NCBI RefSeq assembly: GCF_947501385.1 | Contig: NZ_CANMVP010000005.1 | Coordinates: 1-64,000 of the forward strand | Source: an uncultured Polaribacter sp. | Lineage (GTDB): Bacteria; Bacteroidota; Bacteroidia; Flavobacteriales; Flavobacteriaceae | Length of the DNA: 64,000 bases | Reading direction: 5' to 3' | Shown here: positions 1 to 64,000 of the stretch, piece after piece | Layout: the number at the start of each line of letters is the position of its first letter | How positions within the stretch are numbered: position 1 is the stretch's first letter | Notes under the pieces: generated by a model | Seen by the model: the letters and a program-made list of their open reading frames with translations, nothing else | Databases searched by the model: none | What the model was told of the DNA's origin: nothing | Translations under genes and position numbers: made by a program

Positions 1-144
1 AAAGCTTATTATCATAGAAGATTAGACGAGGGAAAAAACAAAATGAGTACTATTAATATTATTAGAAATAAACTTTTATCAAGAGTTTTTGCTGTGATAG
101 AGAGAAAAACACCCTATGTCGATATGATGAAATATGCAGCATAA
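1..144 (+). mobile_element. C-terminal end of an IS110/IS116-like transposase, truncated by the window edge
   Basis: Open frame from base 1 gives KAYYHRRLDEGKNKMSTINIIRNKLLSRVFAVIERKTPYVDMMKYAA*, resembling the C-terminus of IS110-family transposases (KxYYxRKxxEGKxKMxxxNxxRNKLxxRVFAVIxRxxPY). Confidence 0.6.
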
Positions 145-262
145 ATAATGTTAATAACTTTAACTAAAGTTGCTTTTTTTAATCATAGAATACAGGCAGG
201 TTCACGGGAATGACAGTTTCAGCGGAAACCCCGAGGCTAGCTCCTCGAGGAATTCTTTTTGA

Positions 263-472
263 TTAATTTTCTTTTGCTACCTCTAAAGCTGTTATTTTAT
301 ATTCTAAGACAGAAAGTTCTTCTGCTTTTTCTATAATTTCATCTACCGTTAAATTAGACGTTGCATTTATATAGTTTAGAATCTCTTTACTTTTAAAAGT
401 ATAATAATTTAAAGTTTCTTCAATTTTGTCTTTGGTCTTTTCCATTTTGAAAATTTTTAATTTATTGAACAA
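263..472 (-). CDS. small hypothetical protein
   Basis: 69-aa ORF, co-directional with and overlapping the downstream end of the AraC gene. Confidence 0.5.
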   Translation of the reverse strand: MFNKLKIFKMEKTKDKIEETLNYYTFKSKEILNYINATSNLTVDEIIEKAEELSVLEYKITALEVAKEN

Positions 473-1331
473 GGTTTAACATTTCACTTCGATACTTAGA
501 AGCAGATTTACCCGTAAATTCTTTAAATAATTTATTGAAGTGAGAAAAATTATTAAAACCACATTCGAAGCTAATATCTGCAATACTCATATTACTTTCA
601 GATAATAATTTTGTGGCATGTACCACTCGATATTCATTTACTAGTTTGGTAAATGTTTTTAACGTTGTTTTCTTAAAAAATCTACAAAATGCAGGAACTG
701 TCATACTTACCAAATCTGAAACTTCATCTAAAGAAATATGTCTGGTAAAATTTTCGTTGATATGCTTAAAAACCAAATCTATCTTTTCGTTATCTTGTGG
801 TTTGGTTTCAAAAGCAAAACCATCTGCATTTAAAATTGTATAATCATCTGTTTCTGCCAACTCTTTTAAAATGTCTAAAAAAGATATAATTCTTTTGGCT
901 CCGTCTAAATCTAACAATTCTTCGATCTTAGCTCCAATTCTTTTCTTTATTTCAATATTAAAACGAAGCCCTTTTTTGGCGCGTTCAAAAAGTTGATCTA
1001 TCGCTACCATTTCTGGAATCTTAAAGAATTCAGCTCCTAAAAAATCTGGCTTAAATTGAATAAGTGTTTCAGAACCATTTGTTGTTAATCGATCCATAAA
1101 GCCCAAATGCGGTAAATTAGACCCAATTAATACCAATTGACTGTTGTTGAAATAACTAATATGATTGCCAATGTGTCTTTTTCCTTTTCCTTTATTTACA
1201 TATACAATTTCTATTTCTGGATGAAAATGCCAGAAAGCTTTGTTCTTCTTTAAAAATTGAACATGTTTTTTAACTAACAAAGAACTACCAAAACTTGGTG
1301 TAATTTTTTCTAAGGTTGGTTTTGTTTTCAT
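462..1331 (-). CDS. AraC family transcriptional regulator with N-terminal cupin-like domain
   Basis: C-terminal double HTH (ISLDEVSDLVSMTVPAFCRFFKK...SIADISFECGFNNFSHFNKLFKEFTGKSASKYR) and N-terminal HFHPEIEIVYV. Confidence 0.93.
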   Translation of the reverse strand: MKTKPTLEKITPSFGSSLLVKKHVQFLKKNKAFWHFHPEIEIVYVNKGKGKRHIGNHISYFNNSQLVLIGSNLPHLGFMDRLTTNGSETLIQFKPDFLGAEFFKIPEMVAIDQLFERAKKGLRFNIEIKKRIGAKIEELLDLDGAKRIISFLDILKELAETDDYTILNADGFAFETKPQDNEKIDLVFKHINENFTRHISLDEVSDLVSMTVPAFCRFFKKTTLKTFTKLVNEYRVVHATKLLSESNMSIADISFECGFNNFSHFNKLFKEFTGKSASKYRSEMLNLVQ

Positions 1332-1499
1332 AAGGGAGCAAATTTTTAAACAAATTTACGATTCTAAAAAGTAATAAAATGTATAAAATTAACTTAATTG
1401 TATTCTATATTAACCTTACATTAATTTAACATATATTTATATGGTAATTTAGTACATATATTCATCAATTGTGATGTTTTTAGAACTCTAAATCTGGCA

Positions 1500-1507
1500 T
1501 ACATTTG
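1500..1507 (+). promoter_or_regulatory. candidate Bacteroidota -7 element TACATTTG (TAnnTTTG)
   Basis: Consensus match 20 bp upstream of the ORF at 1527; no well-spaced -33 element was identified. Confidence 0.35.
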
Positions 1508-1526
1508 TAGTGTTAATAATCATGAT

Positions 1527-2126
1527 ATGAAAGATATGAAAGATATGAAAACAACAATCAAAAAATGCTTAGTAGTAGTAATGATGTTAGGAACATTCAT
1601 AAACTACGCAAATGGAACCAAGACCGCTATTGATGTAATAGACGGAAAAAGAGTAAAAGTTGAGTTTAAAATAGTGAAAAAAGGACAGACCTTATCTATT
1701 AAAGATGAAAACGGTATTGTAATGTATAGCCAAAAAATTGAAACTTCTGGCACCTATTCTAAAACATTCGATTTATCGAAATTAAAAAAAGGAAAATACA
1801 CTACAGAATTAGAAAAAGATTATGAAATTCTTGTAAAATCTTTTAAAATTTTAGACGGACAAATTTATTTTGAAGGTGAAAAAAAAATTTTTAAACCCGT
1901 AATTAGAACAGAAAACAATCTTGTTTTGATTTCTAAAATTGCTTTTAACAAAGAACCTTTAAAAGTAGCCTTATACTATAATGATGAAATTATTTTTTCT
2001 GAAACGGTAAAAGACTCAAAAGTGGTGGTAAACAGAGTTTATAAATTGTCTGAAGAAGAAAAAGGTGACTATAGAGTTGTCATTAATAGCGATAACAGAA
2101 CCTATACAAAAGATTTTAAGATCTAA
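1527..2126 (+). CDS. secreted hypothetical protein (signal peptide, beta-rich)
   Basis: 199-aa ORF with hydrophobic N-terminus ending in YANG; followed by a strong terminator. Confidence 0.75.
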   Translation: MKDMKDMKTTIKKCLVVVMMLGTFINYANGTKTAIDVIDGKRVKVEFKIVKKGQTLSIKDENGIVMYSQKIETSGTYSKTFDLSKLKKGKYTTELEKDYEILVKSFKILDGQIYFEGEKKIFKPVIRTENNLVLISKIAFNKEPLKVALYYNDEIIFSETVKDSKVVVNRVYKLSEEEKGDYRVVINSDNRTYTKDFKI

Positions 2127-2170
2127 ACAATTAGTTAATTGTTCATCAAATTACTGCTATAATTTGATGG

Positions 2171-2201
2171 AAAAGCGAGCCTTTTAAGGCTCGCTTTTTT
2201 T
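2171..2201. terminator. bidirectional intrinsic terminator
   Basis: AAAAGCGAGCCTTTTAAGGCTCGCTTTTTTT between convergent genes. Confidence 0.85.
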
Positions 2202-3021
2202 ATGAATTTCTTCCTGGAAAAATTGGTTTTCTTTTTTCTAAAAAAGCTGTGGTACCTTCCTTAAAATCTTCTGTACCAAAACAATCCCCAAACGCCTCTA
2301 TTTCTATATCGAAGCCTTTTATACCGTCTTGAAAATTAGCATTTACCGCAGTAATTGCAGCACTAATAGCTACAGAAGAATTTCTAGCAATCTTACCTGC
2401 TAGTTTTTCTGCCAATGGTAAAAGTTCTTCTTGTGAAGTTATATGGTTTACCAAACCAGCATGTTTAGCATCTTCCGCAGTAATCATTCCAGCAGTCATA
2501 ATCATTTCCATCGCTTTTCCTTTACCAACCAATTGTGGCAAACGCTGTGTGCCCCCATACCCAGGAATAACACCTAATGAAACTTCTGGCAAACCCATTT
2601 TTGCATTGTCTGATGCTATTCTAAAGTGACACGCCATTGCCAATTCTAAACCACCTCCTAAAGCAAAACCATTGATGGCTGCAATCACAGGAGTTGATAA
2701 ATTCTCTACAAAATCAAACAAGATTTCTTGACCTGCTTTTGCTAAACGTGCTCCTTCTTCCACAGAAAAATGTGCAAATTCAGAAATATCTGCACCCGCA
2801 ACAAAAGCTTTGTCTCCACTTCCTATAATAATAATTGTTTTGATATCGCTATCGTCTTCCAAAGCCTTAAAAGCATCATGCAATTCTTCTATGGTGGCTT
2901 TGTTTAAAGCATTTAATTTTTTGGGTCTGTTAATTGTTATTTGTGCCAAGGCACTATTTTTTTCAACTAAAATATTTTTAAAATTCATTTTTATGGTTTT
3001 TAGATTCTTTTTTGGAATCAA
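2200..3021 (-). CDS. enoyl-CoA hydratase/isomerase family protein (true start probably at 2988)
   Basis: Crotonase signatures AGADISEF and AAINGFALGGGLELAMACHFRIAS; the MNFKN start fits the family better than the upstream M. Confidence 0.93.
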   Translation of the reverse strand: MIPKKNLKTIKMNFKNILVEKNSALAQITINRPKKLNALNKATIEELHDAFKALEDDSDIKTIIIIGSGDKAFVAGADISEFAHFSVEEGARLAKAGQEILFDFVENLSTPVIAAINGFALGGGLELAMACHFRIASDNAKMGLPEVSLGVIPGYGGTQRLPQLVGKGKAMEMIMTAGMITAEDAKHAGLVNHITSQEELLPLAEKLAGKIARNSSVAISAAITAVNANFQDGIKGFDIEIEAFGDCFGTEDFKEGTTAFLEKRKPIFPGRNS

Positions 3022-3051
3022 ATTCAGTATTCATTTTAAGAATAATAACTT

Positions 3052-4509
3052 TTATTTTTTTGGTAAAATTACGGTAAAAACCGTTCCAATGCCTACTTCT
3101 GAAGTAAAAGAAATGGTGCCATCGTAAGCTTCAATAATATTTTTTATCATTGGCAAACCCAATCCCATTCCGCTAGATTTTGTGGTAAATTTAGGTTCAA
3201 AAATTAAGTCTTTTACGTCTTTAGAGATTCCTTTTCCATTGTCTGAAACTATAATTTTTATCGCATCTTTTTCTGATAAAACATCCACTTCAATTAAAGG
3301 ATTCTCTTCGTTTTCTGTAGCTTGTAATGCATTTTTAATCAAATTAGTTACAATTCTAATCAATTGCGTTTTGTCTAAAAAAGCATACAACTCTTTGTGT
3401 TTCGTTTGATATTTAACTGATTTTTCATTAAAAATATCTAATGCTAATTTTACCACACTAATAACCTCTATTTTTTCTTTTTTCTGTGTTGGCATTTTTG
3501 CAAAATCAGAAAATGCAGATGCAATAGAACTCATTACATCTATTTGCTGAATTAACGTTTCGCTATATTCTGCTAATTTTTCTTTAATATTAGGATCTTC
3601 TTCATTAAATTTCCGCTCAAAACTCTGCACGGTCAAACGCATAGGCGTTAAAGGGTTTTTAATTTCATGCGCTACCTGCTTTGCCATTTCTCTCCAAGCT
3701 TGTTCACGTTCGCTTTTTGCCAATTTAGCAGCACTTTCTTCTAGCTGATCTATCATATTATTATAGGCAGCAACTAAAACTTCAATTTCTGAGCTTGCTT
3801 TGTTCAAAATAATTTTTTCATTACGCTCGTTTAAACGCGTATGTTGCATTTTGTCTGAAATGGTTTTTATAGAACGTGTAATATAACTTGATAAGAAATA
3901 AGCAAAGGCAATTGCCAATAAAAACATCAAAACATACACCAAACTTAGTCTGTAAATAAACTCTCTAAGCTCGTGTTCAATTTCTGAATTGTCTTGTGTA
4001 AACTGCAACTCTAAAATTCCTATGCGTTTAAATTTAGGGTCATGTATGTATGAATAAGAAGTTTGATAACTAGTGCCATCTATTTCTTTATTTTTTAGAA
4101 TTCTATGGTTAGAATTTTGTGCCAATTCAGAAACAATATAATCTGTTAGTGGTGTATTATCTAACTTTTCAAAAGCACTCCCTATAGAGGTTTTTAAAAG
4201 CCTCCCTTCTAAGTTATAAATCGTAATGTTTAACTTGTTAATAGAAGAAATTTCATAAATACGATTTTGGAAAATTTTAGGTAAATTTTCTGTATTTACT
4301 GCGTAGGTAGTTTTATTGGTAAGTTCTAATTCAATTGTTTTTTGAGCAATGGCTTCTTTCCGTTCAAAACGTTGAATGTTATAATCTTTTGTCTGCTCAT
4401 CATATTGATAAACTGTAACTACCAATATTAAAATTGATGCCGAAAGCACCAATAATATCATAGATAAAAAAATACGAATTCTTAATGAGATATTTTTAAA
4501 ACGCATCAA
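3052..4509 (-). CDS. membrane sensor histidine kinase (HAMP, HisKA, HATPase)
   Basis: AHEIKNPLTPMRLTVQS H-box, NLIKNALQA N-box, DNGKGI and GMGLGLPMIKNIIEAYDG G-boxes, two TM segments. Confidence 0.95.
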   Translation of the reverse strand: MMRFKNISLRIRIFLSMILLVLSASILILVVTVYQYDEQTKDYNIQRFERKEAIAQKTIELELTNKTTYAVNTENLPKIFQNRIYEISSINKLNITIYNLEGRLLKTSIGSAFEKLDNTPLTDYIVSELAQNSNHRILKNKEIDGTSYQTSYSYIHDPKFKRIGILELQFTQDNSEIEHELREFIYRLSLVYVLMFLLAIAFAYFLSSYITRSIKTISDKMQHTRLNERNEKIILNKASSEIEVLVAAYNNMIDQLEESAAKLAKSEREQAWREMAKQVAHEIKNPLTPMRLTVQSFERKFNEEDPNIKEKLAEYSETLIQQIDVMSSIASAFSDFAKMPTQKKEKIEVISVVKLALDIFNEKSVKYQTKHKELYAFLDKTQLIRIVTNLIKNALQATENEENPLIEVDVLSEKDAIKIIVSDNGKGISKDVKDLIFEPKFTTKSSGMGLGLPMIKNIIEAYDGTISFTSEVGIGTVFTVILPKK

Positions 4510-4638
4510 AATTAGGGTATTTTAAGATTATAGATTGCATCATTGATTTCAATTTTTAAACTACCAAGATAACCAATTAAAAAAGGCACTACAAAAACTC
4601 TAATGACTTTTAACTTTATTTATGAGTTCTTCTTAGTA

Positions 4639-4893
4639 CTATTTGTATTTCAATTTTAATCTTATTAAAATTAAAGTTGATATCGCAGTAATTGTATTGG
4701 CAACAATCATAGGTAAACTATTTAAATAGAAACCGTAGACAGTCCATAGAGAAACTCCTATAAAAAAAGCAATGTACATGGTTAAAGACAATGCTTTTGT
4801 GTCTTTAGATTTCCAAGTTTTATACACTTGTGGTAAGAACGATGCTGTTGTAATAATAGCTGCGAACATTCCTAAAACTTCGTAAATATTCAT
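4639..4893 (-). CDS. SemiSWEET/PQ-loop family transporter
   Basis: 84 aa, three TM segments, ITTASFLPQVYKTWKSKDTKALSLTMYIAF PQ-loop signature. Confidence 0.88.
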   Translation of the reverse strand: MNIYEVLGMFAAIITTASFLPQVYKTWKSKDTKALSLTMYIAFFIGVSLWTVYGFYLNSLPMIVANTITAISTLILIRLKLKYK

Positions 4894-5042
4894 ATTCTTT
4901 TTTCTTTTTTATAAGACTCCTAACTCACAAATTATGGATTCCTACCAAAGTTTATCTTGATTGATAGGCGAAAAACAGGAATGACAAATCTGAATAAAGT
5001 GCTCATCAGAACCACGTTAATACCAAAAACACACAGTGTGTG

Positions 5043-8000
5043 CTAGCCGACTATGTTGACAATCTTTCCAGGAACAATGATTACTTTTTTAGGTGTTGCA
5101 CCCTCTAACTGAGCAATTGTTTTTTCATGCTCTAAAACTGCTTTTTCTATTTCTTCTGTCGATAAATCTAAAGGAAGCTCTAAAGTAAAACGCATTTTCC
5201 CGTTAAAAGAAATTGGATAGTTTTTTGAACTTTCTACCAAATGCTTCGCCTCAAAAACTGGAAAAGGAGCTGTTGAAATACTTTCTTTATGACCTAATTT
5301 GCTCCATAATTCTTCAGAAATATGTGGTGCATAAGGTGATAATAAAACCAATAAGGGTTCTAAAATTTCTTTTTTATTACATTTTAAAACGGTTAACTCA
5401 TTTACAGCAATCATAAATGTAGAAACAGACGTATTAAAAGAAAAATTCTCAATATCTTCTTGTACTTTTTTGATGGTTTTATGAAGTGTCTTCAATTCCT
5501 CTTTTGTTGCTTTTTCTTCGGAAACTTCAAAAGTTTCATCTTTAAAGTATAATTTCCATAATTTTTTTAAGAAAGAATACACTCCAGAAATACCTGATGT
5601 TTTCCAAGGTTTTGCTTGCTCTAAGGGTCCTAAAAACATTTCGAACAAACGCAATGCATCTGCACCGTATTCCTTCACAATATCATCTGGATTTACAACA
5701 TTGTATTTAGACTTAGACATTTTTTCTACTTCTCTACCTACTTTGAAAACGCCTTCTTCTAAAATAAATACTGCGTTTTTGTATGCTGCGTTTAAAGGAT
5801 GATTTTTAAAACCATCAATATCTAATTCGTCTGAAGCATTTATCAAAGAAACATCTGCATGTATAGGATTATTGGCAACCATTACCAAACTTTCATCATT
5901 AGGATTTAAAAACTTATGATCTAACAGGTAATTTTTAACGACAGTTTCAAACTCCTCATCTGAAGTAAATAAGTTTTTAGAAACAAAAACTGTTGGAATT
6001 TTCTCCGCAACATCATCATTCGACTTTTCTATATTGCAACCATTTCTTACAAAAGAAGTTGCTTTATAAACAAATGCAGAAGTTCCCAAAATCATTCCTT
6101 GATTGATTAGTTTTTTCGCGAACTCATCTACAGGCACAATTCCTTTATCGAACAAGAATTTCTGCCAAAAACGCGCGTATAATAAATGCCCTGTTGCATG
6201 TTCTGAACCACCAATATATACATCTACTTGTTTCCAATAATCAAGCGATTCTTTGCTTGCAAATTCTTCTGAATTGGTAGCGTCCATATATCTGTTAAAA
6301 TACCAAGAACTTCCTGCCCAACCAGGCATGGTGTTTAATTCCAACGGATACACCGTTTTGTTTTTCAACTTTTCATTCGAAACCACTTTCTTTGCACGAG
6401 CATCCCAAGCCCATTCAGTTGCGTTTCCTAAAGGTGGTTTTCCATCTTCGGTTGGCAAGTATTTTTCAACTTCAGGTAAGACGATTGGCAAGTGTTTTGC
6501 ATCGATCATTTGTGGCATTCCGTCTTTATAATACACCGGAAAAGGTTCTCCCCAATAACGTTGTCTGCTAAAAACAGCATCACGCAAACGGTAGTTTACT
6601 TTTCCGTATCCAAAACCACGTTTTTCTAGTTCAAAAATGGCAAGTTTTAAAGCTTTTTTATACTTTAATCCTGATAAAAAGTCTGAATTTGCAATTTTAG
6701 TTCCATCTTTATCGGTGTGTGCTACTTCAGAAATATCTACACCTTCAAAAATATTAGGAATTGGAATGTTAAAGTGTTTTGCAAAATCATAATCACGCTG
6801 ATCACCACAAGGAACTGCCATGACTGCGCCTGTACCGTAACCTGCTAACACGTAATCTCCAATCCAAATTGGAACCTTTTCACCAGAAAAAGGATGCATT
6901 GCAAACGCCCCTGTAAATGCACCAGAAATGGTTTTTACATCTGCCATTCTATCACGTTCAGAACGTTTTGCGGTTGCTTTTATATACGCCTCAACATCAG
7001 ATTTTTGAGCTTCTGTTGTAATTTTAGCGACCAACTCATGTTCTGGCGCGAGTGTCATAAATGAAACTCCATAAATGGTATCTGGTCTGGTTGTGAAAAC
7101 ATCAATATAATTCCTATCCCTGACTCCCTTTCCAGAGGAAAGGGACACTGTTGGAGTAGCTTGTTTGTGGCTTATGTTTGTCTTTTTTTCTTTTATATTC
7201 TCTTCTTTTTCTTGACTTTCTTTTATTTTTTCTTCTAATTTTTGAAGATTAAAAAATTGATTATTTAATTCAGTTTCAATTTTTGATATTACCCCATCAA
7301 TATTACCAATAACTTCTTCATTTTTAAATCTAATTACTTTAAAACCACTTTTTTGCTCTAATTCTAAAGTTCTTGCTTCATCTTTTTCTAATTGATAATC
7401 ATGAATTTTACCATCCACTTCTATAATTAACTTTTTTGTTAAACATACAAAATCAACAATAAAATCATTAATTAAATGTTGCTGCCTAAATTTAGATTTA
7501 AGCTTTTTTCCTTTTAAATATTTCCATAGAATAGCTTCTGCTGGAGTTGGATTCGCTCTCATTTCTTTTGCTTTCTCCAGCAATAAATAAGAATTTGTTC
7601 CACCAGTCATATAACAAGGCGTTTTTTTAGAATCCGAATTTGCTTCCTTTCCTTCGCAAAGGGTTGGGGATAGGATCTCAAAAGAAACCATGGCACCTTG
7701 ACTTCTCCCAATCCAATTTCTTTGTGAATCTTTTAAAGGCTGTGGCCAATCAATAGTTTCTAATCCGTCTAACAAACGCTGTGCATATGCAGAAATTCGC
7801 ATAGACCATTGTGTCATTTTTTTTCTAACAACAGGATGACTTCCTCTTTCTGAAAGCCCGTTTACAATTTCGTCATTTGCTAAAACGGTTCCTAAAGCAG
7901 GACACCAATTTACTTCGGTATCAGACAAAAATGTGAGTCTGTATTGTAATAAAATTTCTTCTTGTGCTGTTTTTGAAAATGCTTTCCATTCTTCCGCAGA

Positions 8001-8549
8001 AAAAGAAGTGATCTCTTCGTCACAAACTGCATTTACTTTAGAATTTCCCGCTGTTTTAAAGATTTTTTCTAAAGTTGAAATATCTTCGGCTTTGTCAGTA
8101 TCTTTATTATACCAAGAATTAAACAACTGGATAAAAATCCATTGTGTCCATTTGTAATATTTCGGATTTGAAGTTCTTACTTCACGAGACCAATCAAAAG
8201 AAAAACCAATTTGATCTAATTGTCTTCTGTATGTTTTTATATTTTCTTCTGTTGTTTTTGCAGGATGCTGACCTGTTTGAATGGCATATTGTTCAGCAGG
8301 CAAACCAAAAGAATCATATCCTTGTGGATGCAACACATTAAAGCCTTTATGACGCTTGTAACGCGCATAAATATCACTTGCAATATAACCTAAAGGATGC
8401 CCAACATGCAAACCTGCTCCTGATGGATAAGGAAACATGTCTAACACATAATATTTAGGCTTATCAGAATGATTACTGGCTTTAAATGTTTGGTTTTTTG
8501 CCCAAAACTCTTGCCAATTTTTTTCTATTTCTTGATGATGATACTGCAT
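5043..8549 (-). CDS. leuS: leucyl-tRNA synthetase carrying an in-frame DUF559 endonuclease-like insertion in the CP1 editing domain
   Basis: MFPYPSGAGLHVGHPLGY (HIGH), TTRPDTIYG editing motif, KMSKSKYN (KMSKS); 1168 aa, with a non-LeuRS block spanning ILSPTLCEGKEAN...KGVRDRN. Confidence 0.97.
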   Translation of the reverse strand: MQYHHQEIEKNWQEFWAKNQTFKASNHSDKPKYYVLDMFPYPSGAGLHVGHPLGYIASDIYARYKRHKGFNVLHPQGYDSFGLPAEQYAIQTGQHPAKTTEENIKTYRRQLDQIGFSFDWSREVRTSNPKYYKWTQWIFIQLFNSWYNKDTDKAEDISTLEKIFKTAGNSKVNAVCDEEITSFSAEEWKAFSKTAQEEILLQYRLTFLSDTEVNWCPALGTVLANDEIVNGLSERGSHPVVRKKMTQWSMRISAYAQRLLDGLETIDWPQPLKDSQRNWIGRSQGAMVSFEILSPTLCEGKEANSDSKKTPCYMTGGTNSYLLLEKAKEMRANPTPAEAILWKYLKGKKLKSKFRQQHLINDFIVDFVCLTKKLIIEVDGKIHDYQLEKDEARTLELEQKSGFKVIRFKNEEVIGNIDGVISKIETELNNQFFNLQKLEEKIKESQEKEENIKEKKTNISHKQATPTVSLSSGKGVRDRNYIDVFTTRPDTIYGVSFMTLAPEHELVAKITTEAQKSDVEAYIKATAKRSERDRMADVKTISGAFTGAFAMHPFSGEKVPIWIGDYVLAGYGTGAVMAVPCGDQRDYDFAKHFNIPIPNIFEGVDISEVAHTDKDGTKIANSDFLSGLKYKKALKLAIFELEKRGFGYGKVNYRLRDAVFSRQRYWGEPFPVYYKDGMPQMIDAKHLPIVLPEVEKYLPTEDGKPPLGNATEWAWDARAKKVVSNEKLKNKTVYPLELNTMPGWAGSSWYFNRYMDATNSEEFASKESLDYWKQVDVYIGGSEHATGHLLYARFWQKFLFDKGIVPVDEFAKKLINQGMILGTSAFVYKATSFVRNGCNIEKSNDDVAEKIPTVFVSKNLFTSDEEFETVVKNYLLDHKFLNPNDESLVMVANNPIHADVSLINASDELDIDGFKNHPLNAAYKNAVFILEEGVFKVGREVEKMSKSKYNVVNPDDIVKEYGADALRLFEMFLGPLEQAKPWKTSGISGVYSFLKKLWKLYFKDETFEVSEEKATKEELKTLHKTIKKVQEDIENFSFNTSVSTFMIAVNELTVLKCNKKEILEPLLVLLSPYAPHISEELWSKLGHKESISTAPFPVFEAKHLVESSKNYPISFNGKMRFTLELPLDLSTEEIEKAVLEHEKTIAQLEGATPKKVIIVPGKIVNIVG
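7113..7143 (+). repeat. left terminal inverted repeat of the leuS DUF559 element
   Basis: CCTATCCCTGACTCCCTTTCCAGAGGAAAGG; compare reverse complement of 7646-7674, CCTATCCCCAACCCTTTGCGAAGGAAAGG. Confidence 0.7.
7646..7674 (-). repeat. right terminal inverted repeat of the leuS DUF559 element
   Basis: CCTTTCCTTCGCAAAGGGTTGGGGATAGG; imperfect inverted copy of 7113-7143. Confidence 0.7.
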
Positions 8550-8683
8550 TGTAACTTCTTTATTTAAGCGGCAAATTTACGTTTATTCTACAAAAGAGTA
8601 CAATTTGTAAACTGCTAAATTTTTTCAAAAAAAAACCGCAAACAAAGTTTACAGTCCTTTAAAATTAATTTCGTAAAAAAGTA

Positions 8684-9235
8684 TTAATCTTCTTTACTTT
8701 TAATGGTAATTGGAACAGAGACTATTGTATTTGCCCAACCCATTTTTAGTGTCATGTCTTTATCAAACATCATTGAAAATTCTTCTATGTTCTTATCTGA
8801 TTTAGAAACTGTACCATTCACTCTTATTACATCTTCTGCTTCTTTGTAAGAATAATGCCCCCAAACATTGCGCGCTGAGTTTAAAATTACAGTCCAATCT
8901 CCGTTTAAAAAAGGAATCGTAAACAAAGAATACGTTCCTGCTTTGACATCTTTTCCTCCAAAAATTACATCTTTGTAAAATGTAATTTCCGCAGCTTCAT
9001 TGGCACCAGTTCTCCACACTTTTCCTACGGGCGCTAATTTATCTAAAGATCTTCCTTTTAGTTGAGGACGACTGTAAACGACCTTTAAAACTTTATTTGC
9101 ATCTCTCCAATTATCTGGAAATGTTGAGGCATCTAAAGGACTTACATCCATTTTTGGCCATTTTTGAGCGTTTACTTCTGAGATACTAATTAATGATATT
9201 GCAAAAATTGCAACTAATACTATTGATTTTTTCAT
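8684..9235 (-). CDS. DUF2911 domain secreted protein
   Basis: Signal peptide plus SRPQLKGR...PVGKVWRTGANEAAEITFYKDV...AGTYSLFTIPF typical of DUF2911. Confidence 0.88.
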   Translation of the reverse strand: MKKSIVLVAIFAISLISISEVNAQKWPKMDVSPLDASTFPDNWRDANKVLKVVYSRPQLKGRSLDKLAPVGKVWRTGANEAAEITFYKDVIFGGKDVKAGTYSLFTIPFLNGDWTVILNSARNVWGHYSYKEAEDVIRVNGTVSKSDKNIEEFSMMFDKDMTLKMGWANTIVSVPITIKSKED

Positions 9236-9311
9236 CTGTTATTTGTTTTGTATAAAGTCATTCAAAAATAGAAATCATTACAAAAAAAGGATACTAATTT
9301 TCTGTTAAGTT

Positions 9312-9428
9312 TTAGTGACAACCACAATCGGTACCACAACCTCCTTTTTTCTTTGGAGGAAATACATATTTCTTCACTAGAAAAAATAGGGCAATTACTA
9401 CGAACAAATAAACTAGAATTTCTTGCAT
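9312..9428 (-). CDS. FeoB-associated Cys-rich membrane protein
   Basis: MQEILVYLFVVIALFFLVKKYVFPPKKKGGCGTDCGCH; start overlaps feoB stop (TAATG), so the supplied 9512 start is probably too long. Confidence 0.85.
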   Translation of the reverse strand: MQEILVYLFVVIALFFLVKKYVFPPKKKGGCGTDCGCH

Positions 9429-11536
9429 TAGCTTAAAATTTGATAGACAATAAATGATGAAACATAGGCTAATAATGCCATTCCAAACAATTGAATTAAT
9501 GGCCATTTCCAAGTTTTAGTTTCTCTTTTTACAATGGCTAAAGTTGCCATACATTGCATTGCAAAAGCATAAAACACCATTAAAGACATACCCACAGGAA
9601 AATTAAATAATTTACCACCTGTTTCATTTACTTCAGAAGACATTTTTTCTTTTATAGTTGCAGTATCTTCATCATTGGCTTCTACACTATAAATGGTTGC
9701 TAAGGTTCCTACAAACACTTCACGTGCCGCAAAAGAGGTGATTAGTGCAATTCCTATTTTCCAATCGTACCCCAATGGCTTAATCGCTGGCTCAATGGCT
9801 TTTCCCATGATACCAATATAAGAATTTTCTAATTTAACTGAGGCTATTTTTTGTTGTAATTCTTGGTCAGATAAACTGCTGTTTTCAGGATTTTCAATCG
9901 TATTCGCCGCAGCATTTTTAAAAGATTCTGGTCCGTTTGAAGCCAAAAACCATAAAATGATTGACAATGCTAAGATTATTTTCCCTGCTCCGAATACAAA
10001 TGCTTTTGTTTTTTCTACAACATCAAAAAAGACATTTTTAAGAGACGGAAGCTTATAATTGGGCATTTCTATCACAAAAAACGATTTTGATTTTATTTTT
10101 AAGGTCTTATGAAGTATATAAGCCGCTAAAATAGCTGTGATAAATCCTAATGCATATAGTGATAACAACACCAAGCCTTGAAGATTTAAAAATCCGAAGA
10201 TTTTTTTATTCGGAATAATCAAAGCAATTAAAATAGCATACACAGGCAATCGTGCAGAGCAGGTTGTAAAGGGTGTTACTAAAATGGTAATTAAACGTTC
10301 TTTCCAACTAGAAATGGTTCTGGTTGCCATAATTGCAGGTATTGCACACGCTGTTCCTGAAATTAACGGAATAATGCTTTTCCCATTCATCCCAAAACGT
10401 CTCATAATTTTATCCATTAAAAAAACAACACGACTCATATACCCTGTTTCTTCTAAAACGGCTATAAATAAGAATAGAATGGCTATTTGTGGAATAAAAA
10501 TAATAACACCACCAATTCCTGGAATAATGCCTTCTGCTAACAAGTCTGTAAAAACTCCTGGTGCTAGCTTCCCTCTTATAAAATTAGATAATTCTGCAAA
10601 AATTCCATCAATAAAGTCCATGGGTACGGTTGCCAAATCAAATACAGATTGAAAAATTACGAGTAAAATCAAAAAGAAAATTGCATACCCAAAAATTTTA
10701 TGCGTAAAGATTTTATCTAATCTACTTCTAACATCTGTGGCTTTTGACTTATCTATTAGATAGGTTTTTTTAAGAATTTTATTAATTTCTTGGTACCGAT
10801 AAATGGTCTCTTTATGTTGGTATTTCTTTAACTTAGAAACATCTTGTTTAAAAGCTAAAAGTTTGTCTTTTTCTTCTTTGCTAACAGAGGCTGGATAATT
10901 ATTTTGAGTCACCATCAACCACAATTCATACAAAGAATAATTTGGACTGATTTCTTTTAGTTTTGCAAAATAATCTGGATCTATCTTATGGTCTATTCCA
11001 CATAAAGGCGCTGCTTTTGCAGCAACATGACAACGTATTATGGCTGCTTTTACTTTGTTAATTCCTTGATTTTTTCTTGCGCTAATTAAAACAACTTCTG
11101 TATTTAACTCTTTTTCTAATGCAGATAAGTCTATAGAAATTCCTTTTTTAGTCATTTGGTCTACCATATTAATAGCCAAAACGGTCGGGATTTCTAAATC
11201 TTTAATTTGCGAAAAAAGCAGTAAATTTCTTTTTAAATTTTCTACATCTGCAACTACTAAAATTACATCTGGAGATTCTTTAATATCTTTTTTTAATAAG
11301 GTTTTTAATACAATACTTTCATCTATAGAAGTTGGGTTGATACTATAGGTTCCTGGTAAATCTGTAATGGTTGCGTTTTGAGTTGTAGATAATCTACTGG
11401 TACCTTCTTTCTTGTCTACCGTAACGCCTGGATAATTTCCAACTTTTTGGTTTAGCCCTGTAAGTTGATTGAATAGTGAAGTTTTTCCAGTATTAGGGTT
11501 TCCGATTAAAGCAACTTTTATATTGTGTTTAGACAT
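9428..11536 (-). CDS. feoB: ferrous iron transport protein B
   Basis: GNPNTGKTSLFNQLTG G1, DLPGTYS, NMVD, and the multi-TM permease domain with repeated Gate motifs. Confidence 0.97.
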   Translation of the reverse strand: MSKHNIKVALIGNPNTGKTSLFNQLTGLNQKVGNYPGVTVDKKEGTSRLSTTQNATITDLPGTYSINPTSIDESIVLKTLLKKDIKESPDVILVVADVENLKRNLLLFSQIKDLEIPTVLAINMVDQMTKKGISIDLSALEKELNTEVVLISARKNQGINKVKAAIIRCHVAAKAAPLCGIDHKIDPDYFAKLKEISPNYSLYELWLMVTQNNYPASVSKEEKDKLLAFKQDVSKLKKYQHKETIYRYQEINKILKKTYLIDKSKATDVRSRLDKIFTHKIFGYAIFFLILLVIFQSVFDLATVPMDFIDGIFAELSNFIRGKLAPGVFTDLLAEGIIPGIGGVIIFIPQIAILFLFIAVLEETGYMSRVVFLMDKIMRRFGMNGKSIIPLISGTACAIPAIMATRTISSWKERLITILVTPFTTCSARLPVYAILIALIIPNKKIFGFLNLQGLVLLSLYALGFITAILAAYILHKTLKIKSKSFFVIEMPNYKLPSLKNVFFDVVEKTKAFVFGAGKIILALSIILWFLASNGPESFKNAAANTIENPENSSLSDQELQQKIASVKLENSYIGIMGKAIEPAIKPLGYDWKIGIALITSFAAREVFVGTLATIYSVEANDEDTATIKEKMSSEVNETGGKLFNFPVGMSLMVFYAFAMQCMATLAIVKRETKTWKWPLIQLFGMALLAYVSSFIVYQILS

Positions 11537-11766
11537 TATAAATTTGCTTTTAAGATTTTTATTTTAAACGCGGTTTCTTTTCTAATTGCCAAATGACTTC
11601 CATTTACACAAATATATAAAGGGTCTTTTAGCGGCGCAATCTGCACCAATTCTACTTCAGCACCAGGTAAACAGCCCATTTCTAATAGTTTTAAAGGAAT
11701 AAAATCTAAAGATTCTTCAGAAATATATCCCATTTCACCAATATGTAAAGATGCAATTGTGCTCAA
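11536..11766 (-). CDS. feoA: ferrous iron transport protein A
   Basis: 76-aa SH3-like FeoA domain directly upstream of feoB. Confidence 0.93.
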   Translation of the reverse strand: MSTIASLHIGEMGYISEESLDFIPLKLLEMGCLPGAEVELVQIAPLKDPLYICVNGSHLAIRKETAFKIKILKANL

Positions 11767-11817
11767 CGTTTTTTATTTGGAAAGCAAAGATAACCATTTA
11801 GAATGATTCTAAACAAG

Positions 11818-12498
11818 TTATTTAGAAGCATATTCTTCCTTTAACAAAATAATGTCTTTTTTCAATTTTTTCATGTCTTCTTTTTCTGTACCATCATAAT
11901 AGCCACGAATTTGTCTTTGCTTGTCAACTAGCACAAATTGTTCTGTATGAATAAAATCATTTTCTCCACCATCACCCTCATCTAAAACTGCGAAGTAACT
12001 TTTTCTAGCCAATTCATAGATGTGTTTTTTAGATCCTGTGGTTACGTTCCATTTGCCATTAATCACGCCTTTTCTATCTGCATATTCTTTTAAAACAGAT
12101 ATACTATCTATAGTTGGAGTTACAGAATGAGAGAGAAACATAATATCTACATCATTTTTATAAAAATCTTGCAATTCGCTCATATTATAAGCCATCGCTA
12201 TACAAATTGTTTGGCAACGTGTAAAAAAGAAATCTGCGATGTAAATTTTATCTTGGTAGTTTTTATTGGTAATTATTTCTCCGTTTTGATTTGTTAATTT
12301 AAAATCTGCAACTGTATGATCTTTCTGAATATGCAACATGCTATTGTCTACCAATCTAGGATTTACATCTATAGGATTGTATACTTTCAATTTTTTATCA
12401 ACCTTTAATAAATGATAAAATACAGGAATGACAACTAATGAAAATACTCCTAAAAAAATAAGTGTGGGAATCGATTTTTTAAAAAATTGAATGTCCAT
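11818..12498 (-). CDS. SCO1/SenC family protein
   Basis: FFFTRCQTICIAMAYNM (CxxxC) and later conserved His in FIHTEQFVLVD. Confidence 0.92.
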   Translation of the reverse strand: MDIQFFKKSIPTLIFLGVFSLVVIPVFYHLLKVDKKLKVYNPIDVNPRLVDNSMLHIQKDHTVADFKLTNQNGEIITNKNYQDKIYIADFFFTRCQTICIAMAYNMSELQDFYKNDVDIMFLSHSVTPTIDSISVLKEYADRKGVINGKWNVTTGSKKHIYELARKSYFAVLDEGDGGENDFIHTEQFVLVDKQRQIRGYYDGTEKEDMKKLKKDIILLKEEYASK

Positions 12499-12669
12499 AG
12501 GAACTGGTTTATACTTGCAAATTTACGACTTAAAATCACCTTAAAAAAGCAACGGAAACCAATACCTATCTAAAATCTTTGTTAAAAAAAATGCAACGCC
12601 TAATAATTCTTTTAGAACTCTATTGAAAACCGTACATTTGTTCGTTTTTTAATTATGATTTAACGCTGA

Positions 12670-14016
12670 ATGGAAATATTAATAAAAGCATCTCAATTTA
12701 TTTTAAGTTTATCTTTACTAATTGTGTTGCACGAATTAGGGCATTTTATCCCTGCAAAATTGTTTAAAACAAGAGTAGAAAAATTCTACTTGTTCTTCGA
12801 TTATAAATTTTCAATTTTTAAGAAAAAAATTGGCGAAACTGTTTATGGTATTGGCTGGATTCCTTTAGGAGGTTACGTAAAAATCTCTGGAATGATCGAC
12901 GAAAGTATGGATACTGAGCAAATGGCTTTACCTCCACAGCCTTGGGAATTTAGATCTAAACCCGCGTGGCAACGTCTAATAATTATGTTAGGTGGTGTTT
13001 TTGTAAACTTTGTTTTAGGAATTTTTATCTACATTATGTTAATGTGGGCGTACGGTGAAAAGTATTTACCAAATGAAAACGTAACAGATGGTATTTGGGT
13101 AGAAAATAAATTAGCCGAAAATTTAGGTTTACAAACTGGTGACAAAATTTTAACTGTAGACGGACAAAAAATAAAAAAATTTCGTGGTTTATCTTTAGAA
13201 TTTATCAATGGTAATACTTACCAAATTGAAAGAAACGGTGAGGTTCTAGATAAAGAGATTCCTGAAGATTTTATCTCTCAATTGATGGATCGAGGTAAAG
13301 ATGCTGGTCCGTTTTTGTATCCAAGATATCCTTTTGCAGTTTCTGGTATTTCTGAAGATTCACCAAATTTAGATGCTGATTTAAAAAAGAAAGATATTAT
13401 TGTTGCCATCAATGGAAATGCTATAAAGTATTTTGATGAAGCGCAAACGGAGCTCAACAAATATAAAAATCAAGAAATTACAGTTACTGTAAAAAGAGGC
13501 ACTGAAACAAAAGAGGTTCCTGTAAAGGTTACCAATGATGGTAAATTAGGTGTTGGTTTGGGCACACTTTCATTTAAGGATTTAGAAAGACTCGGGTATT
13601 ATAAGTTAGCAAATTTTGAGTATAGTTTTGCAGAAGCGATTCCTGCCGGATGGAACAAATCATGGAAAACACTAACAGATTACGTAAAACAATTAAAGAA
13701 GATTTTTAATCCAAATACTGGAGCCTATAAAGGTTTGGGTGGTTTTATTTCTATTGGAAGTATTTTTCCTGCTGAATGGAGCGCACAATCTTTTTGGGAA
13801 ATCACTGCATTTTTATCTATTATGCTAGGTTTTATGAACTTGTTACCAATACCTGCTTTAGATGGTGGACATGTTGTGTTTACACTGTGGGAAATGATTA
13901 CTGGTAAAAAACCTGGAGATAAATTCTTAGAGTATGCACAAGTAGTTGGCTTTATTTTATTAATTGCTTTATTACTCTTTGCAAACGGAAATGATATTTT
14001 TAGACTTTTTAAATGA
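12670..14016 (+). CDS. rseP: RIP site-2 metalloprotease RseP
   Basis: LHELGHF zinc motif, PDZ domains, LLPIPALDGGHVVF. Confidence 0.96.
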   Translation: MEILIKASQFILSLSLLIVLHELGHFIPAKLFKTRVEKFYLFFDYKFSIFKKKIGETVYGIGWIPLGGYVKISGMIDESMDTEQMALPPQPWEFRSKPAWQRLIIMLGGVFVNFVLGIFIYIMLMWAYGEKYLPNENVTDGIWVENKLAENLGLQTGDKILTVDGQKIKKFRGLSLEFINGNTYQIERNGEVLDKEIPEDFISQLMDRGKDAGPFLYPRYPFAVSGISEDSPNLDADLKKKDIIVAINGNAIKYFDEAQTELNKYKNQEITVTVKRGTETKEVPVKVTNDGKLGVGLGTLSFKDLERLGYYKLANFEYSFAEAIPAGWNKSWKTLTDYVKQLKKIFNPNTGAYKGLGGFISIGSIFPAEWSAQSFWEITAFLSIMLGFMNLLPIPALDGGHVVFTLWEMITGKKPGDKFLEYAQVVGFILLIALLLFANGNDIFRLFK

Positions 14017-14037
14017 TAATTTAAAAATCTAAACGAT

Positions 14038-14077
14038 AAAAAAAGCCTCACAATTAGTAATTGTGAGGCTTTTTTTT
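14038..14077. terminator. bidirectional intrinsic terminator
   Basis: AAAAAAGCCTCACAATTAGTAATTGTGAGGCTTTTTTTT. Confidence 0.85.
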
Positions 14078-14231
14078 AGATTCTTACAGATCGGTTTATA
14101 AAAGAAACCCAAGTATATTGTGCATTGCATTTATCACATGCATATCCTTTTGTTCCAGGTATTAATCTTGTAAGTCCTCTTCTTCTCATTCTGTGCCGTG
14201 ACACAGATTTACATCTTGGACACGCTTTCAT
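14076..14231 (-). CDS. 51-aa zinc-ribbon protein (not in supplied ORF track)
   Basis: ATG..TAA reads MKACPRCKSVSRHRMRRRGLTRLIPGTKGYACDKCNAQYTWVSFINRSVRI with two CxxC knuckles. Confidence 0.75.
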   Translation of the reverse strand: MKACPRCKSVSRHRMRRRGLTRLIPGTKGYACDKCNAQYTWVSFINRSVRI

Positions 14232-14294
14232 AATAAAATATTTGTTTAGACGTCCGCAATATAATTAAAATCAACCATTTATATATACGTATAA

Positions 14295-15170
14295 CTACGT
14301 ATTTTTAATATTATTAAATTGATTGGTTTTAGTAATGGCTTGTTCATTTTTCCAATCAATCCATTTTTGCCCTTTTATTTTACGCATGATAGTATCTATC
14401 GTACGCATTACAAAAATATTGTAAATTGCTTTAGATAGGTTTTTCGGTTTTCTAGCAATAGCTCTTAAACTCATAGAAAAACCAGGCGTTATGTATTTCA
14501 TATAGTGCCAATACCCTTCTGGCATATATAAAACCTGCCCGTGTTCTAAATTTGTCTTATAGCCTTTGGCTTTTTTCAAGGCGGGCCATTTCTTAAAATC
14601 TGGATTAGAAAAATCTATATCTTCTCTAGTAATTAAAGAATGTGGAATTTTATAGAGATATTTATTTTGTTGTTGATCAAACAAAATGATTTCTTTCTTT
14701 CCTTCAAAATGAAAATGAAAAATATTTGCAAAATCAATATCATGATGCATAAAGGTGTAGGAATCTGTTCCTCCAAAAAATAGCATTGGCAAGCCTTTCA
14801 TTAAACGCAGACCAAAATCTGGAAAGGTAAAATCTTTCTGCAAAATAGGTACTTCTTTTAAAACATTCCATAAAAAAATTCTAAATTTAGTCGGCTTACT
14901 TTTTAGTAAATCTATATATTCAGACATTTTCATTTTGGCGTGTGGTTCATTAAAACCATCTTTAAAGTCTACTGGTCTATCGTCATACAAAGGCACTACT
15001 TTATCGCCTGCAACTTTTTTTATATATGCCAAGTTCCATTTAGAATAGGCTGGCCAGTCTTCTATAAATCGTTTAATAACCACAGGTTTTTGCGGTTTAA
15101 AATAGTTTTTTATAAAATCTTCTTTGCTGATTGTTTCTACACAATCTATTTGAGATAAATTTAAAGGCAT
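14295..15170 (-). CDS. cupin-like/JmjC domain protein
   Basis: PVVIKRFIEDWPAYSKWNLAYIK, MHHDIDFANIFHFHFEGKKEIILF, VLYMPEGYWHYMKYI Fe/2OG-type pattern. Confidence 0.9.
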   Translation of the reverse strand: MPLNLSQIDCVETISKEDFIKNYFKPQKPVVIKRFIEDWPAYSKWNLAYIKKVAGDKVVPLYDDRPVDFKDGFNEPHAKMKMSEYIDLLKSKPTKFRIFLWNVLKEVPILQKDFTFPDFGLRLMKGLPMLFFGGTDSYTFMHHDIDFANIFHFHFEGKKEIILFDQQQNKYLYKIPHSLITREDIDFSNPDFKKWPALKKAKGYKTNLEHGQVLYMPEGYWHYMKYITPGFSMSLRAIARKPKNLSKAIYNIFVMRTIDTIMRKIKGQKWIDWKNEQAITKTNQFNNIKNT

Positions 15171-15233
15171 GCTAAAAATAATTAAGGAGCAAAGTTAAGG
15201 AATTGTAAGTGAATTGTTTCCTTAAAAGAAAAA

Positions 15234-15263
15234 CCATCATTCAGCGAAAAAATTGAATGATGG
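15234..15263 (-). terminator. intrinsic terminator
   Basis: CCATCATTCA...TGAATGATGG stem followed by a T-rich tract on the minus strand. Confidence 0.6.
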
Positions 15264-15285
15264 CTATAGTTTGAGGTTTTAAATC

Positions 15286-15567
15286 TTATTTTTTAGAAGA
15301 ATCTTGGTCTTTCGTTTCGATCATGTTTGTTGTTTCTATATCTGTAAGCTTTTTTCCTTTTAAGTAACTTGGCAATTCCATTCCAGCCATATTAAACATC
15401 TCTTGTAAAGGTGGTACCACTTTATACATTCCGAAAATAAAATTAGAAGTAACTGTTTTTCCATCTTTTCCACCACCATTTTCCCAAACAGTAACTTTAT
15501 CAATCTTAATATTTTTAATTCCTTCCGCTTGTATTTTAACCAATCCTGGTAATTTATCTGCAATTAA
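15286..15567 (-). pseudogene. C-terminal remnant of a flotillin/SPFH family protein
   Basis: LIADKLPGLVKIQAEGIKNIKIDKVTVWENGGGKDGKTVTSNFIFGMYKVVPPLQEMFNMAGMELPSYLKG with an in-frame TAG immediately upstream and no SPFH domain present. Confidence 0.75.
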
Positions 15568-15594
15568 CTATACAAGGGGAGTTTAAACCCCTTG

Positions 15595-17421
15595 TTAAAA
15601 ATTATAACGCAAACCAAATAAAATACTACTTGGTGGCATTGGTACAAAACCAGACTCTATATAATCTGCATTAAAAATATTATTTGCAGTAATTGTAAAA
15701 TTAAAAGCATTAAAATCTACAATTACAGAAGCGTCCCAAACATTATAACTTGTCCCCACGGAACGTTCTGCATGTTTGTAAATAATATTTTGTTTTACGT
15801 TTTTAAATAATTGAGAACTAAAACGTGTGATGAATTGATGTTTTAAAGTATTTAAATTATAACGAGACAAATCTTTATTCTGATCTAAAATATCATCGTC
15901 TAAAAAATTATAACCGATTGCTAACGTTTGATTATACGTATTTAATTTAAATCGATAATCTGCATTTATCTCAAACCCTTTTGTATTTACCTCTGCAATA
16001 TTTGTTGCGGTATATTTCGACGCTCCTGTATCTGGACGAATAAAATCAATTAAATTAGTAGCGTCTCTATTAAAAACTGCGATAGAAGATGAAAATTTTC
16101 CTGCGTTGTATTTCAAACCTATTTCTTGTGCAAAGGCCTCTTCTGGCTTTAAATTAGGATTCCCAATGGTACTTCTGTCATTATAATATAAATCTGTATA
16201 GGTTGGTATTCTATAGGTAATTCCTAAATTTCCATAGGCTTTCAAATTATCTGATAATTTAAAACCAATATCTAACCCTGGAAATGCATGAAATTTAAAG
16301 TCAGAAAAATAAGTAACTGCAACTCCTGGTGTAATATCTATTTGACCATCGGCAAATTTAAAACGGTGCTCTAAAAACATGTTTGCCATGATACGATCTC
16401 GTTTCCCTAAGTTATTACTACTTATTGAAACCCGAGAGATATCTACTCCAAAACCTGTAATTCCTGCGTTAGAAGTGTACGAAGCATTTGCTTCTGCACC
16501 TACTTTATTGGTGATGTGTAAATTTCTAAAAAAACTAGGATCGTCTCTTTTCAGCAAAAAAATATCTTGTCCTCTTCTCCAATAAATTCTTGGTGTAATT
16601 TTAAATTTTTCAGTTTTAAATGTGGTTTGTACCCCTAATAAACTATTCTGAGTTTCTTCATATTCGTTAAAACCAAATGCTTCTGGTGTGTAGAAATTTT
16701 GCGCTCCAAATTTTCTATCAAAAAAAGTAGCCAAAACTTCTATCGGTTGTTTTCTCTTATTAAAGACTCCTTTTAAAAAATAGTTGTAATTATTATAATC
16801 AGAATTTTCTCTATACCCGTCTGAAGTTAAAGCACCAACATGTGCAATAATTGATGCGTTTTCAAACTCTTTTCCAAAAGTTACAGAACCGTTTAGTTGT
16901 CCGAAAGAACCAGCTTCAATATTTGCCGAAATCGTGTTATCTAGCTTCTTTTTAGTCACAATATTTATAGCTCCTGTAAAAGCATTTTGCCCAAAAACTC
17001 TTGCTGCAGGACCTTTTATAATTTCAATTCGCTCAATCACTTCAATTGGTAAAGCAGCATTCATGGTATGATGTCCTGTTTGAGAATCATCCATTTTAAT
17101 GCCATCAATTAGTAGTAAAGTTTGATCAAAACCACCGCCTCTAATAAATAAATCTGCTTGACTGCCAGCAGTTCCTCTTCTTCGAATATCTACACCTGCA
17201 ACTTGCTGTAATACATCTGCCACATTTGTTGCGGCACTATTTATAATTTCTTTTGAAGTGATAATATGTATGGTTCTAGAGTTTTCTTTAAACGGTAAAT
17301 CTATTCTAGAAGAAGTAATAATAACTTCTTTTAAAGTGTCTCTTTTTACAGGTTTCACTTGTGCTTTTGCTTGAAAAGCAAAAAATAATATAGTAATAAT
17401 TAAAGTAATTTTAATTTTCAT
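15595..17421 (-). CDS. TonB-dependent outer membrane receptor (BtuB-like)
   Basis: Plug domain (VADVLQQVAGVDIRRRGTAGSQADLFIRGGGFDQTLLLIDG...GPAARVFGQNAFTGAINIVTKK) and C-terminal SSILFGLRYNF. Confidence 0.94.
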   Translation of the reverse strand: MKIKITLIITILFFAFQAKAQVKPVKRDTLKEVIITSSRIDLPFKENSRTIHIITSKEIINSAATNVADVLQQVAGVDIRRRGTAGSQADLFIRGGGFDQTLLLIDGIKMDDSQTGHHTMNAALPIEVIERIEIIKGPAARVFGQNAFTGAINIVTKKKLDNTISANIEAGSFGQLNGSVTFGKEFENASIIAHVGALTSDGYRENSDYNNYNYFLKGVFNKRKQPIEVLATFFDRKFGAQNFYTPEAFGFNEYEETQNSLLGVQTTFKTEKFKITPRIYWRRGQDIFLLKRDDPSFFRNLHITNKVGAEANASYTSNAGITGFGVDISRVSISSNNLGKRDRIMANMFLEHRFKFADGQIDITPGVAVTYFSDFKFHAFPGLDIGFKLSDNLKAYGNLGITYRIPTYTDLYYNDRSTIGNPNLKPEEAFAQEIGLKYNAGKFSSSIAVFNRDATNLIDFIRPDTGASKYTATNIAEVNTKGFEINADYRFKLNTYNQTLAIGYNFLDDDILDQNKDLSRYNLNTLKHQFITRFSSQLFKNVKQNIIYKHAERSVGTSYNVWDASVIVDFNAFNFTITANNIFNADYIESGFVPMPPSSILFGLRYNF

Positions 17422-17473
17422 GAGTAGTGATTTAAAAACGTTGCAAAAGTCGTAACTTTCCGGACGATTAAAC

Positions 17474-17506
17474 TAGTCCAGTTTTAAAATGATAGATAGT
17501 CCGGTT
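17474..17506 (+). promoter_or_regulatory. candidate MocR operator: direct repeats TAGTCCAGTT / TAGTCCGGTT
   Basis: Two 10-bp near-identical repeats 23 bp apart spanning the MocR start, plus an inverted CCGGAC half-site at about 17460. Confidence 0.4.
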
Positions 17507-18988
17507 CATACACTGTTTAAACAACTCATCGATTTCGATAAATCGATATCTCAACCTTTGTATATACAGGTTTCACAGCAAATTATAAATGCAATACAAC
17601 GCAGATATTTAACCAAAGGCACCATGTTACCAGGAACTCGCGTGTTAGGTCAATTATTAAAAATTCATAGAAATACGGCTGTTGCTATTTACGAAGAGTT
17701 GGCGGCTCAAGGTTGGGTAGAAATACTACCAAATAAAGGCACATTTGTTTTAGATCCTGAACAAAAAAAATCAAAAATAAAAGCAACTTCACAAAAAATA
17801 AATCAGGCATATGTGTATGCTACAACCGCAGGTTTTCCTTTTCAAAAATCATTTCATTTGGCATCAACAGATCAGTTAACAAATGCTAAGTTTACTATTA
17901 ACGACGGGAAACCAGATTTACGCTTACATCCTGTACATCAATTTACAAGATGGTACAGTGCTGCAATGAAACGAAAAACATTGATAAAAAAATGGAACAG
18001 ACCTAACGAATTTTCATATTCATTATTTCAAACACAGCTATCTAATTATTTAAACGCAACCAGAGGTTTTCATATTAGACCCAATAACCTAATAAGTACG
18101 CGTAGTACAGAAATGAGTTTGTATATCGTGTCTCAATTATTAATAAAGCAAAACGATATTGTATTAGTAGGTCATTTAAGCAATTATGCATCTAATATGA
18201 TTTTTCAACAAGCAGGTGCAACTATCAAAACAATTCCTGTAGATAAAAACGGTTTAGATCTTGAATATATAAAAAAGCATTTTGTAAAACGAAGTATACG
18301 CTGTGTGTATATATGCGCTCACAGAGATTATCCAACGGTAGTAACGTTAAGCGCAGAACGTCGTTTAGAGCTATTGCAATTGGCTGCAACATACGAATTT
18401 GCCATTATTGAAGATGATTACGATTACGATTTTCAGTTTGATGGTTCTGCAATGTTGCCTATGGCAAGTGCAGACGGGAATGGTATGGTTATTTATTTAG
18501 GAAAATTGGGGCAATCTTTATTTCCAAGTTATCAGACAGGTTTTGTAGTAGCGCCAGAAAATTTAATTTCTGAAGCAAAAAATTATTTACAGTTATTAGA
18601 TAAACAAGGCGATTTAATACAAGAACAAATGTTGTCTGAATTGATTAGTGAAGGCGAAATTTATCGGCTGATGAAAAAAAACATTGTCATCTATAAACAA
18701 AGAAGAGATTGTTTGTGTGATCTTTTTACACAATATTTTACAGAAATTGCACAATGGAGAATACCTTCTGGTGGATTGGCTATTTGGATAGAGTTTCACC
18801 CTAAAATATCACTCGTAAAATTAGCAGAAGAAGCTGAAAAAAACGATTTATTTTTACCCAAAACCATTCTTTATCAAGATAAAAATACCTGTGCCATTCG
18901 TTTTGGTTTTGGGCATTTAAATGAAGAAGAAATAACCTCTGTAATAAAAAAACTAAAAAGTGCGTATCATAAGGTGCCTATATTATAG
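17489..18988 (+). CDS. MocR family (GntR-HTH plus aminotransferase-like) transcriptional regulator
   Basis: wHTH KGTMLPGTRVLGQLLKIHRNTAVAIYEELAAQGWVEILPNKGTFV and fold-type I aminotransferase-like domain IIEDDYDYDFQFDG. Confidence 0.93.
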   Translation: MIDSPVHTLFKQLIDFDKSISQPLYIQVSQQIINAIQRRYLTKGTMLPGTRVLGQLLKIHRNTAVAIYEELAAQGWVEILPNKGTFVLDPEQKKSKIKATSQKINQAYVYATTAGFPFQKSFHLASTDQLTNAKFTINDGKPDLRLHPVHQFTRWYSAAMKRKTLIKKWNRPNEFSYSLFQTQLSNYLNATRGFHIRPNNLISTRSTEMSLYIVSQLLIKQNDIVLVGHLSNYASNMIFQQAGATIKTIPVDKNGLDLEYIKKHFVKRSIRCVYICAHRDYPTVVTLSAERRLELLQLAATYEFAIIEDDYDYDFQFDGSAMLPMASADGNGMVIYLGKLGQSLFPSYQTGFVVAPENLISEAKNYLQLLDKQGDLIQEQMLSELISEGEIYRLMKKNIVIYKQRRDCLCDLFTQYFTEIAQWRIPSGGLAIWIEFHPKISLVKLAEEAEKNDLFLPKTILYQDKNTCAIRFGFGHLNEEEITSVIKKLKSAYHKVPIL

Positions 18989-19248
18989 ATTGAAGACTAA
19001 TTTTATATTTTTGGAATTTTAGAAAATATATGTATAGATTTTTTTGGTAATGGCATCATAAAAAAAACGTTTATTAAAATTCAGATTCATTTTTTAGGTC
19101 TTTACTGTATCTTTACCTTCATATTTTTACATCAGTAAATTGTAATCATTTTTTTTGAATTTTATGGATAGTGTTTCAAACATAACTTACAAAATATTTT
19201 AAATCTTAAATATTAGATTTTTATGATTATTAATCAATATAAAACAAT

Positions 19249-19686
19249 ATGTCTACAAAAAACGAAAACCTTATTTTTTTTAATCCGAAACCTTCAACTA
19301 TAGAAGGTGCTATTTTAATTGATACAGGAATTTCGGCCGGATTTCCTATTCCTGCGGAAGATTTTGATCAGAAAAGAGTTTCTTTAGACGAAGAATTAGT
19401 TCAAAATAAAGACAGTACTTTTTTTGCAAAAGTAAAGGGACAATCTATGATTAATGCTGGCTTAAATGATAACGATTTGTTAGTTATTGACAGAAGTTTA
19501 GAACCCACTGATAAAAAAATTGCCGTTTGTTATTTAGATGGAGAATTTACGGTAAAACGACTAAGAGTACAAAAAAATGAAGTTTGGTTGCAACCAGAAA
19601 ATCCGAATTATCCAATTATAAAAATTACGGAAGAGAACGATTTTGTCATCTGGGGAATTGTAACAAACGTAATTAAAAAAGTATAA
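19249..19686 (+). CDS. umuD: UmuD-like S24 family peptidase
   Basis: GQSMINAGLNDNDLLVIDRSLEPTDKKIAVCYLDGEFTVKRL Ser/Lys dyad motifs; AGFPIPAEDF cleavage-region motif. Confidence 0.88.
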   Translation: MSTKNENLIFFNPKPSTIEGAILIDTGISAGFPIPAEDFDQKRVSLDEELVQNKDSTFFAKVKGQSMINAGLNDNDLLVIDRSLEPTDKKIAVCYLDGEFTVKRLRVQKNEVWLQPENPNYPIIKITEENDFVIWGIVTNVIKKV

Positions 19687-19748
19687 AATTATTATATTTG
19701 TCTTAATTGATAAGAAAATGAAACAAGTTAAATATTAAAATAAATACT

Positions 19749-20447
19749 ATGGAAAACACTTTTGAAAACAGATTGTTATTAGCTGAAGCTACAGATCAAG
19801 TTCGTGTAGATTTTTACAAGAAAACATATGCGCACGTTGCTGGAGGAATTTTATTATTTATTTTTTTTGAATACATTTTGCTGCAAAGTGAAACCGTTGT
19901 AAATTTTATGATGTCTATGACACAAGGTTGGCGTTGGTTGGTGATGTTGGGTGGTTTTATGTTTATTACCAGTTATGCAGAAAGTACGGCTTTAAAAACT
20001 GCGGATAAAAACAAACAATACTTAGCGTATGCAATTTATATTTTTGCAGAAGCAATCATATTTGTGCCGCTTTTAGCAATTGCCATTTTTTATACGGATG
20101 GTCCTGCCTTATTACAGCAAGCTTCTATTGTTACTTTGGCTTTATTTGTTGGTATCTCTTCGGTTGTTTTTATTACTAAAAAAAATTTTTCATTTATAAA
20201 AGCAGGCTTAACCGTTGGCTTTTTTATTGCCATGGGTTTAATTGTTGCAGGCGCTTTGTTTGGTTTCGATTTAGGGTTGTGGTTTTCGGTAGGTATGTGT
20301 GTTTTGGCTGGTGGTGCAATCTTGTACCAAACTTCTAACTTGGTAAACAAATTCGGAACGGAAGATTATATTCCTGCAGCTTTGGGTTTATTTGCTTCAT
20401 TAATGTTACTTTTTTGGTATGTATTGTCTATTTTTTCTAGAGATTAA
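19749..20447 (+). CDS. Bax inhibitor-1/YccA family membrane protein
   Basis: 232 aa, seven TM segments, RVDFYKKTYAHVAGGILLFI start typical of BI-1 proteins. Confidence 0.88.
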   Translation: MENTFENRLLLAEATDQVRVDFYKKTYAHVAGGILLFIFFEYILLQSETVVNFMMSMTQGWRWLVMLGGFMFITSYAESTALKTADKNKQYLAYAIYIFAEAIIFVPLLAIAIFYTDGPALLQQASIVTLALFVGISSVVFITKKNFSFIKAGLTVGFFIAMGLIVAGALFGFDLGLWFSVGMCVLAGGAILYQTSNLVNKFGTEDYIPAALGLFASLMLLFWYVLSIFSRD

Positions 20448-20502
20448 GACAAGTTACATCATAATTTATGAGTATAAAGAATAATTTAAATTAGATGTAA
20501 AA

Positions 20503-20633
20503 AACTTCGATAAGCTCAGTTTGACACCCATAATCTTAATTGAAAAAAGAAAACCTTATTAAAATTACAAATATTCATAGATTCTAAATTCACAATCTAA
20601 AATAACAACTGTCAGTCTGAGCTTGTCGAAGAC
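20503..20633. repeat. REPIN-like inverted pair of dispersed repeats
   Basis: ACTTCGATAAGCTCAGTTTGACA and CTGTCAGTCTGAGCTTGTCGAAGAC in opposite orientation. Confidence 0.65.
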
Positions 20634-20683
20634 TATTTAACTACAAATAAATTTAAGGCACTCTGCTAAAAAGTTTATAAGTA

Positions 20684-20715
20684 AAAAAACTCCGAATTTT
20701 CATTCGGAGTTTTTA
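20684..20715. terminator. intrinsic terminator
   Basis: AAAAACTCCGAATTTTCATTCGGAGTTTTT. Confidence 0.8.
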
Positions 20716-20739
20716 CTTTATATAAGCCTACAAGTAGCT

Positions 20740-23250
20740 TTATCTATTCATCGGTTTATCTAAATTCATAAACATCAAATCTACCTCTGTAGCTTCTTCA
20801 CCTAATAAATACTTACTAAAATGATCTGCACGTAACCAGAAAGAATATTCTGTCATGCTTCCAAAACCATGTCTTTGTCCAGGCATTACCATAAATTTAA
20901 AACGTTTGTGCGCTTTAATTAATTCGTTTGCCATTCTTATGGTTCCTGCTGGATTTACGTTGTTATCCATATCTCCATGAATCAACATCAAATGCCCTTT
21001 TAAATTTTTTGCTAAAGATTGATTGTCATCAATTTTATAAACGTGAGAAACTTTTCCTTTTTCATCAATTTCTTCTTTTACACCATGATGTGTTTCACTC
21101 CACCAAGAGTTATATACATTATTGTCATGATTTCCTGCGGATGAAACTGCGGCCTTAAAAAAATCTGGATAGACTAACATTGCTGCAGTAGACATAAAAC
21201 CTCCACCAGAATGCCCGTAAATTCCTACTTTTTCAATGTCTATGAATTCGTGTTTATTCGCCAATTGTTGGGCAACATATTTTTTATCAGCCAAACCATA
21301 ATCACGTAAATTTCCGTAGCCATAGTTATGATACCATTTAGATCTGTCTGGATGTCCACCTCTATTTCCTAAAGTAATTACAATAAAACCAATTTGCGCC
21401 ATTCTATCTAAACGATCCATTCTGTAAGAAAAAGATTTGTTTACAGCTTCTGTCTGTGGTCCAGGGTACACGTATTCTAAAAGCGGATATACTTTGGTAG
21501 AATCCATATCAAAAGGTTTGTAAAGTACACCGTACAAATCTGTAATTCCATCATCTGCTTTTACTTTAAATGGCTCTGGAAATTGATAGCCTGAAGCCAT
21601 TAATTGCGATAAATCTGCTGTTTCCAAATCCATCACTTTTCTACCATTTTTGTTTCTTAATTCAGATTTTGGAACGGTATTTACTCTTGAATAATTATTT
21701 ACAAAATACGCATTGGAATCTGCCATACTTGTATTTGTAGTAAAATCTCCTGGATTTAAAACTTTCATTCCGCTTCCGTTCAAATTGATTTTATATAAGT
21801 GTGCATAATATGGATCTTGATCTTTATTTACACCATTTGCCGTAAAATATAATGTGTTGCTTTTTTCGTCTAAACCCTCAAAGCTATCCACATGGTAATT
21901 GCCTTCTGTAACTTGATTTTTTAAATTTCCATCAGCATCATACAAATAAAAATGCGCCCAACCATCTCGTTCTGCCCAATGCAACATTTCGGTTTCATTA
22001 TTGAATAAAATTAACGGACGAGATTCTATATAGGTATTAAAACGCTCTTCAATTAGTGTTTTATATGCTCCTGTGTTAATGTCTGCAACATTCACATCAT
22101 ACTTTTTTCGATCTCTAGAAATGACACTAAAATAAACTTTTCCTTTTTTAGAAAGCAATAAAGAAGGTCTAAAATCATCATCTCTGCTCGATTGTTTTCT
22201 TGGTGCTCTAAATACAGAAATGCTTTGTTGACGAACGGTATCTAGTGGCACTTTTACATGCGATTTTGTAGGAATATCAAAAATTAACAATTCAGATTTA
22301 TAATATTCTTGTTCCCCTGGCATGTGATATTTATAGGTTTCTAACGTAGGTCTTTTTTTGCCTGTAGAATTAATTACCCACAAATCTTTAATATGTCTTG
22401 AGTCAGATTTTTGAAAAACAAACTTTTTAGAATCATGAGACCATGTTCCCCAAACGCCTTTTCTCTTGTCTTTGTTTTTTTCTTTGTCTACATTATCTTC
22501 TCTAGATCCGCCTCCATACCCAAAGTTTTCCTCACCATCTTTTGTCCATTGATTTTCTACAACTGTACTGTCTTTTTCGTCTTTAATAAACTTTTTAAAG
22601 TTTATTTTATCCATCCAATACAAATTGTAATTTTTAGAATATAAAACAATAGAACTATCTGGAGCAACATTTGCCCATTTCTCCCAAGGTTTCTTTTTTG
22701 GTTTTATAGTATCTATAATTTTTAAGCCATTGCTGCCTAATCTGTATTCTAAATGATATACTTTCTTCTCCATTTTCGGCTTTTTCTTCTTTGCCTTTTT
22801 TGTGGAAGTTGTGTCTTTTTCAGTTTCTTCCTTTTTCTTTTTTTCCTCTTCAACCACCACCACTTCTTCTGTTGATGTTACTCGAAAACGAATCGCATCT
22901 TCTGCTTTATTAAATTTGAAACTGAAACGAGGTAGATGTTTTGCATCATAAGGATCTTTGGTGATTTCTGTCAACCATTTTGCCATTTTTACATTGTCGA
23001 ACAATGGTTTTTTTGTTTTTTTATCTGCATCTACCATATAATGGTTAGAACCATCAGAAGTTTTGTAAGCATACCAAAAACGATTTCCTTTTTTTAACCA
23101 ATGCGGACTTACACTGGTAGAATGTACCATTTTCGCTAGGTTTTTTGGCGAATATTTAGCGGCAGCTCTGTAGTTTGGTTTTGGAGTTTCTTGTGCAGAA
23201 ATTACTGATACAGTAAATAAAAACACAAAAAGTAAGATGAAATTTTTCAT
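20740..23250 (-). CDS. S9 family prolyl oligopeptidase / DPP-IV-like secreted peptidase
   Basis: Signal peptide; GIYGHSGGGFMSTAAML nucleophile elbow; HGDMDNNVNPAGT Asp and PGQRHGFG His; DPP4 beta-propeller-like N-terminal part. Confidence 0.95.
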   Translation of the reverse strand: MKNFILLFVFLFTVSVISAQETPKPNYRAAAKYSPKNLAKMVHSTSVSPHWLKKGNRFWYAYKTSDGSNHYMVDADKKTKKPLFDNVKMAKWLTEITKDPYDAKHLPRFSFKFNKAEDAIRFRVTSTEEVVVVEEEKKKKEETEKDTTSTKKAKKKKPKMEKKVYHLEYRLGSNGLKIIDTIKPKKKPWEKWANVAPDSSIVLYSKNYNLYWMDKINFKKFIKDEKDSTVVENQWTKDGEENFGYGGGSREDNVDKEKNKDKRKGVWGTWSHDSKKFVFQKSDSRHIKDLWVINSTGKKRPTLETYKYHMPGEQEYYKSELLIFDIPTKSHVKVPLDTVRQQSISVFRAPRKQSSRDDDFRPSLLLSKKGKVYFSVISRDRKKYDVNVADINTGAYKTLIEERFNTYIESRPLILFNNETEMLHWAERDGWAHFYLYDADGNLKNQVTEGNYHVDSFEGLDEKSNTLYFTANGVNKDQDPYYAHLYKINLNGSGMKVLNPGDFTTNTSMADSNAYFVNNYSRVNTVPKSELRNKNGRKVMDLETADLSQLMASGYQFPEPFKVKADDGITDLYGVLYKPFDMDSTKVYPLLEYVYPGPQTEAVNKSFSYRMDRLDRMAQIGFIVITLGNRGGHPDRSKWYHNYGYGNLRDYGLADKKYVAQQLANKHEFIDIEKVGIYGHSGGGFMSTAAMLVYPDFFKAAVSSAGNHDNNVYNSWWSETHHGVKEEIDEKGKVSHVYKIDDNQSLAKNLKGHLMLIHGDMDNNVNPAGTIRMANELIKAHKRFKFMVMPGQRHGFGSMTEYSFWLRADHFSKYLLGEEATEVDLMFMNLDKPMNR

Positions 23251-23367
23251 TTATAGTGTTTGTTTAGTTTGAATTTACAGCTAAAGTTCTTCAAAACAAA
23301 CTCACCTGCAAATTTTTAAGAAATATTTGTTAAATATTTAACAGTTATCAAATGGTAAAATCTGGCG

Positions 23368-24591
23368 CTAGAAATCTTTCTTTTTAAACTTGTACTTCAA
23401 TTTTAACCATAAAAAACTAAAAATTCTCGATAGCATTTTATTGTATTTAAAGTTAAACAGACTGTCTATAAGCACATCAATAGAAAAATTTTGCTGAAAA
23501 AATTGGACTCTATTTTCTATTTGCGCATCAGAATATCTACTATACATTCTTCGAGCAGAAACCTCACTCAATCGCCATTTTAAAAGCTTTTTTCGTTTCC
23601 ATTTTTTTTCATATTCTTTAAATTTCTCTTTTCCCGTTTTAAAATAACTATCTATATATTCACTGGCTAAATTGGCACTTTGCATGGCATATCTAATCCC
23701 TTCTCCTCCCCTTGGATTTATTGCCGAAATTGCATCACCAATAGCAATTACATTGTTCTTATAATAGGTGTCATTTAAACCCTCACAATACCTTAAAATA
23801 CCTCCATGAACATCAATCAACGTATAGTTTTCTGGTTGAATATATTCGTTAATAATTTTTTCGGTAATTTTTTTTGTTGATTTATCTGTATTTTCCTGAT
23901 CTATAGATTTTAAATGGGTTCTGCCTGAACCTACTTTCAAAATTCTATTTTCCATAGGAAAAATCCAAGAATATCCTTTTAACGCCCATTTGTGTCCTAA
24001 GAAAAAAACCAATCTTTCTTTGTATGTATCATAGGTTTGTTGATCTACTTCAATTAAGTATTCTGTACCACTCCCTAAATTCATTTTAGGCTGTTCTTCC
24101 TTAGCATCGTACATTACTTTTCTTAAAGGGCCTGTTGCATCAATTAAAAGTCTCGATTCAATTTTTTTTATTTCTGATGTTTCTACATCTAAAAGATCTA
24201 TTGCTACCCCTGAATCTGAAACTCTTTTTTCTAAATATCTATGTCCTAACAATACTTCACCTCCATCAGAAATAGCTTTATCTGCTAAAAACTGTCGTAA
24301 TTTCCCAAAGTCTAAAACAACTCCTTTCTTCGTTTTTCCAAACCAGTCATATCCTTTTTCTGTACATTGTAGTGTAATGTCTTTCCAATAAGAACCAATA
24401 ACAGCCTCAGGCAAATCGAATTCTTTTAGCGGCTCTAAAGTCATGCCTGCGCTAGAAAAATTATTATCGTTAAAACTTTTATAACGTTCTACTAACAATG
24501 TCTTATAACCTCTTTTAGATAAATTTCTAGCTGCTTGACCTCCCGCAGGACCACCACCAATAATTACAACATCGTATTTCTTTTCTTGCAT
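23368..24591 (-). CDS. geranylgeranyl reductase-like FAD-dependent oxidoreductase
   Basis: VVIIGGGPAGGQAARNLSKRGYKTLLVE Rossmann and IAIGDAISAINPRGGEGIRYAMQSA. Confidence 0.9.
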   Translation of the reverse strand: MQEKKYDVVIIGGGPAGGQAARNLSKRGYKTLLVERYKSFNDNNFSSAGMTLEPLKEFDLPEAVIGSYWKDITLQCTEKGYDWFGKTKKGVVLDFGKLRQFLADKAISDGGEVLLGHRYLEKRVSDSGVAIDLLDVETSEIKKIESRLLIDATGPLRKVMYDAKEEQPKMNLGSGTEYLIEVDQQTYDTYKERLVFFLGHKWALKGYSWIFPMENRILKVGSGRTHLKSIDQENTDKSTKKITEKIINEYIQPENYTLIDVHGGILRYCEGLNDTYYKNNVIAIGDAISAINPRGGEGIRYAMQSANLASEYIDSYFKTGKEKFKEYEKKWKRKKLLKWRLSEVSARRMYSRYSDAQIENRVQFFQQNFSIDVLIDSLFNFKYNKMLSRIFSFLWLKLKYKFKKKDF

Positions 24592-24596
24592 AAAAT

Positions 24597-25046
24597 TTAG
24601 TTCAAGTTTCGTTTTTCAACAAAAAAACGTTTTAAAATTTGAGAACATTCATTTTCTAAAACTCCGCTAACAACTTTTGTTTTTGGGTGTATTGTTGTTT
24701 TTAAATTGGTAAAACCTCTTTCTGGTTCTGATGCACCATATACTATTTTACCTAATTGCGCCCAATAGCTTGCGCCTGCACACATTTGGCAAGGTTCTAG
24801 CGTAACATACAACGTACAGCCTTTCAAGTATTTTCCGCCTAAAAAATCTGCAGCAGCAGTAAATGCCTGCATCTCTGCATGTGCAGTTACATCGTTTAAG
24901 GTTTCCGTTAAATTATGCGCTCTTGCAATAATTTGGTCTTTTAACACAATAATTGCTCCTACAGGAATTTCACCTTTATCAAAAGCATTTTCAGCTTCTT
25001 GAAAGGCTTTTTTCATAAAATAAATATCGTCAAAAGGTGCTATCAT
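24597..25046 (-). CDS. tadA: tRNA(adenine34) deaminase TadA
   Basis: HAEMQAF and PCQMCAGA zinc deaminase motifs. Confidence 0.93.
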   Translation of the reverse strand: MIAPFDDIYFMKKAFQEAENAFDKGEIPVGAIIVLKDQIIARAHNLTETLNDVTAHAEMQAFTAAADFLGGKYLKGCTLYVTLEPCQMCAGASYWAQLGKIVYGASEPERGFTNLKTTIHPKTKVVSGVLENECSQILKRFFVEKRNLN

Positions 25047-25141
25047 CTACTATTTCGATTAATTCGCAAATTTAAGTAATTTATTTGCGATAGATTTGTA
25101 ATTCTTAGCTGTTCAGTTTACGAACACAAAAAGTTAAATTG

Positions 25142-25149
25142 TACTTTTG
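25142..25149 (+). promoter_or_regulatory. candidate -7 element TACTTTTG upstream of dxs
   Basis: TAnnTTTG match 8 bp before ATG 25157; would imply a very short leader. Confidence 0.3.
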
Positions 25150-25156
25150 TAATTCG

Positions 25157-26932
25157 ATGAAGAATTTGTTAGACAACATATCAAATCCGGAAGATTTAAG
25201 AAAGTTAGACCGAACTCAATTGCCAAAACTGGCAAAAGAATTGCGTGATTTTATTATTGATGTTGTTGCCACTAAAGAAGGTCATCTAGGAGCAAGTTTA
25301 GGTGTTGTAGAACTTACAATTGCATTGCATTATTTATTTGATACACCAAATGATTTATTGGTTTGGGATGTTGGGCATCAAGCATACGGACATAAAATTT
25401 TAACAGGAAGAAAAGCGGTTTTTCATACCAACAGACAATTTGGTGGAATTGCTGGTTTTCCGTCCAGAAAAGAAAGTAAATATGATGCTTTTGGTGTTGG
25501 GCATTCATCTACTTCAATTTCTGCAGCTTTAGGCATGGCAATGGCTTCTAATTTAAAAGGTGCAACTGAAAAACACCACATTGCAGTTATTGGAGATGCT
25601 TCTATTGCAAGCGGAATGGCTTTTGAAGCATTGAATCATGCAGGAGTTTCCAAGGCTAATTTATTGATAATCTTAAATGATAACGCGATAGGAATCGACC
25701 CTTCTGTGGGTGCTCTAAAAGAATATTTAACCAAAGTAAAGACCGATCGGAAATTAGCGACTCAAAACAACATCATTAAAGCATTAAATTTTGATTATTC
25801 TGGCCCAATTGATGGGCATAATTTACCAAAACTAGTGTCAGAATTAGAACGATTAAAATCTGTAAAAGGGCCCAAATTTTTACATATAATTACAAAAAAA
25901 GGAAAAGGTTTACAGCAAGCGGAAGAAGATCAAGTAACCTATCATGCCCCTGGTAAGTTTGATAAAATTTCTGGTGAACGTATTCAAAAACAAGAGAGTC
26001 TCTATACGAAATATCAAGATGTTTTTGGAAAAACGTTGGTTGAATTAGCTAAACAGAATGACAACATTGTAGGAATTACACCGGCAATGTTAACAGGAAG
26101 TTCTTTAAAGTTTCTATTAGAAAAATATCCAAAAAGAACGTTTGATGTAGGTATTGCAGAACAACATGCAGTAACTTTAGCCGCAGGTATGGCAACACAA
26201 GGTTTAATTCCGTTTTGTAATATTTATTCAACATTTTTACAACGTGCCTATGATCAAGTAATTCATGATGTTGCGCTACAGAATTTGCCTGTAATTTTCT
26301 GTTTAGACAGAGCAGGTTTGGTGGGTGAAGATGGTGCTACACACCATGGTGTTTTCGATTTGGCCTATTTACGATTGATTCCGAACTTGATTATTTTTGC
26401 ACCAAGAAACGAAATAGAATTGCGTAATATTTTATATACTGCTCAATTCAGACTCAACAACCCTATTGCAATTCGTTATCCAAGAGGAATAGGAACTATT
26501 ATAGATTGGAAACAACCTTTTCAAAAAATAGAAATTGGAAAAGGAATTCAGTTGAAAAAAGGAAAGGAAATAGCTATTTTATCTGTTGGAACAATTTCAA
26601 AAAATGTTACAGACGCTCTTGATTTGATAGATGAAGGGAATTTAAGACCTGAATTTTCTCATTACGACATGCGTTTTGTAAAACCTTTAGATGAAAAGTT
26701 GTTACATAGTATTTTTAAAAATTACAAAGTTATTTTTACTGTTGAAGACGGAACAATCAAAGGCGGATTTGGATCTTCTATATTAGAATTTGCCTCAGTA
26801 CATAATTATCGAAATAAAATTAATGTTTTAGGTATTCCCGATGCATTTATAGCACATGGTATAATTTCTAAACTTCAAAATAAAATTGGTTTGGATTCGA
26901 GAAGCTTAGCAAAACAATTTTTAAAAGCATAA
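25157..26932 (+). CDS. dxs: 1-deoxy-D-xylulose-5-phosphate synthase
   Basis: GHLGASLGVVELTIALHYLFDTP, GDASIASGMAFEALNHAG, DRAGLVGEDGATHHGVFDLAYLR; start chosen at MKNLLDNISN. Confidence 0.97.
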   Translation: MKNLLDNISNPEDLRKLDRTQLPKLAKELRDFIIDVVATKEGHLGASLGVVELTIALHYLFDTPNDLLVWDVGHQAYGHKILTGRKAVFHTNRQFGGIAGFPSRKESKYDAFGVGHSSTSISAALGMAMASNLKGATEKHHIAVIGDASIASGMAFEALNHAGVSKANLLIILNDNAIGIDPSVGALKEYLTKVKTDRKLATQNNIIKALNFDYSGPIDGHNLPKLVSELERLKSVKGPKFLHIITKKGKGLQQAEEDQVTYHAPGKFDKISGERIQKQESLYTKYQDVFGKTLVELAKQNDNIVGITPAMLTGSSLKFLLEKYPKRTFDVGIAEQHAVTLAAGMATQGLIPFCNIYSTFLQRAYDQVIHDVALQNLPVIFCLDRAGLVGEDGATHHGVFDLAYLRLIPNLIIFAPRNEIELRNILYTAQFRLNNPIAIRYPRGIGTIIDWKQPFQKIEIGKGIQLKKGKEIAILSVGTISKNVTDALDLIDEGNLRPEFSHYDMRFVKPLDEKLLHSIFKNYKVIFTVEDGTIKGGFGSSILEFASVHNYRNKINVLGIPDAFIAHGIISKLQNKIGLDSRSLAKQFLKA

Positions 26933-26943
26933 AAAAGTAAAAA

Positions 26944-27402
26944 AGGTTGTCTGAAAAGTTTTAATTAACTTTTTGTCTCCTTGAGCGGAGTCGAAAGGTT
27001 GTTAAATATCAATAGCTTAAATAAGTTCTCGACTCCGCTACCATTGACGTACTTATATAACTATCTGATTTTACGTAAATTAATAGTTCTCGACTCCGCT
27101 CGAACAGACATACTTATAAGCATTTATCTCGCGTCATTCAATCGCTTGAAAATTTTTTTTCTCGAATCTACCATTGACGTCTTTTTTAAAACCCTGATAA
27201 TCATTATGTTGAAATTACTTTTAAACCAAGCTCTCGAGCCATTTTTTTGAAAATCATACTCGAACACAGGTATAAAAACACTATTATGATAACGATTATT
27301 TTGCAATTCAGTATATTTACACGCTAATTTACGTCATTCCAATCGCTTGATAAAAATTTTTCTCGGGTCTCGAACGGACATGAATTACTTTTCATACAAC
27401 CT
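26944..27402. mobile_element. mosaic nonautonomous repeat element bounded by imperfect inverted repeats
   Basis: AGGTTGTCTGAAAAGT (26944-26959) versus reverse complement of 27387-27402 AGGTTGTATGAAAAGT; internal modules shared with the 41-kb element. Confidence 0.5.
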
Positions 27403-27428
27403 ATTATTTACCTTATTTATACTCAATG

Positions 27429-30104
27429 TTATTCAATAACAATTTTTTTAGAAGATTTTTTACCCTTTTCATCAACTAAATTTACAATATAAATTCCTGA
27501 ATTTACATTTAAAGAAATTGCTTGTCTTTCGTTGTTTGTAAAATCTAAATCAGATTTGTACACTTGTTTTCCAGAAATATCAAAAATATTCATTTTGGCT
27601 ATTCCTAAAGAACTTTTAGCAAATACTGTAAAGTTTCCTTTAGAAATTGTTGGATATACTGTAAATGCTTTGGTATTTATTAAAACTTCATCAATTGAGA
27701 CTGTATTGTCGGTAAAATAACTTGTAAACATTCCTCTACCATGAGTTGCCGCTAAAACTAAATTATCTGAAGCTCTGTATTGTAACATGTCTACTCTTAC
27801 ACTTCCCATTCCCGTAGCAGCTGGTTCCCAAACAACTGTTGTTGCTGTAACATCATCTGTTTTCCAAATGCCTGCCTCGGTTGCTAAAATTACTTCTTTT
27901 CTATTTAAAGGATTGAATAGAGACCATCTTACTGGAATATCTGGTAAATTTCCTTCTATATCTGTCCAAGTTGTTCCTCCATCATTAGTGTACCAAACAC
28001 TTGGAATTCCATAATTTGAATAGGTTAATAAAATTTCATCTTCTGATGCACCAAATTCAATACAAGAAACGGTACCGAAAACTCCACTTGGAGAGTTTGT
28101 ATCTATAAAAGTGCCATCTTGTGAATTAAATTTTAGAATTCTACCAAAAGTAGTACCAAAAAAAACTTGTCTTTGATTTTGATTGTAAGGAGAAACTCTA
28201 ACATGAGAAGCGTCTGCTCCAAGAAATAGAGGACTTTGAATTGAGTCTCTTTTCCCTAAAAAATTATCACCACTCCCTTGATTTTCATTGTCTGGTTTTA
28301 AAGTTGCTCTAGTTATTATGTTTGGGCTATCAAATGAATAAAAAACATTATTTTCATCGTCATAGTCGGATGCATTGATAAAGTTTCCACTTTCATCGTT
28401 ATTAATTAAATTAACAAACGAAACTGGACTTTTAGAAAAATCATACAAATAGGTTACATTATTTTGCGTTGATGCTAAATAGTAGATTCCATCTACACCA
28501 TCTGTAACTGTTTGGTCTATAAAGCAAAAACCTCCATCTCCTCCTAACAGCTCAAATGTTGAACTTATATTGGGTTCAGAAAAATAATTAGTTCCATTAT
28601 CTTGCGCTCCTCCTAAAAAACCATTTTCATTTATAGGATCTATAGCTCCTGAATAAAATTGAGTTATATTGAAATTTAAATTTCTAGCAACAAAACCTGT
28701 TGCTGTTTGAGTGTTAGAATTATCTGAAGAATAAAAAATACCACCATCTGTAGCCACAAGTAATTCATTTTTATTAGGTCTATAAATAATATTGTGAATA
28801 TCTGCATGAACAAAACTTACAGAACTATCATAAAAACTTGCCCAACTTGAGGTTTTAATCCAAGAATTTCCAGCATCATCACTTTTAAAAGTATTTATTC
28901 CACCCACATACAATTTATTAGCATCTAATGGATCTATAGCTATAATAAGATCATACCAAGCTTGCCCTCTTGTAAAATCATCATTTGGTACTGTTGAATC
29001 TCCTGTATCGGATGGCTCTCCTATAGTAGTCCAAGTTACACCAGCATCATCTGTTTTAACAATTTCACCTAACTTATTATTACTGCTAATCAAAGCATAG
29101 ATAACACTTGCATTAGATTGTGCCGTTGCCAATTCTACTCTTCCTAGAGCACCTAGAGAAGAAGTATAACTAGAAGCCCAAGTTGTTCCGTTTGATGACG
29201 AAAATATCGAGCCCTCTGCATTCCCCGCCCAGATTGTATTATCTGAAGCAAGTTCTAAATCTCTAACTGTTTCTATAGATGCTACTGTCCAAGTGGTTCC
29301 TCCATCTGTAGACCTAAAAAGATCTGTACCGTTAGAATCTATGCCATCTGTATCTTGCATTGCCGCATAAATTACACCTATTTCTCCTCCTTCATTTCTT
29401 ACAATAAGATCATAAACATATTCAAAATTTGTAGTTGAAGGAAGATTATTCCAAGTAACTCCTCCATCCGTACTTTTCCAAATTCCTGCACCATTTACAG
29501 CATCAAAATTTCTCCAACCTTCTCCCGTACCAACATAGAATGTATTTGTTTGAATAGGATCATAGTCCATCGCAGAAATTGCAAAATTTGACATTTCTGG
29601 ATACACCAAACTCCAAGCAGAATTTTCATCTGTAATGTCTTCATTCTTCCATATTCCACCACTAACTCCTCCTGCAAAAACTCTTTTATCTGTTGTGTCA
29701 TTTGGATCAAACATTAAAGCTCTTACTCTTCCAGCTACTTGTTTGGGTCCTCTAGATTCCCAATTAAAAGTAGTTCCTGCTTTTTTACTTGAAGTAGCTT
29801 CACGCTTCATCTTCTTGCCATAATTCAAAGCTTTTACCAACCTGTCTTGGTGCAATCTTTTTGTATTAGGATCCATCGTTCTTAAAAAATCTTGTTCGAA
29901 TGCTAAATCTGGTCGATCTTTTTTAGGCATTGCTTTTAACTCTTCTTTGGTTAATGGCTTTCTATTGGCGTATGGATGATTTGCTAAATATTCTGCGTAT
30001 TCTTTTTGTTTCTTTTCAAATTTAGATTCTTTATTATTATTTATAAAAACGATTGTAGCTAAGGCTATTATAACCAAAACAGAAAGGGATATTTTTTTTT
30101 TCAT
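27429..30104 (-). CDS. secreted BNR/sortilin-like beta-propeller protein with T9SS type A C-terminal sorting domain
   Basis: Repeated TDDGGxTW / STDGGTTW Asp-box motifs; C-terminus FTVYPTISKGNFTVFAKSSLG...GIYIVNLVDEKGKKSSKKIVIE. Confidence 0.92.
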   Translation of the reverse strand: MKKKISLSVLVIIALATIVFINNNKESKFEKKQKEYAEYLANHPYANRKPLTKEELKAMPKKDRPDLAFEQDFLRTMDPNTKRLHQDRLVKALNYGKKMKREATSSKKAGTTFNWESRGPKQVAGRVRALMFDPNDTTDKRVFAGGVSGGIWKNEDITDENSAWSLVYPEMSNFAISAMDYDPIQTNTFYVGTGEGWRNFDAVNGAGIWKSTDGGVTWNNLPSTTNFEYVYDLIVRNEGGEIGVIYAAMQDTDGIDSNGTDLFRSTDGGTTWTVASIETVRDLELASDNTIWAGNAEGSIFSSSNGTTWASSYTSSLGALGRVELATAQSNASVIYALISSNNKLGEIVKTDDAGVTWTTIGEPSDTGDSTVPNDDFTRGQAWYDLIIAIDPLDANKLYVGGINTFKSDDAGNSWIKTSSWASFYDSSVSFVHADIHNIIYRPNKNELLVATDGGIFYSSDNSNTQTATGFVARNLNFNITQFYSGAIDPINENGFLGGAQDNGTNYFSEPNISSTFELLGGDGGFCFIDQTVTDGVDGIYYLASTQNNVTYLYDFSKSPVSFVNLINNDESGNFINASDYDDENNVFYSFDSPNIITRATLKPDNENQGSGDNFLGKRDSIQSPLFLGADASHVRVSPYNQNQRQVFFGTTFGRILKFNSQDGTFIDTNSPSGVFGTVSCIEFGASEDEILLTYSNYGIPSVWYTNDGGTTWTDIEGNLPDIPVRWSLFNPLNRKEVILATEAGIWKTDDVTATTVVWEPAATGMGSVRVDMLQYRASDNLVLAATHGRGMFTSYFTDNTVSIDEVLINTKAFTVYPTISKGNFTVFAKSSLGIAKMNIFDISGKQVYKSDLDFTNNERQAISLNVNSGIYIVNLVDEKGKKSSKKIVIE

Positions 30105-30155
30105 GTTTTATATTTTCTTTAAAAAAGTAAACAAAACTAACGAATATTAGTTCTG

Positions 30156-31493
30156 TTATATAATATTTCCTGTTAATTTTTTATGCACTCGTATTGCGTA
30201 ACTGTCTGACATTCTTGAAACATAACTACAAACATGCATGATTCTGTTATACAAACTCTCTGTTTCTGTTTTGTATTCTTCTGGTAATAAATTCAAAACT
30301 AATTTATCAAAATTAGACGGAGTACCATCGAACTTATTGTTTAGCGCAGTAACAAATACATCTAGCATGTCTGCTATAATTCGGTAACCGGCTACTTCTT
30401 TTTCTACAACTTCTGTACTATTATAAATCTTGTCTACGCTTATTTTTATAATGTCGTTAATTTGTGCTTCATACTTACACTTGTCTAATAAAGATTTTTC
30501 AAAAGCTCCATTTAAAATTGCTTCCTCATTATTTAAAAAGATATCTACAGCTTCATTAATTAAAACACCTATTGCCAAAGCACGTAAATAACTTATTCTG
30601 TCTGTTTTGTGTTTTAGTGAATGGTATTTTTTAGAATCAATGGTATTTTTTACTAATTTGATCATGTATTCTAAAGCGAATTCTTCTTCAATTAAGCCAA
30701 GGTTAATTCCGTCTTCAAAATCGATGATGGTGTAACAAATATCATCTGCTGCTTCTACTAAATAGGCTAATGGATGTCTATAAAAAGAAATACTTTCTGA
30801 AGTTTTTTGTTGCATTCCTAAATCTTCCACTACTTCTAAAAAAGCTTCTTTTTCTGACTGAAAAAATCCGTATTTTTTATCGACAATATGATTTGTTGGT
30901 TTTTTTGGAAGACTTTCTTTTGGGTATTTTAAAAACGCACCTAATGTTGCATAACTTAAACGCAGACCTCCTGAAATTCCTTCTCTAGACTCTGTAAGAA
31001 TTTTGAATCCGTTGGCATTTCCTTCAAAATCAATTAAATCTTGGTATTCTTTTGCGGATAACGCTTCTTTGTATTTTGCGCCTTTTCCTGTTTTAAAATA
31101 TTCGCCAATGGCTTTTTCTCCTGAATGCCCAAAAGGCGGATTCCCAATATCGTGCATTACTGAAGCTGCTGCAACAATAGCACCTATGTCATTGAACGTA
31201 TAGCCTAATACTGCTAAATTAGGGTGGCGTTCTAACAACACTTTTCCAACTCTTCTACCTAAAGTTCTACCCACAACAGAGACTTCTAAACTGTGCGTTA
31301 AACGTGTGTGTACAAAATCTGTTTCTGATAACGGAATTACCTGTGTTTTGTCTTGTAAGCTTCTAAATGCCGATGAGAATATAATTCTATCAAAATCTAC
31401 ATCAAAACCCAATCGGGTTTCGTCTTGTGCTATTCTTGGGCGTTTTTGAGTATCGCCAAAACGTTTTAAAGAAAGGAGTTGTTCCCAGTTCAT
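30156..31493 (-). CDS. dgt: deoxyguanosinetriphosphate triphosphohydrolase-like protein
   Basis: RLTHSLEVSVVGRTLGR, HDIGNPPFGHSGEKAI HD motif, DDICYTIIDFEDG. Confidence 0.94.
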   Translation of the reverse strand: MNWEQLLSLKRFGDTQKRPRIAQDETRLGFDVDFDRIIFSSAFRSLQDKTQVIPLSETDFVHTRLTHSLEVSVVGRTLGRRVGKVLLERHPNLAVLGYTFNDIGAIVAAASVMHDIGNPPFGHSGEKAIGEYFKTGKGAKYKEALSAKEYQDLIDFEGNANGFKILTESREGISGGLRLSYATLGAFLKYPKESLPKKPTNHIVDKKYGFFQSEKEAFLEVVEDLGMQQKTSESISFYRHPLAYLVEAADDICYTIIDFEDGINLGLIEEEFALEYMIKLVKNTIDSKKYHSLKHKTDRISYLRALAIGVLINEAVDIFLNNEEAILNGAFEKSLLDKCKYEAQINDIIKISVDKIYNSTEVVEKEVAGYRIIADMLDVFVTALNNKFDGTPSNFDKLVLNLLPEEYKTETESLYNRIMHVCSYVSRMSDSYAIRVHKKLTGNII

Positions 31494-31576
31494 TTTATGC
31501 TGAATTTAGTTCAGTATCTTGTTGATTAAAAAACTGAAGTTCTTTGAAATTACTAGAGTTCGAAAATACGAAATCT

Positions 31577-32245
31577 TTAGCCTAAACCAAGTTTTTCTTC
31601 TTTGTCTAAATCCCTAATAACTTCATATTTCGTTTCTGTAAGAACTTTTAACCATTCTGTGAAGTTTTTAACTTTGTAATGAAGCTCATTATCTATATAA
31701 TACACTAAAGGCAATTCTTCATTAATATCTTTTTCTGAAGTTAACCAACACCAAGCTCCTCCGTTGGAATCTTCTGCCATTAGACATAATAAACTATTTA
31801 CTCTTATTGATTTCTCTCCATCTAATTCAATTATATCTTTTAAATCTTGTCTATAATCTTTTAACCAGTAGTAATTTTGAATACTGTCTATAGACTGATT
31901 AAAAACCCAATAGCCTCCATCTCCAAAATACTTTAGAAAAATTTTATATGATTTAGGTAGACTGAATTCTAATTTTTGTTCAATTGATTTTATTTCCTCA
32001 TCGTTGATTCTTTTTCCTACATCGTAATGTTCACTGAAATTTTCTAATAGAGCTAAAATTGAACTTGAAATTGGATGCTGAAAATCTTTCGATTCTTTAA
32101 AAACTTTAACATTTCTTTGCTGCTTTCTTTTTGCTAACATTTTCTTTTTAATCTCTTCTGATTTCTTTTTATTCTTATTAGCTAATAAAGAAACTCCAAA
32201 AGAAAAAAGTCCTAAAACTATAAAAAGTATTGTTTTTGTTGTCAA
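31577..32245 (-). CDS. SMI1/KNR4 (SUKH) family protein with N-terminal TM
   Basis: IEQKLEFSLPKSYKIFLKYFGDGGYW SUKH core and N-terminal TM segment. Confidence 0.8.
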   Translation of the reverse strand: MTTKTILFIVLGLFSFGVSLLANKNKKKSEEIKKKMLAKRKQQRNVKVFKESKDFQHPISSSILALLENFSEHYDVGKRINDEEIKSIEQKLEFSLPKSYKIFLKYFGDGGYWVFNQSIDSIQNYYWLKDYRQDLKDIIELDGEKSIRVNSLLCLMAEDSNGGAWCWLTSEKDINEELPLVYYIDNELHYKVKNFTEWLKVLTETKYEVIRDLDKEEKLGLG

Positions 32246-32351
32246 AATTTCATCGTTTTTAGAAGATTTTTCTGAATCGTAAAATACGAAAAAGTTACTT
32301 AATTAAATTGCCTATACTTATTAGGATAGCAAAGAGTAAGTAAACAAGTCT

Positions 32352-32434
32352 AGCCCAGATTGAACGGTCTGTTTGAGCTCTTTTTTATTCTTTTTCTGAA
32401 TAAAAAAAGCGAGTAGTGAAAGCTGGAAATAGCT
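32352..32434 (+). ncRNA. candidate structured RNA of a class common in Flavobacteriia intergenic regions (compare Rfam Flavo-1)
   Basis: AGCCCAG...TTTTTTATTC/GAATAAAAAA 10-bp stem...CTGGAAATAGCT closing helix with purine-rich internal loops. Confidence 0.45.
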
Positions 32435-32495
32435 TCAAAAAAAAGAGAAACATTGCTGCCTCTCTTCTTTTCCTAACTTTTAATTTATAAAATGA

Positions 32496-34274
32496 TTATC
32501 CTTCACAACTTGCACATTCTTTCTTTTGCTTAAATTTCTGTGCAGCATTCATACTGTGTTGGTAATACATAGATTTTACGCCTAATTTCCAGGCTGTAAT
32601 ATATACGTCATTTACTTCTTTAATTGGCATATCTGGATGTACCATAATATTTATAGATTGTCCTTGATCTATATGTGTTTGTCTGTTTGCCGCTTGATAC
32701 ACAATTACTTTTTGATCTATTTCTGAATACGTTCTAAACACATCTTTTTCTGCTTCTGTTAAGCAATCTAAGTGTAATACAGAACCATCATTATCACGAA
32801 TACTTGTCCAAATATCTTTCGTATTAAAACCTTTTTGCTCTAATAAGTTTTCTAATATTGGGTTTTTAATCGTCGTTTTAATCTTCGCGATATCTTTTAC
32901 ATAAATATTAGACCAAATTGGCTCAATTCCTTGAGATACTTGTCCTAAAATAAATGCAGATGATGTGGTTGGTGCAATTGCATTTAACGTGGTATTACGT
33001 CTACCATAGCCTTTTAAAACAGAAGGCTCGCCATACAATTTCGCCATTTCTTCTGATGCTTTGTATGATTTTTCTTTTATCGTCTTAAAGATCTCCGTAT
33101 TTAAATTATAGGCTTCTTGACTATCAAAAGCCAACATTTTAGATTGTAATAATGAGTGCCAACCTAAAGCTCCTAAACCTAAAGCTCTGTTTTCTTTTGC
33201 AAAATTATAGGCTTTTTCCATAAAACGAAACGTAAATTGATCGTCTCTATCTGATGAATCTTTGTATACTTCTAATTTCGTAATAAATTCTTGCATTACG
33301 GCATCTAAAAAGTACGTTAATGTTTCTACGGCATCTGTATCTTTCCATTTGTCATAGTGTAATAAATTAACAGATGATAAACAGCAAACAAAAGACCAAT
33401 CTTCATTAGAAGGTAACATGATTTCTGTACACAGGTTACTTGCATAAATTTCGTGGTTTTTGTCTTTGTAAACATCTACCGTTCCGTTATTTGCATTGTC
33501 TCTAAAAAGTATATACGGATATCCTATTTCTCCTCTTCTTTGTAATATTTTTGCCCAAATACCTCTTTTTTCAACATCCCCATCAATCATTTGTTGCATC
33601 CATTCGTCACCAACAGTAACACCATGGGTTAATTCTTGAATTGGGTTTCCTTCTGTACCAATTTCTAAGAACTCTTTAATATCTTTATGATCTACTGGTA
33701 AATATGGAGAAAAACGTCCACGTCTTACAGAACCTTGACTTACAACATCTACCATTTTTTCAAACAATTGCATGATATGAACAGAACCAGATGACGAACC
33801 ATTATTTTTAACATCTGCACCTCTTTGACGTAGTTTCCCAAAATAACCAGAGGTTCCTCCTCCTAATTTCGACATCATACCTACTTCTGATTGTGAGAAT
33901 AAAATATCTCCCATATCATCTGCAACATGCGATCCGAAACAACTAATTGGCAACCCTCTTTTCTTACCGAAATTAGACCAAATTGGCGATGCTAAAGAAT
34001 AATAACCCGCAGCCATGTATTTGTAGAACTTGTCAGAAAATCCTTTTATTTTTAAAATACCTTCTGCATTGTCTGCTATTTCACGTATTCTTTCTTCTGG
34101 AGTTGTTTTACCTGTTAAATATCCAGATTCTAAAAATTTACGGCTATTTTCTGTGAGCCAAGTAATTTCAGGTTCTTTGATGTTTTTAAGCATTTCTTCT
34201 CTTGAAGCGTTTCTTACTTGAATTAATCTTTCGTGCTCGGTAAGCTCAGTCGTTTTTTGGTCGTTTAGGTTCAT
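32496..34274 (-). CDS. nrdA: ribonucleoside-diphosphate reductase subunit alpha (no N-terminal ATP-cone)
   Basis: GGGTSGYFGKLRQRGADV, NLCTEIMLPS, IAPTTSSAFILGQVSQGIEP, C-terminal CASCEG redox pair. Confidence 0.96.
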   Translation of the reverse strand: MNLNDQKTTELTEHERLIQVRNASREEMLKNIKEPEITWLTENSRKFLESGYLTGKTTPEERIREIADNAEGILKIKGFSDKFYKYMAAGYYSLASPIWSNFGKKRGLPISCFGSHVADDMGDILFSQSEVGMMSKLGGGTSGYFGKLRQRGADVKNNGSSSGSVHIMQLFEKMVDVVSQGSVRRGRFSPYLPVDHKDIKEFLEIGTEGNPIQELTHGVTVGDEWMQQMIDGDVEKRGIWAKILQRRGEIGYPYILFRDNANNGTVDVYKDKNHEIYASNLCTEIMLPSNEDWSFVCCLSSVNLLHYDKWKDTDAVETLTYFLDAVMQEFITKLEVYKDSSDRDDQFTFRFMEKAYNFAKENRALGLGALGWHSLLQSKMLAFDSQEAYNLNTEIFKTIKEKSYKASEEMAKLYGEPSVLKGYGRRNTTLNAIAPTTSSAFILGQVSQGIEPIWSNIYVKDIAKIKTTIKNPILENLLEQKGFNTKDIWTSIRDNDGSVLHLDCLTEAEKDVFRTYSEIDQKVIVYQAANRQTHIDQGQSINIMVHPDMPIKEVNDVYITAWKLGVKSMYYQHSMNAAQKFKQKKECASCEG

Positions 34275-34277
34275 AAT

Positions 34278-35552
34278 TTAAAATAAGTCGTCGCTGGTTA
34301 TACTTTTTGTTCTTTTGCTGTAGTTGATAGATCTTTTTACGAAAAAATCGCCGTGTTTGGTTCCAATAATTTCATCATCAAACCAATCTGTTTCAGATAA
34401 TAATTTTTGATCGATATCAAATACTTTAGCAATACCAATACTTTCTAAAGATTTATTAAATCTATTTTTAAGAAATTCTTTAATGACTGCTTTTGGTAAG
34501 AAATCTAATTCTCCTTTTTCAAAAATCCAATCAATTAATTTACTTTCAGAAAGAAAAGCTTCTTTACAGGTTTCTTGCACCAATAAACTATGGTCTTCAT
34601 CGAACCAATCTGGATTTTCTTCTTTAATAATATTAATCACATCAATACCAAAATCTCCATGAATTTGCTCTTCTTTAGAAGTAGCTTCTACCACATTAGA
34701 AATTCCTTTTAAGACATTTTTATGCTTGTTAAAAGCCATAATAATTAAAAACTGAGAGAATAGAGATACATGCTCTATAAACAAAGAAAATAAAATGATA
34801 GATTCTGAAAACTCCTTATTATCCTCACTATTTACGTTCTTTAATGCTAATTCTAAATAATTAACACGTCTCATAATTACTGGGTTTTTCTTTAAGTTTC
34901 TAAACTCATTATTTAACCCTAGAATTTCTAATAAATGTGAATATGCATCGTGATGACGAACTTCACTTTCTGCAAATGTAGCGCCCACCGCACCAATTTC
35001 TGGTTTCGGCATTTTTTTATAAATATCTCCCCAAAAAGTTTTAACCGCTACTTCTATTTGAGAAATGGCCAACATGGTATTTTTAATCGCATTTTTTTCT
35101 ACTTCCGTTAAATATGCCTTAAAATCTTGAATATCACTCGTGTAATTAAACTCTGTGTGAATCCAATAAGAATGTCTAATAGCGTCTACATATTCATTTA
35201 AAGCAGGGTAATCATACGGCTTTAAATTTAATCTCTTTTCAAAAATATTTCTTTTTCTATTTCTTGTTTGTTCGTCTCTATATAAAATGTACGCCTTTGC
35301 AACATCATGAAAAGGGCTGTCCATTAATTTATATTCTACAATGTCTTGAACTTGCTCTACCGTAGGAACATAATCAGGTTCATTTAACTTTCTTTCTAGT
35401 AAAGTACCGTTTACAATATTAGAAATTGCAACTGCATCTTTTCTAGTACCGTTATTTACAGAAAGCATTGCTTTTTCTATCGCTTTTGTGATTTTGTCTA
35501 GCTCGAAAGTGCTAGATCCAGAGTCCCTTTTTATAATTTGAGTAATTTCCAC
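34278..35552 (-). CDS. nrdB: ribonucleoside-diphosphate reductase subunit beta with N-terminal ATP-cone
   Basis: ATP-cone-like residues 1-95 followed by ferritin-like R2 core (ESEVRHHDAYSHLLE, EEQIHGDFG). Confidence 0.94.
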   Translation of the reverse strand: MEITQIIKRDSGSSTFELDKITKAIEKAMLSVNNGTRKDAVAISNIVNGTLLERKLNEPDYVPTVEQVQDIVEYKLMDSPFHDVAKAYILYRDEQTRNRKRNIFEKRLNLKPYDYPALNEYVDAIRHSYWIHTEFNYTSDIQDFKAYLTEVEKNAIKNTMLAISQIEVAVKTFWGDIYKKMPKPEIGAVGATFAESEVRHHDAYSHLLEILGLNNEFRNLKKNPVIMRRVNYLELALKNVNSEDNKEFSESIILFSLFIEHVSLFSQFLIIMAFNKHKNVLKGISNVVEATSKEEQIHGDFGIDVINIIKEENPDWFDEDHSLLVQETCKEAFLSESKLIDWIFEKGELDFLPKAVIKEFLKNRFNKSLESIGIAKVFDIDQKLLSETDWFDDEIIGTKHGDFFVKRSINYSKRTKSITSDDLF

Positions 35553-35950
35553 GGTATAATAGTATATTTAAGATGTTAATGAGGGGAATACAAAGATTGG
35601 ATTTTTTGTCCCAAAATGAAAGCCATACTTATTCACAAATTCCTTGAAGTTTTTAACAAAATTCAAAAATTTACGAATTATTCAAAAAATTAACATCTTT
35701 TTAAATAAATGACAATCAGCTTTTTAAAAGAAAAAAAATAGGTAACTTCCTGCTACTGCTGACATTCCTAAAAGCTACATTCTTAGAAAAAAAATATCTC
35801 TAAAAATAAAATTTATGATTTGTTGTAGATTTAAAAAAAAGATGATTACAAACTTAACATATTCATTATTTAGAATTTTTACACATAAGAGAAGCTTCTT
35901 CAAAATCTTTTTGCTCGTCTATTTTTGAAGTATCTTTGTAAAAAGTTTTT

Positions 35951-37012
35951 TTGATGAAAAATAAGTTTCCAAAAATTGTACAACTTGCTATAATTTCTGT
36001 TTATTTAATCTTTTTAGCAGGTGCTATTGTTAGAATGACGGGTTCTGGAATGGGTTGCCCTGATTGGCCAAAATGTTTTGGTTATTACATTCCACCAACT
36101 TCTGAAGAACAAATTACATGGAAACCAAATACTACCTATAAAGAAGGCTTTATTATTATTAAAGATGAAGTTTTATTTGTTGCTGAACAAGATTTAGAAA
36201 CTTCAACTGAATTCAACCCAAAAAACTGGTCTACATACACAAAACACGATTACAATACTTTTAATGTCTTTCATACTTGGACGGAATATATCAATAGATT
36301 GGTTTCTGTTTTAGCAGGTTTTGTATTCTTATTTTTAATTTACGGAGCTTATAAAAACAGAAAAAAAGACAAACGAATACCAATACTTGCCTATACTGCC
36401 TTCTTTTTAATGTTGTTTGAAGCCTGGTTGGGAAAAACAGTGGTTGACACCAATTTAACACCAGCAATAATTACTATTCACATGGTAGTTGGTTTGCTTA
36501 TTATTGCGCTATTATTATGGTTGAATTTTATAGTTTCTGATTCTTTCGACTCCGCTCAAGATGACAAAAATTATAAATACAATTCCCTTTTCAATAAATT
36601 GTTGATTGTTTCTGTAATTTTTTCTTTGATACAAATTGCGATGGGAACACAAGTAAGGCAATTTATAGATGAGCAAGTAAAATTGTATGGTTTTGAAAAC
36701 AAGAACCACAGTTTAATGGATCCGAGTTTTAAATTTTATTTCCACAGATCTTTTACCATTGCCATTGTATTGGTAAACTTAGGAATGTTTTACCTAAACC
36801 AACTAAAAAATTTAGGGTACAAATTGGTCAATTGGATTGTTTTCTTGATTTTTTTAGAAGCAATTACAGGAATTTTAATGTATTACGCAGAAATTCCTAT
36901 GGGTACACAAGCAATACATTTATTGGCTGGTGCCATTTTATTCGGATTGCAATTTTATTTGTGGCTTCAAAGTCGAAAGACTTTGAGTGGGCAGTCTTCA
37001 GTTGGCAGTTAG
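35951..37012 (+). CDS. ctaA: heme A synthase (COX15/CtaA)
   Basis: GAIVRMTGSGMGCPDWPKCFG, HTWTEYINRL, HMVVGL, HRSFTI, HLLAGA. Confidence 0.93.
   Translation: MMKNKFPKIVQLAIISVYLIFLAGAIVRMTGSGMGCPDWPKCFGYYIPPTSEEQITWKPNTTYKEGFIIIKDEVLFVAEQDLETSTEFNPKNWSTYTKHDYNTFNVFHTWTEYINRLVSVLAGFVFLFLIYGAYKNRKKDKRIPILAYTAFFLMLFEAWLGKTVVDTNLTPAIITIHMVVGLLIIALLLWLNFIVSDSFDSAQDDKNYKYNSLFNKLLIVSVIFSLIQIAMGTQVRQFIDEQVKLYGFENKNHSLMDPSFKFYFHRSFTIAIVLVNLGMFYLNQLKNLGYKLVNWIVFLIFLEAITGILMYYAEIPMGTQAIHLLAGAILFGLQFYLWLQSRKTLSGQSSVGS
36543..36566 (+). repeat. REP-like repeat fragment within ctaA
   Basis: CTTTCGACTCCGCTCAAGATGACA, same family as the CTCGACTCCGCTCGAACAGACA repeats at 27-kb. Confidence 0.6.
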
Positions 37013-37070
37013 CAGTTCCTCACTCTTATTTTTACTTTTAATAGAATAACTGACTGCCAACTGAAGACTG
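36992..37070. repeat. perfect 18-bp inverted repeat overlapping the ctaA 3' end
   Basis: CAGTCTTCAGTTGGCAGT (36992-37009) and ACTGCCAACTGAAGACTG (37053-37070). Confidence 0.8.
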
Positions 37071-37088
37071 AAAAACTGCCAACTAATA

Positions 37089-37511
37089 CTACGGATGCGC
37101 ATTTACCCAAACTTCACCATCAGAAAAATATTCTTTTTTCCAAATAGGAACCGTTTCTTTTAACCTATCAATCGCAAATTCACAAGCTTCAAAAGCAGCT
37201 TTTCTATGCTTTGAAGAAACAGTGATAATTACAGGAATTTCACCAATTTGTAACAAACCTTCTGCATGATGAATCGCAATTTTATGAATGGGAAATTTCT
37301 CTAAAGCCAAATCTGCTATTTTCTGCATTTCTTTAATTGCCATTGGTTTGTAGGTGGAAAAATCGAGTTGTGTAACTTCTTTTCCTTGCGTATCATTTCT
37401 TACAGTTCCAATAAATGCTGAAATTCCGCCACAAGAATCGTCTTCTACAAAATTGTAACATTCTTGTAAATCTAATTTTTTTGATGTAATTTTTATGGAA
37501 GTTCGCTGCAT
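37089..37511 (-). CDS. moaE: molybdopterin synthase catalytic subunit MoaE
   Basis: GGISAFIGTVRNDTQGKEVTQLDFSTYKPMA, KHRKAAFEACEFAIDRLKETVPIWKKE. Confidence 0.93.
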   Translation of the reverse strand: MQRTSIKITSKKLDLQECYNFVEDDSCGGISAFIGTVRNDTQGKEVTQLDFSTYKPMAIKEMQKIADLALEKFPIHKIAIHHAEGLLQIGEIPVIITVSSKHRKAAFEACEFAIDRLKETVPIWKKEYFSDGEVWVNAHP

Positions 37512-37596
37512 TGTTCAACAAAAATAGGAAAACAAATTTGTATTTTTGTGGTTATTAAAAATAGATACGAATTTTACGGGTTTTCACAAATCAAAT

Positions 37597-37628
37597 CTTT
37601 GAATCTTTGAAACTTTGAAACTTTGAAA
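37597..37628 (+). repeat. 8-bp tandem repeat (CTTTGAAW)x4 in the 5' leader of the next gene
   Basis: CTTTGAATCTTTGAAACTTTGAAACTTTGAAA. Confidence 0.8.
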
Positions 37629-37638
37629 CTTATTAAAA

Positions 37639-37911
37639 ATGAAACACATCTTTAGAATTATTAGTTTTTTAGAAGGGATTTCTTACCTATTACTCCTTTT
37701 TGTAGCAGTTCCTATCAAATATTTTCAAGGTGATGCTTCTTATGTAAAAATGTTAGGAATGCCTCACGGCTTGTTATTTATGATGTACATCGTTTTGGCA
37801 ATCGTCATTAAAAAAGAAATGAATTGGGACAATAAAACATTAGGAATTGTTTTGCTGGCTTCTATTTTACCTTTCGGAACTTTTTATGTTGATAAGAAAT
37901 ATTTGAGATAA
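37639..37911 (+). CDS. DUF3817 membrane protein
   Basis: 90 aa, RIISFLEGISYLLLLFVAVPIKY...GMPHGLLFMMYIV. Confidence 0.88.
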   Translation: MKHIFRIISFLEGISYLLLLFVAVPIKYFQGDASYVKMLGMPHGLLFMMYIVLAIVIKKEMNWDNKTLGIVLLASILPFGTFYVDKKYLR

Positions 37912-37920
37912 TTTAAAATA

Positions 37921-38076
37921 GTCTTCGACAAGCTCAGACTGACAGTAGTTATTATTAATTGGTATTGAGTTTGGATATTATTTTAGTGAAAATTAAAATA
38001 ATGAAATATTAAAGGCGGTAAAGCAATAAAAATTTACAATGTCACTTCCGAAATTTCGGAAGAGCTTGTCGAAGTG
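37921..38076. repeat. REPIN-like inverted pair, second copy
   Basis: GTCTTCGACAAGCTCAGACTGACAG is the exact reverse complement of 20609-20633; inverted partner GAGCTTGTCGAAGTG at 38062-38076. Confidence 0.65.
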
Positions 38077-38174
38077 TTTTCAACTAAAAAGACTTCACCA
38101 CATAGGCACATAGAAAACATAGGTTTTGTGTTTGAATGTTTCTTTCCTTCGGGTGAAGGTTAGACTTGGGGTTT

Positions 38175-38417
38175 TTAACCTCCACTTACAGGAGGAATCA
38201 CCGCAACAACATCGCCTTTATTTAATATCAAATCATCCGTAGCATATTCTTCATTTACAGCAATTGCATACGAATTGATATTTTCTAACTTCGGATATGT
38301 ATTCTTTAGAATCGATTTAAAATCAGCAATCGAAATATGTTCTTCAAAATCTATTTCAAGTTGAGAAGCTCCAATGAGGTCTGTTGTAATTCCAAAGAAA
38401 AGTACATTTATTTTCAT
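38175..38417 (-). CDS. moaD: molybdopterin converting factor small subunit MoaD
   Basis: 80 aa ubiquitin-like protein ending GDVVAVIPPVSGG (C-terminal GG). Confidence 0.93.
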   Translation of the reverse strand: MKINVLFFGITTDLIGASQLEIDFEEHISIADFKSILKNTYPKLENINSYAIAVNEEYATDDLILNKGDVVAVIPPVSGG

Positions 38418-38430
38418 CTTTCAAAAATAG

Positions 38431-40896
38431 TTAAAACAAACTTGCTCTAAATACAAATCCGTTTTCTTTTACGCCACCATACCGTGCGCTTACATATTCT
38501 ACACGTAAAAAACGCCATTTGCCAAAACCTAAATTTGCCAAACCAACAGCATATTCTGTATACGGATTCTTGTCTGCCATAAACATTGCCTTTCCTCCAG
38601 CAACAAGGTGGAAGTTCAACTTATTAATCAACGGAATTTTACCTAATACAAAACCTCTGAAATTGTGTTCTACATGCATTTCTGCATACTTATCATTTGT
38701 ATAATACTTATAATACTCTAACAAATTAAAACTGTTTAATGCTCTATCGATTGGAAATAATAACTGGTTTCCATTGGCTTGTAAATTGTCCATAAATGCA
38801 ATATCTTTTTTCTTTACGAAAGCACCTGCACGCAAATGATAAGAGAATTTACCATAATTACCAGCATTTAGATCTTGCCTAACATTTGCAATAAAAACAT
38901 CTGAGTTTAAAGCGGAATTTTCCGCACCAAATCTTTTTATATAATTCAAACTTAGTGTTGGATACTTGTCATTACCTTCATTTTCTTTTCTATCTGGGTA
39001 TGTCAAATATTTTTGCCCGAAAACAAAAGTCGCTCCTACATTTAAAGTGGCAATATTGTGTTCTGTAAAGGCGCCGTTTGTAAAATCTGTAGGATCTAAA
39101 GGATTGTTAGAGGTATAACCATTAGTACTTTGTTTGGCAAAAGAATAATCTGTGGTATTAAAAAGCGGTGTTCTTTTTGCGTATTCTAAAGAGGATGCAA
39201 AATAAAATCCATTTCGAATTTCTTCAGAATAACGAACTCTTGCAAACGTTTTTTCATAGATTTTCATATAGTTGTCTCTATAAAATAAAGAGGTTATCGT
39301 GTTATTCAACTTAAAAATAGGATCTCTTCCATTAAATTGTCGCGTTACAATTCCCCCAGAAATATTCAACCTAGGTCTTGTAAAATTATTCCATTTTTTT
39401 GCAAAGAAAAAAGTAGGTCTTAAGCGTTTATCAGAAAAACCATAATTAGCATTTATGCCTGCGTTCCACCATTTTCCTTCTTCATTTATTTCTTCAAAAT
39501 AACTAAAACCAGCAGAAGTATTTACGCCTTGTACGGTATTAAAACCTGTTCTAAGTAAAGGTCCATTATAAGAAAAAGATTTATTTTTATAAGAATTTCT
39601 GTGTGTATAGCCTGTTAAAGGATCTAACCAACCAAATTTATTTCCTTTCTCGTCTAAAGAATCTAAATACTTTTTAGATTTTCTAATGACCTTTATACTG
39701 TCTTTAAATCTATAATCTGTAACTTCTTCTTTTGTTAAAGCTACGGGTCTTAATTTATTCCAAAAAACAGTGTCTTTTTTTGTGGCATTTTCTTCAAATG
39801 ATAAAACCTCATTTGTAAATGTATTTTCTACAAATTGTGGTTTAAAATTATAATCTGAAAATACGTAAGAGAATTTCCCGCTAGGTTTAAAACCAAAGAT
39901 AGAAATATCAAAATCGATGGCTTGCGTATTTAAAACCCAAGCATCTATACCCTCATAATAGTTGAAGCTCTGTTTTAATTTTAAGGTATTTACCATGGGT
40001 AAGTTTACTTGCGCTCCTGTTGTGGTAACATCTGCACCATATAAAGCCCAGTCGTCTTCAACAACATAAATAAAACCATCAAAAACACGGTCATTTTTTC
40101 GCTTCGGAATTAGCTTTATCTTATTGATAAGTTTGCCGTCTTTTTCATAAAATGTCCCTACCAGTTTATACTCATAATAACTAAATGCATTGGTAGAGAT
40201 TGGCGAAACCAAATCATTAAAAATTTCTATACTGTTTTCATAAAAATTAATATTGGATCTTTCTGCTCTGTTAAAACTAACCCCGTTGTCTTGTCCTGAT
40301 ACTTTAGAGGCTACAATTTTCTCCTTGAAATTTTCAGGTGTTTTTTGAAAGGAAATATCAGAAAATGTTTCAGACAGATAAATAATTCCAGTTCTGGTAG
40401 AATCTAAACCTCCACCAAAATCTCCCATCGTTTGGCCGAAAAACTTTTCTGGCGCATCTTTAATTCGTGTCAATCCTCTTGAATAAAATTTTGCGGTGTA
40501 ATTCGAGTATTTGTCTGTATTTTTATCTTTATTCGCAATTACATTTCTAATAATTCTGTTTGCAGGATTGTCTTTTGTTGAAATAATAATTTCTTCTAGT
40601 TGAATATTTTCTTCTTCTAAAACAACATTCAACTCAAAAGGAAATGAAGTAATAGCTACTTCCTTTTTTACCGTTGTAAAACCTATAAATTGAAAAACGA
40701 TGGTATATTTTCCTGTTTTTTTTAGGTTCAAAACATAATCTCCGTTATCATTTGTGGTGGTTCCTTTAATTGTTTTATTTAAATAAACACTTACAAAAGA
40801 AAGTGGTGCTCCTTTTTTATCGGTAACAGTTCCTTTAATTTGTGCATTTATAGCGAATGCGGTAAAAAATAAAAGAAAGAATGTAAACTTTTTCAT
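38431..40896 (-). CDS. DUF5686 / carboxypeptidase-like regulatory domain outer membrane protein
   Basis: Signal peptide, IKGTVTDKKGAPLSFVSVYLNKTIKGTTTNDNGDYVLNL CarboxypepD_reg-like domain, long beta-barrel-like C-terminus. Confidence 0.88.
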   Translation of the reverse strand: MKKFTFFLLFFTAFAINAQIKGTVTDKKGAPLSFVSVYLNKTIKGTTTNDNGDYVLNLKKTGKYTIVFQFIGFTTVKKEVAITSFPFELNVVLEEENIQLEEIIISTKDNPANRIIRNVIANKDKNTDKYSNYTAKFYSRGLTRIKDAPEKFFGQTMGDFGGGLDSTRTGIIYLSETFSDISFQKTPENFKEKIVASKVSGQDNGVSFNRAERSNINFYENSIEIFNDLVSPISTNAFSYYEYKLVGTFYEKDGKLINKIKLIPKRKNDRVFDGFIYVVEDDWALYGADVTTTGAQVNLPMVNTLKLKQSFNYYEGIDAWVLNTQAIDFDISIFGFKPSGKFSYVFSDYNFKPQFVENTFTNEVLSFEENATKKDTVFWNKLRPVALTKEEVTDYRFKDSIKVIRKSKKYLDSLDEKGNKFGWLDPLTGYTHRNSYKNKSFSYNGPLLRTGFNTVQGVNTSAGFSYFEEINEEGKWWNAGINANYGFSDKRLRPTFFFAKKWNNFTRPRLNISGGIVTRQFNGRDPIFKLNNTITSLFYRDNYMKIYEKTFARVRYSEEIRNGFYFASSLEYAKRTPLFNTTDYSFAKQSTNGYTSNNPLDPTDFTNGAFTEHNIATLNVGATFVFGQKYLTYPDRKENEGNDKYPTLSLNYIKRFGAENSALNSDVFIANVRQDLNAGNYGKFSYHLRAGAFVKKKDIAFMDNLQANGNQLLFPIDRALNSFNLLEYYKYYTNDKYAEMHVEHNFRGFVLGKIPLINKLNFHLVAGGKAMFMADKNPYTEYAVGLANLGFGKWRFLRVEYVSARYGGVKENGFVFRASLF

Positions 40897-41055
40897 AGGT
40901 TGGTTTTGTTAGTAGACGCAAACATAAAGTTTCTGTTACAATCAAATGTTTAAAAATTGTTAAACCAAACATAATGACTTCTTATTTTTTAAACCATTTC
41001 AAAAGCAATAACATTCTTCAACTTAAACAAAAAAGTCATTTTTAACTTACATATA

Positions 41056-41487
41056 ACCCGTTGTGCATTTTGAGTTAAATGTATTCCAAAATGTCAGTTC
41101 GAGACCCGAGAAAAATTTTTATCAAGCGGTTGGAATGACGTAATGTCTCCTCGAGCGCAGTCGAGAGGTTAAAGAAGGTCTCGACTGCGCTCGACCAGAT
41201 ATATATTAATAATTTGTAAAACAGTAACTTACAAGCTACGTCAATGGTAGTGATTTTTTGATAAAAAAATCGTATCGAGAACTAGTTTAGAAACGAAAAT
41301 TCTTATTCTCGATACAAATTTCACTTAATTCAATCGTGAAATTCACTACCATTGACGTGTTTATATAATTATCTGATTTCAAGTAGATTAATAGTTCTCG
41401 ACTGCGCTCGAACAGACATATTTATAGACTAATTTACGTTATTATAATCGCTCGAATTGACAGAATTTATCAAAATGCACAACGGGT
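41056..41487. mobile_element. MITE-like nonautonomous element, 18-bp perfect TIRs and 9-bp target site duplication
   Basis: ACCCGTTGTGCATTTTGA / TCAAAATGCACAACGGGT ends; TTACATATA at 41047-41055 and 41488-41496. Confidence 0.85.
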
Positions 41488-41642
41488 TTACATATAATAA
41501 AACCATATCGTTAAATTTCAATCGTAAAAAGACCTCAATTTTCAATTTGATAAAGAAATATCCAATTCTTAAAAGAATAGAAAATTCGTTTTCTCTCTGA
41601 TTGAAAACCATATATTTGTAGGTTCTAACAAACCATTAAATT

Positions 41643-43925
41643 ATGAGCGATTCTAGAAAAAGACACGAAGCTTTACTATATCACGCAAAACCAAAACCAG
41701 GAAAAATTGAAGTAGTTCCTACTAAAAAATACGCCACTCAGCACGATTTAACTTTGGCCTATTCTCCTGGCGTTGCAGAACCTTGTTTAGAAATAGCAAA
41801 AGACAAAAACAATGTCTACAAATATACCGCTAAAGGAAATTTAGTTGCAGTAATTACAAACGGAACAGCTGTTTTAGGTTTGGGAGACATTGGTCCTGAA
41901 GCCTCTAAACCTGTGATGGAAGGTAAAGGTTTGCTTTTTAAAATCTTTGCCGATATAGACGTTTTCGATATTGAAGTAGACGCAACAGATGTAGAATTAT
42001 TTATACAAACAGTAAAGGCAATTGCACCCACTTTTGGTGGCATCAACCTAGAAGATATTAAGGCTCCTGAAGCTTTTGAAATAGAACGAAGGTTAAAAGA
42101 AGAGCTAGACATTCCTGTAATGCATGACGATCAGCACGGAACTGCAATTATCTCTGCAGCAGCGCTAAAAAATGCGATAGATATTTCTGGAAAAGACTTT
42201 TCTAAAGTACAAATCGTTGTAAACGGAGCAGGAGCCGCAGCAATTTCTTGTACCCGTTTGTATTTAAAATTAGGTGCAAAAAGAGAAAATGTGGTGATGT
42301 GTGATAGCAAAGGTGTTATCAGAAAAGATAGAGACAACCTTACTTCACAAAAAGCAGAATTTGCTACAGACAGAGATTTAGAAACTTTAGAAGAAGCAAT
42401 GCAAAATGCAGATGTTTTTATTGGATTGTCTACAGGGAATGTAGTAACACCAAAGATGCTTTTGGCGATGGGGAAAAATCCGATTGTTTTTGCAATGGCA
42501 AATCCAGAACCAGAAATTGAATATGACATCGCCGTTGCCACAAGAGATGATATTATTATGGCCACGGGTAGATCAGATCACCCTAATCAAGTAAATAATG
42601 TACTTGGTTTTCCATTTATTTTTAGAGGCGCTTTAGATGTTAGAGCTACCAAAATTAATGAAGAAATGAAACTTGCAGCAGTGCATGCTTTGGCAGATTT
42701 AGCAAAAAAATCGGTTCCTGAGCAAGTAAATATTGTCTATGATGAGGTAAGTTTAACCTATGGAAAAGAGTACATCATTCCAAAACCATTTGATCCAAGA
42801 TTAATTTATGAAATCCCTCCAGCAGTTGCCAAAGCTGCTATAGATTCTGGCGTCGCTTTAGAACCCATAACAGATTGGGATAAGTATAGGGAAGAATTAA
42901 TGGAGCGTTCTGGTTCTGGAAGTAAAGAAATTAGATTGCTACACAACCGAGCAAAAAGCAATCCAAAACGCGTTGTTTTTGCGGAAGCAGATCATTTAGA
43001 TGTTCTAAAAGCCGCACAAAGAGTATATGAAGAAAAGCTATGTAAGGTTATTTTATTAGGAAGAAAAGAAGTCATTTTAGCATTAAAAGAAGAAATTGGT
43101 TTTACAGCAGATGTGCCAATTATAGATCCAAAAACTGACGAAGAAAAAGAAAGAAGAAAACGTTTTGGTGAGGTGTATTGGAAAAATAGACAACGCAAAG
43201 GACGTACTTTCTCTGAAGCAAAAAAATTAATGCGAGAGCGTAATTACTTTGCAGCAATGATGGTGAATGAAGGAGAAGCAGATGCTTTAATTACAGGATA
43301 TTCTAGACCTTATCCAACAGTGGTGAAGCCGATGTTAGAGTTGATAGAAAAAGACAAAGATGTTTCAAGAATTGCAGCCTGTAATTTAATGTTGACCAAA
43401 CAAGGTCCTTTATTTTTAGCAGATACTACAATTAATGAAAATCCGTCAGCAAAAGATTTGGCAAAAATTGCCCAAATGACAGCTAACTTTGCAAGTATGT
43501 TTGGTATGAAACCAAATATTGCGATGTTGTCTTTTTCTAATTTTGGATCTTCCAATTCAGAAACTTCTAAAAAAATAAGAGAAGCGGTTGCGTATACCCA
43601 TCGTCATTTTCCAAACACAGTGATTGATGGAGAGTTGCAAGCAGATTTTGCGCTGAATCCAGAAATGCTAGCAAAAGAGTTTCCTTTTTCTAAATTGAAC
43701 GGAAAAAAAGTGAATGTTTTAATTTTTCCAAACTTAGAATCTGCAAACATTACCTACAAATTATTAAAGCAAGTTCAAGGAGCTGAATCTATTGGTCCTG
43801 TAATTTTAGGCTTTAACAAACCCGTACATATTTTACAATTGGGAGCAAGTGTAGATGAGATGGTAAATATGGCTGCATTGGCAGTAGTAGATGCACAACA
43901 AAAAGAAAAAAGGAATAAAAAGTAG
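41643..43925 (+). CDS. maeB: NADP-dependent malic enzyme fused to phosphotransacetylase-like domain
   Basis: [34 protein letters not shown]-terminal PTA-like domain. Confidence 0.95.
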
Positions 43926-44167
43926 GGTAATTTTATCCTCAGTAGACAGTTGCTGTTGGAAGTTAGAAGTTGGGAATTGGAAGGAAAATTGACAAAAGAT
44001 CGCTTCGCTAAAAGACGATTGATGTAAGACTTTTTATGACCAAATTATAAATTTGGTCTCTTTTCTAATTTCTTTCATCTCTTTTCTTTTTCCTTTTTTA
44101 TCAATATTTTAAAAAATTAGGCAACAACAAATATAAAATAGTACTTTAGAAGCCTGAAAAGATTTTT

Positions 44168-44749
44168 ATGATAACACAAGTTAGGGGTAGGTTGGTTGAA
44201 AAAAGTCCAACAGAAGTTGTTGTAGATTGCAATGGTGTTGGGTATTTATTGCATATTTCTTTAAATACATTTTCTAGTTTGCCAGAAGGCGAAGCCGTAG
44301 TTTTATATACACATCTTTCTATTCGCGAAGATGCACACACACTTTTTGGTTTTATCAGCAAAACAGAAAGAGAGGTTTTTAAACTTTTAATTTCTGTTTC
44401 TGGTGTTGGCCCAAGTATTGCAAGAACCATGTGTTCTTCTATGACTTCAGAAGAAATTCAAAATGCTATTGCTACAGAAAACGTTGCATTAATTCAATCT
44501 GTAAAAGGAATTGGTGCTAAAACTGCACAAAGAGTTATTGTAGATTTAAAAGATAAAATTTTAAAGACTTTTGATATGGATACAATTTCTATATCTGCAA
44601 GCAATACTAATAAAGATGAAGCGTTATCTGCTTTAGATGTTTTAGGTTTTCAAAGAAAACAGTCAGACAAATTGGTGGCTGCTATTTTAAAGGAAAACAA
44701 AGATGCTTCTGTAGAGAAAATCATAAAATTAGCCTTAAAAAGTTTATAA
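44168..44749 (+). CDS. ruvA: Holliday junction branch migration protein RuvA
   Basis: MITQVRGRLVEKSPTEVVVDCNGVGYLLHIS, GIGAKTAQRVIVDLKDK. Confidence 0.95.
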   Translation: MITQVRGRLVEKSPTEVVVDCNGVGYLLHISLNTFSSLPEGEAVVLYTHLSIREDAHTLFGFISKTEREVFKLLISVSGVGPSIARTMCSSMTSEEIQNAIATENVALIQSVKGIGAKTAQRVIVDLKDKILKTFDMDTISISASNTNKDEALSALDVLGFQRKQSDKLVAAILKENKDASVEKIIKLALKSL

Positions 44750-44753
44750 TCCA

Positions 44754-47700
44754 TTGAGTCCATTTTTTAAAAGTACCTTTTTATTTTTATTTATTACTCT
44801 TGCAGTAAACGTATCTACGTATGCTCAAAATAACACGAAAAAAGATTCAACAAATGTTGAAAAAGACTCTGTAAAGCTGCGTTATAACTTTAACAGTACC
44901 GAAAAAGGAGGTTTGTATTTAGATGACTTAGCTGAGAAAGAAATTATTTTTGATAAAGTTTTAAATAAGTATGTAATTGTTGAAAAAATAGGAAACTATT
45001 ACACAAGAACTCCTATTTATTTATCTCCTAGAGAATATCAGCAATACCGTTTAAAACGAGATATGTTGCAATATTTTAAAGACAAGGTAAGCGCAACAAA
45101 TAGTAAGAAAAAAGGAGCAAAAGACGCTCAAAAAGATTTACTACCCACTTATTATGTAAACAATTCCTTTTTTGAAACTATTTTTGGCGGTACAGAAGTG
45201 AAAGTAACCCCAACCGGAAGTTTAAATTTAAAACTTGGTTTTATTTATCAAAACACAGAAAATCCTCAAATTTCCGAAGAAAACAGAAGTAATTTTACCT
45301 TCGATTTTGATCAACAAATAAACGCAAGTATTCGTGCGCAGGTGGGTACACGATTAGAATTTACTGCAAATTATGATACACAGGCATCTTTCGATTTTCA
45401 AAATTTAGTGAAAATCGGTTTTACACCTACAGAAGATGATATTATTCAAGGCCTAGAAGCGGGTAACGTTTCTATGCCTATTAAAAACTCATTAATTAAC
45501 GGTGCACAAAGTTTATTTGGTGTTAAGGCAGATTTAAAATTTGGAAACACCAATGTTACCGCTGTTTTTTCGCAACAAAACTCTGAAAGTAAAACCGTAG
45601 TTGCAGAAGGTGGCGCTTCTATTCAACAATTTGAGTTAAGAACTACAGATTATGATAATGACAGACACTTTTTCTTATCACAATATTTTGTAGATACGTA
45701 TGCAGATGCATTAAAAAATTATCCGCTAATAAACAGCCCAATTAACATTACTAGAATCGAAGTTTGGATTACCAATAGAAATGCAAGTACAGAAGATTTT
45801 AGAAGTATTGTTGCATTTGCAGATATTGGTGAGCCGAATAAAAACAATTATGTGGATGAAGCAAATGGTCCAAATACGGTACAACCAAGTTCACCTCCAA
45901 CAGTAAGTGGTGTTGCTTTGCCAACAAATGAATCTAACAATATTTATGAACCAAATATTTTAAGCGGAATTAGAGATGTATCTGATGTAGAACAAACGTT
46001 AGCTAGCGAGTTTAATATGCAAAACGGAACTGATTATTCCGTGTTAGAAAATGCAAGAAAGTTAGAGCAAAATGAATATCGTTTAAATTCACAATTGGGT
46101 TTTATTTCTTTAAACAGAAGACTAAATGATGGTGAAGTTTTAGCTGTTGCTTATGAATATACCGTTGCGGGTAACGTAAACGGAAGTACTAAAAACTCTT
46201 TTAAAGTGGGTGAATTTTCTAATGATGGTATTCAAGCACCAGAAAATTTAGCAGTAAAATTATTACGTAGTGAAATTTTACAAACCAAAAGAGATGATGG
46301 AAGTGGTGGTGAAGAATCTTTTCCTACATGGCGTTTAATGATGAAAAACGTGTATGCATTAGGAGCATTTCCTTTAACACAAGATGGTTTCAGATTCGAA
46401 ATTCAATATAGAGATGACCAAACAGGCATTCCTTCTAACGTTTTACAAAATGCACAAACACCAGGTATTCCAACCTTACCATTATTACAAGTTTTAAATT
46501 TAGATCAGTTAGACCAAAGTCAATCAAGAGATCCAGACGGGTTTTTCGATTATGTAGAAGGAATTACTGTGAATTCAGAAAATGGATACATCTTTTTTCC
46601 AGAACCAGAACCTTTTGGAGATGGTTTAGAAGACGAATTAACCAGTCCTGCAGATGCTACGTATCTTTTTAAAGAATTGTATTTAAATACAAAAATCAAC
46701 ATTAAAAATAACTTTCAAAACAAAGACAAATATTTCTTAAAAGGATATTTTAAATCAGAAAATTCTGGCGGAATTCCTATTGGAGCCTTCAACGTTCCAA
46801 GAGGTTCTGTAAGAGTAACTGCTGGTGGAAGACAATTGGTAGAAGGTGTAGATTATGTGGTAGATTATTTAGCTGGTAGAGTTCAAATTATAGATCCTGG
46901 TTTGCAAGCTTCTGGAGTGCCCATTAGTGTTTCTACAGAAAACAATGCGGTCTTTAATCAACAAAGAAAAACCTTTATGGGCGTTGATGTAGAGCATAAA
47001 TTTTCTGATGATTTTATTGTAGGAGCCACCATTTTAAATATTGAAGAAAGACCCCTCACACCGAAAGTTAATTTTGGTGCAGAACCGATAAACAATACCA
47101 TGCTGGGTTTTAACTTTAATTACGCTACAGAAGTTCCATTTTTTACAAAACTCGCAAATAAATTACCTTTTGTAGATACAGATGCACCTTCTAATTTATC
47201 TGTAAAGGCAGACATGGCCTATTTAATTCCTGGATCACCCAGTGGTATTGATGTGACTGGTGCAGCCACCTCTTATATAGACGATTTTGAAGCTTCTCAA
47301 GTACCTATTAGCATTTTATCTGCATTAGATTGGTACGAAGCAAGTACCCCCAAATACTTTCCTAATTTTAATGGAGAAAGAGACGATTTATCTTACAATT
47401 ATAAAAGAGGAAAATTAGCGTGGTATAGTGTAGATCAAATATTTTATGGTGTTGGTGATACACCTGCTAGTGTAGATGCAGATGAGCTTTCTAGAGCAGA
47501 AACAAGACAAATTAATTATAGAGAGTTATTTCCTAATGTACAATTAGACATTACTCAAAATTCTTTGGTTAGAACCTTAGATTTGGCTTATTTTCCGCAA
47601 GAAAGAGGTTCGTATAATTATGACCCGACTGCTATTATTCAAGATGATAAAGTAACACTACCAAATCCTGAAACGAGATGGGGTGGAATTATGCGTCCTT

Positions 47701-50700
47701 TAACTACAAATAATTTTGACCAGGCAAATGTAGAATACATTCAATTTTGGATTATGGATCCCTACCAAAACTATTCTCTAACAGAAGAAGAAGGTTTACC
47801 TCAAGGAATTGATCCAAACAATCCTGCCAATCAAGTAGGAGATTTATACATCAACTTAGGAAGTGTTTCTGAAGATATTTTAAAAGACAACCGTAAAATG
47901 TACGAAAACGGTTTGCCTGAAGATGGTGTAAAAATTGATGGCGTCAATGTAAACAGCACCATTTGGGGAGATGTTCCTAGAAACCCATCCATTATTTATG
48001 CATTTAACGAAGAAGATGAAGCCAGAACAAACCAAGATATTGGTTTTGACGGTTTAGATGATGCCGGAGAAAGTGAATTAGATGGAGTTAAAGGAACCAG
48101 TTATGAAAACTTAAGTGATCCTGCAGCAGATAATTTTCAATTTTTTAGAGGCGGTAATTTAGATGCCATTAACGCCTCTTTAATTACACGATATAAAGAT
48201 TTTAACAATACCCAAGGTAACTCACCAACGCTAAATCAATCAGGAGAAGCTTATCCAACTTCCTCTACAACATATCCAGATGCAGAAGACATCAACAGAG
48301 ATCAAACCATGAATACTGTAGAAAGTTATTATGAGTATAAAGTCTCTATGAATCAAGCAGATCTAAGAAAAGGTGTAGGCTATGTTGTTGATGAAAAAAC
48401 AACGACTGTTACCTTAGAAAACGGAAATACAGAAGAAACAAAATGGTATCAATTTAGAGTACCAATTAGAAGTGGAACTCCTATAAATGGTATTTCAGAT
48501 TTTAATAGTATTCGTTTTGTAAGAATGTTTTTAACCAATTTTAGAATGCCTGTAGTGATTCGTTTTGGTGAATTAGATTTGGTACGTGGAGACTGGAGAC
48601 GTTATGTAAGAACTTTAGACCCAGCGATAGATCCAGACAGAGAATTAACACAAGACGAGTTAAATGATTTTGAAGTAGGTGTGGTAAGTATAGAACAAAA
48701 TGAAGGTAGCTATATACAACCTCCAGGAATTGAGCGTGAGCGTTTGCAAGGAAGTACAACGGTTCAATTACAAAATGAACAATCTGTAACCTTAAAAGTA
48801 AGCAGGTTAGAGGAAGATGAAATCAGAGCAATTTATAAAAATATTAGTGTAGATCTAAGACGTTTCAAGCGTTTAAAGATGTTTATGCACTTGCAAGACA
48901 ATCAAGGGGAATCTCCTGTAAATGATGGAGATTTTTCGGCAATTATTAGATTAGGAACAGATTTAACTGAGAACTTCTATCAAATTGAATTGCCATTAAC
49001 CGTTACTAAAAACGGAACTTCTGCCTTAGATATTTGGCCAGAAGCCAACAATTTAGATGCATTTTTAGAATCTTTTGGAAAAGTAAAACTAGAAAGAGAT
49101 GCTCTTGGCTCTGTAATTGCACCAATTAATAAGATTTATACATCTACAGAACAAGAAGCAGGTTTGCCGTATACAATTAGTGTAAGAGGAAACCCAACTT
49201 TAGCACAACTAAGAACCATAATGTTGGGTATTAAAAACACCTCTTTAACTGCTAAAAGTGCAGAAATTTGGTTTAACGAATTGCGTTCTGCTGGTTTTGA
49301 TAATGATGGGGGTTGGGCTGCAGTGGTAAATGCAGATGCAAATTTTGCAGATGTTGCCAATGTTTCTCTAGCAGGAAGCATGTCTACCGTAGGTTTTGGT
49401 AATGTAGAAGACAGAGTAAACCAACGTAGTTTAGATGAAACAAGACAATATGATGTTGCCACGACTATTAATTTAGGAAAAGTTTTAACGCCTCAAAACT
49501 GGGGAATTCAGTTGCCCATGAGTTACAGTGTTGGCGAGAAATTTATAGATCCAAAATTTGATCCTCAATATCAAGATGTTGAATTTGCAGAAGCAAAAGA
49601 TTTTCTTGAGAATCAACCAGCAAGTACTGAAAGAGATCAAGCCTTAGAAAATATTAATAATTCTCAAGACTACACCAAAAGAACTAGTATTAGTTTTATC
49701 AATGTAAAAAAGAATAGAAATCCGAATTCAACAAAAAAACCAAAGTTCTATGATGTTGAAAATATAGCTGTTTCTTATGCTCATAATAAAGAATTTCATA
49801 GAGATTATAATATTAAAAAGTACATCAACGAAAACGTAACTGCTGGTGCAACTTATAATTATCAATTTGAACCAAAATCGATAGAGCCCTTTAAAAACAT
49901 CAGCTTTTTACAGAGCAAATATTTAAAATTGATCAAAGATTTTAACTTCAACCCTATTCCTTCTACGGTTGCTTTAAATTCGAGAATTAATAGAAATTTT
50001 ACAGAACAACAATCTCGAAATCTAGTCGCAGGTTTGTCTGAACAACCAGAATTAATACAACGAAGGTTTTTATTTGATTGGGATTATACAGTGGGCTTTG
50101 ATTTAACAAAATCATTAACGGTAAATTTCAATGCCACTAATAGTTATATTTATGATACGTTTGGTGCTAATGATGATATTCAAATTTTTGATGAGTTTTT
50201 CAATACCGGAAGAGCCAACCATTACCATCAAAAATTAAACTTAACCTATCAATTACCCATAGACAAAATTCCTTTTTTAAGTTGGATAAAAGCAGATTAT
50301 GCATACACCGCAGATTTTGATTGGCAAGCTGCTGCACAAAGTACCATTGAAGTTGAGGGAATTGACATTCCTTATGTAGATTTAGTTGGTAATGTTGTTC
50401 AAAATGCAAACACACACAATTTAAATACCACTTTTACTTTCGAGAAATTTTACAAAAGTTTAGGGTTTGAAAAATTATTACTTTCAAAAACCCAAAGAAA
50501 AAATAAAAAAGGAATTCCTGGAAATGGCTTACCTCCAGCTCCTGGAAGAGTCAACAAAAAGAAAAAATTACCTATTGGGAAACAAATTTTAAAAGGTGTG
50601 TACGATGTGGTAACATCTGTAAAACAAGGTAAAGTAAGTTATTCTGAAAATAACGGACAATTTTTACCTGGCTATACACAAGATGTTGGATTTTTAGGTG

Positions 50701-51923
50701 GTGCACCAACATCATTTGCTTTTGGTAGTCAAGTAGATATTAGAACAAAAGCTTTAGAAAATGGTTGGTTGGTTGGCCCAAGAGACCCTGATGATAGCGA
50801 ATACTATAACAAAACATATAGCAGAACGCATTATAATAAATTAGATTACACATTTACGGTAAAACCTTTTAAAGATCTAAATATAGATGTTAGAGGAAAC
50901 AAAATTCAAACAAGAGATCTCTCGCAACAATTAGATATTGTAGAAGATGGTTCAGACTATGGTGCTTTAGATTTTAGTGCGCCTGCTTTTGAAACAGGAA
51001 ACTTTAGTACCAGTCATTCTATGATTGCAACCGCTTTTACAGATAGCGATGCCTTATTTGAAACAATGAGAGCGTATAGAGGTATTATTGCAAATAGGTT
51101 GGCAACAGAAAATGGGCAACCAATTGCTGGTTTTGGAGAAAATAGTCAGCAAGTTTTACTACCCGCTTTTATGGCTGCGTATTCTGGTAAAGATCCAGAT
51201 AATGTAAATACTAGTTTATTTAGAAACATTCCAATTCCTAACTGGACATTACGTTACAACGGTTTTATGAAACTCGGTTTTTTCAAAAAGAACTTTAGCA
51301 ACTTTGTGGTTTCACATGGATATAGATCTTCTTACACTGTTTCTAGTTTTACAAATAATTTACAATATGATGCTGGCAATCCTTTTTCAACAACAAATGT
51401 TGCAGGAAACTACGAAACGGAACTTTTAGTTTCTGCGGTTACTTTGGTTGATGAATTTTCCCCTTTGGTAAAAGTAGACATGAAAATGAAAAATTCTTTT
51501 TCTCTAAGAGGAGAAATTAAAAGAGACAGAACCTTAACCATGAATTTTAACAACAGTACGTTAACAGATATTAAAGGCACAGAATATATTGTTGGTATGG
51601 GTTATATTTTTAAAGATGTAAAGGTAAATACTCGTTTTACAGGGAAAAAACAAACCTTAAAAGGGGATATTAATTTAAGAGCAGATGTCTCTTTAAGAGA
51701 TAATTTAACACAAATTAGAGCTGTTGATGAAGATAATAATCAAATTAGTGGCGGACAAAGATTATTTTCTATTAAATTTACAGCCGATTATAGATTGAGT
51801 AGTAGTTTAACCGCATCATTTTATTACAATCATCAAACATCTAGATATGCTATTTCTACCACCTTTCCAAGACAGGCAATAAATGGTGGGTTTAATATTA
51901 TCTACAATTTAGGAGGAAACTAA
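44754..51923 (+). CDS. sprA: cell surface protein SprA (gliding motility / T9SS translocon), TTG start
   Basis: 2389-aa protein with the SprA architecture (FGGTEVKVTPTGSLNLKLGFIYQ..., DLAYFPQERGSYNYDP..., YIQFWIMDPY). Confidence 0.96.
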   Translation: MSPFFKSTFLFLFITLAVNVSTYAQNNTKKDSTNVEKDSVKLRYNFNSTEKGGLYLDDLAEKEIIFDKVLNKYVIVEKIGNYYTRTPIYLSPREYQQYRLKRDMLQYFKDKVSATNSKKKGAKDAQKDLLPTYYVNNSFFETIFGGTEVKVTPTGSLNLKLGFIYQNTENPQISEENRSNFTFDFDQQINASIRAQVGTRLEFTANYDTQASFDFQNLVKIGFTPTEDDIIQGLEAGNVSMPIKNSLINGAQSLFGVKADLKFGNTNVTAVFSQQNSESKTVVAEGGASIQQFELRTTDYDNDRHFFLSQYFVDTYADALKNYPLINSPINITRIEVWITNRNASTEDFRSIVAFADIGEPNKNNYVDEANGPNTVQPSSPPTVSGVALPTNESNNIYEPNILSGIRDVSDVEQTLASEFNMQNGTDYSVLENARKLEQNEYRLNSQLGFISLNRRLNDGEVLAVAYEYTVAGNVNGSTKNSFKVGEFSNDGIQAPENLAVKLLRSEILQTKRDDGSGGEESFPTWRLMMKNVYALGAFPLTQDGFRFEIQYRDDQTGIPSNVLQNAQTPGIPTLPLLQVLNLDQLDQSQSRDPDGFFDYVEGITVNSENGYIFFPEPEPFGDGLEDELTSPADATYLFKELYLNTKINIKNNFQNKDKYFLKGYFKSENSGGIPIGAFNVPRGSVRVTAGGRQLVEGVDYVVDYLAGRVQIIDPGLQASGVPISVSTENNAVFNQQRKTFMGVDVEHKFSDDFIVGATILNIEERPLTPKVNFGAEPINNTMLGFNFNYATEVPFFTKLANKLPFVDTDAPSNLSVKADMAYLIPGSPSGIDVTGAATSYIDDFEASQVPISILSALDWYEASTPKYFPNFNGERDDLSYNYKRGKLAWYSVDQIFYGVGDTPASVDADELSRAETRQINYRELFPNVQLDITQNSLVRTLDLAYFPQERGSYNYDPTAIIQDDKVTLPNPETRWGGIMRPLTTNNFDQANVEYIQFWIMDPYQNYSLTEEEGLPQGIDPNNPANQVGDLYINLGSVSEDILKDNRKMYENGLPEDGVKIDGVNVNSTIWGDVPRNPSIIYAFNEEDEARTNQDIGFDGLDDAGESELDGVKGTSYENLSDPAADNFQFFRGGNLDAINASLITRYKDFNNTQGNSPTLNQSGEAYPTSSTTYPDAEDINRDQTMNTVESYYEYKVSMNQADLRKGVGYVVDEKTTTVTLENGNTEETKWYQFRVPIRSGTPINGISDFNSIRFVRMFLTNFRMPVVIRFGELDLVRGDWRRYVRTLDPAIDPDRELTQDELNDFEVGVVSIEQNEGSYIQPPGIERERLQGSTTVQLQNEQSVTLKVSRLEEDEIRAIYKNISVDLRRFKRLKMFMHLQDNQGESPVNDGDFSAIIRLGTDLTENFYQIELPLTVTKNGTSALDIWPEANNLDAFLESFGKVKLERDALGSVIAPINKIYTSTEQEAGLPYTISVRGNPTLAQLRTIMLGIKNTSLTAKSAEIWFNELRSAGFDNDGGWAAVVNADANFADVANVSLAGSMSTVGFGNVEDRVNQRSLDETRQYDVATTINLGKVLTPQNWGIQLPMSYSVGEKFIDPKFDPQYQDVEFAEAKDFLENQPASTERDQALENINNSQDYTKRTSISFINVKKNRNPNSTKKPKFYDVENIAVSYAHNKEFHRDYNIKKYINENVTAGATYNYQFEPKSIEPFKNISFLQSKYLKLIKDFNFNPIPSTVALNSRINRNFTEQQSRNLVAGLSEQPELIQRRFLFDWDYTVGFDLTKSLTVNFNATNSYIYDTFGANDDIQIFDEFFNTGRANHYHQKLNLTYQLPIDKIPFLSWIKADYAYTADFDWQAAAQSTIEVEGIDIPYVDLVGNVVQNANTHNLNTTFTFEKFYKSLGFEKLLLSKTQRKNKKGIPGNGLPPAPGRVNKKKKLPIGKQILKGVYDVVTSVKQGKVSYSENNGQFLPGYTQDVGFLGGAPTSFAFGSQVDIRTKALENGWLVGPRDPDDSEYYNKTYSRTHYNKLDYTFTVKPFKDLNIDVRGNKIQTRDLSQQLDIVEDGSDYGALDFSAPAFETGNFSTSHSMIATAFTDSDALFETMRAYRGIIANRLATENGQPIAGFGENSQQVLLPAFMAAYSGKDPDNVNTSLFRNIPIPNWTLRYNGFMKLGFFKKNFSNFVVSHGYRSSYTVSSFTNNLQYDAGNPFSTTNVAGNYETELLVSAVTLVDEFSPLVKVDMKMKNSFSLRGEIKRDRTLTMNFNNSTLTDIKGTEYIVGMGYIFKDVKVNTRFTGKKQTLKGDINLRADVSLRDNLTQIRAVDEDNNQISGGQRLFSIKFTADYRLSSSLTASFYYNHQTSRYAISTTFPRQAINGGFNIIYNLGGN

Positions 51924-51950
51924 CAATTAACAATTATAAAATTTATAACC

Positions 51951-52331
51951 ATGAACATTCCATCAGAATTAAAATACACTAAAGATCACGAGTGGATTAA
52001 AATAGAAGGAAATACGGCAACTGTAGGAATTACAGATTTTGCCCAAGGAGAATTAGGAGACATCGTTTACGTAGATGTAGATACTTTAGACGATACTGTA
52101 GCAGAAGGAGAAGTTTTTGGTTCTGTAGAAGCTGTAAAAACAGTTTCTGACTTGTTTATGCCTTTATCTGGAGAAGTGGTAGCCTTTAATGAAGCATTAG
52201 AAGACGAGCCAGAATTGGTAAACTCAGACCCTTATAACAAAGGTTGGATGATTAAGATCCAGATATCAGACAGCTCACAAATAGATGATTTATTAGATGC
52301 TAAGACATATCAAAAACTTATTGAAGGGTAA
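51951..52331 (+). CDS. gcvH: glycine cleavage system H protein
   Basis: [54 protein letters not shown] lipoyl-lysine site. Confidence 0.96.
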
Positions 52332-52674
52332 CATCCTAGTTATTTCAATATTGGTGACTTTAAGTATCTTGTATTTAAGTCTTATAAAAGTGCCAAAATT
52401 CAATATTACTGTTAGTCATATAGACAAGTGGCAGCATAGTTTTGCTTATCTTGTGCTTTCTATCTGTTGGTTGTTTACATTCTATAAAAAAAATACTAAG
52501 AAATATATTGTTGTTTTATCTTGTATTTTATTTGGCATAATTATTGAAGTTTTACAACACACAGTAACAAATTATAGGACAGGAGATTATTTAGATGTTC
52601 TTGCAAATACTACAGGAGTATTGTTAGGTTTATTGATTTTTAATCAGATTTCTAAAAAAATTCTCGTTAATTAA
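52297..52674 (+). CDS. VanZ-like family protein (start overlaps gcvH 3' end)
   Basis: [21 protein letters not shown]...[34 protein letters not shown]. Confidence 0.85.
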
Positions 52675-52738
52675 CAAAAAGACTTGTATTGAACACAATA
52701 ATTTAATTAAATTAGCAAACTATTAAAAACTCTTTATA

Positions 52739-53458
52739 ATGGAAATTAAGAAAAATCCGAAGTCAAATTTAGAAAATTACAGCAAAATTTTTATGCAAAT
52801 AGGTCTTGTACTAGCTTTATTTGTTACTTATGCTGCAATTGAAAAGAAAACTTACGACAAAAGTATTGGAGACTTAGGTGTTGTAAACATGAATGCAGAA
52901 ATGGAAGAAGATATTCCTATTACTGAAAGAATAGAACCTGTAAAACCAAAAACACCACCACCACCAACTCCAGAGAAAATTGAGGTTGTAGAAGATGAAA
53001 AAGAGGTTGAGGAAACAGTCATAGAATCTACAGAAACCGATGAAACTGAAGCAGTAGAAGTTGAAGAAATTGTAGAAATTGCAGAAGCAGAAGAAGTAAT
53101 AGAAGATGTAAACTTTATGATTATTGAAGATGCTCCGATATTTCCAGGGTGTAAAGGAACTAAAAAAGAGTTAAAAGATTGTTTTAGTAGAATGGTACAA
53201 AAACACTTTCTTAGAAAATTTGATGCAGATTTACCTAATGAGTTAGGTCTTTCTCCTGGTAAAAAAAGAGTTTTTATTGGGTTTAAGATTGATAGACAAG
53301 GTAATATTGTAAACATACAAGCTAGAGCACCACACCCAAAAATTAAAGATGAAGTTGTGAAGGTGATGAAATTATTACCTAGAATGAAACCTGGTAAGCA
53401 AAGAGGAAAACCAGTAGGTGTAAGTTATAACATTCCATTTTCTTTAATAGTAGAGTAG
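52739..53458 (+). CDS. TonB family energy transducer
   Basis: N-terminal TM, Pro/Glu-rich linker, C-terminal FIGFKIDRQGNIVNIQARAPHPKIKDEVVKVMKLLPRMKPGKQRGKPVGVSYNIPF. Confidence 0.93.
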   Translation: MEIKKNPKSNLENYSKIFMQIGLVLALFVTYAAIEKKTYDKSIGDLGVVNMNAEMEEDIPITERIEPVKPKTPPPPTPEKIEVVEDEKEVEETVIESTETDETEAVEVEEIVEIAEAEEVIEDVNFMIIEDAPIFPGCKGTKKELKDCFSRMVQKHFLRKFDADLPNELGLSPGKKRVFIGFKIDRQGNIVNIQARAPHPKIKDEVVKVMKLLPRMKPGKQRGKPVGVSYNIPFSLIVE

Positions 53459-53483
53459 CATAAAAAATTATAAAATCATATGG

Positions 53484-53516
53484 AAAACGCTTAGATGAAT
53501 TTCTAAGCGTTTTTTT
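53484..53516. terminator. intrinsic terminator
   Basis: AAAACGCTTAGATGAATTTCTAAGCGTTTTTTT. Confidence 0.85.
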
Positions 53517-53850
53517 GTGCTCAATAGTTTGTTTAAAAAGTATATAAATGATGCTACACAACTAAAAATAAAAATTGAAACTCTATTCACCTAAATCAAA
53601 AGGGAATTCATTCAGCTCTACTAAGCGTTTTATTAAAAAATCTTAAAAGTAAATCATAAAGAATATATTGAATTCAACTCTCCTCGAGGCAGAGAGATAG
53701 CGCTATTTCGATCGTTTCATGCATAGTTTGAAGGTAATACCAATTTCAACGCAAACCTCAAGGTAGCGTCTAAAGAAATTCTTTCGATTAAATTGCTTTT
53801 AAAAACTGAAAAAAATCTATCACTCTAAATATCACAAAGCTATATAACCA

Positions 53851-53884
53851 AAAAATCCAAAGTATAAATACTTTGGATTTTTTA
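53851..53884. terminator. intrinsic terminator
   Basis: AAAAATCCAAAGTATAAATACTTTGGATTTTTT. Confidence 0.8.
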
Positions 53885-53904
53885 AAATTATTGGTGAAAA
53901 TGTT

Positions 53905-54258
53905 TTATTTATTGACCGCTACTTTAGATGCTTCTGCTTTCCATAAATTAACACTTTCAATGGTATTGTTATTATAAGTTATTTCTTTTAAAGAACCTTC
54001 GTTCCAGAAAAACCATTTTCCTGTTTTCTTTCCGTCTTTATAGAATGCTAACTGTGTTTTGTTTCCTTCTTTGTCAAAACGAGTCCATTTTCCCGTTAAT
54101 TTTTTATCTTTAAAATAACCCTCAGTACTTACAGAACCATCTTCATGATAATAGGTAGCTTTTACTAAGTCACCTTCCGCTTTATAAGTTGGCTTTATAT
54201 CTTGTGAATATCCTATTGCTGCGATACAAAAAATTGCGATTGTAAATATCTTTTTCAT
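53905..54258 (-). CDS. YwqK-family (MORN-like repeat) secreted protein
   Basis: ATYYHEDGSVSTEGYFKDKKLTGKWTRFDKEGNKTQLAFYKDGKKTGKWFFW repeats. Confidence 0.85.
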   Translation of the reverse strand: MKKIFTIAIFCIAAIGYSQDIKPTYKAEGDLVKATYYHEDGSVSTEGYFKDKKLTGKWTRFDKEGNKTQLAFYKDGKKTGKWFFWNEGSLKEITYNNNTIESVNLWKAEASKVAVNK

Positions 54259-54422
54259 GACTTATATATTTAAAGGGTTAACACTACAGTTACAAATATA
54301 AACATTTTGTAACAATTTACAAACATTTACGTAACATTAACTTAACATTCGAGCTATTATAATGTTTGGTGAATTGATTTTTACTACATTTACCTATTAA
54401 GAACCTTTAAAAAAAAAAGATC

Positions 54423-54623
54423 ATGGCAGTAATGAAAGTTATTGAAGTTCTAGCGAACTCAGAAAAAAGTTGGGAAGAAGCAACCAGAAAAGCAGTAAAA
54501 CAAGCTTCTAAATCTGTTAAAAATATTAAATCTGCATTTGTACAATCTCAGAGTGCAGTTGTAAATGGAGATAATGTTACAGAGTTTAGAGTAAATCTAA
54601 AAATTACTTTTGAAGTAAGTTAA
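54423..54623 (+). CDS. dodecin family protein
   Basis: 66 aa, VIEVLANSEKSWEEATRKAVKQASKSVKNIKSAFVQSQSAVVNGDNVTEFRVNLKITFEV. Confidence 0.93.
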   Translation: MAVMKVIEVLANSEKSWEEATRKAVKQASKSVKNIKSAFVQSQSAVVNGDNVTEFRVNLKITFEVS

Positions 54624-54667
54624 TCATTTAAAAGTAACACCTAATAAAGCGATTTAATTTAAAAAAA

Positions 54668-55024
54668 ATGGAATATTTAAAAATTACGTTCATCGTTTTG
54701 GTTGCATTAATTCATTTCTATATATTTTATTTGGAAGTATTTTTGTGGACAACTACAAAAGCTATGAAATCCTTTGGTATAAAAACAAAAGAATTTGCAG
54801 AAGAAACGAAAGTGATGGCTGCAAACCAAGGGCTGTATAATTTATTTTTAGCTGTTGGCTTAATCTGGTCTCTATTATACAATAAAGAACCAACAGTGCT
54901 GTTCTTTTTAATATGTGTGCTAATTGCTGGTATCTATGGTGCATATTCACTAAAAAAAATAAGTGTATTTTATATTCAATCTATACCCGCTATTTTAGCA
55001 ATAGTACTAACTTTGTTCGTGTAA
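54668..55024 (+). CDS. DUF1304 membrane protein
   Basis: ALIHFYIFYLEVFLWTT..MAANQGLYNLFLAVGL. Confidence 0.9.
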   Translation: MEYLKITFIVLVALIHFYIFYLEVFLWTTTKAMKSFGIKTKEFAEETKVMAANQGLYNLFLAVGLIWSLLYNKEPTVLFFLICVLIAGIYGAYSLKKISVFYIQSIPAILAIVLTLFV

Positions 55025-55107
55025 AATTCTAGTATGAAAATGGCAAAGTTTAGTAAGGAAAATACAGAAGATTTAATGAAAGTATTACAATTCTCTTTAA
55101 TCTAAAT

Positions 55108-55908
55108 ATGGAAGAATATATCGATATTATCAAAAGTGTTCTTTTAGAATATACTCCCAATATTTTAATGGCTTTGGCCCTATTAATTATAGGTCTAATT
55201 GTAATTCGTGTAATTTTAAATACCACTAAAAAGATTTTAAGAAAAAGAAATGTAGATATTTCACTTCAAAAGTTTTTAGGAAATTTACTTGGTTGGATTC
55301 TTAAAATAATATTATTTATAACAGTCATCGCAAAATTAGGGGTAGAAACCGCTTCTTTCGCTGCAATTTTAGCTGCTGCTGGTTTGGCAATAGGTTTGGC
55401 TTTGCAGGGCTCTTTAGCAAATTTTGCGGGGGGTGTTTTAATTATGATTTTCAAACCTTTTAAAATTGGAGATTTGGTGCAAGCCCAAGGAGAAATGGGC
55501 ACTGTGAAAGAAATAGAAATCTTTACAACAAAACTAATTGGTTTATCTAATAAAGAAATTATTATTCCCAATGGTTCCTTGTCTAATGGAAACATCATAA
55601 ATTACACTACAGAAGGCACAAGACGTGTAGATTTAGTTATTGGCGTTAGTTATAATGCTGATATGAAACAAGCCAAACAGGTTTTAAAAGATGTTGTAAC
55701 AGCCCACCCAAAAGTTTTAAAAGAACCTGCACCTGGAATTACCGTTTTAGAATTGGCTGATAGTTCTGTAAACTTTGCTGTGAGACCTTGGTGCAATACT
55801 GCCGATTATTGGGCCGTATATTTTGATTGTATGGAGAACATTAAGGAAGCTTTAGATGCTGCAGAAATAGAAATCCCTTATCCGCATAGAGTTGTTGTTA
55901 AAAAGTAG
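55108..55908 (+). CDS. small-conductance mechanosensitive channel (MscS)
   Basis: LAAAGLAIGLALQGSLANFAGGVLIMIFKPFKIGD pore motif. Confidence 0.94.
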   Translation: MEEYIDIIKSVLLEYTPNILMALALLIIGLIVIRVILNTTKKILRKRNVDISLQKFLGNLLGWILKIILFITVIAKLGVETASFAAILAAAGLAIGLALQGSLANFAGGVLIMIFKPFKIGDLVQAQGEMGTVKEIEIFTTKLIGLSNKEIIIPNGSLSNGNIINYTTEGTRRVDLVIGVSYNADMKQAKQVLKDVVTAHPKVLKEPAPGITVLELADSSVNFAVRPWCNTADYWAVYFDCMENIKEALDAAEIEIPYPHRVVVKK

Positions 55909-56584
55909 GTTTCTTCTTCTTTTCGGGAATAACAATAAAATCTTTTAAATAAAAAGGTTCAAAATAAGCGACATCTTCAAAGTTGTTTTTTTTATATTTT
56001 GCATATGATAATGCTGCCATTTCTTTGGCTGATGGAAACTTATCATCTATAAAAATAGCATTTGTATGCCTGATGATTTCTTTACATTTCTGAGCGCCAT
56101 CACCTAGAAAATATACTTTTTCTTTTTCTAAATACGCAGAAAATGATTTCTCATCAATAATTTCTGCTTTAATTTCTCTTATTTTTTTATTTTTATGATT
56201 AAAAACAGCCGAATATACTTCCATTCTCCTAGCATCTAACATAGGGATGATGACACCTTCATCTATAGAAATTACATGTGAAAGCGATGTTAATGTGTCT
56301 ATTGCTATTAATGGCACGTTTAAAGCAAAACAAAGCCCTTTTGCTGCAGAAACACCAATTCTTAGTCCTGTATAAGAACCTGGGCCTTTGCTTACGGCAA
56401 TCGCGTTAATTTCCTTTTTAGAAATATTTCCATCTTTTAAAAGACTTTCTATAAAAGGGTGTAAAACTTCTGCATGTGAATAATTACCATTATTCAATTC
56501 TTTCATTTGAATAATTTCACCATCTCTTGCAATACTTGCAGAACAATTTTTTGTAGATGTTTCTATGTTAAGGATCGTTACCAA
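55898..56584 (-). CDS. tsaB: tRNA threonylcarbamoyladenosine biosynthesis protein TsaB
   Basis: ILNIETSTKNCSASIARDGE, GPGSYTGLRIGVSAAKGLCFAL. Confidence 0.93.
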   Translation of the reverse strand: MVTILNIETSTKNCSASIARDGEIIQMKELNNGNYSHAEVLHPFIESLLKDGNISKKEINAIAVSKGPGSYTGLRIGVSAAKGLCFALNVPLIAIDTLTSLSHVISIDEGVIIPMLDARRMEVYSAVFNHKNKKIREIKAEIIDEKSFSAYLEKEKVYFLGDGAQKCKEIIRHTNAIFIDDKFPSAKEMAALSYAKYKKNNFEDVAYFEPFYLKDFIVIPEKKKKPTF

Positions 56585-56626
56585 TATCTAATTTTTTACA
56601 AAGATAGTATTTCAAAAAAACAAAAA

Positions 56627-56653
56627 CCTCACAAGTTTAAAAAACGAGTGAGG
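56627..56653 (-). terminator. intrinsic terminator
   Basis: CCTCAC...GTGAGG stem with T tract on the minus strand, downstream of the TolC gene. Confidence 0.6.
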
Positions 56654-56676
56654 CTGCATTTATAAATTTATTTTTA

Positions 56677-58020
56677 CTAATCGAAAACTAATTCACCAGA
56701 GTAAAATTGTAGCACTTTTGTTTTAAAAACATAATCATATTTAGAACGAATCATAATTCCTTCGGCATTTACCAAACGTGTTCTTACCAAATCGAAATCA
56801 AACAAGGTCATGGCACCGTAATTGTATCTTTCTTGAGCATTTTTAAAAGCTTCTTTTTGTGCTTCTAAAGAAATTTTTGCAGCTTCATAAGATTTTAACG
56901 CAGATCTTACATCTAAAAATGCTTGTTCTATCGTTTGCTTTAATTGTAACTTTTCACTTTCTAATCTCGTTTCAGAAATTTCTTTGTTTATCATAGATTG
57001 TGCGACTCTATTTTTAGTTTGAAATCTGTTAAAAATTGGAATGCTTACATTAAAACCAACACCATACCCTAAATTTTCATTAAATTGTGAGAATAAAGGT
57101 TTGTTTAATGAACTAAAAGTAGTAATTGTATTGTCTTTAAGATCAAAACCATAATTAGTAGACAAACCTGCAGATGCAGTTATTGTAGGAAAAAAACTCC
57201 CTTTAGTAATAGCTATATTCAAATCTGCATTTTCAATGTCTAATTTTGCTCTTGCAATTTCGGGCATATAATTTAAAGATTTCTGATATACAGCTGATGA
57301 ATTTTGATACAATAAACTAGCTGAAGGTGTACCAACTTCTATGGGTGCAACATCAAAACTTTCTGCGGGTTCTTGTAATAACTGTGCTAAATTTAATACT
57401 GCCAAATCTAATGCATTTTCTTGTATTATTACATTCTGTAAATCATTTGCTGCGGTAGATTGAAAATTTAACAACTCTCCTTTTGCAATGGCACCCGCTT
57501 CAAAACGAGCTTCTGCAGCTTCAATTTGTTTTTTACTAATTGCTGCTTGAACATTTGCAACCGCCAAATTTTCTTTAGCAAATAAAATATTTAAATAGGT
57601 ATTTACAACTCTTAAAGAAATATCATTTTCTATTTGTTTTAAATCATATAATCCAGATTCTACACCTAATTGCGCTTGCTTGTATGTGTTTGTATTTCTA
57701 AAACCGTTAAATACTGTATAATTTGAACTTAAATTTACAGATCCCCCAAATAAAGTTGTAGAAGTTCTATTTTGAGTTGTAGGATCGAAACTAGTACCAA
57801 AGTTTAAATTACCTCCTGTATTCCCACTTAAATTAGGTAAAAAATTACCTTTTGCGATGTCGACATCTTTTTTTGCAAGTTCTAGACTTAGTTTGTTTTG
57901 TTGGATGGAAATATTTTTGTCTAATGCTTGGTTTACTGCTTCTTTAAGTGTCCATTGTTTTTGAGAAAAAGTAGCAATTGAAGTGAATACTACTACAAAT
58001 AGAATAAGGTTGGTTTTCAA
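56677..58020 (-). CDS. TolC family outer membrane efflux protein
   Basis: Signal peptide, duplicated coiled-coil OEP repeats, QERYNYGAMTLFDFDLVRTRLVNAE. Confidence 0.92.
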   Translation of the reverse strand: MKTNLILFVVVFTSIATFSQKQWTLKEAVNQALDKNISIQQNKLSLELAKKDVDIAKGNFLPNLSGNTGGNLNFGTSFDPTTQNRTSTTLFGGSVNLSSNYTVFNGFRNTNTYKQAQLGVESGLYDLKQIENDISLRVVNTYLNILFAKENLAVANVQAAISKKQIEAAEARFEAGAIAKGELLNFQSTAANDLQNVIIQENALDLAVLNLAQLLQEPAESFDVAPIEVGTPSASLLYQNSSAVYQKSLNYMPEIARAKLDIENADLNIAITKGSFFPTITASAGLSTNYGFDLKDNTITTFSSLNKPLFSQFNENLGYGVGFNVSIPIFNRFQTKNRVAQSMINKEISETRLESEKLQLKQTIEQAFLDVRSALKSYEAAKISLEAQKEAFKNAQERYNYGAMTLFDFDLVRTRLVNAEGIMIRSKYDYVFKTKVLQFYSGELVFD

Positions 58021-58242
58021 AATTTTTAAATTTTATATTATGTTGATTGATTTTTCAATAGTTATACCAAAAAAAGAAAAAAATGTAAGATTCTGTAAAC
58101 CATTTATTTAAAAAAATAAATTTCTAAATTTTGTTACAAAACCGAACACTTTCATTTAAAATTGAACATTCTTATCTTTTGTTAGTTCTTATAAGACGAC
58201 TAAAAGTAAAATATGTTACAGCAATCTCCTCTTATTTAAATG

Positions 58243-58467
58243 TTAATTTTTAGCGCTCTTTTTATGTTTGTAAATCATATAAAACAAACCACCTACAAGG
58301 ATATACGGAAAAATCATAAGATACGTAATTCCATTATTTACACCTTCTGCCATAGAAATATCGCCATTTTCTACAACAGCTTTGCACATTGCACATTGAG
58401 AAAACGAATTTTTAGAAGTTAAAATAACTAAAAATAATAGAGAAAAAACCGTTTTATTCTTACACAT
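58243..58467 (-). CDS. small membrane protein of the oxidase-associated cluster
   Basis: 74 aa, two TM, SFSQCAMCKAVVENG motif; start overlaps the DUF420 gene. Confidence 0.7.
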   Translation of the reverse strand: MCKNKTVFSLLFLVILTSKNSFSQCAMCKAVVENGDISMAEGVNNGITYLMIFPYILVGGLFYMIYKHKKSAKN

Positions 58468-59023
58468 AATAAGGAGAAATCATTAGATACACTACTACAC
58501 CGGTAATAGCTACATACAGCCATAGAGGAAAAGTTTTCTTCGCTATTTTTTTATGGGCTGGAAATTGCCCCAACTTTGCTCGCATATAAGTAATCAAAAC
58601 AAAAGGAATCACCACAACAGATAAAACAATGTGTGTGATTAAAATAAAATAGTACACGTACTTTACAATTCCTTCTGCGCCAAAGGAAGTAGCATCTGAG
58701 GTCATATGGTATGCAATGTACATGAGCAAGAAAACTAAAGAGCAGGCTATTGCTGTGGTATTTAATTGTTCATGTAATTTTTTATTTCCTTTTTTTATAG
58801 CGATAACAGCCGCAATTAAAAGAACTGCTGTTAATCCATTTATAGAAGCATAAATTGGTGGAAGAAACTTTAGAGGTTCAACATCAAACCCTAATTTTCT
58901 TAGATTAATACCGAATAAAGCTGCAACGGCAATAGGAATTATAATAGACAATGCAGTAATTATCTTTTTATACTTTTTTTCTTGCGCTAAGACTTGCGCT
59001 GAATTTATTTCAGTATTATTCAT
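58460..59023 (-). CDS. DUF420 membrane protein
   Basis: Multi-TM protein with INGLTAVLLIAAVIAIKKGNKKLHEQLNTTA...HIVLSVVVIPFVLITYMRAK. Confidence 0.9.
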   Translation of the reverse strand: MNNTEINSAQVLAQEKKYKKIITALSIIIPIAVAALFGINLRKLGFDVEPLKFLPPIYASINGLTAVLLIAAVIAIKKGNKKLHEQLNTTAIACSLVFLLMYIAYHMTSDATSFGAEGIVKYVYYFILITHIVLSVVVIPFVLITYMRAKLGQFPAHKKIAKKTFPLWLYVAITGVVVYLMISPYYV

Positions 59024-59660
59024 CCAACAAAATTTTAATATCTTCTTTTAATTCTTGTATTTGATCTGGAAAAATTTGCTCTTTAATGGCTCTGTAATAC
59101 ATGATAGGATTTCCATATTCGTCTTTTCTAGATCGTATATATCCATCTTTATCTACCAAAGCAAACAGTCCAGAATGTTCAAATCCACCATGTTCATCAT
59201 CTCCTTTGCCTACGTATAATTTAAAGCCTTTGTTAGAAAGTGCATATACAACCTCGTCGCTTTTTCCTGTTAAAAGGTGCCAGTTTCTATGTGTAATTCC
59301 GTTTGTTTTGGCATATTCTTTTAAAATTTTAGGCGTATCTATTTCTGGAGTGATAGAGATGGAAGCAATTCCAAAATTTGGATTCCCAAAAAAATCATCT
59401 TGAATGGTCAACATTTTTTGATTCATTATTGGGCAAATGGTTGGACACGTAGAAAAGAAAAACTCCACAACATACACTTTATTCGCATAGGTTTTATTGG
59501 TGATTGTTTTTCCTTCTTGATTGATGAACTCAAAATCTGGAACTTTATCAAATTTTACCAAATCTGAATCTTTAAAACGATCTACTACTTTTGGAACCGT
59601 ATAAATACCAAACAATAAAATGATAAATGCAATCCCTATATATGAATACTTCTTGTTCAT
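59016..59660 (-). CDS. SCO family protein
   Basis: EFFFSTCPTICPIMNQKM and HSGLFALVDKDG. Confidence 0.92.
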   Translation of the reverse strand: MNKKYSYIGIAFIILLFGIYTVPKVVDRFKDSDLVKFDKVPDFEFINQEGKTITNKTYANKVYVVEFFFSTCPTICPIMNQKMLTIQDDFFGNPNFGIASISITPEIDTPKILKEYAKTNGITHRNWHLLTGKSDEVVYALSNKGFKLYVGKGDDEHGGFEHSGLFALVDKDGYIRSRKDEYGNPIMYYRAIKEQIFPDQIQELKEDIKILLDE

Positions 59661-59666
59661 AATGTT

Positions 59667-60320
59667 TTATATTTCTCTATCTGCGTCGTTCTTTTTTAGA
59701 GCCAATCTGTATTCAGCCAACAGAACTTTTACATCGTCTTTCATCTTATCTTTTAAGATGGCAACAGAACGCATATTGTACCCAAAGAGTTTACCATCTT
59801 CTGCATCGCCGTCATCTGTTCTTCCTCTTAAATTGACTTCTTTATCTATGATAAAAGCTTTTGTAGTTTGTAGGTTATTTAGAGGTTCATTTGTATTAAA
59901 ACTATCATACAAAGCTTTTATTTCTTCTTTAGAACTAGCTACAAACTTCCATTTAAGCATGTTCGTAAATGCACCAACTTCCTTTTGAAGTGCATCTACT
60001 TCTTTTATTTTGTTTTTCGGATAAATTGCAATTACCTGAAAATTCTTAAAACCATAAAAAGGTTTGTATATTTTTTGATTTAGGTTGAAAACGGCACCTT
60101 TTATGGATTCAATATCTTCACCTAAAAAACAAACTACAGAAATATTTCCTTTAAACTGTACCGATTGAGTACTATCTATCAAAGAAATATCAGCAATATT
60201 TTTTGTGACAATTGGCAATTTTGCAAAGTTATTAATACCAGAAGAAAGTACTAGATAAAATAACAATGGAAATATAAAGAGTAAAAAAAGTACGACTCTT
60301 TTTTTTGTAAAAAATTTCAT
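59667..60320 (-). CDS. membrane-anchored hypothetical protein of the oxidase cluster
   Basis: N-terminal TM followed by a soluble domain; co-directional in the cluster. Confidence 0.75.
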   Translation of the reverse strand: MKFFTKKRVVLFLLFIFPLLFYLVLSSGINNFAKLPIVTKNIADISLIDSTQSVQFKGNISVVCFLGEDIESIKGAVFNLNQKIYKPFYGFKNFQVIAIYPKNKIKEVDALQKEVGAFTNMLKWKFVASSKEEIKALYDSFNTNEPLNNLQTTKAFIIDKEVNLRGRTDDGDAEDGKLFGYNMRSVAILKDKMKDDVKVLLAEYRLALKKNDADREI

Positions 60321-60375
60321 TCTAGTTTCTGTTTAAGGTTTTAACCAATATTTAACGATTTAAAAAAGCAAAAAA

Positions 60376-60397
60376 AAAGGTGGTTAAAACCACCTTT
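60376..60397 (-). terminator. intrinsic terminator
   Basis: AAAGGTGGTTAAAACCACCTTT with T tract on the minus strand. Confidence 0.75.
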
Positions 60398-60407
60398 CTA
60401 AAATATC

Positions 60408-60746
60408 TTACCAATTTACAAGTGGTGCTAATGTATCGAATAAATAACCTCCTTCAATTAATAGTAAGGTAACCAAATAGGTGACTAAAAAAACGGCAGT
60501 CCATACTATAGAGCGTCTAAACCATTTTTTCTCTCCTTCTAAGTGCATAAAAACCCATGCAATACCATAAGCCTTTGCTAAAGTTAAAATGATAAAAATC
60601 CAATTTAACCAACTTGTTCCTGGCCCATGTAAGTGTAGCGCCTCTGGTTTAATAATACCTAAGTATACTTCTACTATGGTAATAAAAGAAAGAATACCGA
60701 AAACTACCCATATTCTTTTTGTATTTGATTCGTGTGCGTGTGCCAT
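60408..60746 (-). CDS. cytochrome c oxidase subunit IV family protein
   Basis: 112 aa, three TM, TLAKAYGIAWVFMHLEGEKKWFRRSI. Confidence 0.9.
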   Translation of the reverse strand: MAHAHESNTKRIWVVFGILSFITIVEVYLGIIKPEALHLHGPGTSWLNWIFIILTLAKAYGIAWVFMHLEGEKKWFRRSIVWTAVFLVTYLVTLLLIEGGYLFDTLAPLVNW

Positions 60747-60765
60747 TGCTATCTTATTATTTTAA

Positions 60766-61746
60766 TTATACTAAGTAGAAGAAGGTAAATACAAATACCC
60801 AAACTAAATCTACAAAGTGCCAATATAAACCAACCTTTTCTACCATTTCATAATGTCCTCTTTTCTCGTAAGTTCCTAAGATTACATTAAAAAATATGAT
60901 GATATTAATTATAATTCCTGAAAGTACGTGAAAACCGTGAAAACCTGTAATAAAGAAAAAGAAGTCTGCAAAAATGGTATTTCCATATTCATTTACTTTT
61001 AAGTTTGCACCTTCAACAACCATCTTTGTTTTTGCCAATTGTGCTGCGCCTTCTTCTCTAGAAAGAATTGTTTTCTGCTTTTTTTCTAAATCTATTAACT
61101 CTGTTCTTACTTGAATTGCAGGATTTGCTTTGTATGCATTCACAACTTGATCTACCGAATACGTTGCAATGGTTCCTTCACTTTGAAACCATAAACCATT
61201 TTTTCGAGTATGTTGTTCTCTAACATCTGTTCTTGGTCCAACAACAAAATCTGCCAAAGCTATTTGTTTACCATCTTTAACAAACTGTAATACTTTACCT
61301 TCTGTGGTTTTTACTGCTCCGTATGAACCTTTTATAAAAGTACCCCATTCCCAAGCTTGTGAGCCCACAAAAATAATACCTCCAATAATGGTAGCAAACA
61401 TATACCAAGCAACTTTATTTTTTTTCATTTGATGACCAGCATCTACTGCCAATACCATGGTTACAGATGAAAAGATTAAGATAAACGTCATGATTGCGAC
61501 GTAGATCATAGGAAAATCTCCATGAACAAAAGGTACGTGGGTAAAAACTTCGTCTGCAATTGGCCAAGAATCTATAAACTTGAATCGAGTTAAACCATAA
61601 GCAGCTAAAAATCCTGAAAAAGTTAATGCATCTGATAAGATGAAGAACCACATCATCATTTTACCATAGCTAGCACCAAACGGTCTAGCGTTACCTCCAC
61701 CCCAGGTTTCTTTTTTGTCAGTTGGTACAGCAATATTTGCTTCCAT
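60766..61746 (-). CDS. cytochrome c oxidase subunit III with a large soluble insertion
   Basis: COX3 helices with EWGTFIKGSYGAV and ITGFHGFHVLSGIIINII...GLYWHFVDLVWVFVF; about 120 aa inserted between TM segments. Confidence 0.92.
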   Translation of the reverse strand: MEANIAVPTDKKETWGGGNARPFGASYGKMMMWFFILSDALTFSGFLAAYGLTRFKFIDSWPIADEVFTHVPFVHGDFPMIYVAIMTFILIFSSVTMVLAVDAGHQMKKNKVAWYMFATIIGGIIFVGSQAWEWGTFIKGSYGAVKTTEGKVLQFVKDGKQIALADFVVGPRTDVREQHTRKNGLWFQSEGTIATYSVDQVVNAYKANPAIQVRTELIDLEKKQKTILSREEGAAQLAKTKMVVEGANLKVNEYGNTIFADFFFFITGFHGFHVLSGIIINIIIFFNVILGTYEKRGHYEMVEKVGLYWHFVDLVWVFVFTFFYLV

Positions 61747-61802
61747 AAATGTTTTCTATTACTTGAATATTAAAATAGTTTCGCAAAATTAATCATTTTT
61801 CA

Positions 61803-62387
61803 TCACCTAATAAAATAGAAAAAGAAAAATAGATAAATCCATAGTATATCTACAAAATGCCAAAAGATTGCACCGAGTTCAAACCCTAGTAAATCATTTG
61901 GTTTATACTTATATTTAAAATGATTATAAATAACAACAAAAAGCACAATTAAGCCCGCTAACAAGTGTAAAACGTGCATAAATGTAATTCCGATAATAAA
62001 AGATGTTGATACTGTACTTTCTAGTCCTGTAAAAAACAACCCAATACTTTTAAGCTGGTTAAAACCTACATATTGTTGCCAAACAAAACCAATTCCTAAA
62101 AATAATGTTACCACTAGCAATAGTAAAGATAATTGCCTTTTGTCTTGTTTTAAAAATCTTTTTGATAAAATTAATGTAATGCTACTTAATACAATTAAGA
62201 CTGTACTTATATAAAACGCATCAGGTAAATCAAAAGTTACCCAATCATCTCTTTCCATACTAATTACATAGGCACTTGTTAATCCAGCAAAAAACATCAC
62301 CATACTAATCATACCAACCCATAGCATTGGTTTTGCGGCTTTCTTTCTTGCAACTGTTAATTCTTGTTGTAATGCTTGTTCTTCCAT
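61803..62387 (-). CDS. cytochrome c oxidase subunit III
   Basis: 194 aa, five TM, ITFMHVLHLLAGLIVLF...GAIFWHFVDILWIYLF. Confidence 0.92.
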   Translation of the reverse strand: MEEQALQQELTVARKKAAKPMLWVGMISMVMFFAGLTSAYVISMERDDWVTFDLPDAFYISTVLIVLSSITLILSKRFLKQDKRQLSLLLLVVTLFLGIGFVWQQYVGFNQLKSIGLFFTGLESTVSTSFIIGITFMHVLHLLAGLIVLFVVIYNHFKYKYKPNDLLGFELGAIFWHFVDILWIYLFFFFYFIR

Positions 62388-62396
62388 CTTCCTTCT

Positions 62397-63320
62397 TTAA
62401 TGTAAAAATTTATCTACTACATATATAACTTGCACAACAGTTATATACAAAACACTAGACAGCATTAATTTTCTTGCGTCTATATTTTGTTCACTTTTAT
62501 AAAGTTTTATTCCATAATACAACATTACAATTCCTAATAAAGCAATAATTACTGCTGTTAATGGATAGATATAAAATGCTCCAGAAACTTTTAAAACTGG
62601 GGCTATCGAAACCAAAATCATAATGAATGTGTAAAATATAATTTGTTTGATGGCTCCTTTATCTTTTTTGCCCATCGGCAACATATTAAAGCCTGCTTTT
62701 TTATATTCTTCATATTGCAACCAACCAATTGCCCAAAAATGTGGAAACTGCCAGAAAAACTGAATCATAAATAAAAAACCTGCTTCGATCCCAAAATTAT
62801 TGGTTGCTGCAACCCAACCTAACATAAACGGAATTGCTCCTGGAATTGCTCCTACAAAAACAGTTAAAGGTGTTACTGCCTTTAACGGAGTATAAGCACA
62901 GGTATATAAAAATATAGAAATGGCACCAAATAAAGCAGATTTTGGATTGATACTATATAAAATTGCGATTCCAAGAATGGTAAATACTATGGCCGTTGCT
63001 AATGCTGTATTTACAGACATTCTACCTGTTGGCAAAGGCCTGTTTTGAGTACGTTTCATGATAGCATCAGTATCTTTCTCTATTATTTGGTTGAATGCAT
63101 TTGAAGCACCCACCATAAAAAAACCACCAAGCGCTAAAAGAAAAAGTGTTAGATAATTTACAGATTCTACCGCAAGAAGATACCCTGCAACAGCAGAAAA
63201 CACAACACTTAACGACAAGCCAACTTTGGTAAGTTGTTTAAAGTCTGAAATAATCGTTTGCATAGCTGTTTTCTTGTCTGAAATAACTGCTGTATTCATA
63301 TTACCACAATTAGTTTGCAA
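62397..63320 (-). CDS. ctaB: protoheme IX farnesyltransferase (start probably at the internal MNTAVISDKK)
   Basis: NAFNQIIEKDTDAIMKRTQNRPLPTGRM UbiA motif. Confidence 0.95.
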   Translation of the reverse strand: MQTNCGNMNTAVISDKKTAMQTIISDFKQLTKVGLSLSVVFSAVAGYLLAVESVNYLTLFLLALGGFFMVGASNAFNQIIEKDTDAIMKRTQNRPLPTGRMSVNTALATAIVFTILGIAILYSINPKSALFGAISIFLYTCAYTPLKAVTPLTVFVGAIPGAIPFMLGWVAATNNFGIEAGFLFMIQFFWQFPHFWAIGWLQYEEYKKAGFNMLPMGKKDKGAIKQIIFYTFIMILVSIAPVLKVSGAFYIYPLTAVIIALLGIVMLYYGIKLYKSEQNIDARKLMLSSVLYITVVQVIYVVDKFLH

Positions 63321-63386
63321 AGATATTTGATATATCTGAATTTACCATAGCTTTTAAGGCTTTTGATGTTAAAATAAATAAAAAAA

Positions 63387-63408
63387 CCCACTCAATAAAT
63401 TGAGTGGG
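63387..63408 (-). terminator. intrinsic terminator
   Basis: CCCACTCAATAAATTGAGTGGG with T tract on minus strand. Confidence 0.75.
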
Positions 63409-63430
63409 AAAATTGCTATGAAAAAGAAAA

Positions 63431-63457
63431 AGTGTGATCCTTAAAAAGAATCACACT
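63431..63457 (-). terminator. intrinsic terminator
   Basis: AGTGTGATCCTTAAAAAGAATCACACT with T-rich tract on minus strand. Confidence 0.7.
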
Positions 63458-63506
63458 ACAAATATATGGATTATTTTTAAATAAAATATTAAAGAAATAC
63501 TAAATT

Positions 63507-64000
63507 TTAAAAATCTAAATACCAATTGAATAAATCTGCTCTAACACCTACAGAAAACCAAACTGTATTTCCCTCTGGGTAAGGAGTTGTTGATACTTTT
63601 GGAGAGAATTTCCTATAAGTAAAACCGCCAAAAAGATTTAAATTATTTGCTGGATTCAGTAAGTAATTTCCTTGAAAATCTGCTATAAATATAGTTGCTG
63701 TATTACCTTGTGCTAGTTCGTTGCCAGTATCTCCAAATCTATCTTCATACGATTGATAAATATTTCCCCCATAACTAATCGCTTCATCTTGAAAATCAAA
63801 ACCTTTTTTACCGAATGTTAATTTCCCATTAAAAGACCATCTATCTTTCTTATAACGTGCAATTGCAATAGCTTCGTAAAAATTTGCTCCCCATAAATGT
63901 CCCATGGGTTGGCTATAATTACCATAATTTAAAATAGGAGATTTGTGAGCAAAGGTATAAGGTCTTGCATAATTGTATTCAAATTGAAGAAATAAATCAT
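63507..64000 (-). CDS. C-terminal part of an outer-membrane beta-barrel protein (RemB/capsule-assembly Wzi-like), truncated by the window edge
   Basis: Frame stays open to base 64000 (DLFLQFEYNYARPYTFAHKSPILNYGNYSQPMGHLWGANFYE...); ends VGVRADLFNWYLDF. Confidence 0.65.
   Translation of the reverse strand, partial: DLFLQFEYNYARPYTFAHKSPILNYGNYSQPMGHLWGANFYEAIAIARYKKDRWSFNGKLTFGKKGFDFQDEAISYGGNIYQSYEDRFGDTGNELAQGNTATIFIADFQGNYLLNPANNLNLFGGFTYRKFSPKVSTTPYPEGNTVWFSVGVRADLFNWYLDF

Follow-up and report, generated by a model that had tools for sequence, protein, structure and literature searches.

The 432-bp insert that lies inside a perfect 9-bp duplication in the window (the whole 64,000-nucleotide stretch of DNA that we analyzed) is a genuine MITE with IS982-family ends. 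We consider it very probable (about 93%) that this is a non-autonomous element, moved in trans by an ISRa1-type IS982 transposase, in which a 180-bp palindrome would have received guest repeats to become a composite that itself transposes. We observed directly the ends, the duplications, the copies, several loci at which composites carry different duplications, and an autonomous insertion sequence (IS) with the same end.

A gene-less element with many intergenic copies

The sequence at 41047-41496, as read off the window, agrees with an earlier sequence-only reading of this DNA, which had described exact 18-bp inverted repeats within a 9-bp direct repeat. The left terminal inverted repeat (TIR), ACCCGTTGTGCATTTTGA (41056..41073, plus strand), is an IS982-type end, and the right TIR (41470..41487, minus strand), which was assigned by inverted-repeat pairing and genome matches, is complementary to it at 18/18 positions, or over 19 with one flanking A included. 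The flank sequence on each side carries the target-site duplication TTACATATA, which has no assigned strand (left, 41047..41055; right, 41488..41496). Allowing up to three mismatches, the TIR occurs just twice in the window, where chance predicts 0.04 matches. Also borne out was the claimed position between a DUF5686 gene and maeB, which form a divergent pair: the DUF5686-like gene is read from the minus strand with its start codon at 40896, maeB is read from the plus strand with its start at 41643, and the element is 159 bp and 155 bp, respectively, away from these starts. The element has no coding capacity, as had been proposed; its only open reading frames (ORFs) are two spurious ones of 47-60 aa, overlapping the right edge.

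We searched the host assembly (4.67 Mb, 117 contigs) by DNA search and by a TIR pattern scan, which returned 32 forward and 32 reverse matches (64 in total) versus 2 and 1 (3 in total) for the reversed pattern used as a control. Exact flanking duplications, which span 6-10 bp and are usually 7 or 8 bp long, were present in 25 of the 27 complete TIR-bounded elements that we measured, and in one of the two exceptions (on contig C14) AAAGGTA stands on either side with its register shifted by one base. All 27 are intergenic (no ORF of ≥90 aa contains one); the flanking ORFs are tandem for 15 elements, convergent for 7, and divergent for 3. The search for further copies that had been suggested thus found many, in the host genome as well as in related genomes, and the loci gathered from the host and other genomes together hold 61 distinct elements with target-site duplications. 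The family therefore combines the hallmarks of a MITE, namely near-perfect TIRs, target duplications, short length, absence of coding capacity, multiple copies, and an autonomous element with the same ends.

A comparison with empty sites had also been suggested. The DUF5686-maeB order is retained, with no element, in four congeners (G013, G004, G041, and G042), and the syntenic stretch measures 424 bp in G013, 448 bp in G004, and 418 bp in G041, versus 420 bp for the joined focal flanks. While the gap is thus element-free in these relatives, its middle is too diverged to align and to display a single TTACATATA, which supports an insertion but not its exact junction; among all gathered loci, other copies included, there was no convincing base-exact empty site.

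IS982-family elements with the same ends

Public genomes scanned for the 18-mer TIR yielded at least 96 stretches, and nearly all of the matches listed belong to Flavobacteriales. Both in these genomes and in congeners of the host, TIR pairs ∼980 bp apart enclose IS982 genes. In Empedobacter falsenii (L214:636-1614), a 979-bp IS has a left end identical to the focal TIR (18/18), a 9-bp duplication, and a 292-aa ORF, and its transposase scores 257 bits with the IS982 model, for which the cut-off is 130. Further IS982 elements with such ends are present in Capnocytophaga bilenii (L180) and in congeners G049, G016, G013, and G042, some of them with broken genes, and the ends of Riemerella ISRa1 (979 bp) match as well, except for 1 and 2 mismatches. 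The proposed search for a transposase gene bounded by these 18-bp ends has therefore led to the IS982 family.

Members of the IS982 family are ∼1 kb long, with ends of the form AC(N)6T(N)5TT and duplications of 2-10 bp (PMC7335449). ACCCGTTGTGCATTTTGA broadly fits this end pattern, with an AC start and a T-rich inner part, and the 6-10-bp duplications of the MITE family fall within the expected range. Like the MITE, ISRa1 and its relatives in Empedobacter, Capnocytophaga, and the host congeners have terminal repeats and duplications of variable length (5-9 bp); unlike the MITE, they are ∼980 bp long and encode a 292-aa transposase. Moreover, a parent-derived interior was not found, as nothing beyond the TIR is common to the MITE and any IS982 element examined. 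The MITE is therefore not a simple internal deletion of an IS982 element, but is IS982-mobilizable by its ends.

The host assembly itself contains no intact IS982 gene: Pfam PF13612 gave no match, and the NCBIfam IS982 model matched only degenerate fragments on contig C31, where the product of the decayed gene shares 28% identity with the E. falsenii transposase. Because of this, movement by an IS982 transposase is something that we infer, with an IS982 element of the ISRa1 type as the almost certain mobilizer. The degenerate IS982-like fragments (C31:24177-25400, L100:1178-2401) have a decayed MITE copy ∼120 bp away, a proximity that is probably coincidental.

TIR pairs ∼1.4-1.5 kb apart in congener G056 (L306 and L307) were considered as a new autonomous partner and rejected, as they look like interrupted MITEs; the interrupting sequences are other ISs, by eye with ISL3-like and IS3-like transposases. 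Separately, an Empedobacter stercoris plasmid, pLPY03 (L292), carries the beta-lactamase gene blaRAA-1 with an IS982-family transposase gene ∼150 bp upstream of it.

Basic unit, guest repeats, and composites

The commonest form of the family in the host is 180-181 bp long. The focal copy consists of a 180-bp MITE whose inner stem has received 147 bp in its left arm and 105 bp in its right (180 + 147 + 105 = 432); the length of 432 bp given in the sequence-only reading is thus right for this copy, but the copy is a composite, and the basic element is 180 bp. From left to right, the parts inside the TIRs, delimited by fold and covariation unless stated otherwise, are (i) the left arm of the inner stem, GTCAGTTCGAG (41093..41103, plus strand); (ii) the left guest repeat of 147 bp, which ends in ...ACGTCAATGGTAG (41104..41250, plus strand; from copy comparison, with boundaries ambiguous by ∼2 bp); (iii) the MITE core (41251..41345, plus strand), made of hairpin 1, GATTTTTTgataAAAAAATC (41252-41271), hairpin 2, GTATCGAGAA...TTCTCGATAC (41272-41315), and hairpin 3, AAATTTCAC...GTGAAATT (41316-41343), all on the plus strand; (iv) the right guest repeat of 105 bp, also from copy comparison, whose minus strand reads ...ACGTCAATGGTAG and which sits at the corresponding, mirror-image position in the inner stem (41346..41450, minus strand); and (v) the right arm of the inner stem, CTCGAATTGAC (41451..41461, plus strand).

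The left guest is missing from the 180-bp MITEs, and the guests also stand alone elsewhere in the host genome. Among intermediate forms, one copy of 285 bp contains just the right guest, and copies of 351, 323, and 308 bp have inserts of the same kind in the left arm only. The guest end motif ACGTCAATGGTAGY occurs 60 times in the host genome, versus 3 times in the control. A second hairpin repeat in the window (27035-27180) has ACGTCAATGGTAG-like sequences at 27035-27050 and 27165-27180 and CTCGACTCCGCTCGA at 27089.

GTAG-tagged REP repeats are moved by RAYT transposases (PMC3733652). The guests resemble them in being palindromic and in their ...GTAG ends, and the host genome has six matches to Y1_Tnp (PF01797). 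However, the guests measure 105-147 bp, whereas typical REPs measure 20-40 bp, and no RAYT gene flanked by guest repeats was found in the host genome; we therefore treat the likeness as a lead and not as membership.

At least three composites are present: the focal one on contig C5 (duplication TTACATATA), one on C15 (ATTAAA), and one bridging C6 and C29 (GAATTAG). The last is split over the right ends of its two contigs, both flanked by GAATTAG, with its middle absent from the assembly; since these ends carry halves of one composite with a common duplication, the two contigs are probably adjacent in the genome. As each composite has a duplication of its own, the composite itself appears to have moved, and we favor its transposition as a unit over the less likely independent assembly from nearly identical parts. 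The nearest sibling, that on C15, differs from the focal copy by five substitutions and one indel over 431 bp, which tempers the earlier suggestion of a recent insertion; the intact TIRs and duplication support recency only weakly.

A conserved fold

When the 180-bp form is folded as DNA, the TIRs pair into a stem, which is followed by an inner stem and by three hairpins (z −10.8). The focal copy (z −12.2) keeps the tip of this structure, with the two guests predicted to pair largely with each other. For covariation, we imposed the structure of the host copy on a set (A2) of 21 sequences representing many genera; 94.1% of cells pair, and 13 pairs show double changes (versus 6.0 in shuffled and 1-7 in slid controls), mostly in hairpins 1 and 3. 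These figures are to be read with the structure coming from one member sequence, the sequences being related, and the orientation of the Chryseobacterium rows having been chosen by hand to match hairpin sizes. Further, template switching in palindromes also restores complementarity, and covariation is therefore no proof of function. Our favored guess is that the structure may be maintained at the DNA level. The family is ordinary in kind and mechanism, with a fold that is unusually well conserved.

Spread of the family and alternative explanations

The 180-bp form is found across Flavobacteriales, and a ∼181-bp TIR-bounded version recurs among genera; the same element is present in Polaribacter sp. 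WD7 and in congener G045 (L113 and L154). No match to the TIR turned up in the viral contigs searched, and none to the MITE in the phages and plasmids searched. In addition, congeners contain the core without TIRs, as single copies and in tandem arrays. The arrays of G018 have a period of ∼144 bp and no intact IS982 ends (L294:1388-2347 and L295:1327-2765), and that of G069 has a period of 176 bp, with degenerate TIR remnants between its units (L297:1305-2154). An array unit folds in the same way as the MITE core (z −6.5).

These TIR-less copies raise the possibility that the fundamental unit is the hairpin core, as structured DNA or RNA that amplifies itself by slippage, recombination, or a single-strand transposase and was merely captured between IS982 ends. 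The covariation between genera, the single cores and tandem arrays of both periods in congeners, and the lack of homology between the core and IS982 all speak for this reading, which we nevertheless consider a minority possibility: nearly all host copies of the core lie within TIR-bounded elements with duplications, it is the ∼181-bp TIR-bounded form that recurs across genera, and the TIR remnants in some arrays suggest that the TIR-less form derives from MITEs. A broader proposal, in which the core would be a selfish or functional structured element under selection across Flavobacteriales, spreading both as IS982-type MITEs and as TIR-less arrays and serving as a landing platform for GTAG-ended guests, seems to us doubtful.

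It is improbable that the element is instead a transcript-level signal (a terminator, an RNase target, or a regulatory RNA) under selection at its sites. The strong fold of both the 180-bp and focal forms and the intergenic position of 27/27 copies would suit such a role, and transcripts of known bacterial MITEs do fold and influence adjacent genes (PMC3733652, PMC10969869). However, Rfam searches at gathering and permissive thresholds returned nothing credible, the sites are not conserved between relatives, and the focal element lies ∼155 bp upstream of both divergent genes. Moreover, there are barely more G-T pairs (29) than A-C mismatches (22), and counts this similar do not favor a strand-specific RNA.

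Target duplications of 9 bp fit the IS1, IS4/IS10, IS256, and IS5/IS903 types. The 9-bp duplication, taken earlier as a clue to the transposase, is indeed present and on its own fits a mover from one of these families, but such a mover is very improbable, because duplication length varies from 6 to 10 bp in the family, which makes 9 bp nondiagnostic, and because the exact ends sit on IS982-family elements.

Proposed mechanism

Returning to movement in trans by an ISRa1-type transposase, we propose that the IS982 transposase would bind the ACCCGTTGTGCATTTTGA ends, cut, and insert the element into AT-rich intergenic DNA, where a staggered target cut would yield a duplication of 6-10 bp (9 bp at the focal site). 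The basic element is a palindrome of 180 bp that can adopt a stem carrying three hairpins. In the host lineage, two other palindromic repeats would have entered the inner stem, one in each arm, and so produced the 432-bp composite, which may then have transposed more than once.

Significance and comparison with known systems

A widespread flavobacterial repeat is now tied to one transposase family, that of ISRa1-type IS982 elements. In this family, repeats nest within repeats and then travel as a unit, and its members provide a genus-spanning sequence set for asking why a MITE core keeps a covarying fold. Overall, the interest is moderate and lies in the conserved fold, the nesting, and the TIR-less arrays, with the structured core worth following up. 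The literature that we searched, with most subscription papers outside its reach, holds no description of this hairpin family, and the widespread 180-bp repeat appears to be previously undescribed in flavobacteria.

Among known systems, MITECca01 of Cardinium, an IS982-derived MITE from the same phylum, is likewise gene-less, has IS982 ends, and exists in many, mostly intergenic copies (PMC9769881). It is, however, ∼240 bp long, is confined to one strain, and keeps the subterminal sequence of its parent IS (PMC9769881), whereas the flavobacterial family occurs in many genera, has no parental subterminal sequence, and possesses a conserved multi-hairpin core. By their descriptions, bcr1, ERIC, NEMIS, RUP, and QMITE2 are similarly small, intergenic, and palindromic, with strong predicted structure (PMC3733652, PMC10969869), while differing from the flavobacterial family in their hosts and in their ends.
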